Source: Hexactinellida sp. DTS-2022 | Lineage: Eukaryota; Porifera; Hexactinellida | Reading direction: 5' to 3' | Assembly: GCA_028753945.1 (NCBI GenBank) | Contig: JAPNXP010000002.1 | Coordinates: 4,216,001-4,280,000, forward strand | DNA: 64,000 nucleotides | Shown: positions 1 through 64,000 of the stretch, in pieces | Layout: the number at the start of each line of letters is the position of its first letter | Position numbering within the stretch: the first letter of the stretch is position 1 | Notes under the pieces: model-generated | What the model was told of the DNA's origin: nothing | The model's database searches: none | Seen by the model: only the letters and a program-made list of their open reading frames with translations | Program-made: the position numbers and the translations under genes

Positions 1-1
1 T

Positions 2-2188
2 AAGGCAAGTATATCCAGGTCACTACCATGTACCGTAAAGGTTAGGGATGGCAAGACAGTTAATTCATGTGAAGTTTCAGAATTTGATAGCAACGATAAC
101 GTAGTGATGAATGTCCACGTCTTAACATCAGTATACAGTGAAATGGCTATCTGTAGAAACTGTCAAAGTGGTAACCTGCACTTATTCAATAAGGGCACAA
201 AAGCTGGTTGCGCTACTTTATTTTTGCTTAGTTGTCTGCACTGCCTGGTCTCCAAATCCTTCTGGAGTTTGAGTGGGCGCTTTGGTTCTAGTATTGCGGT
301 TGGATCTGACAAGCATATTCCCAAGCGTAACTCAACTGTCTATGCCAGCGTGTTAGGAGGTCGGCTGATAGGCGTTGGTTGTGAACGCTTGAGCCTGTAT
401 CATGCTTGTCTTGGTATCCCTTCTTGTCCAGCTGCTTCAACGTTTAGCGAAGCAGAAGGTGACATTTTGACAGCAGCGGAGTTTATTGCAAACAAATGCA
501 TGGATAATGCTAGGGTCGAGCTGGAGCATATCCTAGGGTTAAACCAATCGACCGGTCTAGTACATGCTGTCGGCTCATTCGATGGAGCGTATCAACAGAG
601 ATCAGGGAAGGCAGGTGGTGGCTTTAGTCGTTACTGCTTCGCATCAGTCATTTCGTCAGAAACCTCAAAAGTTCTGGCATATGAGGTGGCCTGTAATAAT
701 TGCTCAATATGCAACCAGCATTCAGATGCGTTATGCACAGGAAAAATTAGTCAGGAGGCGTATGACGCTTGGCACATCAACCACAAAGAACATTGCCCGG
801 CTTCATATCGCGACGTCAGTTCTGTCCGTTTAGAATCAGAGTTGGTACCTGTAATCATTTCCCAATGCCTTAATAGGGGTGTTTTACTTACTGGCTTAGT
901 CTGCGACGGAGACAACAAAACCTTCTCCAAGGTTAGTGCATCTAATCCATACCATCAAGTTGGTTGGACTGGCGAGATTGAGAGATTTGAGTGTCTTTCT
1001 CATGTTCTAAAGAGAATGAAGACTCATCTCGTAGAGGAGCAATCTAAGGTTCTCCGTGCCAACCGCGCTAAAAAAAGTTTTGAGAGGCAATCGTTGCTTG
1101 AACAGGGTCAGGATAAAAAAACTGTGGACAAAACACTGAGTACGAAGTATAAAGGCAATTTAGTCCGAAATAATGTTCCTAGAGCTGACTGGGGAGGTGA
1201 GTCTAGTTGTCCCGAGAAATCCCGAGAAATTAACCACCTGTCTGATGCTTTGTGCGGACAAATCACTAGCTATTATAGGATGGCAGTGATTCGATACCAA
1301 GGTGACGTCAGTAGCATTGTAGACGCTATTAACGCTATCCCTCTACATTTGGGTGCCAACGATAACAACGCCAGCAACAACCATAGGCTCTGCCCATTCT
1401 CTGATAATTCATGGTGTCAGTACCAGTTAGCTGTATGGCACAATAAGCCTGTACCGCACCATCCGAACTACCTTAGTGATGAGGCGGTTAGCTATATCAA
1501 TAAATTGTTCACTAACTATAGATACAACGACCCCGATTTCATTAGGAAGATTAGTGATGGCAGGACGTCTAATAATAATGAAGCAATACACCATGTTCTA
1601 TTTCAGATAGTTCGAAAGAATGAACAGGTGAGCAACACCGTAATGCGGTTGGGTGCTGCTCTTTCTGTGATACGGTACAATAAAGGATACAGCGGTATTC
1701 GAGAGCTGTTTGATATTCTTGAAATTCCTGTTAATAATGATTTGTCTCAATTATTCATCAATTTCGATCAGAGGCGTGATTCTGCTCATGTAAACGCAGG
1801 AAAAGCGATAAAGAAGAGATTCGTGAAGCGCCAAAAGCGAGGACACACCAGGAAATCACAAACAAGAAGAGATGGCGTAGACTATTGCTCTGGTAAGCAT
1901 AGTGGCGCACAGAAAGCCACTACAGACGACTCCTTGTCTGAGGAAGACGATGCAAACCCTCCAGCTAGTTGCCAGCTTGACGAGGCATCCTGCGTCGTGT
2001 GCTGTGCCAAAGAACCACCAGGCGTAGAAGAAATTGGGTTGGGTATGATTGTAGACTCCATACCTAACGTCGCATTGCTAGTGACTTGTGTTTCGTGCCA
2101 CCTGTCCTATCATTTGGCCTGTTTATGCGCCGAGGATTGTCTTCCAGGGAAAAAGTGGGTTTGTGTTGCGTGTGTTAAAAGATTTTAA
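2..2188 (+). CDS. Mutator-like transposase with C-terminal PHD finger, 5' end beyond window
   Basis: Likely DNA transposase of the Mutator-like group found in invertebrates. Its role would be cutting and joining transposon ends in the nucleus. Residues are counted from the codon at 104. An N-terminal zinc-ribbon-like pair (C17xxC20, C44xxC47) precedes the core. Candidate catalytic residues are D160 in GSFDGAY, D268 in CDGDNKTF and E493 in SNNNEAIHH, with an additional Cys cluster at 200-203. A basic tract (about 571-589) looks like a nuclear signal, SEEDD follows, and C630 to C690 has PHD spacing, including CVVC, CVSC, H670 and CVAC. The frame is open upstream to base 2 and the first ATG is at 107. 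The related gene at 11748-14237 carries about 175 residues before the equivalent point, so the true start probably lies left of the window. No stop or frameshift interrupts it. The family call rests on motif recognition. Whether it is mobile or domesticated is unknown. Confidence 0.8.
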   Translation, partial: KASISRSLPCTVKVRDGKTVNSCEVSEFDSNDNVVMNVHVLTSVYSEMAICRNCQSGNLHLFNKGTKAGCATLFLLSCLHCLVSKSFWSLSGRFGSSIAVGSDKHIPKRNSTVYASVLGGRLIGVGCERLSLYHACLGIPSCPAASTFSEAEGDILTAAEFIANKCMDNARVELEHILGLNQSTGLVHAVGSFDGAYQQRSGKAGGGFSRYCFASVISSETSKVLAYEVACNNCSICNQHSDALCTGKISQEAYDAWHINHKEHCPASYRDVSSVRLESELVPVIISQCLNRGVLLTGLVCDGDNKTFSKVSASNPYHQVGWTGEIERFECLSHVLKRMKTHLVEEQSKVLRANRAKKSFERQSLLEQGQDKKTVDKTLSTKYKGNLVRNNVPRADWGGESSCPEKSREINHLSDALCGQITSYYRMAVIRYQGDVSSIVDAINAIPLHLGANDNNASNNHRLCPFSDNSWCQYQLAVWHNKPVPHHPNYLSDEAVSYINKLFTNYRYNDPDFIRKISDGRTSNNNEAIHHVLFQIVRKNEQVSNTVMRLGAALSVIRYNKGYSGIRELFDILEIPVNNDLSQLFINFDQRRDSAHVNAGKAIKKRFVKRQKRGHTRKSQTRRDGVDYCSGKHSGAQKATTDDSLSEEDDANPPASCQLDEASCVVCCAKEPPGVEEIGLGMIVDSIPNVALLVTCVSCHLSYHLACLCAEDCLPGKKWVCVACVKRF

Positions 2189-2474
2189 CAATCTTCCTAC
2201 ACCAGGTCACCTCCACCGTGCACAGCTAAAATCTTAACTATTACATATTATTCCATATATTTACGAATTGTCATTTTGTCTTAACTATTCCTGATTAAAA
2301 CTTCAATTTGCAAGATACCCGCCAGTCTCCCAGTTGCATGCGTCTGCACACGATCGATATTTCCCAGGTCCAGTGCACCTCTCCATCCCGTAACCACCTT
2401 GCTGGTACCACGAGGCCTACATAGCAGACCATCTCTTCCAACTAACCTTTCTCACGTCGCTGTCTCTGGCTGAG
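2189..2474. other. Intergenic, no feature seen
   Basis: This 286-bp spacer lies between the transposase stop and the next open frame. I see no TIR, RNA gene or clear promoter. The following frame is open from 2394, after an in-frame TAA at 2391. Confidence 0.4.
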
Positions 2475-3239
2475 GTGTCGGTTTATGGCGGCCATCCTTC
2501 CTTGCCTCATTCCTTCTCCAATTCTGAACATCGCTTCAAGTCCTTCCCGGACGATTGCGAGGATCTCTCCCGAACTGACTACTCCAGCTGCTCCCGCATG
2601 GACATTGAGGCTTTCCTATACATGTCTCTCTACGAGACGCAGCAGTTAGAGTCGACAGCTGAGAGCGGTGCAACTATACTGTTGCCTATTGTTCTACACA
2701 AACTGAGCGTCCCAGAGGCTCGCTGTATCTTCTGGACTTCTCTCATAGCTCTCGACAGAGCCCCTCAAACCAACATTTCAATTAAGGACGCTTGTAAGTA
2801 CAAGACTTACGTAGAGAAGGGGCTATTCGCTATCCGCTATCTCAAGAAAATGGAGCTCCCTACGCTTATCGTGTATAATATCGCTGAGGCATTCGAGCAA
2901 CGCCTGATCTACTGTTTCCCGGACTCCCCCGGCTATTCGGAGGAGAGACACAGACTGCTTCTAGCCAGGAACGAGCTCTACTGGACAGAGACCTTGAGGC
3001 GACTGGCGATGAACGAGGCTGGAGTTAGTCCTATCCCGCCGGACGACTCTATTTCCAACTGTCTCGCCGTTAACCTGCTCTCGCTAAAACATACTGTTTC
3101 CTTGGATAAAGGAGCCGTTAACCTGCTCTCGCTAAAACATACTGTTTCCTTGGATAAAGGAGCCGTTAACCTGCTCTCGCCAAAACATACTGTTTCCTTG
3201 GATAAAGGAGCAGCATATACATGTATAGGCCAAAATTAA
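2475..3239 (+). CDS. Unrecognised protein ending in three 16-residue repeats
   Basis: I do not recognise this product. The frame is open from 2394 and the codon at 2475 is GTG. The first in-frame ATG is at 2598 (MDIEAF), giving 213 residues if translation starts there. The middle looks soluble and mostly alpha-helical, with no membrane segment or signal peptide. Residues around 198-245 are three near-perfect copies of AVNLLSLKHTVSLDKG, encoded by a 48-bp direct repeat at 3066-3209, after which the frame ends quickly. It follows the transposase by 286 bp on the same strand, so it could be an accessory ORF of that element or a host exon. Codon use is balanced and less AT-rich than the surroundings, which favours real coding sequence. 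The missing ATG near the upstream end of the frame suggests a spliced or partial gene. Confidence 0.45.
   Translation: MSVYGGHPSLPHSFSNSEHRFKSFPDDCEDLSRTDYSSCSRMDIEAFLYMSLYETQQLESTAESGATILLPIVLHKLSVPEARCIFWTSLIALDRAPQTNISIKDACKYKTYVEKGLFAIRYLKKMELPTLIVYNIAEAFEQRLIYCFPDSPGYSEERHRLLLARNELYWTETLRRLAMNEAGVSPIPPDDSISNCLAVNLLSLKHTVSLDKGAVNLLSLKHTVSLDKGAVNLLSPKHTVSLDKGAAYTCIGQN
3066..3209 (+). repeat. Three tandem 48-bp units inside an ORF
   Basis: Three consecutive 48-bp units start at 3066, 3114 and 3162 and differ by one visible substitution (CTAAAA versus CCAAAA). The length is a multiple of three, so the frame is kept and the protein gains 16 residues per copy. Confidence 0.9.
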
Positions 3240-3320
3240 GACAATTCCTGGGATGGGGGCATCTTTCCTGGGGGGGGGGAATCCCAGGGGCCCCCCCCCC
3301 TCTGTATCACACCCAGATCA
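3235..3320. repeat. Dispersed module with G and C homopolymers
   Basis: A module with AAGACAATTCCTGGGA, a run of about ten G, AATCCCAGG, a run of C, then CTCTGTATCACACCC. A related copy lies at about 47718-47785 with the same order of parts. It is probably a piece of a dispersed repeat whose full extent I cannot define. Confidence 0.5.
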
Positions 3321-3520
3321 TAAAAATTATTAGGTTCAGCTAGCAAATGAATCCCATCCTGGACATAATGACTCAGGAAACTTTCCTTGGGAGTAGAAAA
3401 GAGTCTCTTAAGAGTCTTAAGTAGTGGGAAACAATGTTTCGGGATTAGAGGAAAGTAATATGCAAAATTTGATGACTAATATTTTTGATTCCATCAAAAT
3501 TGTCATTATTGCAGCTACTA

Positions 3521-6500
3521 TTCATAATTAGAATAGTAATATTCGTACTCTGTACAGCTCTATCCTTGTCAGTACCGCCGTTGCAATTCATAATTAGAAT
3601 AGTAATATTCGTTTTGTATCTGCTCTATCCTTGTCAGTACCACCGTTGCAATTCATAATTAGAATAGTAATATTCGTTTTGTATCCGCTCTATCCTTGTC
3701 AGTACCACCGTTGCAATTCATAATTAGAATAGTAATATTCGTTTTGTATCCGCTCTATCCTTGTCAGTACCACCGTTGCAATTCATAATTAGAATAGTAA
3801 TATTCGTTTTGTATCTGCTCTATCCTTGTCAGTACCACCGTTGCAATTCATAATTAGAATAGTAATATTCGTTTTGTATCTGCTCTATCCTTGTCAGTAC
3901 CACCGTTGCAATTCATAATTAGAATAGTAATATTCGTTTTGTAACTGCTCTATCCTTGTCAGTACCACCGTTGCAATTTATAATTAGAATAGTAATATTC
4001 GTTTTGTATCTGCTCTATCCTTGTCAGTACCACCGTTGCAATTCATAATTAGAATAGTAATATTCGTTTTGTATCTGCTCTATCCTTGTCAGTACCACCG
4101 TTGCAATTCTTAATTAGAATAGTAATATTCGTTTTGTAACTGCTCTATCCTTGTCAGTACCACCGTTGCAATTCATAATTAGAATAGTAATATTCGTTTT
4201 GTATCCGCTCTATCCTTGTCAGTACCACCGTTGCAATTCATAATTAGAATAGTAATATTCGTTCTTTGTATCTGCTCTATCATTGTCAGTACCACCGTTG
4301 CAATTCATAATTAGAATAGTAATATTCGTTTTGTATCTGCTCTATCCTTGTCAGTACCACCGTTGCAATTTATAATTAGAATAGTAATATTCGTTTTGTA
4401 ACTGCTCTATCCTTGTCAGTACCACCGTTGCAATTTATAATTAGAATAGTAATATTCGTTTTGTATCCGCACTATCCTTGTCAGTACCACCGTTGCAATT
4501 TATAATTAGAATAGTAATATTCGTTTTGTATCTGCTCTATCCTTGTCAGTACCACCGTTGCAATTCATAATTAGAATAGTAATATTCGTTTTGTATCTGC
4601 TCTATCCTTGTCAGTACCACCGTTGCAATTCATAATTAGAATAGTAATATTCGTTTTGTATCTGCTCTATCCTTGTCAGTACCACCGTTGCAATTCATAA
4701 TTAGAATAGTAATATTCGTTTTGTATCCGCTCTATCCTTGTCAGTACCACCGTTGCAATTCATAATTAGAATAGTAATATTCGTTCTTTGTATCTGCTCT
4801 ATCATTGTCAGTATCCCGTTGCAATTCATAATTAGAATAGTAATATTCGTTTTGTATCTGCTCTATCCTTGTCAGTACCACCGTTGCAATTCATAATTAG
4901 AATAGTAATATTCGTTTTGTATCCGCTCTATCCTTGTCAGTACCACCGTTGCAATTCATAATTAGAATAGTAATATTCGTTTTGTATCCGCTCTATCCTT
5001 GTCAGTACCACCGTTGCAATTCATAATTAGAATAGTAATATTCGTTTTGTATCTGCTCTATCCTTGTCAGTACCACCGTTGCAATTCATAATTAGAATAG
5101 TAATATTCGTTTTGTATCTGCTCTATCCTTGTCAGTACCACCGTTGCAATTCATAATTAGAATAGTAATATTCGTTTTGTAACTGCTCTATCCTTGTCAG
5201 TACCACCGTTGCAATTTATAATTAGAATAGTAATATTCGTTTTGTATCTGCTCTATCCTTGTCAGTACCACCGTTGCAATTCATAATTAGAATAGTAATA
5301 TTCGTTTTGTATCTGCTCTATCCTTGTCAGTACCACCGTTGCAATTCTTAATTAGAATAGTAATATTCGTTTTGTAACTGCTCTATCCTTGTCAGTACCA
5401 CCGTTGCAATTCATAATTAGAATAGTAATATTCGTTTTGTATCCGCTCTATCCTTGTCAGTACCACCGTTGCAATTCATAATTAGAATAGTAATATTCGT
5501 TCTTTGTATCTGCTCTATCATTATCAGTACCACCGTTGCAATTCATAATTAGAATAGTAATATTCGTTTTGTATCTGCTCTATCCTTGTCAGTACCACCG
5601 TTGCAATTTATAATTAGAATAGTAATATTCGTTTTGTAACTGCTCTATCCTTGTCAGTACCACCGTTGCAATTTATAATTAGAATAGTAATATTCGTTTT
5701 GTATCTGCTCTATCCTTGTCAGTACCACCGTTGCAATTTATAATTAGAATAGTAATATTCGTTCTTTGTATCTGCTCTATCATTGTCAGTACCACCGTTG
5801 CAATTCATAATTAGAATAGTAATATTCGTTTTGTATCTGCTCTATCCTTGTCAGTACCACCGTTGCAATTCATAATTAGAATAGTAATATTCGTTTTGTA
5901 TCTGCTCTATCCTTGTCAGTACCACCGTTGCAATTCATAATTAGAATAGTAATATTCGTTTTGTATCCGCTCTATCCTTGTCAGTACCACCGTTGCAATT
6001 CATAATTAGAATAGTAATATTCGTTCTTTGTATCTGCTCTATCATTGTCAGTACCACCGTTGCAATTCATAATTAGAATAGTAATATTCGTTTTGTATCT
6101 GCTCTATCCTTGTCAGTACCACCGTTGCAATTTATAATTAGAATAGTAATATTCGTTTTGTATCTGCTCTATCCTTGTCAGTACCACCGTTGCAATTTAT
6201 AATTAGAATAGTAATATTCGTTTTGTATCTGCTCTATCCTTGTCAGTACCACCGTTGCAATTTATAATTAGAATAGTAATATTCGTTTTGTATCTGCTCT
6301 ATCCTTGTCAGTACCACCGTTGCAATTCATAATTAGAATAGTAATATTCGTTTTGTATCTGCTCTATCCTTGTCAGTACCACCGTTGCAATTCATAATTA
6401 GAATAGTAATATTCGTTTTGTATCTGCTCTATCCTTGTCAGTACCACCGTTGCAATTCATAATTAGAATAGTAATATTCGTTTTGTATCCGCACTATCCT

Positions 6501-9500
6501 TGTCAGTACCACCGTTGCAATTCATAATTAGAATAGTAATATTCGTTTTGTATCTGCTCTATCCTTGTCAGTACCACCGTTGCAATTTATAATTAGAATA
6601 GTAATATTCGTTTTGTATCTGCTCTATCCTTGTCAGTACCACCGTTGCAATTTATAATTAGAATAGTAATATTCGTTTTGTATCTGCTCTATCCTTGTCA
6701 GTACCACCGTTGCAATTTATAATTAGAATAGTAATATTCGTTTTGTATCTGCTCTATCCTTGTCAGTACCACCGTTGCAATTCATAATTAGAATAGTAAT
6801 ATTCGTTTTGTATCTGCTCTATCCTTGTCAGTACCACCGTTGCAATTCATAATTAGAATAGTAATATTCGTTTTGTATCTGCTCTATCCTTGTCAGTACC
6901 ACCGTTGCAATTCATAATTAGAATAGTAATATTCGTTTTGTATCCGCTCTATCCTTGTCAGTACCACCGTTGCAATTCATAATTAGAATAGTAATATTCG
7001 TTCTTTGTATCTGCTCTATCATTGTCAGTACCACCGTTGCAATTCATAATTAGAATAGTAATATTCGTTTTGTATCTGCTCTATCCTTGTCAGTACCACC
7101 GTTGCAATTTATAATTAGAATAGTAATATTCGTTTTGTATCTGCTCTATCCTTGTCAGTACCACCGTTGCAATTTATAATTAGAATAGTAATATTCGTTT
7201 TGTATCTGCTCTATCCTTGTCAGTACTACCGTTGCAATTTATAATTAGAATAGTAATATTCGTTTTGTATCTGCTCTATCCTTGTCAGTACCACCGTTGC
7301 AATTCATAATTAGAATAGTAATATTCGTTTTGTATCTGCTCTATCCTTGTCAGTACCACCGTTGCAATTCATAATTAGAATAGTAATATTCGTTTTGTAT
7401 CTGCTCTATCCTTGTCAGTACCACCGTTGCAATTCATAATTAGAATAGTAATATTCGTTTTGTATCTGCTCTATCCTTGTCAGTACCACCGTTGCAATTC
7501 ATAATTAGAATAGTAATATTCGTTTTGTAACTGCTCTATCCTTGTCAGTACCACCGTTGCAATTTATAATTAGAATAGTAATATTCGTTTTGTATCTGCT
7601 CTATCCTTGTCAGTACCACCGTTGCAATTCATAATTAGAATAGTAATATTCGTTTTGTATCTGCTCTATCCTTGTCAGTACCACCGTTGCAATTCTTAAT
7701 TAGAATAGTAATATTCGTTTTGTAACTGCTCTATCCTTGTCAGTACCACCGTTGCAATTCATAATTAGAATAGTAATATTCGTTTTGTATCCGCTCTATC
7801 CTTGTCAGTACCACCGTTGCAATTCATAATTAGAATAGTAATATTCGTTCTTTGTATCTGCTCTATCATTGTCAGTACCACCGTTGCAATTCATAATTAG
7901 AATAGTAATATTCGTTTTGTATCTGCTCTATCCTTGTCAGTACCACCGTTGCAATTTATAATTAGAATAGTAATATTCGTTTTGTAACTGCTCTATCCTT
8001 GTCAGTACCACCGTTGCAATTTATAATTAGAATAGTAATATTCGTTTTGTATCCGCACTATCCTTGTCAGTACCACCGTTGCAATTTATAATTAGAATAG
8101 TAATATTCGTTTTGTATCTGCTCTATCCTTGTCAGTACCACCGTTGCAATTCATAATTAGAATAGTAATATTCGTTTTGTAACTGCTCTATCCTTGTCAG
8201 TACCACCGTTGCAATTTATAATTAGAATAGTAATATTCGTTTTGTATCTGCTCTATCCTTGTCAGTACCACCGTTGCAATTCATAATTAGAATAGTAATA
8301 TTCGTTTTGTATCTGCTCTATCCTTGTCAGTACCACCGTTGCAATTCATAATTAGAATAGTAATATTCGTTTTGTATCTGCTCTATCCTTGTCAGTACCA
8401 CCGTTGCAATTCATAATTAGAATAGTAATATTCGTTTTGTATCCGCTCTATCCTTGTCAGTACCACCGTTGCAATTTATAATTAGAATAGTAATATTCGT
8501 TTTGTATCCGCTCTATCCTTGTCAGTACCACCGTTGCAATTCATAATTAGAATAGTAATATTCGTTTTGTATCCGCTCTATCTTTGTCAGTACCACCGTT
8601 GCAATTCATAATTAGAATGGTAATATTCGTTTTGTATCTGCTCTATCCTTGTCAGTACCACCGTTGCAATTCATAATTAGAATAGTAATAATCGTTTTGT
8701 ATCTGCTCTATACTTGTCAGTACCACCGTTGCAATTCATAATTAGAATAGTAATATTCGTTTTGTATCTGCTCTATCCTTGTCAGTACCACCGTTGCAAT
8801 TCATAATTAGAATAGTAATATTCGTTTTGTATCTGCTCTATCCTTGTCAGTACCACCGTTGCAATTCATAATTAGAATAGTAATATTCGTTTTGTATCCG
8901 CTCTATCCTTGTCAGTACCACCGTTGCAATTCATAATTAGAATAGTAATATTCGTTTTGTATCCGCTCTATCCTTGTCAGTACCATCCGTTGCAATTCAT
9001 AATTAGAATGGTAATATTCGTTTTGTATCTGCTCTATCCTTGTCAGTACCACCGTTGCAATTCATAATTAGAATGGTAATATTCGTTTTGTATCTGCTCT
9101 ATCCTTGTCAGTACCACCGTTGCAATTTATAATTAGAATAGTAATATTCGTTTTGTATCCGCTCTATCCTTGTCACTACCACCGTTGCAATTCATAATTA
9201 GAATGGTAATATTCGTTTTGTATCTGCTCTATCCTTGTCAGTACCACCGTTGCAATTCATAATTAGAATAGTAATAATCGTTTTGTATCTGCTCTATACT
9301 TGTCAGTACCACCGTTGCAATTCATAATTAGAATAGTAATATTCGTTTTGTATCTGCTCTATCCTTGTCAGTACCACCGTTGCAATTCATAATTAGAATA
9401 GTAATATTCGTTTTGTATCTGCTCTATCCTTGTCAGTACCACCGTTGCAATTCATAATTAGAATAGTAATAATCGTTTTGTATCTGCTCTATACTTGTCA

Positions 9501-10264
9501 GTACCACCGTTGCAATTCATAATTAGAATAGTAATATTCGTTTTGTATCTGCTCTATCCTTGTCAGTACCACCGTTGCAATTCATAATTAGAATAGTAAT
9601 ATTCGTTTTGTATCTGCTCTATCCTTGTCAGTACCACCGTTGCAATTCATAATTAGAATAGTAATATTCGTTTTGTATCCGCTCTATCCTTGTCAGTACC
9701 ACCGTTGCAATTCATAATTAGAATAGTAATATTCGTTTTGTATCCGCTCTATCCTTGTCAGTACCATCCGTTGCAATTCATAATTAGAATGGTAATATTC
9801 GTTTTGTATCTGCTCTATCCTTGTCAGTACCACCGTTGAGATTCATAATTAGAATGGTAATATTCGTTTTGTATCCGCTCTATCCTTGTCAGTACCACCG
9901 TTGCAATTCATAATTAGAATAGTAATATTCGTTTTGTATCCGCTCTATCCTTGTCAGTACCACCGTTGCAATTCATAATTAGAATAGTAATATTCGTTTT
10001 GTATCCGCTCTATCCTTGTCAGTACCACCGTTGCAATTCATAATTAGAATAGTAATATTCGTTTTGTATCCGCTCTATCCTTGTCAGTACCACCGTTGCA
10101 ATTTATAATTAGAATAGTAATATTCGTTTTGTATCCGCTCTATCCTTGTCAGTACCACCGTTGCAATTCATAATTAGAATAGTAATATTCGTTTTGTATC
10201 CGCTCTATCCTTGTCAGTACCACCGTTGCAATTTATAATTAGAATAGTAATATTCGTTTTGTAT
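3521..10264. repeat. 65-bp satellite array, about 104 copies
   Basis: Head-to-tail units of 65 bp begin TAATTAGAATAGTAATATTC and end in CCACCGTTGCAATTCA. Each unit contains a short inverted repeat, GAATA-gtaa-TATTC. Recurring variants are CATAATT/TATAATT/CTTAATT, GTATCTG/GTATCCG/GTAACTG, and a 67-bp form with GTTCTTTG and ATCATTG. The 67-bp form starts near 4261, 4783, 5499, 5761, 6023, 7000 and 7847. Variants recur in blocks, which shows multi-monomer duplication. Right-hand units carry their own variants (GAATGG, AATAATCG, ACCATCC). There are no unique spacers and no coding potential. Confidence 0.97.
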
Positions 10265-10453
10265 TTGATTATTGAGACTCAATCTAACTAGCCCCGATAT
10301 ATGGGGGAATATACGTGTACATAAATATAGAATTATACAGAAGAGATATTCATTCTAAAAGCAAACTAGCACAGTTACCATGGGTAACAATCCGAGAAAG
10401 GTATGGTACCGAATTTTGAGACAAGGTGACGCGTTTGCCAATGTTACAGATTG
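10265..10453. other. Short unique spacer
   Basis: Unique AT-rich sequence between the 65-bp array and the broken transposase copy. No gene or repeat seen. Confidence 0.4.
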
Positions 10454-11563
10454 AAGTTCTAATACATGTGGCTTTGCCTAGATGTATCTGGGTAACAATC
10501 GAAGTGCCTGCCATATTTTGTTAATTCCGAAAAACTCTCTGGAATACTTTCAACACGCTATAACTTTTATGTTACAACAGATTCAGTTTAGTTATTTGAA
10601 ACTTTAATAGACCCATATATTCTCTTTAGACCTTTCACTTTCTGAATATATTCCCTCATCTGATATAGTGAGGAAAGGAAGGCGAGCAATCCTGAAAAGT
10701 AGGTAGAATATTGGGTTACACCTATAATTCTGTGTCTGCTAAACCATCACTCTGGGCAAGATAAGAACTCTAACAATATGCTTTGGCACAACGCGCCGAA
10801 GTTTTAAAGAGTTGGTCATAAGTCCTTGGTTGCTAGTATCGCCTCTTGCTGTCCTACCAGCGACAATTGCACGAAGAATATTTCGGTAGCAATCACGGAT
10901 CATGATGCACAACTGCCACCCATAAGCAGTGTTCCCTCTAAGGATCCAAATATTTCGGGCCGACCGGCTGGCGTCGGCAGGGCATCGGCCACACCGTTTT
11001 CAAAAACAAATTATATCGGCCGACAAATGTAGGGGCCTAACCGGCCATCGGCCGAAATCCAGTCAAAATCGGCCGGCCGTCCACCAAAATTACCAAAATA
11101 TCGGCCGGCCGGCTGATGTCCGGCCTTAGAGGGAACACTGCCAATAAGCCATCCAGGGGCTCCATACCAATCGAATGATGACGATTCCAAGTTTTACGGC
11201 ATTCTTACAACAGCCAACACAACTAGCACACATATCTGCTACTGATATACTTCTTTTCAGTCCAACCAAGCATCTAACATAAATTATCACTACCACAGTA
11301 TGCATTCACACACTTCTGAAACTGCAACATCACCAACTGATATAGATATTGGTAACACCAGTCAGCATTTTACCCTTCCAACACTCTTCTACACCAGAGC
11401 TGTATACAACACAGCGTACTGAGAGCTCTCTAGGTGGGTTCTGAGGAGGCTCAGATGGAGTTTGGGTATAATTTAGTACAACCGTATATAATTTAGTACA
11501 GCCCAGTAGCGGCGCTTGCCGCCGCCACTGGTAAGGCACAATAGCGTCACAAGTGGGGTACAG
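10454..11563 (+). pseudogene. Degenerate Mutator-like transposase copy A
   Basis: This segment is a paralogue of 57971-59540. Near 10771-10800 one frame reads NNMLWHNAPK, matching NMIWCLCPK, which follows the catalytic Glu in the intact minus-strand gene. Stops and frame changes follow, and there is no long ORF. Compared with the other copy it lacks about 385 bp that encode the FNEG motif and the PHD finger; the join lies near 10854. It also carries a 214-bp hAT MITE that the other copy lacks. The right part (about 11150-11563) matches the other copy as non-coding 3' sequence. The assignment as transposase remnant is inference from short motifs plus the longer nucleotide match between copies. 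Confidence 0.6.
10927..11140. mobile_element. hAT-type MITE, 214 bp
   Basis: Perfect 17-bp terminal inverted repeats (CAGTGTTCCCTCTAAGG and its complement) enclose GGCCGGC-rich palindromic sequence. It is flanked by 8-bp duplications with one mismatch (CCCATAAG at 10919-10926, CCAATAAG at 11141-11148). The paralogous segment near 58800 has an uninterrupted CACATAAG site. CAG ends with an 8-bp TSD are typical of hAT. It is non-coding and needs a transposase in trans. Confidence 0.88.
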
Positions 11564-11574
11564 CCCCCCCCAAG

Positions 11575-11705
11575 CAGAGGATCCGAATGGATTACGGATT
11601 TACGGATTAACGGATTTGGAATCCGTCAAATCCGTAATTTGCGGATTTTGGAACGGATTTGGAATAATTCTCAAATCCATTCCAAATCCGTAAATATAGG
11701 ATATA
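11575..11705. repeat. Small foldback rich in GGATTT/AAATCC
   Basis: Repeated ACGGATTT and ATTTGGAA words on the left face complementary CCAAATCCG words on the right, so the stretch could fold into a hairpin. Its size and symmetry suggest a foldback MITE. It lies 40 bp downstream of the minus-strand transposase stop. Confidence 0.4.
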
Positions 11706-11747
11706 TTAATAAATGGATCGAGTAAAGGTAAAAATTGAACTCACATA

Positions 11748-14237
11748 TTAAGTACACTTGTCACAAGTGAAAGATCCAGCTGAGACAATCTCGTATACTA
11801 CATCAGCGCAGTAGCAGTGGATCCAGTCTGAGCAGACATCACAGCATACCCATTGCGACTCAATCTTCTTCCCGATTCGTCTGAGTGCTACTGGGTCCGG
11901 CTCTCTCTTATCGCAAATCGCACAAAGGGTTGTCGACTCTTCTGAACATCTAGACTCATCACCAGAAGACGGACTAGAGACAGAAGGAGTACTACGCTCT
12001 TTGAGTTTTCTCTTCACGCCTGTAGAAACTCCTCTCGCCTGTCTGCCCCGTCCTCGGGCCTGCCTACCTCGGGCCTGCCTACCTCGGGCCTGCCTACCTC
12101 TCTTGCTTTGCGTGCTCTCAGCTCCATACTGTCCTCCTCTATAGCTACCCCCGCCTTCTGATTTCAGCAGTGCCTTTTCTCGGTGCTGCTTGACTAGCTT
12201 CATTCTTCTTCGTCGTCGTTGGAAATTAGATTTAATTTTGGCAGTACGGGAATATTGCAACTTATGAATACGGTCGATCATTGATTGGTAGGCATGTCGC
12301 GATGGAGACAGTCCAAGGTCGTACATAATCCCGAAGAGTGGCAGTTCTCCTTCATTGAAACTCAGAACAGAGATGGCAGTGCTAATCCTGATAGATTGAG
12401 GAGACACGTGCTTGTTCTTGGGGCAGAGGCACCATATCATGTTGTGCAGGGATTCGTTTGCATTCTGAGTTAGACCTAGCGTCAGATGGCTGCAGAACTC
12501 AGTCGTGGCATATTTGTTGAAGGCCTCGCGTACCTTCTGGATTTCAATAGGTGTAAAGGTGGTCAAAGTAGCTGGTGCTGTGGAACTAGATGGTTTATTC
12601 CAACGACACCATGTGTTCTCTCCGGTAGGACAGCCAGAATGAATTCCTGCCGCATGATCGAGGAGAATATGTAGATCTCGTGACAGCTTATCAGGTGTTG
12701 TCCCACGGTTCTGTAAGATAACAGTGGAATAGTTCGCGGCGATATAGTCAGCTTTCCATTCGGTGAGTTTGTGTTGTACATAGGTTTTTGTCTCCGTATT
12801 AGGCTTGATTTTCTTTAGGTTCTTCTTCAGACGCTTGGCAACATGTGTCAGACATTCTTCTTTTCGCACTTTGACAAGAGGGTAAGGATCAAGTGTTGTA
12901 ACGTGCTGAAAGGCCTTAGAGTCTCCGTCACCAACAAACACGGAATACACCAGGCGGTTCTTCTCCAAGCTGCGACCCCAGATCCTCTCGGCAGCTTCAG
13001 GCTCCATTGCTTGGGAAGATCCCGTGTAGTTTCTGTTGCAGTTCGGAGTATGACGCTCTAGCCACTTCTCGTACTCAGATGGTTTGTCCTTTTGTTTGTC
13101 TTCCGTCCAGATAGAGCACTTCTCGCATAGTCGACTCAAGATCTCGTAGTCCAGCACTTTCTTTGTGGAGGTAGAGATGGCAGCACCGAAACCTATATTG
13201 GAGTAGAAACCCCTGGTCTTCCAGGAGCTGTCGAAACTAATTGTTACATTGATAGCATTAGGCTCGGGAGATGGTTCTGAATCTAACTTCTGGTGTAGCT
13301 GATCAGCAGCTTCAGACATCGAAAGATTAACCGCTTTTTTTGTAACACCTTCAAGACGAATGGCATATCGAGATGGTATTGATTGAACTGGTGGTGGCAT
13401 ATCAAATATTGTAGCAATTTTATGTAAATCGCGCCATGACATACCGGTTGAATGTGTGGCCAGTACCGATCTCATTGTAACCTCATTCATGTCTCTGCTG
13501 GTAAACGGGACATTTACACAAGTATGGTGGCTGGGCATGTCCAGAGAACGTGAGGAAGGGAAGGTTGCGTGTTCTGAATGGCACGTCTGGCACTTGACTC
13601 TAAAGAATGTCTGCCAGCCGTGCTGCCATCTTTCTTCGTACAAGACGAGAGGACTATTGCATTTGTTGCATTGAAAGGTCGAGAATACCTCAGCTAAAAT
13701 GCCTACATCAAGGATCCTCATTCCAGTTGGTTTAGAAGCGGTCCTTAAAGAACTATCCTGAGATGTTTTAAATTCGACTGGTCGAGAATGGGTATATGGT
13801 GGAACTCGGAATTTAGAGGCATATCCTCGAATCGGGTGGGCTTTGAAGAATTTGTGTTTCTTCGGTTTGCTTATCTTGGAAATTGGGTCTGCAATCTTGA
13901 CTGATGGAAATTCTTTGGTATCAGGATTGCCAACAGTGTGTCTTCTGGCGTAGATTCGCTTGCGAGGGCGACCCCCACGTCTCCGGTTTCGAAAACTGTC
14001 TGTGACTTGAGATGCTATGTCAAGTGAAAAAAAGGACCGCGAAATCCCCGGTGTTGATGGAGGTATAGATGTTTGGGATGATGTTGGCACAGGTGGAGGA
14101 GGTGCTTGTGAAGCGATGGTAGCAACTGGGGGCTCGGTATCTGAAGGAAAGCTGTCCCGATCTGTTGAAATAGATTTGGGAATGAAATCATCAGGCTCAA
14201 TGAAAATCTGTCCATCGAAGCTTGACTCGCTCGACAT
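11748..14237 (-). CDS. Intact Mutator-like transposase with PHD finger, 829 residues
   Basis: Probable transposase of the same family as the gene at the left edge, acting on DNA in the nucleus. Residues 1-75 are low-complexity (Ser/Pro/Thr). An AT-hook-like basic patch lies at 86-99 (RRRGGRPRKR). A zinc-ribbon-like CxxC pair (C190/C193, C216/C219) opens the transposase domain. Candidate DDE residues are D336 (SFDSSW), D437 (VGDGDSKAF) and E595 (NANESLHN). Cys/His pairs (C371, C374, H396, C400) resemble a zinc knuckle. SVLSFNEG at 623-630 is a family motif, followed by Arg-rich 672-680 and four RQARG repeats at 715-736. The PHD finger spans C772 to C828 (CAIC, CCDVC, HCYC, CDKC). The ATG at 14237 is preceded by AT-rich DNA. 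No frame break is visible, so it could be active or domesticated. I did not find matching long TIRs around it. Confidence 0.87.
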   Translation of the reverse strand: MSSESSFDGQIFIEPDDFIPKSISTDRDSFPSDTEPPVATIASQAPPPPVPTSSQTSIPPSTPGISRSFFSLDIASQVTDSFRNRRRGGRPRKRIYARRHTVGNPDTKEFPSVKIADPISKISKPKKHKFFKAHPIRGYASKFRVPPYTHSRPVEFKTSQDSSLRTASKPTGMRILDVGILAEVFSTFQCNKCNSPLVLYEERWQHGWQTFFRVKCQTCHSEHATFPSSRSLDMPSHHTCVNVPFTSRDMNEVTMRSVLATHSTGMSWRDLHKIATIFDMPPPVQSIPSRYAIRLEGVTKKAVNLSMSEAADQLHQKLDSEPSPEPNAINVTISFDSSWKTRGFYSNIGFGAAISTSTKKVLDYEILSRLCEKCSIWTEDKQKDKPSEYEKWLERHTPNCNRNYTGSSQAMEPEAAERIWGRSLEKNRLVYSVFVGDGDSKAFQHVTTLDPYPLVKVRKEECLTHVAKRLKKNLKKIKPNTETKTYVQHKLTEWKADYIAANYSTVILQNRGTTPDKLSRDLHILLDHAAGIHSGCPTGENTWCRWNKPSSSTAPATLTTFTPIEIQKVREAFNKYATTEFCSHLTLGLTQNANESLHNMIWCLCPKNKHVSPQSIRISTAISVLSFNEGELPLFGIMYDLGLSPSRHAYQSMIDRIHKLQYSRTAKIKSNFQRRRRRMKLVKQHREKALLKSEGGGSYRGGQYGAESTQSKRGRQARGRQARGRQARGRGRQARGVSTGVKRKLKERSTPSVSSPSSGDESRCSEESTTLCAICDKREPDPVALRRIGKKIESQWVCCDVCSDWIHCYCADVVYEIVSAGSFTCDKCT

Positions 14238-15148
14238 TATTAGTAAAGCTAATATTTAAGAAAATATAATAATAAATATAAAGAATGAAGTACGGTAATA
14301 CTCTGAAAAAGCACCGTGAATTGAAATGCGCCGGGATGTTATGTATTATTTGTCAACCTATTCAGTGAGGATATCATTGGTTTGGAGATTTCTGAACACA
14401 GTAACTGGGTTCAACTACCGTAATGCTCTGAATAAGCGCCGGGGTTTCTCATCATGAAAAAAAGCGACTTATTCAGGGAATTACGGCATATGACTCAGAA
14501 ACAATCCATAAATCTGGTAGACTGGAGACCTTCATACAGAGATAGGAAGTCAAAACCAGTTATTTCTTTTCCTATCTTTGTTAGGACGAAAGAATAAATT
14601 AATATAAATCGAAGAATTGTACAAAAGACTGTGGATGCAGTCTTACTATCATAGAGTAATCAAAATCTTTACGACGTATGTATAATAATTCTGGATAGAA
14701 GTACACATATATACCACTCTGTTCTATTCATTCCCACTTCTCTTATAGTCCACTAATATGCTTGCCCACTTCGGGCCATTTGACAACTGATGGACTATTA
14801 GAGAAAATAATGTACGTATATACTATATACTACTGTATATCTATATCTAAAGTAGACCTGTCTAGTCCAAAACCATTGGGATATGAAAAAATCTAGGATT
14901 ATCCTGGGTCTACTGTATATATAGTACACTGAATACATCATTTCTCGAATACGTTAAAGGCAGAGTCAATAAAATGGCATTTGCAAGAAAAAATAAATAC
15001 CCATTAGTTCATAAATGAAGTGTAAATACACTAATTTAGCAATTTAGCAAAATTAATATTTGTTGTTGATTACAAAATAAGTAACAAACTCGAGAAATTC
15101 AAAATTAACCTAGAGACTAGCTTCCAAATGCTAATATAGGTAAACAAG
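14238..15148. other. AT-rich intergenic DNA with one foldback
   Basis: No convincing ORF. Near 14284 and 14416 the words ACGGTAATACTCTGA and ACCGTAATGCTCTGA recur. A short inverted pair (AGTAGACC/GGGTCTACT) sits near 14851-14925. The rest is AT-rich without recognisable features. Confidence 0.4.
14416..14488. repeat. Foldback element, 73 bp
   Basis: ACCGTAATGCTCTGAATAAG on the left is complementary, with mismatches, to CTTATTCAGGGAATTACGG on the right, around a loop of about 30 bp. It looks like a minimal MITE. Similar end sequence appears at 14284 and, inverted, near 47650. Confidence 0.5.
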
Positions 15149-15295
15149 CAGTGAACTCCCGTTATAACGAAGTGATAGGGGCTTCTTCGTTGTAAATTCA
15201 ATACAAGTAGAGGAAAATAAATGGATTTAGCATTATCTACTTTGCTATAAGGCGATTATTCGTTATATACAACTATATCATAACGGGAGTTACTG
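15149..15295. mobile_element. Tc1/mariner-like MITE, about 147 bp
   Basis: The left end CAGTGAACTCCCGTTATAAC and the right-end complement CAGTAACTCCCGTTATGAT form imperfect TIRs around AT-rich DNA. Ends of this type occur on mariner-like MITEs. The right flank starts with TA; a matching TA on the left is not clear, so the class is tentative. Confidence 0.55.
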
Positions 15296-15825
15296 TATGT
15301 ATATTTTGGATTCTACATATAAAAATTCCAAATATGAATATTTATTTATTCTTTTGCAAAATAGATAAACAAATTAGTGAAAAGTACAACAGTATACCCT
15401 CGCTAACGAACAGAAGTGTTCCGTTTCAAAAGAAAATCTGTTCCGATTAGTGAAATAATTCGTTCTCTATAGGCCTCTATAAAATGACACCCCGATAACC
15501 TGAACCAAACTTGTCCAAACCTTCTTAATTCAAACAAAACATATACCGTAGTATACTACCTAAAATACTTATCTGAGACTTATTTTTGTGTAATTCCAAT
15601 CTAAAATACAAATATTTTTTTATTTTTCCCCCAGTTTTATACGATAAATTATGTGGGGTCTCCTGTTCGGACTAGCGAGGGTGTACTGTATAATGTATGT
15701 AAAGTATTACCAATTATAAATTCAGAAATAAGTTTCTTCAAAATCTTGTCTTGCAAACATGAGTAAATTACACGTACCATCAGATAATGTATTCTATGGG
15801 AAGTAGTATATAGTGGAACATTTAT
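15296..15825. other. AT-rich DNA, nothing recognised
   Basis: About 530 bp without a supported ORF, repeat or regulatory element. It contains short A/T runs only. Confidence 0.4.
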
Positions 15826-15859
15826 TCTCAAACATTTATTCTAGAATAAATGTTTGAGA
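15826..15859. repeat. Perfect 34-bp palindrome
   Basis: Arms of 17 bp (TCTCAAACATTTATTCT and its exact complement) abut without a loop. The motif ACATTTATTCTCAA is also partly repeated directly at its left. It lies against the end of a transposase fragment. Confidence 0.9.
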
Positions 15860-16002
15860 TGATGTTGGCACAGGTAGAAGACGTCCTTGTCCCATATCGG
15901 GAATTGGGGATTAGAAAAATACTGATCGAATATGTTGAAAGTGGCCTGCGAATGAATCAAACTCATTGAAATTTGAACATCGAAGTTTGACTCGTTTGAC
16001 AT
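15856..16002 (-). pseudogene. Fragment of the 5' end of a Mutator-like transposase
   Basis: On the minus strand it begins MSNESNFDVQI, matching the start MSSESSFDGQI of the intact gene at 14237. Further on, the nucleotide sequence GATGATGTTGGCACAGGT matches the Pro-rich coding region near 14085. The in-frame peptide between is diverged and partly deleted (about 147 bp against 190 bp), and nothing of the catalytic region follows. It is therefore a relic of a third copy of the family, in the same orientation as the intact gene. Confidence 0.6.
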
Positions 16003-16379
16003 GTTTTGTTTCTTATGTAGCCGCAATCCCACCCCCAACCCCCTAGAAAAAGTTTCCCAATTGAAGGCTCAAGGACACCCTCGTAATCCGAACAGTGGAT
16101 ATGCGATCTATAATATCTTGAAATTTAGATCCATTCATTCAAATTGTCAAAAATGTTGGCAAAATCTACAATATCCATCACCTATGTATGAAAGCCTAAA
16201 ACACATTCACGTTTCTCGGTCGAAAGACATAAGAGGCTGCGGGATTCATTCAGTGAAGTTGATGTCACAGTTAGCCCTATGGAAGACAGGCCACGTTTGA
16301 GTGTTTTATCCTGGTGCGCCATACGCATAGAGGCGTAAAAAATAGAGATATGTTTGCGTTTAGGAACGCGAAAACTGCC
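16003..16379. other. Unassigned spacer before the large satellite
   Basis: A 99-codon open frame on the plus strand (16001-16300) has no recognisable motif and I do not call it. TCGAAAGACATAAGAGG near 16220 resembles satellite words, so satellite influence may begin here. Confidence 0.35.
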
Positions 16380-19300
16380 GCTCGAAAGACATAGGAATTC
16401 TAGCTCGCATGAAAGAGTAATTTTAGCTCACTTGTCAGAGTAATTCTCGCTCGCTCGCCAGAGTAATTGATGCTCCCCCATCAGTATAATTCTCGCATCA
16501 ACTGTCAGAGTAATTATTGGCCCCCAGCATAGTAAATCTCGCTCGCCCGATAAACCAATTTTAGCTCACTCGTCAAAGTAATTCTCGATCGACTCAAGAA
16601 GTAATTCTCGCTCGCCCGAAAGAGTTATTTTCGCTCAATCGTCAGAGTAATTCACGCTCGATTGACATAGTAATTCTCGCTCGCCCGTAAGAATAATTTT
16701 CGCTCACTGGTCATAGAAATTCTCGCTCCCCGAAAGCGTAATTTTCGTTCACTCGTCAGAAAAATTCTCGCTCAAACGAAAGAGTATTTTCAGTCGCTCG
16801 CCAGAGTAATTGACGCTCCCACATCAGTGTAATTCTCGCTCAACGGCAGAGTAATTATTGGCCCCCAGCATAGTATATCTCGCTCGCCAGAAAGAGTAAT
16901 TTACGCTCACTCTTCATAGTAATTCTCGCTCGATTGACATAGTAATTCAAGCTCGCCCGATAAACTAATTTTAGCTCACTCGTCAGAGTAATTCTCGTAC
17001 CCCCGAAAGTGTAATTTTCGTTCACTCGTCAGAGTAATTCTCGCTCGACTGACATAATATTTCTCATTAGCTCGAAAGTGTAATTTTCGCTCACTCGTCA
17101 GAGTAATTCTCGCTCGACCGAAAGAGTATTTTCAATCGCACGCCAGGAAATTGACGGTCCCACATCAGTGTAATTCTTGTTCGACTGACATAGTAATTCT
17201 CGCTCGCCCGAAAGAGTAATTTTCGCTCACTCGTCAGAGTAATTCTCGCTCTCCCGAAACAGTAATTTTCGCTCAATCGTTAGAGTAATTCTCGGGCGAC
17301 TGACATAGAATTTATAGATCGCACGCAAGAGTAATTTTCGCTCACTCGTCAAAGTAATTCTCGTTCGCTAGCCAGAGTAATTGTCCGTCCCACATGCCCC
17401 ATCAGTGTAATTCTCGCTCAACTGTCATAGTAATTATTGCACCAGTATAGTAAATCTCGATCGCCCGATATACAAATTTTCGCTCACTCGTCAGAGTAAA
17501 TTCTCGCTCGAAAGACATAGTAATTCTCGCTCGCACGAAAGAGTAATTAGCTCGCTCTTCAGAGTAATTGACGCTCCCACATCAGTGTAATTCTCGCATC
17601 AACTGTCAGAGAAATTATTGGCTCCCAGCATGGTGAATCTCGCTCTCTCGATAAGATAATTTACGCTCACTCTAAATAGTAATTCTCGCTCGACTGACAA
17701 AGTAATTCTCGCTGGCCCGAAAAATTAATTTTCGCTCACTCGTCATAGTAATTCTCGCTCCCCCGAAAGTGTAATTTTCGTTTTCTCGTCAGAGTAATTC
17801 TCGCTCAAACGAAAGAGTATTTTCGGTCGCTCGCCAGAGTAATTGACGCTCCCACATCAGTGTAATTCTCGCTCAACGGCAGAGTAATTATTGGCCCCCA
17901 GCATAGTAAATCTCGCTCTCCCGATAAGATAATTTACGCTCACTCTTCATAGTAATTCTCGCTCGACTGACATAGTAATTGACGCTCCCACATCAGTGTA
18001 ATTCTCGCTCAACGGCAGAGTAATTATTGGCCCCCGGCATAGTATATCTCGCTCGCCCGAAAGAGTAATTTTCGCTCAATCGTCAGAGTAAATTCTCGCT
18101 CGTCTTGTATAGTAATTCTCGCTCGCCCGAAAGAGTAATTTTCGCTCACTCTTCAGAGTAATTCTCGCTGAACTGACATAGTAATTCTCGATCGCAAGCC
18201 ATAGTAATTGACGGTCCCCCATCAGTGTAATTCTCGCACAACTGTCAAAGTAATTATTGGCCCCCAGCATAGTAAATCTCGCTCGACGATAAATGAATTT
18301 TCGCTCACTCGTCAGAGTAAATTCTCGCTCGACTGACATAGTAATTCTCGCTCGCCAGAAAGAGTTATTTTCGCTCAATCGTCAGAGTAATTCTCGCTCG
18401 ATTGACATAGTAATTCTCGCTCCCCCGTAGGAAAAACTTTCACTCACTGGTCATAGAAATTCTCGCTCCCTGAAAGTGTAATTTTCGTTCACTCGGCAGA
18501 GTAATTCTCGCTCGACTACATAATATTTCTCATTAGCTCGAAAGAGTAATTTTCGCCTACTCGTCAGAGTAAATCTCGCTCTCCAGATAAGATAATTACG
18601 CTCACTCTTCATAGTAATTCTCGCTCGACTGATATAGTAATTGACGCTCCCACATCAGCGTAATTCTCACTCAACGGCAAAGTAATTATTGGCCCCCGGC
18701 ATAGTATATCTCGCTCGCCCGAAAGAGTAATTTTGCTCAATCGTCTGAGTAAATTCTCGCTCGTCTTGTATACTAATTCTCGCTCGCTCGAAAGAGTAAT
18801 TTTCGCTCACTCGTCAGAGTAATTCTCGCTCCACTGACATTGCAATTCTTGTTAGCTAGCCAGAGTAATTGACGGTCCCCATCAGTGTAATTCTCGATCA
18901 ACTGTCAGAGTAATTATTTGTCCCCAGCATAGTAAATCTCGCTCGACATAAACTAATTTTCGCTCACTCGAAAGAGTAAATTCTCGCTCAACTGACATAA
19001 TATTTCTCATTAGCTCGAGAGAGTAATTTTCCCTCACTCGTCAGAGTAATTCTCGCTCGACCGAAAGAGTATTTTCAATCGCTTGCCAGGTAATTGACGG
19101 TCCCACATCAGTGTAATTCTCGCACAACTGTCAGAGTAATTATTGGACCCAGCATAATAAATCTCGCTCGACGATAAACTAATTTTCTCTCACTCGTTAG
19201 AGTAAATTCTCGCTCGACTGACATAGCAATTCTTGTTCGCTAGCCAGAGTAATTGACGGTCCCCCATCAGTGTAATTCTCGATCAACTGTCAGAGTAATT

Positions 19301-22096
19301 ATTGGCCCCCAGCATAGTAAATCTCGCTCGACGATAAACTAATTTTCGCCCACTCGTCACAGTAAATTATCGCTCGACTGACATAGTAATTCTCGCTCGC
19401 CAGAAAGAGATATTTTCGCTCAATTGTTCGAGTAATTCTCGCTGGATTGACATAGTAATTCTCGCTCGCCCGTAAGAATAATTTTCGCTCACTAGTCATA
19501 GAAATTCTCGCTAACCCGAAAGTGTAATTTTCGTTCACTCTTCATAGTAATTCTCGCATGATTGACATAGTAATTCAAGCTCGCCCGAAAGAGTGATTTT
19601 CGCTCACTCGTCAAAGTAATTCTCGCTCTCCAGAAACAGTAATTTTCGCTCAAACGTTCGAGTAATTCTCGCTGGATTGACATAGTAATTCTCGCTCGCC
19701 CGTAAGAATAATTTTCGCTCACTAGTCATAGAAATTCTCGCTCCCCGAAAGAGTAATTTTCGTTCACTCGGCAGAGTAAATTCTCGCTCGACTGACATAG
19801 TAATTCTCGCACGCTAGAAAGAATTATTTTCGCTCAATCGTTAGAGTAATTCTCGCTCGATTGACATAGTAATTCTCGCTCACTGGTCATAGAAATTCTC
19901 GCTCCCCGAAAGAGTAATTTTCGCCTACTCGTCAGAGTATTTCTCGCTCGACCGAAAGAGTATTTTCAATCGCTCGCCAGGTAATTGACGGTCCAACATC
20001 AGTGAATTCTCGCTCGACTGACATGGTAATTCTCGCTCGCCCGAAAGAGTAATTTTCACTCACTCTTCAGAGTAATTCTCGCTCGATTGAAATAGTAATT
20101 CTCGCTCGCCCGTAAGAATAATTTTCGCTCACTAGTCATATGGAATTCTCGCTCCCCCGAAAGTGTAATTTTCGTTCACTCTTCATAGTAATTCTCGCTT
20201 GATTGACATAGTAATTCAAGCTCGCCCGAAAGAGTGATTTTCGCTCACTCGTCAGAGTAATTCTCGCTCGATTGACATAGTAATTCTCGCTCGCCCGTAA
20301 GAATAATTTTCGCTCACTAGTCATAGAAATTCTCGCTCCCCCGAAAGTGCAATTTTCGTTCACTCTTCATAGCAATTCTCGCTTGATTGACATAGTGATT
20401 CAAGCTCGCCCGAAAGAGTAATTTTCGCTCACTCTTCAGAGTAATTCTCGCTCGATTGACATAGTAATTCTCGCTCGCCCGTAAGAATAATTTTCGATCA
20501 CTAGTCATAGAAATTCTCGCTCCCCCGAAAGTGTAATTTTCGTACACTCTTCATAGTAATTCTCGCTTGATTGACATAGTAATTCAAGCTCGCCCGAAAG
20601 AGTGTTTTTAGCTCACTTGTCAGAGTAATTCTCGCTCGCTCGTCAGAGTAGTTGATGCTCCCCCATCAGTATAATTCTCGCATCAACTGTCAGAGTAATT
20701 ATTGGCTCCAGCATAGTGAATCTCACTCTCCTAGGCACTAATTTTCGCTCACTCGTCAGAATAAATTCTCGCTCGTCTTGTATACTAATTCTCGCTCGCC
20801 CGAAAGAGTAATTTTCGCTCACTCGTCAGAGTAATTCTCGCTCCACGACATAGCAATTCTTGTTCTCTAGCCAGAGTAATAGACGGTCCCCAAACAGTGT
20901 AATTCTCGATCAACTGTCAGAATAATTATTGGCCCCCAGCATAGTAAATCTCGCTCGACATAAACTAATTTTCGCTCACTCGTCAGAGTAAATTCTCGCT
21001 CGACTGACATAATATTTCTAATTAGCTCGAAAGAGTAATTTTCGCTCACTCGTCCGAATAATTCTCGCTCGACCGAAAGAGTATTTTCAATAACTCGCCA
21101 GGTAATTGACGGTCCCACATCAGAGTAATTCTCGCTCAACGCCAGAGTAATTATTGGCCCCCAGCATAGTATATCTCGCTCGCCCGAAAGAGTAATTTAC
21201 GCTGACTCTTCATAGTAATTCTGGCTCGATTGACATAGTAATTCAAGCTCGCCCGAAAGAGTGATTTTCGCTCAATCGTTAGAGTAATTCTCGCTCGATT
21301 GACATAGTAATTCTCGCTCGCCCGTAAGAATAATTTTCGCTCACTGGTCATAGAAATTCTCGCTCGCCCGAAAGAGTAATTTTCGCTCACTCTTCAGAGT
21401 AATTCTCGCTCGATTGACATAGTAATTCTCGCTCGCCCGTGAGAAAAATTGTAGCTCACTAGTCATAGAAATTCTCGCTCCCCCGAAAGTGTAATTTTCG
21501 TTCACTCTTCATAGTAATTCTCGCTTGATTGACATAGTAATTCAAGCTAGCCCGAAAGAGTGTTTTTCGCTCACTCGTCAGAGTAATTCTCACTCTCCAG
21601 AAACAGTAATTTTAGTTCACTCGTCAGAGTAATTCTCGCTCAAACGAAAGAGTTGTTCAGTCGCTCGCCAGAGTAATTGACGCTCCCACATCAGTGTAAT
21701 TCTCGCTCAACGCCAGAGTAATTATTGGGCCGCAGCATAGTATATCTCGCTCGCCCGAAAGACTAATTTACGCTCACTCTTCATAGTAATTCTCGCTCGA
21801 TTGACATAGTAATTCCAGCTCGCCCGAAAGAGTAATTTTAGCTCACTTGTCAGAGTAATTCTCGATCGCTCGTCAGAGTAGTTGATCCTCCCCCATCAGT
21901 ATAATTCTCGCATCAACTATCAGAGTAATTATTGGATCCAGCATAGTGAATCTCGCTCTCCTAGGCACTAATTTTCGGTCACTCGTCAGAGTAAATTCTC
22001 GCTCGTCTTGTATACTAATTCTCGCTCGCCCGAAAGAGTAATTTTCGCTCACTCGTCAGAGTAATTCTCGCTCCACGACATAGCAATTCTCGTTCG

Positions 22097-24070
22097 CTAG
22101 CCAGAGTAATAGACGCTCCCCAAACAGTGTAATTCTCGATCAACTGTCACAGTAATTATTGGCCCCCAGCATAGTAAATCTCGCTCGACATAAACTAATT
22201 TTCGCTCACTCGTCAGAGTAAATTCTCGCTCGACTGACATAATATTTCTCATTAGCTCGAAAGAGTAATTTTCGCTCACTCGTCCGAGTAATTCTCGCTC
22301 GACCGAAAGAGTATTTTCAATCGCTCGCCAGGTAATTGACGGTCCCACATCAGAGTAATTCTCGCTCATCGCCAGAGTAATTATTGGCCCCCAGCATAGT
22401 ATATCTCGCTCGCCCGAAAGACTAATTTACGCTCACTCTTCATAGTAATTCTCGCTCGATTGACATAGTAATTCAAGCTCGCCCGAAAGAGTAATTTTAG
22501 CTCACTTGTCAGAGTAATTCTCGCTTGCAGTCAGAGTAATTGATGCTCCCCCATCAGTATAATTATCGCATCAACTGTCAGAGTAATTATTGGCTCCAGC
22601 ATAGTGAATCTCGCTCAACTAGGCACTAATTTTGGGTCACTCGTCAGAGTAAATTCTCGCTCGTCTTGTATACTAATTCTCGCTCGCCCGAAAGAGTAAT
22701 TTTCGCTCACTCGTCAGAGTAATTCTCGCTCCACGACATAGCAATTCTTGTTCGCTAGCCAGAGTAATAGACGCTCCCCAAACAGTGTAATTCTCGATCA
22801 ACTGTCACAGTAATTATTGGCCCCCAGCATAGAAAATCTCGCTCGACATAAACTAATTTTCGCTCACTCGTCAGAGTAAATTCTCGCTCGACTGACATAA
22901 TATTTCTCATTAGCTCGAAAGAGTAATTTTCGCTCACTCGTCCGATTAATTCTCGCTCGACCGAAAGAGTATTTTCAATCGCTCGCCAGGTAATTGACGG
23001 TCCCACATCAGAGTAATTCTCGCTCAACGCCAGAGTAATTATTGGCCCCCAGCATAGTATATCTCGCTCGCCCGAAAGACTAATTTACGCTCACTCTTCA
23101 TAGTAATTCTCGCTCGATTGACATAGTAATTCAAGCTCGCCCGAAAGAGTAATTTTAGCTCACTTGTCAGAGTAATTCTCGCTTGCAGTCAGAGTAATTG
23201 ATGCTCCCCCATCAGTATAATTATCGCATCAACTGTCAGAGTAATTATTGGCTCCAGCATAGTGAATCTCGCACTCCCAGGCACTAATTTTCGCTCACTC
23301 GTCAGAGTAAATTCTCGCTCGTCATGTATACTAATTCTCGCTCGCCCGAAAGAGTAATTTTCGCTCACTCGTCAGAGTAATTTATGCTCCACGACATAGC
23401 AATTCTTGTTCACTAGCCAGAGTAATAGACGGTCCCCAAACAGTGTAATTCTCGATCAACTGTCAGAGTAATTATTGGCCCCCAGCATAGTAAATCTCGC
23501 TCGACATAAACTAATTTACGCTCACTCGTCAGAATAAATTCTCGCTCGACTGACATAATATTTCTCATTAGCTCGAAAGAGTAATTTTCGCTCACTCGTC
23601 CGAATAATTCTCGCTCGACCGAAAGAGTATTTTCAATAACTCGCCAGGTAATTGACGGTCCCACATCAGAGTAATTCTCGCTCAACGCCAGAGTAATTAT
23701 TGGCCCCCAGCATAGTATATCTCGCTCGCCCCAAAGAGTAATTTACGCTGACTCTTCATAGTAATTCTGGCTCGATTGACATAGTAATTCAAGCTCGCCC
23801 GAAAGAGTGATTTTCGCTCAATCGTTAGAGTAATTCTCGCTCGATTGACATAGTAATTCTCGCTCGCCCGTAAGAATAATTTTCGCTCACTGGTCATAGA
23901 AATTCTCGCTCGCCCGAAAGAGTAATTTTCGCTCACTCTTCAGAGTAATTCTCGCTCGATTGACATAGTAATTCTCGCTCGCCCGTGAGAAAAATTGTAG
24001 CTCACTAGTCATAGAAATTCTCGCTCCCCCGAAAGTGTAATTTTCGTTCACTCTTCATAGTAATTCTCGC
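22097..24070. repeat. 658-bp higher-order repeats, consecutive copies
   Basis: The same 90-codon minus-strand frame recurs at 22097, 22755 and 23413, exactly 658 bp apart, showing two full tandem 658-bp units and at least the start of a third. Related copies recur at 24643 and 25301, also 658 bp apart. Confidence 0.85.
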
Positions 24071-27000
24071 TTGATTGACATAGTAATTCAAGCTCGCCCG
24101 AAAGAGTGTTTTTCGCTCACTCGTCAGAGTAATTCTCACTCTCCAGAAACAGTAATTTTCGTTCACTCGTCAGAGTAATTCTCGCTCAAACGAAAGAGTT
24201 GTTCAGTCGCTCGCCAGAGTAATTGACGCTCCCACATCAGTGTAATTCTCGCTCAACGCCAGAGTAATTATTGGGCCGCAGCATAGTATATCTCGCTCGC
24301 CCGAAAGACTAATTTACGCTCACTCTTCATAGTAATTCTCGCTCGATTGACATAGTAATTCCAGCACGCCCGAAAGAGTAATTTTAGCTCACTTGTCAGA
24401 GTAATTCTCGATCGCTCGTCAGAGTAGTTGATCCTCCCCCATCAGTATAATTCTCGCATCAACTATCAGAGTAATTATTGGATCCAGCATAGTGAATCTC
24501 GCTCTCCTAGGCACTAATTTTCGGTCACTCGTCAGAGTAAATTCTCGCTCGTCTTGTATACTAATTCTCGCTCGCCCGAAAGAGTAATTTTCGCTCACTC
24601 GTCAGAGTAATTCTCGCTCCACGACATAGCAATTCTTGTTCGCTAGCCAGAGTAATAGACGCTCCCCAAACAGTGTAATTCTCGATCATCTGTCACAGTA
24701 ATTATTGGCCCCCAGCATAGTAAATCTCGCTCGACATAAACTAATTTTCGCTCACTCGTCAGAGTAAATTCTCGCTCGACTGACATAATATTTCTCATTA
24801 GCTCGAAAGAGTAATTTTCGCTCACTCGTCCGAGTAATTCTCGCTCGACCGAAAGAGTATTTTCAATCGCTCGCCAGGTAATTGACGGTCCCACATCAGA
24901 GTAATTCTCGCTCATCGACAGAGTAATTATTGGCCCCCAGCATAGTATATCTCGCTCGCCCGAAAGACTAATTTACGCTCACTCTTCATAGTAATTCTCG
25001 CTCGATTGACATAGTAATTCAAGCTCGCCCGAAAGAGTAATTTTAGCTCACTTGTCAGAGTAATTCTCGCTTGCAGTCAGAGTAATTGATACTCCCCCAT
25101 CAGTATAATTATCGCATCAACTGTCAGAGTAATTATTGGCTCCAGCATAGTGAATCTCGCACTCCCAGGCACTAATTTTCGCTCACTCGTCAGAGTAAAT
25201 TCTCGCTCGTCATGTATACTAATTCTCGCTCGCCCGAAAGAGTAATTTTCGCTCACTCGTCAGAGTAATTATCGCTCCACGACATAGCAATTCTTGTTCA
25301 CTAGCCAGAGTAATAGACAGTCCCCAAACAGTGTAATTCTCGATCAACTGTCAGAGTAATTATTGGCCCCCAGCATAGTAAATCTTGCTCGACATAAACT
25401 AATTTACGCTCACTCGTCAGAGTAAATTCTCGCTCGACTGACATAATATTTCTCATTAGCTCGAAAGAGTAATTTTCGCTCACTCGTCCGAGTAATTCTC
25501 GCTCGACCGAAAGAGTATTTTCAATCGCTCGCCAGGTAATTGACGGTCCCACATCAGAGTAATTCTCGCATCAACTGTCAGAGTAATTATTGCCTCCCAG
25601 CATAGTGAATCTCGCTCTCCCGATAAACTAATTTTCCCTCATTCGTTAGAGTAAATTCTCGCTCGTCTTGTATAGTAATTTTCGCTCGCCCGAAAGAGTA
25701 ATTTTCGCTCACTCTTCAGAGTAATTCTCGCTGAACTGACATAGTAATTCTCGCTCGCAAGCCATAGTAATTGACTGATCTCCCATCAGTGTAATTCTCG
25801 CACAACTGTCAGAGTAATTATTGGCACCCAGCATAGTAAATTTCGCTCGACGATAAATTAATTTTCGCTCACTCGTCAGAGTAAATTCTTGCTCCACTGA
25901 CATAGTAATTCTCGCTCGCCAGAAAGAGTTATTTTCGCTCAATCGTTAGAGTAATTCTCGCTCAATTGACATAGTAATTCTCGCTCGCCAATAAGAATAA
26001 TTTTCGCTCAATGGTTATAGAAATTCTCGCTCCCCGAAAGTGTAATTTTCATTCACTCGGCAGAGTAAATTCTCGCTCGACTGACATAGTAATTCTCGCA
26101 CGCTAGAAAGAGTTATTTTCGCTCAATCGTTAGAGTAATTTTCGCTCGATTGACATAGTAATTCTCGCTACCCCGTAAGAAAAACTTTCGCTCGCTAGTC
26201 ATAGAAATTCTCGCTCCCCCGAAAGTGTAATTTTCGTTCACTCTTCATAGTAATTCTCGCTTGATTAACATAGTAATTCAAGCTCGCCCGAAAGAGTGTT
26301 TTTCGCTCACTCGTCAGAGTAATTCTCGCTCTCCAGAAACAGTAATTTTCGTTCACTCGTCTGAGTAATTCTCGCTCAAACGAAAGAGTAGTTCAGTCGC
26401 TCGCCAGAGTAATTGACGCTCCCACATCAGTGTAATTCTCGCTCAAAGCCAGAGTAATTATTGGCCCACAGCATAGTATATTTTGCTCGCCCGATAGACT
26501 AATTTACGCTCACTCTTCATAGTAATTCTCGCTCGATTGACATAGTAATTCCAGCTCGCCCGAAAGAGTAATTTTAGCTCACTTGTCAGAGTAATTCTCG
26601 CTCGCTCGTCAGAGTAGTTGATGCTCCCCCATCAGTATAATTCTCGCATCAACTGTCAGAGTAATTATTGGCTCCAGCATAGTGAATATCGCTCTCCTAG
26701 GCACTAATTTTCGCTCACTCGTCAGAGTAAATTCTCGCTCGTCTTGTATACTAATTCTCGCTCGCCCGAAAGAGTAATTTTCGCTCACTCGCCACAGTAA
26801 TTCTCGCTCCACGACATAGCAATCCTTGTTCTCTAGCCAGAGTAATAGACGGTCCCCAAACAGTGTAATTCACGATCAACTGTCAGAGTAATTATTGCCC
26901 CCAGCATAGTAAATCTCGCTCGACATAAACTAATTTTCGCTCACTCGTCAGAGTAAATTCTCGCTCGACTGACATAATATTTATCATTAGATCGAAAGAG

Positions 27001-27115
27001 TAATTTTCGCTCACTCATCCGAGTAATTCTCGCTCGACCGAAAGAGTATTTTCAATCGCTCGCCAAGTAATTGACGGTCCCACATCAGAGTAATTCTCGC
27101 TCAACGCCAGAGTAA
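23697..27115. repeat. 3419-bp higher-order repeat, copy 1
   Basis: Landmarks at 23697, 24643, 25301, 25709 and 26609 recur exactly 3419 bp later at 27116, 28062, 28720, 29128 and 30028. Rare variants are shared, for example CCAGCACGCCC near 24360 and 27780. Boundaries are arbitrary within the period. Confidence 0.88.
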
Positions 27116-30100
27116 TTATTGGCTCCCAGCATAGTATATCTCGCTCGCCCCAAAGAGTAATTTACGCTGACTCTTCATAGTAATTCTGGCTCGATTGACA
27201 TAGTAATTCAAGCTCGCCCGAAAGAGTGATTTTCGCTCAATCGTTAGAGTAATTCTCGCTCGATTGACATAGTAATTCTCGCTCGCCCGTAAGAATAATT
27301 TTCGCTCACTGGTCATAGAAATTCTCGCTCGCCCGAAAGAGTAATTTTCGCTCACTCTTCAGAGTAATTCTCGCTCGATTGACATAGTAATTCTCGCTCG
27401 CCCGTGAGAAAAATTGTAGCTCACTAGTCATAGAAATTCTCGCTCCCCCGAAAGTGTAATTTTCGTTCACTCTTCATAGTAATTCTCGCTTGATTGACAT
27501 AGTAATTCAAGCTCGCCCGAAAGAGTGTTTTTCGCTCACTCGTCAGAGTAATTCTCACTCTCCAGAAACAGTAATTTTCGTTCACTCGTCAGAGTAATTC
27601 TCGCTCAAACGAAAGAGTTGTTCAGTCGCTCGCCAGAGTAATTGACGCTCCCACATCAGTGTAATTCTCGCTCAACGCCAGAGTAATTATTGGGCCGCAG
27701 CATAGTATATCTCGCTCGCCCGAAAGACTAATTTACGCTCACTCTTCATAGTAATTCTCGCTCGATTGACATAGTAATTCCAGCACGCCCGAAAGAGTAA
27801 TTTTAGCTCACTTGTCAGAGTAATTCTCGATCGCTCGTCAGAGTAGTTGATCCTCCCCCATCAGTATAATTCTCGCATCAACTATCAGAGTAATTATTGG
27901 ATCCAGCATAGTGAATCTCGCTCTCCTAGGCACTAATTTTCGGTCACTCGTCAGAGTAAATTCTCGCTCGTCTTGTATACTAATTCTCGCTCGCCCGAAA
28001 GAGTAATTTTCGCTCACTCGTCAGAGTAATTCTCGCTCCACGACATAGCAATTCTTGTTCGCTAGCCAGAGTAATAGACGCTCCCCAAACAGTGTAATTC
28101 TCGATCATCTGTCACAGTAATTATTGGCCCCCAGCATAGTAAATCTCGCTCGACATAAACTAATTTTCGCTCACTCGTCAGAGTAAATTCTCGCTCGACT
28201 GACATAATATTTCTCATTAGCTCGAAAGAGTAATTTTCGCTCACTCGTCCGAGTAATTCTCGCTCGACCGAAAGAGTATTTTCAATCGCTCGCCAGGTAA
28301 TTGACGGTCCCACATCAGAGTAATTCTCGCTCATCGACAGAGTAATTATTGGCCCCCAGCATAGTATATCTCGCTCGCCCGAAAGACTAATTTACGCTCA
28401 CTCTTCATAGTAATTCTCGCTCGATTGACATAGTAATTCAAGCTCGCCCGAAAGAGTAATTTTAGCTCACTTGTCAGAGTAATTCTCGCTTGCAGTCAGA
28501 GTAATTGATACTCCCCCATCAGTATAATTATCGCATCAACTGTCAGAGTAATTATTGGCTCCAGCATAGTGAATCTCGCACTCCCAGGCACTAATTTTCG
28601 CTCACTCGTCAGAGTAAATTCTCGCTCGTCATGTATACTAATTCTCGCTCGCCCGAAAGAGTAATTTTCGCTCACTCGTCAGAGTAATTATCGCTCCACG
28701 ACATAGCAATTCTTGTTCACTAGCCAGAGTAATAGACAGTCCCCAAACAGTGTAATTCTCGATCAACTGTCAGAGTAATTATTGGCCCCCAGCATAGTAA
28801 ATCTTGCTCGACATAAACTAATTTACGCTCACTCGTCAGAGTAAATTCTCGCTCGACTGACATAATATTTCTCATTAGCTCGAAAGAGTAATTTTCGCTC
28901 ACTCGTCCGAGTAATTCTCGCTCGACCGAAAGAGTATTTTCAATCGCTCGCCAGGTAATTGACGGTCCCACATCAGAGTAATTCTCGCATCAACTGTCAG
29001 AGTAATTATTGCCTCCCAGCATAGTGAATCTCGCTCTCCCGATAAACTAATTTTCCCTCATTCGTTAGAGTAAATTCTCGCTCGTCTTGTATAGTAATTT
29101 TCGCTCGCCCGAAAGAGTAATTTTCGCTCACTCTTCAGAGTAATTCTCGCTGAACTGACATAGTAATTCTCGCTCGCAAGCCATAGTAATTGACTGATCT
29201 CCCATCAGTGTAATTCTCGCACAACTGTCAGAGTAATTATTGGCACCCAGCATAGTAAATTTCGCTCGACGATAAATTAATTTTCGCTCACTCGTCAGAG
29301 TAAATTCTTGCTCCACTGACATAGTAATTCTCGCTCGCCAGAAAGAGTTATTTTCGCTCAATCGTTAGAGTAATTCTCGCTCAATTGACATAGTAATTCT
29401 CGCTCGCCAATAAGAATAATTTTCGCTCAATGGTTATAGAAATTCTCGCTCCCCGAAAGTGTAATTTTCATTCACTCGGCAGAGTAAATTCTCGCTCGAC
29501 TGACATAGTAATTCTCGCACGCTAGAAAGAGTTATTTTCGCTCAATCGTTAGAGTAATTTTCGCTCGATTGACATAGTAATTCTCGCTACCCCGTAAGAA
29601 AAACTTTCGCTCGCTAGTCATAGAAATTCTCGCTCCCCCGAAAGTGTAATTTTCGTTCACTCTTCATAGTAATTCTCGCTTGATTAACATAGTAATTCAA
29701 GCTCGCCCGAAAGAGTGTTTTTCGCTCACTCGTCAGAGTAATTCTCGCTCTCCAGAAACAGTAATTTTCGTTCACTCGTCTGAGTAATTCTCGCTCAAAC
29801 GAAAGAGTAGTTCAGTCGCTCGCCAGAGTAATTGACGCTCCCACATCAGTGTAATTCTCGCTCAAAGCCAGAGTAATTATTGGCCCACAGCATAGTATAT
29901 TTTGCTCGCCCGATAGACTAATTTACGCTCACTCTTCATAGTAATTCTCGCTCGATTGACATAGTAATTCCAGCTCGCCCGAAAGAGTAATTTTAGCTCA
30001 CTTGTCAGAGTAATTCTCGCTCGCTCGTCAGAGTAGTTGATGCTCCCCCATCAGTATAATTCTCGCATCAACTGTCAGAGTAATTATTGGCTCCAGCATA

Positions 30101-30534
30101 GTGAATATCGCTCTCCTAGGCACTAATTTTCGCTCACTCGTCAGAGTAAATTCTCGCTCGTCTTGTATACTAATTCTCGCTCGCCCGAAAGAGTAATTTT
30201 CGCTCACTCGCCACAGTAATTCTCGCTCCACGACATAGCAATCCTTGTTCTCTAGCCAGAGTAATAGACGGTCCCCAAACAGTGTAATTCACGATCAACT
30301 GTCAGAGTAATTATTGCCCCCAGCATAGTAAATCTCGCTCGACATAAACTAATTTTCGCTCACTCGTCAGAGTAAATTCTCGCTCGACTGACATAATATT
30401 TATCATTAGATCGAAAGAGTAATTTTCGCTCACTCATCCGAGTAATTCTCGCTCGACCGAAAGAGTATTTTCAATCGCTCGCCAAGTAATTGACGGTCCC
30501 ACATCAGAGTAATTCTCGCTCAACGCCAGAGTAA
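27116..30534. repeat. 3419-bp higher-order repeat, copy 2
   Basis: Copy 2 follows copy 1 directly. It is separated from copy 3 by about 658 bp (30535-31192) that match the 658-bp unit beginning near 23039, so landmarks recur 4077 bp later in copy 3. Confidence 0.85.
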
Positions 30535-31192
30535 TTATTGGCTCCCAGCATAGTATATCTCGCTCGCCCGAAAGACTAATTTACGCTCACTCTTCATAGT
30601 AATTCTCGCTCGATTGACATAGTAATTCAAGCTCGCCCGAAAGAGTAATTTTAGCTCACTTGTCAGAGTAATTCTCGCTTGCAGTCAGAGTAATTGATGC
30701 TCCCCCATCAGTATAATTATCGCATCAACTGTCAGAGTAATTATTGGCTCCAGCATAGTGAATCTCGCACTCCCAGGCACTAATTTTCGCTCACTCGTCA
30801 GAGTAAATTCTCGCTCGTCATGTATACTAATTCTCGCTCGCCCGAAAGAGTAATTTTCGCTCACTCGTCAGAGTAATTATCGCTCCACGACATAGCAATT
30901 CTTGTTCACTAGCCAGAGTAATAGACGGTCCCCAAACAGTGTAATTCTCGATCAACTGTCAGAGTAATTATTGGCCCCCAGCATAGTAAATCTCGCTCGA
31001 CATAAACTAATTTACGCTCACTCGTCAGAATAAATTCTCGCTCGACTGACATAATATTTCTCATTAGCTCGAAAGAGTAATTTTCGCTCACTCGTCCGAA
31101 TAATTCTCGCTCGACCGAAAGAGTATTTTCAATAACTCGCCAGGTAATTGACGGTCCCACATCAGAGTAATTCTCGCTCAACGCCAGAGTAA

Positions 31193-34100
31193 TTATTGGC
31201 CCCCAGCATAGTATATCTCGCTCGCCCCAAAGAGTAATTTACGCTGACTCTTCATAGTAATTCTGGCTCGATTGACATAGTAATTCAAGCTCGCCCGAAA
31301 GAGTGATTTTCGCTCAATCGTTAGAGTAATTCTCGCTCGATTGACATAGTAATTCTCGCTCGCCCGTAAGAATAATTTTCGCTCACTGGTCATAGAAATT
31401 CTCGCTCGCCCGAAAGAGTAATTTTCGCTCACTCTTCAGAGTAATTCTCGCTCGATTGACATAGTAATTCTCGCTCGCCCGTGAGAAAAATTGTAGCTCA
31501 CTAGTCATAGAAATTCTCGCTCCCCCGAAAGTGTAATTTTCGTTCACTCTTCATAGTAATTCTCGCTTGATTGACATAGTAATTCAAGCTCGCCCGAAAG
31601 AGTGTTTTTCGCTCACTCGTCAGAGTAATTCTCACTCTCCAGAAACAGTAATTTTCGTTCACTCGTCAGAGTAATTCTCGCTCAAACGAAAGAGTTGTTC
31701 AGTCGCTCGCCAGAGTAATTGACGCTCCCACATCAGTGTAATTCTCGCTCAACGCCAGAGTAATTATTGGGCCGCAGCATAGTATATCTCGCTCGCCCGA
31801 AAGACTAATTTACGCTCACTCTTCATAGTAATTCTCGCTCGATTGACATAGTAATTCCAGCACGCCCGAAAGAGTAATTTTAGCTCACTTGTCAGAGTAA
31901 TTCTCGATCGCTCGTCAGAGTAGTTGATCCTCCCCCATCAGTATAATTCTCGCATCAACTATCAGAGTAATTATTGGATCCAGCATAGTGAATCTCGCTC
32001 TCCTAGGCACTAATTTTCGGTCACTCGTCAGAGTAAATTCTCGCTCGTCTTGTATACTAATTCTCGCTCGCCCGAAAGAGTAATTTTCGCTCACTCGTCA
32101 GAGTAATTCTCGCTCCACGACATAGCAATTCTTGTTCGCTAGCCAGAGTAATAGACGCTCCCCAAACAGTGTAATTCTCGATCATCTGTCACAGTAATTA
32201 TTGGCCCCCAGCATAGTAAATCTCGCTCGACATAAACTAATTTTCGCTCACTCGTCAGAGTAAATTCTCGCTCGACTGACATAATATTTCTCATTAGCTC
32301 GAAAGAGTAATTTTCGCTCACTCGTCCGAGTAATTCTCGCTCGACCGAAAGAGTATTTTCAATCGCTCGCCAGGTAATTGACGGTCCCACATCAGAGTAA
32401 TTCTCGCTCATCGACAGAGTAATTATTGGCCCCCAGCATAGTATATCTCGCTCGCCCGAAAGACTAATTTACGCTCACTCTTCATAGTAATTCTCGCTCG
32501 ATTGACATAGTAATTCAAGCTCGCCCGAAAGAGTAATTTTAGCTCACTTGTCAGAGTAATTCTCGCTTGCAGTCAGAGTAATTGATACTCCCCCATCAGT
32601 ATAATTATCGCATCAACTGTCAGAGTAATTATTGGCTCCAGCATAGTGAATCTCGCACTCCCAGGCACTAATTTTCGCTCACTCGTCAGAGTAAATTCTC
32701 GCTCGTCATGTATACTAATTCTCGCTCGCCCGAAAGAGTAATTTTCGCTCACTCGTCAGAGTAATTATCGCTCCACGACATAGCAATTCTTGTTCACTAG
32801 CCAGAGTAATAGACAGTCCCCAAACAGTGTAATTCTCGATCAACTGTCAGAGTAATTATTGGCCCCCAGCATAGTAAATCTTGCTCGACATAAACTAATT
32901 TACGCTCACTCGTCAGAGTAAATTCTCGCTCGACTGACATAATATTTCTCATTAGCTCGAAAGAGTAATTTTCGCTCACTCGTCCGAGTAATTCTCGCTC
33001 GACCGAAAGAGTATTTTCAATCGCTCGCCAGGTAATTGACGGTCCCACATCAGAGTAATTCTCGCATCAACTGTCAGAGTAATTATTGCCTCCCAGCATA
33101 GTGAATCTCGCTCTCCCGATAAACTAATTTTCGCTCATTCGTCAGAGTAAATTCTCGCTCGTCTTGTATAGTAATTTTCGCTCGCCCGAAAGAGTAATTT
33201 TCGCTCACTCTTCAGAGTAATTCTCGCTGAACTGACATAGTAATTCTCGCTCGCAAGCCATAGTAATTGACTGATCTCCCATCAGTGTAATTCTCGCACA
33301 ACTGTCAGAGTAATTATTGGCACCCAGCATAGTAAATTTCGCTCGACGATAAATTAATTTTCGCTCACTCGTCAGAGTAAATTCTTGCTCCACTGACATA
33401 GTAATTCTCGCTCGCCAGAAAGAGTTATTTTCGCTCAATCGTTAGAGTAATTCTCGCTCAATTGACATAGTAATTCTCGCTCGCCAATAAGAATAATTTT
33501 CGCTCAATGGTTATAGAAATTCTCGCTCCCCGAAAGTGTAATTTTCATTCACTCGGCAGAGTAAATTCTCGCTCGACTGACATAGTAATTCTCGCACGCT
33601 AGAAAGAGTTATTTTCGCTCAATCGTTAGAGTAATTTTCGCTCGATTGACATAGTAATTCTCGCTACCCCGTAAGAAAAACTTTCGCTCGCTAGTCATAG
33701 AAATTCTCGCTCCCCCGAAAGTGTAATTTTCGTTCACTCTTCATAGTAATTCTCGCTTGATTAACATAGTAATTCAAGCTCGCCCGAAAGAGTGTTTTTC
33801 GCTCACTCGTCAGAGTAATTCTCGCTCTCCAGAAACAGTAATTTTCGTTCACTCGTCTGAGTAATTCTCGCTCAAACGAAAGAGTAGTTCAGTCGCTCGC
33901 CAGAGTAATTGACGCTCCCACATCAGTGTAATTCTCGCTCAAAGCCAGAGTAATTATTGGCCCACAGCATAGTATATTTTGCTCGCCCGATAGACTAATT
34001 TACGCTCACTCTTCATAGTAATTCTCGCTCGATTGACATAGTAATTCCAGCTCGCCCGAAAGAGTAATTTTAGCTCACTTGTCAGAGTAATTCTCGCTCG

Positions 34101-34611
34101 CTCGTCAGAGTAGTTGATGCTCCCCCATCAGTATAATTCTCGCATCAACTGTCAGAGTAATTATTGGCACCAGCATAGTGAATATCGCTCTCCTAGGCAC
34201 TAATTTTCGCTCACTCGTCAGAGTAAATTCTCGCTCGTCTTGTATACTAATTCTCGCTCGCCCGAAAGAGTAATTTTCGCTCACTCGCCACAGTAATTCT
34301 CGCTCCACGACATAGCAATCCTTGTTCTCTAGCCAGAGTAATAGACGGTCCCCAAACAGTGTAATTCACGATCAACTGTCAGAGTAATTATTGCCCCCAG
34401 CATAGTAAATCTCGCTCGACATAAACTAATTTTCGCTCACTCGTCAGAGTAAATTCTCGCTCGACTGACATAATATTTATCATTAGATCGAAAGAGTAAT
34501 TTTCGCTCACTCATCCGAGTAATTCTCGCTCGACCGAAAGAGTATTTTCAATCGCTCGCCAAGTAATTGACGGTCCCACATCAGAGTAATTCTCGCTCAA
34601 CGCCAGAGTAA
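31193..34611. repeat. 3419-bp higher-order repeat, copy 3
   Basis: Landmarks at 31193, 32139, 32797, 33205 and 34105 match copies 1 and 2. I see only a handful of differences, for example TTTTCGCTCATTCGTCAG at 33129 against TTTTCCCTCATTCGTTAG in the others, and GGCACCAGC near 34166 against GGCTCCAGC. This indicates very recent duplication. Confidence 0.85.
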
Positions 34612-35471
34612 TTATTGGCTCCCAGCATAGTATATCTCGCTCGCCCGAAAGAGTAATTTACGCAGACTCTTCATAGTAATTTTCGCTCGATTGACATAGT
34701 AATTCTCGCTCGCCCGTGGGTATAATTTTAGCTCACTAGTCATAGAAATTCTCGCTCCCCCGAAAGTGTAATTTTCGTTCACTCTTCATAGTAATTCTCG
34801 CTTGATTGACATAGTAATTCAAGCTCGCCCGAAAGAGTGTTTTTCGCTCACTCGTCAGAGTAATTCTCACTCTCCAGAAACAGTAATTTTCGTTCACTCG
34901 TCAGAGTAATTCTCGCTCAAACGAAAGAGTTGTTCATTCGCTCGCCAGAGTAATTGACGCTCCCACATCAGTGTAATTCTCGCTCAACGCCAGAGTAATT
35001 ATTGGGCCACAGCATAGTATATCTCGCTCGCCCGAAAGACTAATTCACGCTCACTCTTCATAGTAATTCTCGCTCGATTGACATAGTAATTCCAGCTCGC
35101 CCGAAAGAGTAATTTTAGCTCACTTGTCAGAGTAATTCTCGCTCGCTCGTCAGAGCACTTGATGCTCCCCCATCAGTATAATTCTCGCATCAACTGTCAG
35201 AGTAATTATTGGCTCCAGCATGGTGAATCTCGCTCTCCTAGGCACTAATTTTCGCTCACTCGTCAGAGTAATTCTCGCTCCACGACATAGCAATTCTTGT
35301 TCGCTAGCCAGAGTAATAGACGCTCCCCAAACAGTGTAATTCTCGATCAACTGTCAGAGTAATTATTGGCCCCCAGCATAGTAAATCTCGCTCGACATAA
35401 ACTAATTTTCGCTCACTCTTTAGAGTAAATTCTCGCTCGACTGACATAATATTTCTCATTAGCTCGAAAGA

Positions 35472-37700
35472 GTGATTTTCGCTCACTCGTCAGAGTAATT
35501 CTCGCTCTCCAGAAACAGTAATTTTAGCTCACTCGTTAGAGTAATTCTCGCTCAAACGAAAGAGTAGTTCAGTCGCTCGCAAGAGTAATTGACGCTCCCA
35601 CATCTGTGTTATTCTCGCTCAACGCCAGAGTAATTATTGGCCCACAGCATAGTATATCTCGCTCGCCCGAAAGACTAATTTACGCTCACTCTTCATAGTA
35701 ATTCTCGCTCGATTGACATAGTAATTCAAGCTCGCCCGAAAGAGTAATTTTAGCTCACTTGTCAGAGTAATTCTCGCTCGCTCGGCAGAGTAGTTGATGC
35801 TCCCCCATGAGTATAATTCTCGCATCAACTGTCAGAGTAATTATTGGCTCCAGCATAGTGAATCTCGCTCTCCTTCGCACTAATTTTCGCTCACCCGTCA
35901 GAGTAAATTCTCGCTCGTCATGTATACTAATTCTCGCTCGCCCGAAGGAGTAATTTTCGCTCACTCGTCAGAGTAATTCTCGCTCCACGACATAGCAATT
36001 CTTGTCCGCTACCCAGAGTAATAGACGGTCCCCAATCAGTGTAATTCTCGATCAACTGTCAGAGTAATTATTGGCCCCCAGCATAGTAAATCTCGCTCGA
36101 CATAAACTAATTTTCGCCCACTCGTCAGAGTAAATTCTCGCTCGACTGACATAATATTTCTCATTAGCTCGAAAGAGTAATTTTCGCTCACTCGTCCGAG
36201 TAATTCTCGCTCGACCGAAAGAGTATTTTCAATCGCTCGCCAGGTAATTGACGGTCCCACATCAGAGTAATTCTCGCTCAACGCCAGAGTAATTATTGGC
36301 CCCCAGCATAGTATATCTCGCTCGCCCGAAAGAGTAAATTACGCTGAATCTTCATAGTATTTCTGGCTCGATTGACATAGTAATTCAAGCTCGCCCGAAA
36401 GAGTGATTTTAGCTCAATCGTTAGAGTAATTCTCGCTTGATTGACATAGTAATTCTCGCTCGGCCGTGATAATAATTTTCGCTCACTGGTCATAGAAATT
36501 CTCGCTCGCCCGAAAGAGTAATTTTCGCTCACTCTTCTCAGTAATTCTCGCTCGATTGACATAGTAATTCTCGCTCCCCCGTAAGAAAAACTTTCGCTCG
36601 CTAGTCATAGAAATTCTCGCTCCCCCGAAAGTGTAATTTTCGTTCACTCTTCATAGTAATTCTCGCTTGATTAACATAGTATATCTCGCTCGCCCGAAAG
36701 AGTAATTTACGCTGACTCTTCATAGTAATTCTGGCTCGATTGACATAGTAATTCAAGCTAGCCCGAAAGAGTGATTTTCGCTCACTCGTCAGAGTAATTC
36801 TCGCTCTCCAGAAACAGTAATTTTAGCTCACTCGTTAGAGTAATTCTCGCTCAAACGAAAGAGTAGTTCATTCGCTCGCAAGAGTAATTGACGCTCCCAC
36901 ATCAGTGTAATTCTCGCTCAACGCCAGAGAAATTATTGGGCCACAGTATAGTATATCTCGCTCGCCCGAAAGACTAATTTACGCTCACTCTTCATAGTAA
37001 TTCTCGCTCGATTGACATAGTAATTCCAGCTCGCCCGAAAGAGTAATTTTAGCTCACTTGTCAGAGTAATTCTCGCTCGCTCGTCAGAGCACTTGATGCT
37101 CCCCCATCAGTATAATTCTCGCATCAACTGTCAGAGTAATTATTGGCTCCAGCATAGTGAATATCGCTCTCCTAGGCACTAATTTTCGCTCACTCGTCAG
37201 AGTAAATTCTCGCTCGTCTTGTATACTAATTCTCGCTCGCCCGAAAGAGTAATTTTCGCTCACTCGCCACAGTAATTCTCGCTCCACGACATAGCAATCC
37301 TTGTTCTCTAGCCAGAGTAATAGACGGTCCCCAAACAGTGTAATTCACGATCAACTGTCAGAGTAATTATTGCCCCCAGCATAGTAAATCTCGCTCGACA
37401 TAAACTAATTTTCGCTCACTCGTCAGAGTAAATTCTCGCTCGACTTACATAATATTTATCATTAGCTCGAAAGAGTAATTTTCGCTCACTCATCCGAGTA
37501 ATTCTCGCTCGACCGAAAGAGTATTTTCAATCGCTCGCCAGGTAATTGACGGTCCCACATCAGAGTAATTCTCGCTCAACGCCAGAGTAATTATTGGCAC
37601 CCAGCATAGTATATCTCGCTCGCCCGAAAGAGTAATTTTCGCTGACTCTTCATAGTAATTCTGGCTCGATTGACATAGTAATTCAAGCTAGCCCGAAAGA
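35472..37700. repeat. 2229-bp higher-order repeat, copy 1
   Basis: Landmarks at 35634, 35755 and 37084 recur 2229 bp later at 37863, 37984 and 39313. Both copies share the rare GGCAGAG and CCCATGAG variants. Confidence 0.8.
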
Positions 37701-39835
37701 GTGATTTTCGCTCACTCGTCAGAGTAATTCTCGCTCTCCAGAAACAGTAATTTTAGCTCACTCGTTAGAGTAATTCTCGCTCAAACGAAAGAGTAGTTCA
37801 GTCGCTCGCAAGAGTAATTGACGCTCCCACATCTGTGTTATTCTCGCTCAACGCCAGAGTAATTATTGGCCCACAGCATAGTATATCTCGCTCGCCCGAA
37901 AGACTAATTTACGCTCACTCTTCATAGTAATTCTCGCTCGATTGACATAGTAATTCAAGCTCGCCCGAAAGAGTAATTTTAGCTCACTTGTCAGAGTAAT
38001 TCTCGCTCGCTCGGCAGAGTAGTTGATGCTCCCCCATGAGTATAATTCTCGCATCAACTGTCAGAGTAATTATTGGCTCCAGCATAGTGAATCTCGCTCT
38101 CCTTCGCACTAATTTTCGCTCACCCGTCAGAGTAAATTCTCGCTCGTCATGTATACTAATTCTCGCTCGCCCGAAAGAGTAATTTTCGCTCACTCGTCAG
38201 AGTAATTCTCGCTCCACGACATAGCAATTCTTGTTCGCTACCCAGAGTAATAGACGGTCCCCAAACAGTGTAATTCTCGATCAACTGTCAGAGTAATTAT
38301 TGGCCCCCAGCATAGTAAATCTCGCTCGACATAAACTAATTTTCGCTCACTCGTCAGAGTAAATTCTCGCTCGACTCACATAATATTTCTCATTAGCTCG
38401 AAAGAGTAATTTTCGCTCACTCGTCCGAGTAATTCTCGCTCGACCGAAAGAGTATTTTCAATCGCTCGCCAGGTAATTGACGGTCCCACATCAGAGTAAT
38501 TCTCGCTCAACGCCAGAGTAATTATTGGCCCCCAGCATAGTATATCTCGCTCGCCCGAAAGAGTAATTTACGCTGAATCTTCATAGTATTTCTGGCTCGA
38601 TTGACATAGAAATTCAAGCTCGCCCGAAAGAGTGATTTTAGCTCAATCGTTAGAGTAATTCTCGCTTGATTGACATAGTAATTCTCGCTCGGCCGTGAGA
38701 ATAATTTTCACTCACTGGTCATAGAAATTCTCGCTCGCCCGAAAGAGTAATTTTCGCTCACTCTTCAGAGTAATTCTCGCTCGATTGACATAGTAATTCT
38801 CGCTCCCCCGTAAGAAAAACTTTCGCTCGCTAGTCATAGAAATTCTCGCTCCCCCGAAAGTGTAATTTTCGTTCACTCTTCATAGTAATTCTCGCTTGAT
38901 TAACATAGTATATCTCGCTCGCCCGAAAGAGTAATTTACGCTGACTCTTCATAGTAATTCTGGCTCGTTTGACATAGTAATTCAAGCTAGCCCGAAAGAG
39001 TGATTTTCGCTCACTCGTCAGAGTAATTCTCGCTCTCCAGAAACAGTAATTTTAGCTCACTCGTTAGAGTAATTCTCGCTCAAACGAAAGAGTAGTTCAT
39101 TCGCTCGCAAGAGTAATTGACGCTCCCACATCAGTGTAATTCTCGCTCAACGCCAGAGAAATTATTGGGCCACAGTATAGTATATCTCGCTCGCCCGAAA
39201 GACTAATTTACGCTCACTCTTCATAGTAATTCTCGCTCGATTGACATAGTAATTCCAGCTCGCCCGAAAGAGTAATTTTAGCTCACTTGTCAGAGTAATT
39301 CTCGCTCGCTCGTCAGAGCACTTGATGCTCCCCCATCAGTATAATTCTCGCATCAACTGTCAGAGTAATTATTGGCTCCAGCATAGTGAATATCGCTCTC
39401 CTAGGCACTAATTTTCGCTCACTCGTCAGAGTAAATTCTCGCTCGTCTTGTATACTAATTCTCGCTCGCCCGAAAGAGTAATTTTCGCTCACTCGCCACA
39501 GTAATTCTCGCTCCACGACATAGCAATCCTTGTTCTCTAGCCAGAGTAATAGACGGTCCCCAAACAGTGTAATTCACGATCAACTGTCAGAGTAATTATT
39601 GCCCCCAGCATAGTAAATCTCGCTCGACATAAACTAATTTTCGCTCACTCGTCAGAGTAAATTCTCGCTCGACTTACATAATATTTATCATTAGCTCGAA
39701 AGAGTAATTTTCGCTCACTCATCCGAGTAATTCTCGCTCGACCGAAAGAGTATTTTCAATCGCTCGCCAGGTAATTGACGGTCCCACATCAGAGTAATTC
39801 TCGCTCAACGCCAGAGTAATTATTGGCCCCCAGCA
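37701..39835. repeat. 2229-bp higher-order repeat, copy 2
   Basis: Second copy. It diverges from copy 1 near 39835, where the sequence switches to a block that matches 34620-35400 at an offset of 5208 bp (landmarks 35150 and 40358). Confidence 0.8.
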
Positions 39836-42800
39836 TAGTATATCTCGCTCGCCCGAAAGAGTAATTTACGCAGACTCTTCATAGTAATTTTCGCTCGATT
39901 GACATAGTAATTCTCGCTCGCCCGTGGGTATAATTTTAGCTCACTAGTCATAGAAATTCTCGCTCCCCCGAAAGTGTAATTTTCGTTCACTCTTCATAGT
40001 AATTCTCGCTTGATTGACATAGTAATTCAAGCTCGCCCGAAAGAGTGTTTTTCGCTCACTCGTCAGAGTAATTCTCACTCTCCAGAAACAGTAATTTTCG
40101 TTCACTCGTCAGAGTAATTCTCGCTCAAACGAAAGAGTTGTTCATTCGCTCGCCAGAGTAATTGACGCTCCCACATCAGTGTAATTCTCGCTCAACGCCA
40201 GAGTAATTATTGGGCCACAGCATAGTATATCTCGCTCGCCCGAAAGACTAATTCACGCTCACTCTTCATAGTAATTCTCGCTCGATTGACATAGTAATTC
40301 CAGCTCGCCCGAAAGAGTAATTTTAGCTCACTTGTCAGAGTAATTCTCGCTCGCTCGTCAGAGCACTTGATGCTCCCCCATCAGTATAATTCTCGCATCA
40401 ACTGTCAGAGTAATTATTGGCTCCAGCATAGTGAATCTCGCTCTCCTAGGCACTAATTTTCGCTCACTCGTCAGAGTAATTCTCGCTCCACGACATAGCA
40501 ATTCTTGTTCGCTAGCCAGAGTAATAGACGCTCCCCAAACAGTGTAATTCTCGATCAACTGTCAGAGTAATTATTGGCCCCCAGCATAGTAAATCTCGCT
40601 CGACATAAACTAATTTTCGCTCACTCTTTAGAGTAAATTCTCGCTCGACTGACATAATATTTCTCATTAGCTCGAAAGAGTAATTTTCGCTCACTCGTCC
40701 GAGTAATTCTCGCTCGACCGAAAGAGTATTTTCAATCGCTCGCCAGGTAATTGACGGTCCCACATCAGAGTAATTCTCGCTCAACGCCAGAGTAATTATT
40801 GGCCCCCAGCATAGTATATCTCGCTCGCCCGAAAGAGTAATTTTCGCTGACTCTTCATAGTAATTCTGGCTCGATTGACATAGTAATTCAAGCTAGCCCG
40901 AAAGAGTGATTTTCGCTCACTCGTCAGAGTAATTCTCGCTCTCCAGAAACAGTAATTTTAGCTCACTCGTTAGAGTAATTCTCGCTCAAACGAAAGTGTA
41001 GTTCAGTCGCTCGCAAGAGTAATTGACGCTCCCACATCTGTGTTATTCTCGCTCAACGCCAGAGTAATTATTGGCCCACAGCATAGTATATCTCGCTCGC
41101 CCGAAAGACTAATTTACGCTCACTCTTCATAGTAATTCTCGCTCGATTGACATAGTAATTCAAGCTCGCCCGAAAGAGTAATTTTAGCTCACTTGTCAGA
41201 GTAATTCTCGAAAGCCGTCAGAGTAATTGATGCTCCCCCATCAGTATAATTCTCGCATCAACTGTCAGAGTAATTATTGGCTCCAGCATAGTGAATCTCG
41301 CTCTCCTTCGCACTAATTTTCGCTCACCCGTCAGAGTAAATTCTCGCTCGTCATGTATACTAATTCTCGCTCGCCCGAAAGAGTAATTTTCGCTCACTCG
41401 TCAGAGTAATTCTCGCTCCACGACATAGCAATTCTTGTTCGCTACCCAGAGTAATAGACGGTCCCCAAACAGTGTAATTCTCGATCAACTGTCAGAGTAA
41501 TTATTGGCCCCCAGCATAGTAAATCTCGCTCGACATAAACTAATTTTCGCTCACTCGTCAGAGTAAATTCTCGCTCGACTGACATAATATTTCTCATTAG
41601 CTCGAAAGAGTAATTTTCGCTCACTCGTCCGAGTAATTCTCGCTCGACCGAAAGAGTATTTCAATCGCTCGCCAGGTAATTGACGGTCCCACATCAGAGT
41701 AATTCTCGCTCAACGCCAGAGTAATTATTGGCCCCCAGCATAGTATATCTCGCTCGCCCGAAAGAGCAATTTACGCTGAATCTTCATAGTATTTCTGGCT
41801 CGATTGACATAGTAATTCAAGCTCGCCCGAAAGAGTGATTTTAGCTCAATCGTTAGAGTAATTCTCGCTCGATTGACATAGTAATTCTCACTCGCCCGTA
41901 AGAAGAATTTTCGCTCACTGGTCATAGAAATTCTCGCTCGCCCGAAAGAGTAATTTTCGCTCACTCTTCAGAGTAATTCTCGCTCGATTGACATAGTAAT
42001 TCTCGCTTGCCCGTAAGAATAATTTTCGCTCACTAGTCATAGAAATTCTCGCGCCCCCGAAAGTGTAATTTTCGTTCACTCTTCATAGCAATTCTCGCTT
42101 GATTGTCATAGTAATTCCAGCTCGCATGAAAGAGTAATTTTAACTCACTTGTCAGAGTAATTCTCGCTCGCTCGTCAGAGTAGTTGATGCTCCCCCATCA
42201 GTATAATTCTCGCAACAACTGTCAGAGTAATTATTGGCTCCAGCATAGTGAATCTCGCTCTCCTAGGCACTAATTTTCGCTCACTAGTCATCGAAATTCT
42301 CGCTCCCCCGAAAGTGTAATTTTCGTTCGACTCTTCATAGCAATTCTCGCTTGATTGACATAGTGATTCAAGCTCGCCCGAAAGAGTAATTTTCGAATCA
42401 CTCTTCAGAGTAATTATCGCTCGATTGACATAGTAATTCTCGCTCTCCCGTAAGAATAATTTTAGCTCACTAGTCATAGAAATTCTCGCTTCCCCGAAAG
42501 TGTAATTTTCGTTCACTCTTCATAGTAATTCTCGCTTGATTGACATAGTAATTCAAGCTCGCCCGAAAAAGTGTTTTTCGCTCACTCTTCAGAGTAATTC
42601 TCGCTCTCCAGAAACAGTAATTTTCGTTCACTCGTCAGAGTAATTCTCGCTCAAACGAAAGAGTTGTTCAGTCGCTCGCCAGAGTAATTGACGCTCCCAC
42701 ATCAGTGTAATTCTCGCTCAACGCCAGAGTAATTATTGGCCCACAGCATAGTATATCTCGCTCGCCCGAAAGACTAATTTACGCTCACTCTTCAAAGTAA

Positions 42801-44150
42801 TTCTCGCTCGATTGACATAGTAATTCCAGCTCGCCCGAAAGAGTAATTTTAGCTCACTTGTCAGAGTAATTCTCGCTCGCTGTCAGAGTAGTTGATGCTC
42901 CCCCATCAGTATAATTCTCGCATCAACTGTCAGAGTAATTATTGGCTCCAGCATAGTGAATCTCGCTCTCCTAGGCACTAATTTTCGCTCACTCGTCAGA
43001 GTAAATTCTCGCTCGTCTTGTATAATAATTATCGCTAGCCCGAAAGAGTAATTTTCGCTCACTCGTCAGAGTAATTCTCGCTCCACGACATAGCAATTCT
43101 TGTTCGCTAGCCAGAGTAATAGACGCTCCCCAAACAGTGTGATTCTCGATCAACTGTCAGAGTAATTATTGCCCCCAGCATAGTAAATCTCGCTCGACAT
43201 AAACTAATTTTCGCTCACTCGTCAGAGTAAATTCTCGCTCGACTGACATATTATTTCTCATTAGCTCGAAAGAGTAATTTTCGCTCACTCGTCCGAGTAA
43301 TTCTCGCTCGACCGAAAGAGTATTTTCAATCGCTCGCCAGGTAATTGAAGGTCCCACATCAGAGTAATTCTCGCTCAACGCCAGAGTAATTATTGGCCCC
43401 CAGCATAGTATATCTCGCTTGCCCGAAAGAGTAATTTTCGCTCACTCTTCAGAGTAATTCTCGCTCGATTGACATAGTAATTCTCGCTTGCCCATATTAA
43501 TAATTTTCGCTCACTAGTCATAGAAATTCTCGCTCCCCCAAAAGTGTAATTTTCGTTCACTCTTCATAGCAATTCTCGCTTGATTGACATAGTAATTCAA
43601 GCTCGCCCGAAAGAGTGTTTTTCGCTCACTCGTCAGAGTAATTCTCACTCTCCAGAAACAGTAATTTTCGTTCACTCGTCAGAGTAATTCTCGCTCAAAC
43701 GAAAGAGTTGTTCAGTCGCTCGCCAGTGTAATTGACGCTCCCACATCAGTGTTTTTCTCGCTCAACGCACAGTAATTATTGGGCCACAGCATAGTATATC
43801 TCGCTCGCCCGAAAGACTAATTTACGCTCACTCTTCATAGTAATTCTCGCTCGATTGACATATTAATTCCAGCTCGCCCGAAAGAGTAATTTTAGCTCAC
43901 TTGTCAGAGTAATTCTCGCTCGCACGTCAGAGTAGTTGATGCTCCCCCATCAGTATAATTCTCGCATCAACTGTCAGAGTAATTATTGGCTCCAGCATAG
44001 TGAATCTCGTAATCCTAGGGACTAATTTTCGCTCACTCGTCAGAGGAAATTCTCGCTCGTCTTGTATACTAATTCTCGCTCGCCCGAAAGAGTAATTTTC
44101 GTTCACCCGTCAGAGTAATTCTCGCTCCACGACATAGCAATTCTTGTTCG

Positions 44151-45442
44151 CTAGCCAGAGTAATAGACGCTCCCCAAACAGTGTAATTCTCGATCAACTG
44201 TTAGAGTAATTATTGGCCCCCAGCATAGTAAATCTCGCTCGACATAAACTAATTTTCGCTCACTCGTCAGAGTAAATTCTCGCTCGACTGACATAATATT
44301 TCTCATTAGCTCGAAAGAGTAATTTTCGCTCACTCGTCCGAGTAATTCTCGCTCGACCGAAAGAGTATTTTCAATCGCTCGCCAGGTAATTGACGGTCCC
44401 ACATCAGAGTAATTCTCGCTCAACGCCAGTGTAATTATTGGCCCCCAGCATTGTATATCTCGCTCGCCCGAAAGAGTAATTTACGCGGACTCTTCATAGT
44501 AATTCTGGCTCGATTGACATAGTAATTCAAGCTCGCCATAAAGAGTGATTTTCGCTCAATCGTTAGAGTAATTCTCGCTCGATTGACATAGTAATTCTCG
44601 CTCGCCCGTAAGGATAATTTTCGCTCACTGGTCATAGAAATTCTCGCTCGCCCGAAAGAGTAATTTTCGCTCACTCTTCAGAGTAATTCTCGCTCGATTG
44701 ACATAGTAATTCTCGCTCGCCCGAAAGAGTATTTTCAATCGCTCGCCAGGTAATTGACGGTCCCACATCAGAGTATTCTCGCTCAACGCCAGAGTAATTA
44801 TTGGTCCCCAGCATAGTATATCTCGCTCGCCCGAAAGAGTAATTTACGCTGACTCTTCATAGCAATTCTCGCTTGATTGACATAGTGATTCAAGCTCGCC
44901 CGAAAGAGTGTTTTTCGCTCACTCTTCAGAGTAATTCTCGCTCTCCAGAAACAGTAATTTTCGTTCACTCGTCAGAGTAATTCTCGCTCAAACGAAAGAG
45001 TTGTTCAGTCGCTCGCCAGAGTAATTGACGCTCCCACATCAGTGTAATTCTCGCTCAACGCCAGAGTAATTATTGGCCCACAGCATAGTATATCTCGCTC
45101 GCCCAAAGACTAATTTACGCTCACTCTTCATAGTAATTCTCGCTCGATTGACATAGTAATTCCAGCTCGCCCGAAAGAGTAATTTTAGCTCACTTGTCAG
45201 AGTAATTCTCGCTCGCTGTCAGAGTAGTTGATGCTCCCCCATCAGTATAATTCTCGCATCAACTGTCAGAGTAATTATTGGCTCCAGCATAGTGAATCTC
45301 GCTCTCCTAGGCACTAATTTTCGCTCACTCGTCAGAGGAAATTCTCGCTCGTCTTGTATACTAATTCTCGCTCGCCCGAAAGAGTAATTTTCGCTCACTC
45401 GTCAGAGTAATTCTCGCTCCACGACATAGCAATTCTTGTTCG
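44151..45442. repeat. 1292-bp higher-order repeat, copy 1
   Basis: Landmarks at 44151 and 44435 recur at 45443 and 45727, exactly 1292 bp later, with shared variants such as TAAGGATAATT. Confidence 0.8.
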
Positions 45443-46734
45443 CTAACCAGAGTAATAGACGGTCCCCAAACAGTGTAATTCTCGATCAACTGTCAGAGTA
45501 ATTATTGGCCCCCAGCATAGTAAATCTCGCTCGACATAAACTAATTTTCGCTCACTCGTCAGAGTAAATTCTCGCAAGACTGACATAATATTTCTCATTA
45601 GCTCGAAAGAGTAATTTTCGCTCACTCGTCCGAGTAATTCTCGCTCGACCGAAAGAGTATTTTCAATCGCTCGCCAGGTAATTGACGGTCCCACATCAGA
45701 GTAATTCTCGCTCAACGCCAGAGTAATTATTGGCCCCCAGCATAGTATATCTCGCTCGCCCGAAAGAGTAATTTACGGTGACTCTTCATAGTAATTCTGG
45801 CTCGATTGACATAGTATTTCAAGCTCGCCCGAAAGAGTGATTTTCGCTCAATCGTTAGAGTAATTCTCGCTCGATTGACATAGTAATTCTCGCTCGCCCG
45901 TAAGGATAATTTTCGCTCACTGGTCATAGAAATTCTCGCTCGCCCGAAAGAGTAATTTTCGCTCACTCTTCAGAGTAATTCTCGCTCGATTGACATAGTA
46001 ATTCTCGCTCGCCCGAAAGAGTATTTTCAATCGCTCGCCAGGTAATTGACGGTCCCACATCAGAGTATTCTCGCTCAACGCCAGAGTAATTATTGGTCCC
46101 CAGCATAGTATATCTCGTTCGCCCGAAAGAGTAATTTACGCTGACTCTTCATAGCAATTCTCGCTTGATTGACATAGTGATTCAAGCTCGCCCGAAAGAG
46201 TGTTTTTCGCTCACTCTTCAGAGTAATTCTCGCTCTCCAGAAACAGTAATTTTCGTTCACTCGTCAGAGTAATTCTCGCTCAAACGAAAGAGTTGTTCAG
46301 TCGCTCGCCAGAGTAATTGACGCTCCCACATCAGTGTAATTCTCGCTCAACGCCAGAGTAATTATTGGCCCACAGCATAGTATATCTCGCTCGCCCAAAG
46401 ACTAATTTACGCTCACTCTTCATAGTAATTCTCGCTCGATTGACATAGTAATTCCAGCTCGCCCGAAAGAGTAATTTTAGCTCACTTGTCAGAGTAATTC
46501 TCGCTCGCTGTCAGAGTAGTTGATGCTCCCCCATCAGTATAATTCTCGCATCAACTGTCAGAGTAATTATTGGCTCCAGCATAGTGAATCTCGCTCTCCT
46601 AGGCACTAATTTTCGCTCACTCGTCAGAGTAAATGCTCGCTCGTCTTGTTTACTAATTCTCGCTCGCCCGATAGAGTAATTTTCGCTCACTCGTCAGAAT
46701 AATTCTCGCTCCACGACATAGCAATTCTTGTTCG
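45443..46734. repeat. 1292-bp higher-order repeat, copy 2
   Basis: Second unit. A third begins near 46735 and is cut off at the satellite edge near 47007. Confidence 0.75.
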
Positions 46735-47007
46735 CTAGCCAGAGTAATACACGCTCCCCAACAGTGTAATTCTCGATCAACTGTCAGAGTAATTATTGGC
46801 CCCCAGCATAGTAAATCTCGCTCGACATAAACTAATTTTCGATCACTCGTCAGAGTAAATTCTCGCTCGACTGACATAATATTTCTCATTAGCTCGAAAG
46901 AGTAATTTTCGCTCACTCGTCCGAGTAATTCTCGCTCGACCGAAAGAGTATTTTCAATCGCTCGCCAGGTAATTGACGGTCCCACATCAGAGTAATTCTC
47001 GCTCAAC

Positions 47008-47942
47008 TTGGTTACGATCATCAGACATCATCAGCTCTGTTTGTTACTATAATTATATTTATTGTGCAAAAATAATATAACGTCATATGGTGTAGCATTT
47101 CAAAATAGTACGTCAATTGGTTCTTATTACAAAAATGCCAAAATTATAACTTCTTACTACAGATTAATTTACAAACGTCAGAGAAATTAGAACTTAGTTA
47201 CTACAATAAGAATATGGAATTCATATAATGATCAGACAAAAATAACATTCCTATTTTGAGTGTAGTATCATCAAAATAGAAACTTCTAAGGATTGTAAGC
47301 TAATACTTTCAATTTAATTGTTGATTTATTATAACGATATCTTTCGAACATGTTAGAAAATTCCTGCAACCAAAATTTCCACAAATAATTAATTTTTTGT
47401 ATTAATAATAACTAATTAATAATAAATAGTTAATAATTGACATATTTTTCCCATATATGGAGCGTTATTACCCAATAAAATGTATTGAAAATTGAAATTT
47501 CCGTAATCACCAGATCCATACGTTACCTGGCAACGCTTTAGAAATGCATTCTTAAAATTATTGGATTTTCGATTCCAGAAGGACCTTAGCCTTTGGGGGG
47601 GGGGCTATTATTGGAGGTGGCGATTATTCGAATAGGGTCTACTATTAGAGTATTTACGGTAGTCGGGTTTGATACATAACTTTTCTTGAAGTACTTTATT
47701 TCAGAACTACGAGGCAAAGTTAAGACAATTACTGGGAATCCCAGGCCCCCCCCCCCACACCCCTCTGTATCACACCCTGATAGTAAGTGGCAATAACAAC
47801 AGTAGAAAGAGCTAATATGAACCAAGATCAGTATTCGAATTTGGTTTATCTTCCTCTATTCCCCTTTAATTGTTTCCCTCTTTACTGCAGGCAACCTTGA
47901 ACTTATATTATTTTAATTTAATTTTTTATCTGAGATTACGTA
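47008..47942. other. AT-rich DNA with transposon-end and dispersed-repeat pieces
   Basis: No gene seen. At 47590-47663 a run of G, CTATTATTGGAGGTGG and AGAGTATTTACGGTA resemble one end of a MITE family whose word also occurs near 14284 and 14416. At 47718-47785 lies the second copy of the AATCCCAGG/poly-C/TATCACACCC module seen at 3235. Confidence 0.45.
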
Positions 47943-48047
47943 ACATTTACAAATGCACATATTTATAAATGCACATATTTACAAATGTACATATTTACAA
48001 ATGCACATATTTACAAATGCACATATTTACAAATGTACATATTTACA
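47943..48047. repeat. 16-bp tandem repeat, about 6.5 copies
   Basis: Units of AAATGCACATATTTAC (or AAATGTAC) repeat head to tail, followed by a CT-rich stretch. Confidence 0.9.
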
Positions 48048-48129
48048 TCTCTCTTCCCTTCTTTTGCGCTCTCTTTTTGCTCTCTCTTTTTCCTCTCTCT
48101 TTTTGCTCTTTGCTCTTTGCTCTTGACTC

Positions 48130-48678
48130 TTTGCTGCTCCGCTGCTCTGCTCCTGAGCCCATCTCCATCTCCTTCCTCCCCCTTCCCGCGTTACACCCTA
48201 TGTCGTCTGTCCCGAGACATCTACTCCCTATGGAACACCTCAACCAAGTGTCTCCAGTCTCGTCACAGACCAGTATTCATCAATATCCCTCGTACAGTCC
48301 GTGTGTTCTCAATTTACGGACTCTATCGTTAGACTCGGTTCACAGTTGGACGGTCTTGAGAATTCGATCGCTACTCTCAAAGCCGACGAAGTCCGCCGGC
48401 AGGCAAAGGATGCAGAACGTGACTTGCAACTTGATCTACTTCGAGCAGAGGTGGCAAGTTTGAAGTTGCGTCAGGAAGCCAATCCTCCCTATATGAGTTC
48501 GACTTTGACCAGTACTACGTCTCTTCCAGTAATGACATTCGTTGCTCAACCTCCTGCGATTGTACACGTCAGTACCGAGGAGCGTCCAGAGGTCACTTTA
48601 GTTCCAGAGGAGCGACACGTTGCTAGCAACCTACGGTCTAGACCTAAATATATAGTATGTGTCAATATTGGTATAGAC
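48130..48678 (+). pseudogene. Left arm of inverted duplication carrying a truncated coiled-coil ORF
   Basis: This arm is the inverted counterpart of 49081-49650. An open frame runs from about 48157 through the arm to 48705 with no early ATG; the codon at 48301 is GTG. It encodes a Ser/Thr/Pro-rich start (TPYVVCPETSTPYG), a heptad-like coiled coil (QLDGLENSIATLKADEV, then RRQAKDAERDLQLDLLRAEV) and PPYMSST. After VPEE it departs from the other arm, and its tail runs into the hAT element. I treat it as the damaged copy because the other arm keeps a longer, ordered C-terminus. The family is not recognised; a retroelement gag-like or host coiled-coil exon are both possible. Confidence 0.55.
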
Positions 48679-49080
48679 CAGGGGTTCGCAAACTCGCCTT
48701 TTTAGGCCGGATTGCTTCTTTAGTGCGGCCATGGCCCCCCCAGTTACGCCCTTGCATATAACTGACTATTTAGGCTAACCACAATTTAATTAACGTGTAT
48801 ACAGTTTACTAGCTAATTTTGTTATACTAACACCAGTGAACTATAGATATATAGAAGTAAAAATTCTGGGGCAAGCCCCGAGACCCCCCTTTTAATTCGC
48901 TCAATTTGTTTCTTGGGCACCACCTTTTGAACATTTCTGGATCCGCTAGGATTATTATACGTATCGTAAGGCTATAAACCAATTAGATTCTTACGAAAAA
49001 ACAATTTTATTAGATGCGGCCGGTAATTATATGTCCTTAGCTAATGTGGCCGGTATGCTGCAAAAGTTTGCGAACCCCTG
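48679..49080. mobile_element. hAT-type non-autonomous element, 402 bp, between inverted arms
   Basis: Perfect 16-bp TIRs CAGGGGTTCGCAAACT, with GGCCGG repeated near both ends. The left flank GTATAGAC (48671-48678) recurs at 49086-49093, 5 bp beyond the right end, so the 8-bp target duplication is present but displaced. There is no coding capacity. The CAGGGGT-type end is characteristic of hAT elements. Confidence 0.82.
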
Positions 49081-49650
49081 GTACAGTATAGACAAAGATA
49101 CACAAACAAATAATAAAACAACTCACTCGTATCGGTTAGTCTGCTTCAACGAAGCCTTAGACCGCAGGTAGTAGCGACGTGTCGGTTCCTCTGGAACTAA
49201 AGTGACGTCTGGGCGCTCCTCGGTACTGACGTGTACAATCGGAGGAGGTTGAGCAACGAATGTCATTACTGGAAGAGACGTAGTACTGGCCAAAGTCGAA
49301 CTCATATAGGGAGGATTGGCTTCCTGACGCAACTTCAAACTTGCCACCTCTGCTCGAAGTAGATCAAGTTGCAAGTCACGTTCTGCATCCTTTGCCTGCC
49401 GGCGGACTTCGTCGGCTTTGAGAGTAGCGATCGAATTCTCAAGACCGTCCAACTGTGAACCGAGTCTAACGATAGAGTCCGTAAATTGAGAACACACGGA
49501 CTGTACGAGGGATATTGATGAATACTGGTCTGTGACGAGACTGGAGACACTTGGTTGAGGTGTTCCATAGGGAGTAGATGTCTCGGGACAGACGACATAG
49601 GGTGTAACGCGGGAAGGAGGAAGAGGAGATGGAGATGGAGCAGGAGCAGT
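49081..49650. repeat. Right arm of the inverted duplication
   Basis: Reverse complement of 48130-48678 with scattered substitutions. It has about 60 bp near 49095-49155 that the left arm lacks. Similarity reaches the CCATCTCCATCTCC stretch at the outer ends. Confidence 0.85.
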
Positions 49651-49690
49651 CGTTGGAGCAGGAGCAGTCGATGGAGCAGTCGATAGAGCA
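49123..49690 (-). CDS. Coiled-coil ORF, better-preserved copy, incomplete 5' end
   Basis: On the minus strand the frame is open from within the CT-rich tract (about 49690) to the stop at 49123. It encodes a Pro/Ala-rich segment (APAPTTAPAPSPSPLPPS), then TPYVVCPETSTPYG, a coiled coil of about 55 residues rich in Leu, Glu, Arg and Ala, a Ser/Thr/Val linker, and the ending RRYYLRSKASLKQTNRYE. No ATG is visible before the coiled coil and the codon at 49497 is GTG, so this may be an exon or a decayed gene. The protein is not recognised. It has no membrane segment or enzyme motif, and oligomerisation is the only property the sequence suggests. Confidence 0.45.
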
Positions 49691-49694
49691 GGAG

Positions 49695-49792
49695 CAGGAG
49701 CAGTCAGAGAGAGAGAGGGAGAGAGAGAGGGAGAGAGAGAGGGAGAGAGAGAGGGAGAGAGAGAGGGAGAGAGAGAGGGAGAGAGAGGGAGA
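49695..49792. repeat. GA-rich 12-bp repeat
   Basis: The motif GAGAGAGAGGGA repeats about eight times. It is purine-rich on the plus strand and may form triplex or non-B DNA. The Glu/Arg frame across it is a by-product. Confidence 0.9.
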
Positions 49793-49927
49793 AGAGGCAG
49801 TCGTGCCGTAGAATCGGGGGGATCCGGGGGCTCAGGGGGCTCCGGGGGATTGGGGGAAATTGGTTTTGGTTTGGGTTTGGGAATAACAACGTTATCCCGG
49901 GTTGTGCAGCAACTAAAAAAGCATAGA

Positions 49928-50603
49928 TTAGGCCATGTAAAATAAATTAATGGTTTATCAGCCGGATTTTTCAGAAAATACGGACGGCGGACGGGATTTT
50001 AATTTATTTTTTATTTCAGTTCATGTGCAAATACCATTATCTTAGCAGAACAATAAATATAAATATTTAATTAAATTAGAAAATCACATGCCAATGCATA
50101 AATAATTAAAGTAACACACCAAAATTTAAGACTTGTTAAAAATAATTAAATTGATATTATAATTTCTATGTGGCATAATCCCTATAACTAATAGATATAT
50201 AGATTGTCTAGTATGGATTCACTATTAGGCTAAACTTTCACTATGAATATCTAATTCAATTTTTCGATTTTAGTAATTCCGAGTTTCTACGTCCTTCTAA
50301 AAATAACTAGTATACTGTCTAAAAACGCAGTAAAAATGGGGGTCTTCGGGTGTCGAAAATCGAGTACCCTATCTCCTTAATTAATTAAAAATTGATACAT
50401 TAGGAATACTTGGGAAGTTTAAAGCTAATATTTGGTACGATTATGTTCATAAATAATAATAAAATATATCCGGACGGGGGTTTAAATTGTGACGGACGGG
50501 GGGTAAAATTGGGACGGATGAGGGGTAAAAATTGGGACGGACGGGTGGTGAAAATTGGGACGGACGGGGATGATAAACAAGTTATTCATTTTATATGGCC
50601 TAA
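49928..50603. mobile_element. TIR element, 676 bp, with internal G-rich minisatellite
   Basis: The left end TTAGGCCATGTAAAAT and the right-end complement TTAGGCCATATAAAAT start imperfect TIRs of about 33 bp that both end in GTTTATCA. The interior holds CGGACGGCGGACGGGATTTT near the left end and a minisatellite near the right. GGCC ends with TTA/TAA would suit a PIF/Harbinger-like MITE, but the target duplication is not clean. An 86-codon frame at 50410 is not considered real. Confidence 0.6.
50469..50571. repeat. G-rich minisatellite, about four copies of a 26-bp unit
   Basis: Units of the form GGGACGGACGGGGGGTAAAA recur with small changes (ATGAGGGG, GGGTGGTG). It lies next to the right TIR of the 676-bp element. 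Confidence 0.75.
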
Positions 50604-50817
50604 AAGTGTATATGTGAAAGGGTACAATATTAATAAAATGATTTACTCACCTCATAAATCTGCAGGATAATTTAATAATTCGTTTAATAATTGTAAAAAT
50701 AAAAATAAAAAAAATGAAAAAAATAAATAAATATCAAAAAGAAAGATATAAAATTCTACTTAGATTGTTGAATTTATACTTGACTCAAGTAGACTAAGCG
50801 CAAGAATGACCGAAAAA

Positions 50818-50847
50818 GGAAGTGTTCATTATTGACGTCAATGGCGG
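50818..50847 (+). promoter_or_regulatory. ETS, CRE and ATGGCGG motif cluster at a start codon
   Basis: GGAAGTG (50818-50824) resembles an ETS site. TGACGTCA (50833-50840) is a perfect CRE palindrome. It abuts ATGGCGG (50841-50847), which fits both a start codon and a YY1-like core. Such combinations are known at animal housekeeping promoters. The promoter role is inference. Confidence 0.45.
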
Positions 50848-51018
50848 AGAAATTTCGTTTAAAAACATTCCAATTAGGAGGAAATCATGAAATGAAAGTG
50901 CATATTTGTGAGAACACACAAGATGGAGAATTATTTGACCAGGAAGTGATGTATACAGTTTTGACACGTGCGTACATGAGTTTTGAAACAAAAGAACAAT
51001 CACCGATGATACAAAAAA
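50841..51018 (+). CDS. Candidate first coding exon of an unrecognised host gene
   Basis: ATG at 50841 opens a 59-codon frame beginning MAEKFRLKTFQLGGNHEM and ending before GTAAGT at 51019, a strong splice-donor match. The peptide is mixed hydrophilic (CENTQDGELFDQE, then AYMSFETKEQ) and looks like an ordinary globular N-terminus rather than repeat translation. The start codon lies at the end of a perfect CRE and forms part of ATGGCGG. I do not recognise the protein. No second exon is visible: the putative intron soon enters the 34-bp minisatellite array, so later exons would lie inside or beyond repeats or outside the window. Without splicing the frame stops at 51035. Confidence 0.4.
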
Positions 51019-51246
51019 GTAAGTTCAAAGCATGATAAACAACTTTGGTCACATGACAATAGCATGATCAGAACTAGAAATAGTTCCAATTCGAATTCTA
51101 ATAAAAGAATATTTCAAATCAACACATAATTGATTATAGCGAATGTAATATGTCACAACAATACAAAAAAATGAAATTCAAATAATTAATAATAAATAAA
51201 TAAAATATAATTTTAGGACGAGGAATTTTTAGATGTAAGGATTAAA

Positions 51247-53849
51247 AATTTAATCTCATAAAATTGGTTAGCTGTCGAGATAAATAATCTTATAATAATT
51301 GGTTAGCTGTCGAGATAAATAATCTTATAAAATTGGTTAGCAATCGAGATAAATAATCTTATAATAATTGGTTAGCTGTCAAGATAAACAATCTTATAAT
51401 AATTGGTTAGCTATCAGAAAAATAATCTTATAATAATTGGTTAGCTGTCGAGAAAATAATCTTATAATAATTGGTTAGCTGTCAAGATAAACAATCTTAT
51501 AATAATTGGTTAGCTATCAAGATAAATAATCTTATAATAATTGGTTAGCTATCAAGATAAACAATCATATAATAATTGGTTAGCTGTCGAGATAAATAAT
51601 CTTATAAAATTGGTTAGCAGTCGAGATAAATAATCATAAAAAATTGGTTAGCTATCAAGATAAACAATCTTATAATAATTGGTTAGCTGTCGAGATAAAT
51701 AATCTTATAAAATTGGTTAGTTGTCGAGATAAATAATCTTATAAAATTGGTTAGTTGTCGAGAAAATAATCTTATAATAATTGGTTAGCTGTCGAGAAAA
51801 TAATCTTATAATAATCGGTTAGCTGTCGAGATAAATAATCTTATAATAATTGGTTAGCTGTCGAGATAAATAATCTTGTAAAATTGGTTAGCTGTCGAGA
51901 TAAATAATCTTATAAAATTGGTTAGCTGTCGAGATAAATAATATTATAAAATTGGTTAGCTGTCGAGATAAATTATCATATAAAATTGGTTAGCTGTCGA
52001 GATAAATAAACTCATAATAATTGGTTAGCTGTCGAGATAAATAATCGTATAAATTGGTTAGCTGTCGAGAAAATAATCTTATAATAATTGATTAGCTGTC
52101 GAGATAAACAATCTTATAAAATTGGTAAGCTGTCGAGATAAATAATCTTATAATAATTGGTTAGCTGTCAAGATAAACAATCTTATAAAATTGGTTAGCT
52201 GTCGAGATAAACAATCTTATAAAATTGGTTAGCTGTCGAGAAAATAATCTTATAATAATTGGTTAGCTGTCGAGATAAAAAATCTTATAATAATTGGTAA
52301 GCTGTCGAGATAAATAATCTTATAATAATTGGTTAGCTGTCAAGATAAACAATCTTATAAAATTGGTTAGCTGTCGAGATAAACAATCTTATAATAATTG
52401 GTTAGCTGTCAAGATAAACAATCTTATAAAATTGGTTAGCTGTCGAGATAAACAATCTTATAAAATTGGTTACCTGTCGAGAAAATAATCTTATAATAAT
52501 TTGTTAGCTGTCGAGATAAATAATCTTATAAAATTGGTTAGCTGTCGAGATAAATAATCTTATAATAATTGGTTAGCTGTCGAGATAAAAAATCTTATAA
52601 TAATTGGTTAGCTGTCGAGAAAATAATCTTATAATAATTGGTTAGCTGTCGAGAAAATAATCTTATAATAATTGGTTAGCTGTCGAGATAAACAATCTTA
52701 TAAAATTGGTTAGCTGTCGAGATAAATAATCTTATAAAATTGGTTAGTTGTCGAGAAAATAATCTAATAATAATTGGTTAGCTGTCGAGAAAATAATCTT
52801 ATAATAATTGGTTAGCTGTCGAGATAAATAATCTTATAATAATTGGTTAGCTGTCGAGATAAATAATCTTAAAAAATTGGTTAGCTGTCGAGATAAACAA
52901 TCTTATAATAATTGGTTTGCTGTCGAGATAAACAATCTTATAAAATTGGTTAGCTATCAAGATAAACAATCTTAAAAAATTGGTTAGCTGTCGAGATAAA
53001 TAATCTTATAAAATTGGTTAGCTGTCGAGATAAATAATCTTATAAAATTGGTTAGTTGTCGAGATAAATAATCTTATAAAATTGGTTAGTTGTCGAGAAA
53101 ATAATCTTATAATAATTGGTTAGCTGTCGAGAAAATAATCTTATAATAATTGGTTAGCTGTCGAGATAAATAATCATATAAAATTGGTTAGCTGTCGAGA
53201 TAAATAATCTTATAAAATTGGTTAGCTGTCGAGATAAATAATCTTATAAAATTGGTTAGCTGTCGAGATAAATAATCTTATAATAATTGGTTAGCTGTCG
53301 AGATAAATAATCTTATAAAATTGGTTAGCTGTCGAGAAAATAATCTTATAATAATTGGTTAGCTGTCGAGATAAACAATCTTATAAAATTGGTTAGCTGT
53401 CGAGATAAATAATCTTATAATAATTGGTTAGCTGTCAAGATAAACAATCTTATAAAATTGGTTAGCTGTCGAGATAAACAATCTTATAAAATTGGTTAGC
53501 TGTCGAGATAAATAATCTTATTATAATTGGTTAGCTGTCGAGATAAAAAATCTTATAATAATTGGTAAGCTGTCGAGATAAATAATCTTATAATAATTGG
53601 TTAGCTGTCAAGATAAACAATCTTATAAAATTGGTTAGCTGTCGAGATAAACAATCTTATAAAATTGGTTACCTGTCGAGAAAATAATCTTATAATAATT
53701 GGTTAGCTGTCGAGATAAATAATCTTATAAAATTGGTTAGCTGTCGAGATAAATAATCTTATAATAATTGGTTAGCTGTCGAGATAAAAAATCTTATAAT
53801 AATTGGTTAGCTGTCGAGAAAATAATCTTATAATAATTGGTTAGCTGTC
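51247..53849. repeat. 34-bp minisatellite array, left part
   Basis: Units of about 34 bp carry ATTGGTTAGCTGTCGAGATA followed by AATAATCTTATAAA. Length variants of 32-36 bp arise from GAGAAAATAAT and TAATAATT forms. There are about 75 copies here. The array is cut by a transposon at CTGTC (53845-53849) and resumes in phase at 55656. Confidence 0.95.
53845..53849. repeat. 5-bp target site duplication, left
   Basis: CTGTC from the minisatellite unit, duplicated exactly at 55656-55660. The uninterrupted unit reads TTAGCTGTCGAG. Confidence 0.9.
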
Positions 53850-54563
53850 CACAGTGGCTTATGGCAGGGAATAGACCAATTATTGAGGTCTGTATTATTG
53901 TGTTTTCCAGCTTGTTTATTGTTATTTGATTGCCATAGTGTTCTAAATTTCAAATTTCCAGCTTATCTAAAGCCTACAAGTATATAAAAATTGCCTTCGA
54001 ACGTTGGAGTAATTTAGTTCCATTTGCGGTTTTGTTGGAATTTGAAATAAGGTATTCTACTTAGAGTCAATATAATTATGTTACTATGGCAATTTTTTGT
54101 GTGTACTAAATTTAGATTAGTAATATAAGTATTCTGAAACTGTATTTTTTAATCATAGTAGTGTAGCTTAAATATTTTTCCAAGAAATATTATTTTTAAT
54201 ATCACCTGTAAAATTAAACAAATTGTAACAAATCTAGATATTTGAAGTGTGCGGAAACACCATTATGCAAAGAAATGCAAATTGAATATACTTTCAGAAA
54301 ATCAATTAATGTATGTAGAGTTAGTATACAAAGTCACAACCTCCGGTTCGCTCCGGAAATAAAAATATATACTACATTCCAATGTGAGCATCCGATTACT
54401 ATGCAAGATTCCAAGTCTCAATTTGGTAACTGCAATTCAATATCCATTGTAACCACCAAGTTATTTGATTCTGCTGTTTCATATGTGATATATATTTTGT
54501 TTATGATAGTAGTGACCATAATTCGCGTCAATTTTCATTCATTTTTTTGTGTATTTATCTCAA

Positions 54564-55183
54564 ATGGCAGCTAGTGATCAGAATATCCCCAAGACCAGAC
54601 TTAATTTGGCAAAGATTTTGAAGTCGCATGAATTCAATATTCAAGCAGCATTGACTGAAATTGAAGAGTCTGTTGGAATAAATAATAGTGCCTTGCAATC
54701 ATTGCTATGGAGGGTTCGTAATAATGTGAGGAAAGGAAGGAAGTCAGTTGACGAATTGGATGGAGAATGGTGGAATTCTCAAATCGATTTTAATTATGGA
54801 CTTTAAAGAGTCGTCTATCAACTCCAGCTGACTTTACTACGTCCTCTGTGCCTGATGAAAGTAGACCTATCCATAGAAAGAGTCTCGATAGTGTTTATTT
54901 GAAACATCAGAGATCACGCCTCTCTAAATTACTGGAGTGCATTAAAGAAATTTCAGAAATTGAAGACATGTCAGAAATTTCAATCGCAGCTATTTCTTTA
55001 CAATTGGTATCCAATCAAGACGATAACCGTCAGTTAGCTCAGATTTCCAAAAAGATTGCCTATGCTGGAGATTTTAGTGATGCGATAACACGAAAAAAGT
55101 TCCGATTGATAAGTAGTTGTTTCTTCTTGATTATTTGGAAATTGGTAAAAGAAAATATACGAGCTTACGTCAGCTGTAAATAG
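54564..55183 (+). pseudogene. Frameshifted coding remnant inside the Transib-like element
   Basis: ATG at 54564 opens MAASDQNIPKTRLNLAKIL and runs 80 codons to TAA at 54804. Shifting frame there continues sensibly as KSRLSTPADFTTSS, then SVYLKHQRSRLSKLLECIK and QLAQISKKIAYAG, ending at 55183. The two parts together give about 205 residues that are helical and charged, with a conserved-looking Leu-rich block around RSRLSKLLECI. I see no DDE core or zinc finger, so this is at most an N-terminal domain of a larger protein, or a short accessory ORF. The frameshift near 54803 and the missing core argue for a relic. Relation to a transposase is inferred only from its position within the element. 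Confidence 0.5.
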
Positions 55184-55340
55184 TGTATTATATAATTAAT
55201 AAACCTATTTTGAATGAATTAAGGCAATAAGTAAATTAATTTTCTAAGCAATTCCTAGGTACAGTCGACACATAATTGCAAAAAATTAATTTAAGGGGTT
55301 AAATTAATTAATACCAGAAATTAAAAAAAAACACGGTTGT

Positions 55341-55597
55341 ACGACGTCATAACTAATACATCTGGAGCCATAAATAATTTTTTTATATGTCAAAAGATGC
55401 ATAGGCATCGATAACCCATATGTAATTAATTCATAGTACAACGCAAACTCGAAAGATATAGCGGATTTCAGAATTTCAAAAAAATAAGTAACATCATCAT
55501 GACGTCATAACAGACAAAGTATGAGGTGTAAATAAATTTTGATATGACCAAACATTTTCTAAACATCGATAACCCATATGTAATTAATACATTATAA
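55341..55597. repeat. Two direct repeats of about 95 bp in the element's right part
   Basis: Copies near 55341-55440 and 55500-55597 share GACGTCATAAC and ATCGATAACCCATATGTAAT followed by TAAT. Subterminal direct repeats of this kind may serve as transposase-binding sites, which is inference. Confidence 0.7.
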
Positions 55598-55655
55598 TAG
55601 GCTAAAGTGCACACAGATATCTATTCCCTACCAACTGCGATTTTAAGCCACTGTG

Positions 55656-56132
55656 CTGTCGAGATAAATAATCTTATAAAATTGGTTAGCTGTCGAGATA
55701 AATAATCTTGTAAAATTGGTTAGCTGTCGAGATAAATAATCTTATAAAATTGGTTAGCTGTCGAGATAAATAATCTTATAATAATTGGTTAGCTGTCAAG
55801 ATAAACAATCTTATAAAATTGGTTAGTTGTCGAGATAAATAATCTTATAAAATTGGTTAGTTGTCGAGAAAATAATCTTATAATAATTGGTTAGCTGTCG
55901 AGAAAATAATCTTATAATAATTGCTTAGCTGTCGAGATAAATAATCTTATAAAATTGGTTAGCTGTCGAGATAAATAATCTTATAAAATTGGTTAGCTAT
56001 CGAGATAAATAATCTTATAATAATTGGTTAGCTGTCGAGATAAATAATCTTATAAAATTGGTTAGCTGTCGAGATAAATAATCTTATAAAATTGGTTAGC
56101 TGTCGAGATAAATAATCTTATAATAATTGGTT
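55656..56132. repeat. 34-bp minisatellite array, right part
   Basis: Continuation of the array after the transposon, beginning with the duplicated CTGTC in correct phase. About 14 units, ending at ATTGGTTGCC, where another TIR element begins. Confidence 0.93.
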
Positions 56133-56147
56133 GCCTACTAGTGTAAA

Positions 56148-57457
56148 CATCGACTAGACGGGATTTTGGGACTTGATTAAAAATGCACTGTACACTATTT
56201 TTTGGAAGAAATAGTAATTAAATAGTGAAGGAATTAAAATGAATTGAAAATGGTAATATAGAATGAATTAGAAATAGGGCATAAGAGAATAACTGAACAC
56301 ATGCTGGACAGATAGAACAAAACGGGATATTTGGACTTCAACGGGATATTTGGACCTGAACGGGATATCTGGACCTGAACGGGGAATAAGACAATCGGGT
56401 CTAAGGGAATAACATAATCAATACAGGACAGATAGAACAAAACGGGATATTGGGACCTGACCGGGATATCTGGATCTGACGGGATATTGGGACCTGAACG
56501 GGATAACGGGATCTGACGGGATATCTGGACCTGACGGGATATTGAGACCTGACCGGGATATTGGGACCTGACCGGTATATCAGGACCTGACTGGGATATC
56601 TGGACCTGAACGGGGTATTGGGACCTGAACGGGATATTGGGACCTGACCGGTATATCAGGACCTGACTGGGATATCTGGACCTGAACGGGGTATTGGGAC
56701 CTGAACGGGATATTGGGACCTGACCGGGATATTGGGACCTGACCGGGATATCAGGATCTGACGGGATATTGGGACCTGACGGGATATTGGGACCTGACCG
56801 GGATATCAGGATCTGGCGGGATATCTGGACCTGACCGGGATATTGGGACCTGACCGGGATATTGGGACCTGACAATATTGGGACCTGACTGGGATATCTG
56901 GACCTGACCGGTATATCAGGACCTGACTGGGATATCTGGACCTGAACGGGGTATTGGGACCTGACGAGATATTGGGACCTGAACGGGATATTGGGACCTG
57001 ACCGGGATATTGGGACCTGACCGGGATATTGGGACCTGAACGGGATATCTGAACCTGACTGGGATATCTGGATCTGACGGGATATTGGGATCTGACGGGA
57101 TATTGGGACCTGAACGGGATATTGGGACCTGACTGGGATATCTGGATCTGACGGGATATTGGGATCTGACGGGATATTGGGATCTGATGGGATATTGGGA
57201 CCTGAACGGGATATTGGGACTTGACTGGGATCTCTGGACCTGAACGGGACCTGACAGGGATATCTGGATCTGACGGGATATCTGGACCTGAGCTGGATGT
57301 TTGGCTTAGTTTATACTGTCTCTTTACTTATTTCTGATTTTCCTTACTATTTCTTATTATTTTCTTCATTCATTTTTTCATTCATTTATTTTCTCCCCTA
57401 TTTTTTTCGATTGATAATATCATTTTTCTACCAAGTCCAAAAATCCCGTCTAGTCGT
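56148..57457. mobile_element. TIR element, about 1.3 kb, filled with a minisatellite derived from its own end
   Basis: The left terminus CGACTAGACGGGATTTTGGG is matched in inverse by CAAAAATCCCGTCTAGTCG near 57437-57457. Similarity may extend further outward (TGTTTAC against TGGTTTCC). The interior contains a minisatellite whose unit resembles the TIR. The terminal 34 bp of the right end appear again at 61526. No transposase is present and the superfamily is unknown. Confidence 0.6.
56321..57300. repeat. 20-bp minisatellite, about 48 copies
   Basis: Unit close to GGGATATTGGGACCTGACC, with variants (TATCTGGACC, TATCAGGACC, GGGTATTGGG). The unit differs from the TIR GACGGGATTTTGGGACTTGA at only about two positions. 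The minus-strand 213-codon frame (GPNIP, RSQYP, QVQIS words, 20-residue period) is a by-product of reading a 20-bp repeat through all three frames. Confidence 0.93.
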
Positions 57458-57855
57458 GGTTTCCGACAGAGATAAATAAACACAGGTAATATTAATAACA
57501 GGAGAACAAAATAGAGTTAGGACGGTGGAATATAGTTAGAGGAAGAGAAGGGAATAATTACAAGGTGAGGGAGTAACCACTGGGGCATCATATATATGTA
57601 ATAAGCTGTACGTATAGATAGGATCAAGAGAGGTGAGATACAGGCTTGGAAGACAGTTATTCCGTTCCCTAGTTGACGTAACGGGATAGGAACTATACTA
57701 GTAATAGCTGAGTAATAATTGCTAAGGAATGGTACAGGAACAAGAGAGTTGAGATACAGGCTTGGAATACAGTTATTGCCTTACTTTAGTGGAGGTAAAG
57801 CGGGGTAGGAATTTCTATTTGAATACCCACCCATTTTCATTATTTTTTCTACACT
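57446..57855 (+). repeat. 410-bp dispersed direct repeat, copy 1
   Basis: Starts CCGTCTAGTCGTGG and ends TTTTTTCTACACT. It is about 99 percent identical by eye to 61526-61934, with one base missing from GAGGGAGTAACC in copy 2. Internally, GAGATACAGGCTTGGAA recurs about 115 bp apart. It begins with the end of the preceding TIR element. Confidence 0.93.
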
Positions 57856-57970
57856 CTTTGCTCGAAATACGATATATTTTAATTTTATATACACAATATA
57901 TATATTTGAATTTCGCAATCTTAGGTTTCTTCACTAGCGAAAAGTTTTCCACACGGAGACTCATTTATGA

Positions 57971-59540
57971 GAAGTTCTAATACATGTGGCTTGGCCTAGA
58001 TGTATCTGGGGAACAATCAAATTGCCTGCCATATTTTGTTAATTCCGAAAAAACTCTCTGGAATACTTTCAACACGCTATAACTTTTATGTTACAACAGA
58101 TTCAGTTTAGTTATTTGAAACTTTTATAGACCCATATATTCTCTTGAGACCTTTCCCTATCTGAATATATTCCCTCATCTGATATAGTGAGGAAAGGAAG
58201 GCGAGCAATCCTGTAAAGTAGGTAGAATAATTCTGTGTCTGCTAAACATCACTCTGGGCAAGATAAGAACTCTAACAATATGCTTTTGCACAACGCGCCG
58301 AAGTTTTAAAGAGTTGGTCATAAGTCCTTGGTTGCTAGTATCGCCTCTTGCTGTCCTTCAATGAAGGATCCCTGTCCTATTCAGTTCTCATGAAAGAACT
58401 TAGTCTACGGCAAGCTACAAAAGCATATAATACTTTGCAAGACTTGATCGCCTTAGAAACCAATCCCGAATTCGGAGTTGCCGCGAGACTCACTACGCCG
58501 TAGGAGGAAGACTGTCACACAAACAAAAGTAGTGGAGCCCTCATGGAAGCGTCGCGACAATAGAATATACTATTCGGGTAAATTTTGTTCTGAAGTACCT
58601 TCTAGCTGCGATGAATATGATACTCTGTGCAGTAAATGTAAGCAGATAGAAAGCATGATTCGTAGCACCAGAAAGAAGCAGCATTTGGTGCGTTGTTATT
58701 TGTGAGGACTGGTCCCACTGGAGTTGCGAAGGTATCAAGAACCAGCGACAATTGCACGTAGAATATTTCGGTACCAATCACGGATCATGAGCACAACTTC
58801 CACACATAAGCCATCCAGTGGCTCCATACCAATCGAATGATGACGATTCCAAGTTTTACGGCATTCTTACAACAGCTAAACTAGCACACATATCTGATAT
58901 ACCTCTTTTCAGTACAACCAAGCATCTAACATAAATTATCACTACCACAGTAAGTATATACACACTTCTGAAACTGCAACATCACCAACTGATATAGATA
59001 TTGGTACACCAGTCAGCATTTTACCCCTCCAACACTCTTCTACACCAGAGCTGTATACAAACACAGGGTAGTGAGATAAAGCGTTCATCCAGCCAACCAC
59101 CTGTATCCAGGCAAGTAAAGAGGTTGCTCACCACTTTAAACTGCTTCCAAAGAAACGATACCCTTCACAGAGATCAGGTACATTGGAAATGTAAATACAG
59201 ACATTATATGCATTATCAGCCTAACACCACCAGCAACTGAGCTATACTTACAGGAATCGGATCCAGCAAACGATAAATAATTACTAGAAAGCAAAGGAAC
59301 CACTTTACGTCAGATCCCCACCATAGGCACCAATGGTGGGGTTCTTGGGGGGGGGTCTGGGCGGGTACACCACCAGTACCCCTGGAATCCTTATGAACCT
59401 CCCGCAAAAGGTGGATTCTGAGGAGGCTCAGATGGAGTCTGGGTGTAGAGTATATAATTTAGTCTAGCCCAGTAGAGGCGCTTGCCGGCGCCACTAGTAG
59501 GCACAATTGCGTCACAGGTGGGGAACAGGTCCCACCCTTA
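57971..59540 (+). pseudogene. Degenerate Mutator-like transposase/PHD copy B
   Basis: Paralogue of 10454-11563. Decayed frames give NNMLWHNAPK near 58275-58305. From about 58357 one frame reads FNEGSLSYSVLMKEL and continues to a stop at 58501, matching SFNEGELPLFGIMYDL of the intact gene. After a frame change, 58478-58705 encodes a basic stretch and LCSKCKQIES, then VRCYL. A further frameshift gives CEDWSHWSCEGI, matching CDVCSDWIHCYC of the PHD finger. At least three frame breaks are therefore present. The 3' part matches copy A but has about 320 bp (59080-59400) that copy A lacks. This is a dead relic of the same family, on the plus strand. Confidence 0.72.
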
Positions 59541-59629
59541 CGGCGCCCCTGGTACAGCTAAAGAGGATTGGGATCAATATCTTTGGTTTGCATAATTAGT
59601 GTGCACGAAAAGTAATTAACCCAAAACAT

Positions 59630-61495
59630 ATTCAAAATCTGCTATAGCTGTAAGAGACACGTAACTGTAAATGAGGCAAAGCTAGGTAACATAATTACCG
59701 GTGCTGAGTAACTATAGACTGATAAACTATAATACAAGATCAGAATAATAGTACCAAATAACCTATTCAAAATCTGCGCTAGCTGTGAGAGAACCGTAAC
59801 TGTAATGAGGCAAGCTGGGTAACATAATTACCGGTGCTGAGTAACTATAGACTGATAAACCATAATACAAGATCAGAATAATAGCACCAACTAACCTATT
59901 CAAAATCTGCTCTGGCTGTGAGAGAACCGTAACTGTAATGAGGCAAAGCTGGTAACATAATTACCGGTGCTGAGTAACTATAGACTGATAAACTATAATA
60001 CAAGATCAGAATAATAGTACCAACTAACCTATTCAAAATCTGCGCTAGCTGTGAGAGAACCGTAACTGTAATGAGGCAAAGCTGGTAACATAATTACAGG
60101 TGCTGGGTACCTATAGACTGATAAACTATAATACAAGATCAGAATAATAGTACCAACTAACCTATTCAAAATCTGCGCTAGCTGTGAGAGAACCGTAACT
60201 GTAATGAGGCAAGCTGGGTAACATAATTACCGGTGCTGAGTAACTATAGACTGATAAACTATAATACAAGATCAGAATAATAGTACCAACTAACCTATTC
60301 AAAATCTGCGCTAGCTGTGAGAGAACCGTAACTGTAAATGAGGCAAAGCTGAGTAACATAATTACCGGTGCTGAGTAACTATAGACTGATAAACTATAAT
60401 ACAAGATCAGAATAATAGTACCAACTAACCTATTCAAAATCTGCGCTAGCTGTGAGAGAACCGTAACTGTAATGAGGCAAGCTGGGTAACATAATTACCG
60501 GTGCTGAGTAACTATAGACTGATAAACTATAATACAAGATCAGAATAATAGCACCAACTAACCAATTCAAAATCTGCGCTAGCTGTGAGAGAACTGTAAC
60601 TGTAAATGAGGCAAAGCTGGGTAACATAATTACCGGTGCTGCGTAACTATAGACTGATAAACTATAATACAAGATCAGAATAATAGCACCAACTAACCTA
60701 TTCAAAATCTGCGCTAGCTGTGAGAGAACTGTAACTGTAAATGAGGCAAAGCTGGCAACATAATTACCGGTGCTGAGTAACTATAGACTGATAAACTATA
60801 ATATAAGATCAGAATAATAGCACCAACTAACCTATTCAAAATCTGCTCTGGCTGTGAGAGAACCGTAACTGTAATGAGGCAAAGCTGGGTAACATAATTA
60901 CCGGTGCTGAGTAACTATAGACTGATAAACTATAATACAAGATCAGAATAATAGCACCAACTAACCTATTCAAAATCTGCGCTAGCTGTGAGAGAACCGT
61001 AACTGTAATGAGGCAAAGCTGGGTAACATAATTACCGGTGCTGAGTACCTATAGACTGATAAACTATAATACAAGATCAGAATAATAGCACCAACTAACC
61101 TATTCAAAATCTGCTCTGGCTGTGAGAGAACCGTAACTGTAATGAGGCAAAGCTGGGTAACATAATTACCGGTGCTGAGTAACTATAGACTGATAAACTA
61201 TAATACAAGATCAGAATAATAGCACCAACTGACCTATTCAAAATCTGCTCTAGCTGTGAGAGAACTGTAACTGTAATGAGGCAAAGCTGGGTAACATAAT
61301 TACCGGTGCTGGGTAACTATAGACTGATAAACTATAATACAAGATCAGAATAATAGCACCAACTAACCTATTCAAAATCTGCGCTAGCTGTGAGAGAACC
61401 GTAACTGCAATGAGGCAAAGCTGGGTAACATAATTACCGGTGCTGAGTAACTATAGACTGATAAACTATAATACAAGATCAGAATAATAGTACCA
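59630..61495. repeat. 133-bp tandem array, about 14 copies
   Basis: Units of 133-135 bp contain CTATTCAAAATCTGC, GTGAGAGAACCGTAACTG, ATAATTACCGGTGCTGAG and AAGATCAGAATAATAG. Variants include CGCTAGC/CTCTGGC and GTACC/GCACC. Hydrophobic 91-codon minus-strand frames (ILILYYSLSVYSY) arise from the repeat and are not called as genes. Confidence 0.95.
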
Positions 61496-61525
61496 GTATA
61501 TAAATAATATTATAATAATTTATTA

Positions 61526-61934
61526 CCGTCTAGTCGTGGTTTCCGACAGAGATAAATAAACACAGGTAATATTAATAACAGGAGAACAAAATAGAGTTAG
61601 GACGGTGGAATATAGTTAGAGGAAGAGAAGGGAATAATTACAAGGTGAGGAGTAACCACTGGGGCATCATATATATGTAATTAGCTGTACGTATAGATAG
61701 GATCAAGAGAGGTGAGATACAGGCTTGGAAGACAGTTATTCCGTTCCCTAGTTGACGTAACGGGATAGGAACTACACTAGTAATAGCTGAGTAATAATTG
61801 CTAAGGAATGGTACAGGAACAAGAGAGTTGAGATACAGGCTTGGAATACAGTTATTGCCTTACTTTAGTGGAGGTAAAGCGGGGTAGGAATTTCTATTTG
61901 AATACCCACCCATTTTCATTATTTTTTCTACACT
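61526..61934 (+). repeat. 410-bp dispersed direct repeat, copy 2
   Basis: Same orientation as copy 1 at 57446. It begins with the same CCGTCTAGTCG end but lacks the rest of the TIR element on its left. Confidence 0.93.
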
Positions 61935-62040
61935 GGAATACAGTCTGTAGTGAGGTGTAACGCGGGAAAAAAGACAGGAACATGTAGAATTCTATTATAT
62001 GTTGGAAAACGGTTGCCTTATACGTACCCTATATAATTTT

Positions 62041-62102
62041 TGTCGGTTATAAGCACATTATATGCAGTTCCCGACGATGTGCTTATAACCGGCATCCACT
62101 GT
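62041..62102. repeat. Foldback hairpin, 62 bp
   Basis: GTCGGTTATAAGCACAT and ATGTGCTTATAACCGGC pair with one mismatch around a loop of about 22 bp. The sequence CCACTGTA at the right edge suggests a mariner-type MITE remnant. Confidence 0.65.
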
Positions 62103-62132
62103 AATAGTTTTCCTAACTACAAGAATCAGGGA

Positions 62133-62305
62133 TTCATCCAGGCGTATGCGACGCGCCTGCAAGCGCGTAATTTCAAAAGGAAACTTTTCTAGGCGCGCGA
62201 AAATTGAGAGATGCTCCCATAGACGTAATACAAATTGAGCATTTTAGGCGCGTGTGAGCGAGCTCTAACATAATCTAGGCGCGCGGGAAATTTTGCCTGG
62301 ATGAA
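62133..62305. mobile_element. MITE with TTCATCCAGGC ends, about 173 bp
   Basis: TTCATCCAGGC at 62133-62143 is the exact complement of GCCTGGATGAA at 62295-62305. The interior contains repeated GGCGCGCG and CGCGCC words. No clear target duplication, so the superfamily is not assigned. Confidence 0.6.
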
Positions 62306-62996
62306 AGCCAGACAAGAATATGTTGAATTATATATGAACCATAATGTTTATATATAGTTTGGAATATTTATACAATATTTCAAGTTTATACTTAGTAGTT
62401 GTGGTTTACTAAGAAAGTTCGATGACATTCGAACCATGGATATATGAATGCGCCCAAAATACCCACCCCCTTCAGGCTCATTGTCAGTAAGAATATTTGA
62501 TTTTACAGGATTTGCAAATATAATTTTGAGTTCAAATAGTTTCAGTCAAACTAAACTAAATACTCTCTACATCTCACTTACAATCTTGTCTTCGGACTCG
62601 TAGTTGGAGGGCCTGCGTCCTCTTCTGGTTCTCCGAGCAAGCAGGACACCTCCTCTGTTCTTCACTGAACATATTAATTTAGCTAATAAGTAATCGTTGA
62701 ATGGATAAAGTACTGAAAAATGATACAAAGGTGGATACAAGCTTTATCAGCAAAATTATCTGTAAAGGTATAAAATGTAGCACGTCACTTGAGTGTTCGG
62801 TTGCCGTCTAATTTAATGAAATATTTCTAATCAGTATTCTCACAATTACTTATAACAGATATACATAAGCTAATTGAATTGGATAAACGAAGATACTAGA
62901 AAATTCTCTAAAATGAATTACAATTTGGCACCACTTAGTAATTAGAACTAATAATTATAATTATTCACATTGTACTGCTTTGTATAATATTATATA
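62306..62996. other. AT-rich DNA, no feature recognised
   Basis: About 690 bp without a supported gene. A short stretch around 62590-62670 is less AT-rich (CTCGTAGTTGGAGG, then CTCCTCTGTTC) but has no clear frame. Confidence 0.4.
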
Positions 62997-63893
62997 CTAG
63001 CCGAAAAACCGCCCTCCGGGCGGCATTTTTCTGCTAGTTTACTATGCTTTACTACGCTTTGTATTTGGTTTCATTTTCACGTTTTAATCGCATTCTCGCT
63101 GTATTGGGCGTTTGTTTACAATCATTACCAACTCGCGAACGTTTTTAAGTGGCATACGTATAGTAACATAGTTGATAACAGGTTTGGATTTTGTATGTAA
63201 ATTATGACTGAAGTTGGCAAAATATGTCAACCCGATTTATATAGTATAGTCAGGTTCTTTTATGATAAACATTCAAGGGACCATAAATTGTGCATAATAG
63301 AGAGACTTCATAATAAGCGAACTCAACTTAGTACAAACCCTATGTAAGTTGTTAAATTGGGACCATAAGGCTTGTTCATAATAAAGCAGACGAAATCTGG
63401 TTCATAATAAGCAGACCTGACTGATAGCAATAGGTATGACTATTAAATTGTCCAACAACACAAATGTAAGTTTATTGGTCTATATGTATATTCAATTGTT
63501 GTTTATATTATGGGAAATCACAATGGGATACTGAACACAGATAACTGATTGGATAAATTAATTTACTCTCGACCAATTAAATTACAGTCTCAGTTGGCAT
63601 TCTATACTGCACACTTAACAATTGATAGAGACATATAAATCCTTTTATACTAATTGAATGCTAGATGCTAATCCATACTGGGACAACCCTCGAATTTAAT
63701 TCGTTAAATGTTTTGGCACCTTGGGGATGGAAGATGTGAATATTTTTCTTAAAAATTCCTTATCTGGAGTGGTGAGATAATTCCTAGATAATATGCGAAA
63801 TTTGGTACAGATCGGTTCAGGCATCTCAGAGGAGATGTGAGGACAGACAGACAGACATACACACAGACAGACATTGTATTTTATATATATAGA
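62997..63893 (-). mobile_element. Non-autonomous Helitron, 897 bp
   Basis: On the minus strand the element starts TCTATATATATAA at 63893, with a CTGTCTGTCTG tract just inside. It ends with the perfect hairpin CCGCCCGGAGGGCGG (63008-63022), a T-rich spacer and CTAG (62997-63000). The flanking bases are A on the 5' side and T on the 3' side, as expected for Helitron insertion between A and T without target duplication. No Rep/helicase coding is present, so it depends on an autonomous partner. The short frame at 63696-63899 (CLCVCLSVC) comes from the microsatellite and is not a gene. Confidence 0.85.
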
Positions 63894-64000
63894 TATCAAA
63901 CCATGATACAGGATAATTTGTCAGCCCAAAAAGAGGGAATACATGATAAACATGATATTCAACTATTCTTGTATAACAACTACAACCAAAGAACCACCAC

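Follow-up and report, generated by a model that had tools for sequence, protein, structure and literature searches.

The window (the whole 64 kb stretch analysed here) contains a 1806 bp non-autonomous Transib transposon (53850..55655, + strand), an internal-deletion derivative related to a full-length copy of 3326 bp (L025) in the same genome. We consider it probable that this internally deleted element was moved in trans, and that pairing of one short with one long end was favoured through a second sequence box lying behind the terminal heptamer. The family, the ends, the 5 bp target-site duplication (TSD), the unbroken gene and its DDE residues can all be read in the sequence.

The element splits a 34 bp minisatellite array (51251..56132; tandem-repeat analysis of the window), with the coordinates and length given in the initial annotation, as direct reading and computation agree. 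The sequence CTGTC stands on the left (53845..53849) and on the right (55656..55660), both by direct reading (left ...GGTTAGCTGTC, right CTGTCGAGATAAATAATC...) and by computed match. Among the flank repeat lengths tested (2–12) only 5 matches, and removal of the element with one CTGTC restores a normal 34 bp array unit, so that the duplication is exactly the one originally proposed. In the array to both sides of the element, TTGGTTAGCTGTCGAG recurs 55 times and CTGTCGAGATAAATAATCTTATAA 30 times. The reported identity of the two ends is also borne out: each terminus reads CACAGTGGCTTA inwards and carries the RAG heptamer CACAGTG, and CACAGTGG has only two sites in the window, which are the two element ends.

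The element is oriented 5' to 3' as its transposase. The 5' heptamer (53850..53856, + strand, direct reading) is followed by a 10 bp spacer (53857..53866, + strand) and the short-end second box GGGAATAGA (53867..53875, + strand). At the 3' or long end, the heptamer (55649..55655, − strand, direct reading) is separated from its own second box GGGAATAGA (55620..55628, − strand) by a 20 bp spacer (55629..55648, − strand). The interior holds an open frame of 80 amino acids that remains of the transposase N-terminus (54564..54803, + strand) and, in another frame, a transposase remnant of residues about 82–206 that includes the nonamer-binding-like region (54806..55192, + strand). The deletion junction lies at 55175..55176, where positions 1327–2844 of L025 (1518 bp) are absent; elsewhere the two copies are 95–96% identical. 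The initial annotation saw no RAG1-like core, which holds for the catalytic core, as it is deleted, but overlooks the N-terminal 80-codon frame and the remnant that are kept.

A DNA search of the 112 Mb, 18-contig host assembly, in which 40 of 88 candidates were scored and the counts are therefore lower bounds, gave at least 45 matches to the element. They include at least 14 copies of 1.8 kb (counting that in the window) with the same ends and 99–100% identity, which excludes a chance origin. All 14 of the 1.8 kb copies examined have the same deletion-junction sequence, and their pairwise identity averages 99.5% (minimum 99.1%); the window copy is thus a member of a recently amplified deletion family, which would have moved in trans. 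The 456 bp copy L035, which is flanked by an exact TSD, is reduced to 153 bp from the 5' end plus 305 bp from the 3' end. The window family also includes L041, whose frame is broken; it occupies the same site as L027, and its DNA is 95.3% identical to that of L025. A further copy, L028 (99.4–99.6% identical to L025), has grown to 8163 bp through two insertions that split it and also carries a 727-codon frame on the opposite strand.

The initial annotation expected a related autonomous element elsewhere in the genome and named hAT subgroups with a 5 bp TSD as the main rival. L025 is such an element, and its unbroken gene encodes a RAG1/Transib transposase and not that of a hAT. The DDE triad is D281, D383 and E636; alignments place the first catalytic Asp in the DGLDG motif, unchanged in all 13 rows (of 17) that reach it, and the second in IDGKM, where it is invariant. 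A missing second Asp, with the SPLHSY motif taken as the D708 position, was considered and rejected on this placement. The TSDs were compared over 40 end pairs (14 deletion copies, eight other copies of the window family and 18 from other families); L054, with a cut left flank, stands outside this count. The TSD is exactly 5 bp in 31 of the 40 pairs and none matches at 7–10 bp, and hence none at the 8 bp of hAT elements, so the length of five proposed from one copy extends to many. The non-exact cases are L016 and L017 (one mismatch each), L018 (two mismatches), L055 (a match at 6 bp) and L063 (at 4 bp), while L024, L029, L033 and L056 have no clear junction repeat. The TSDs follow the motif NRNYN; the suggested GC preference did not materialize, with 38.7% G+C in the 31 exact TSDs against 34.3% in the fetched loci. 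The heptamer CACAGTG is present at nearly all ends, with one change in a few copies. With neither a hAT transposase nor an 8 bp TSD, a hAT origin is rejected, and we give this rival, or another kind of element with a 5 bp TSD, a negligible probability.

The initial label 'Transib/ProtoRAG' survives in its first half: the transposase is RAG1-core-like with a DDE triad, the TSD is 5 bp, the terminal inverted repeats (TIRs) start with CAC and the element is without a RAG2-like gene, which removes the second half. A ProtoRAG-type transposon with a RAG2-like partner could claim the perfect RSS heptamer and a zinc-knuckle tail like that of RAG1L. The 3326 bp element, however, has one ATG-started ORF of at least 100 amino acids, and the remaining stretches of the element, roughly 720 bp upstream of this ORF and 450 bp downstream, leave no room for RAG2L; a single gene stands in place of a RAG1L–RAG2L pair, and its best match is HzTransib (from Helicoverpa zea), not RAG1L. 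We regard this alternative as very improbable. The RAG2 profile PF03089 had no match in the host genome, but its 14 controls were likewise silent, so this absence carries no weight.

The core fold and DDE triad resemble those of HzTransib (PDB entries 6pqn and 6pqx), which is about 35 residues shorter than L025 between the CxxC and LH motifs (63–64 residues in all 17 aligned rows against about 29 in HzTransib, by hand count). Judging from this length and the alignment to RAG1L, the α11–α12 segment of the zinc-binding domain appears to be present. L025 ends in a zinc knuckle, Cx2Cx3GHx5C, one residue longer than the CTT1 knuckle Cx2Cx3GHx4C. The N-terminal domain is homologous in sequence to the RAG1 nonamer-binding domain (NBD), as seen with profiles of nine and 14 families; a comparison of folds is, by itself, only suggestive. 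This domain falls outside the solved HzTransib chain, because the chain aligns from residue 176 of L025 onwards.

The window family is one of many. A protein search of the host genome (62 of 1024 candidates scored, the counts again being lower bounds) gave at least 70 transposase matches, among which are at least 13 stop-free frames of 711–757 codons: L025 and 12 others at 43–58% identity. Clustering 34 transposase loci at 85% identity of a core segment gave 22 groups, or at least 21 families once L041 is returned to the window family. That the host is an animal is indicated by matches above cut-offs to the nuclear-receptor DNA-binding domain (two) and to collagen IV NC1 (five), both of them absent from 14 control genomes. 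Sponges have two nuclear receptors, and a sponge host is plausible.

A second box, GGAAATAGG-like, lies behind the heptamer across families, and its distances from the heptamer at the two ends differ by about one helical turn; in the window family 10 bp separate heptamer and box at the 5' end, and 20 bp at the 3' end. We compared the ends using one representative per family (13, then 14) and single-base shuffles, leaving out one-ended loci. With 13 families pooled, the ends match at 56.4% at an offset of +9 and 45.6% at +10, and the highest value that 500 shuffles reached over 37 offsets was 44.0%. Other real offsets reach z values of up to 3.6. Taken family by family, the best offset is 9 or 10 in 12 of 14 (shuffled mean 0.94, maximum six in 2000 runs), by a margin of one match in L042, L047 and L070. 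L043 and L045 have another best offset; the motif positions fit in L043, and in L045 by eye only, and counting motif positions gives 13 of 14 families. In the window family, each of the 22 copies that retain both termini combines a short end with a long one. In 13 of 14 families the short end is found on the 5' side of the gene. The reversed case is L065 (579–4357, minus strand), a decayed copy in which the short end lies 3' of the broken gene; it was entered by end type, and the reversal is possibly an internal inversion.

The amplification of deletion copies, the asymmetry of the ends and the co-variation of the boxes are likewise features of the sequences themselves, and the asymmetry could be real but passive, the box having no role in end pairing and being instead part of a promoter, a signal for silencing, or a relic. 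Offset and polarity may be common by descent across the radiation, which would suit such a reading. The boxes, though, diverge between families yet match between the two ends of one (10.4 of 14 positions within families against 7.3 of 14 between them, a value reached in none of 20 000 permutations), which descent alone does not predict. The two ends of a family have thus changed their boxes in step, which is the behaviour expected of a protein-binding site. Its position also stays constant within about 1 bp while the spacer sequence varies; between L058 and its near relative L060 the difference is 4 bp. We judge the passive reading unlikely, and this judgement includes its relic form, in which about 10 bp were inserted once in a common ancestor.

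In the preferred reading of active short–long pairing, the single-gene, RAG1-like transposase made by full-length copies would recognize the ends and move them in trans, a transposase dimer holding one short and one long end together. The catalytic core (D281, D383 and E636 in L025) would nick at the heptamer, and the N-terminal nonamer-binding-like domain is predicted to grip the second box. As the box lies about one helical turn further in at the 3' end, a short–long pair would assemble best, much as under the 12/23 rule. Excision would proceed through a hairpin on the flank, by analogy with HzTransib and RAG, before the ends are joined 5 bp apart in the target. Some of the elements may still be active.

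Among known systems, the nearest are the Subgroup I Transibs, for which Tao et al. (2022; PMC9435367) describe asymmetric TIRs, the α11–α12 segment, an NBD equivalent and the CTT1 zinc knuckle; ctenophore Transibs are reported there too. The present elements appear to fit this subgroup by their asymmetric TIRs, the α11–α12 length and the near-CTT1 knuckle; they have in common with it the asymmetric ends, the extra zinc-binding-domain segment, the zinc-knuckle tail, the NBD equivalent and the lack of RAG2. They differ in that the 34 loci of a single genome already comprise at least 21 families, and in that L059, L062, L064, L069 and L070 have no knuckle, several families having none or a degenerate one; the one-turn offset, nearly constant here, may be a further difference. 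Drosophila Transib5 and Anopheles Transib2 and N1–N3 are described in PMC8355894 as a few members that have 12/23-like ends; they too pair short and long ends about one helical turn apart. In the present genome the asymmetry extends to 12 of 14 families when judged by best offset, or to 13 when motif positions are counted, and the offset is 9–10 rather than 11. Amphioxus ProtoRAG, as described in PMC8289069, is alike in its CAC ends, bipartite asymmetric TIRs, NBD* and CTT*, and differs in its 27/31 bp spacers and the presence of RAG2L. RAG1 and the 12/23 RSSs of jawed vertebrates have in common with these elements CACAGTG, a second box whose two spacings differ by about one turn and the NBD homologue; the nonamer there is ACAAAAACC instead of a GGAAATAGG-like box, the spacers here are about 10/20, the element has no RAG2 and the short end is 5' of the gene in nearly all families.

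The 12/23 rule orders the assembly of antibody and T-cell-receptor genes. At stake is whether this rule arose together with RAG or came down from an ancestral transposon. Asymmetric ends have been proposed as ancestral (in PMC9435367), and invertebrate RAG1L–RAG2L enzymes are expected, in the relevant text of PMC7204232, to be relatively insensitive to end asymmetry. We advance only tentatively, as a conjecture more likely wrong than right, that the ancestral code of Transib and RAG is a one-turn asymmetry which a nonamer-binding-type domain reads: 12/23-like, RAG2-free, older than vertebrates and kept by many diverging families of one animal genome with co-changing boxes. That asymmetric Transib ends exist was already known from the accounts in PMC9435367 and PMC8355894; added here are the scale within one genome and the co-variation of the box, along with the near-constancy and polarity of the offset. 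Literature titles and abstracts on Transib with sponge/RAG1 or Amphimedon included none about Transib in sponges, and a search on Transib spacers and the helical turn found no paper. The stop-free frames, with their RSS-like heptamer, co-varying box and near-constant one-turn offset, form a natural series that makes the pairing rule testable in a RAG2-free enzyme, and their variation allows box-to-domain matching to be read.

Two smaller features lie near the heptamer and the box. Most knuckle-bearing families have, by eye, TTA after GGN behind the heptamer, and the ends of L059, L062, L069, L070 and L066 (a relative of L064) have no TTA there; the joint absence of knuckle and TTA, in a small sample of related families, could be natural evidence that the C-terminal tail reads the bases beside the heptamer. 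An A run (AAAAAAT) follows the second box of short ends at about positions 28–36, for example in L042, L045, L059 and L062, and recalls the A-rich core of the RSS nonamer.

Elsewhere in the window there is a 30 kb array of 23/46 bp units with higher-order repeats (16396–47004), together with arrays of 65 bp (3520–10264), 34 bp and 134 bp (59625–61495) units; together these tandem arrays occupy over half of the window. Mutator-like (PF20700) transposase frames lie at two places, 107–2188 and 11748–14237, and one of the frames has a weak C-terminal PHD-finger match under Pfam's cut-off.
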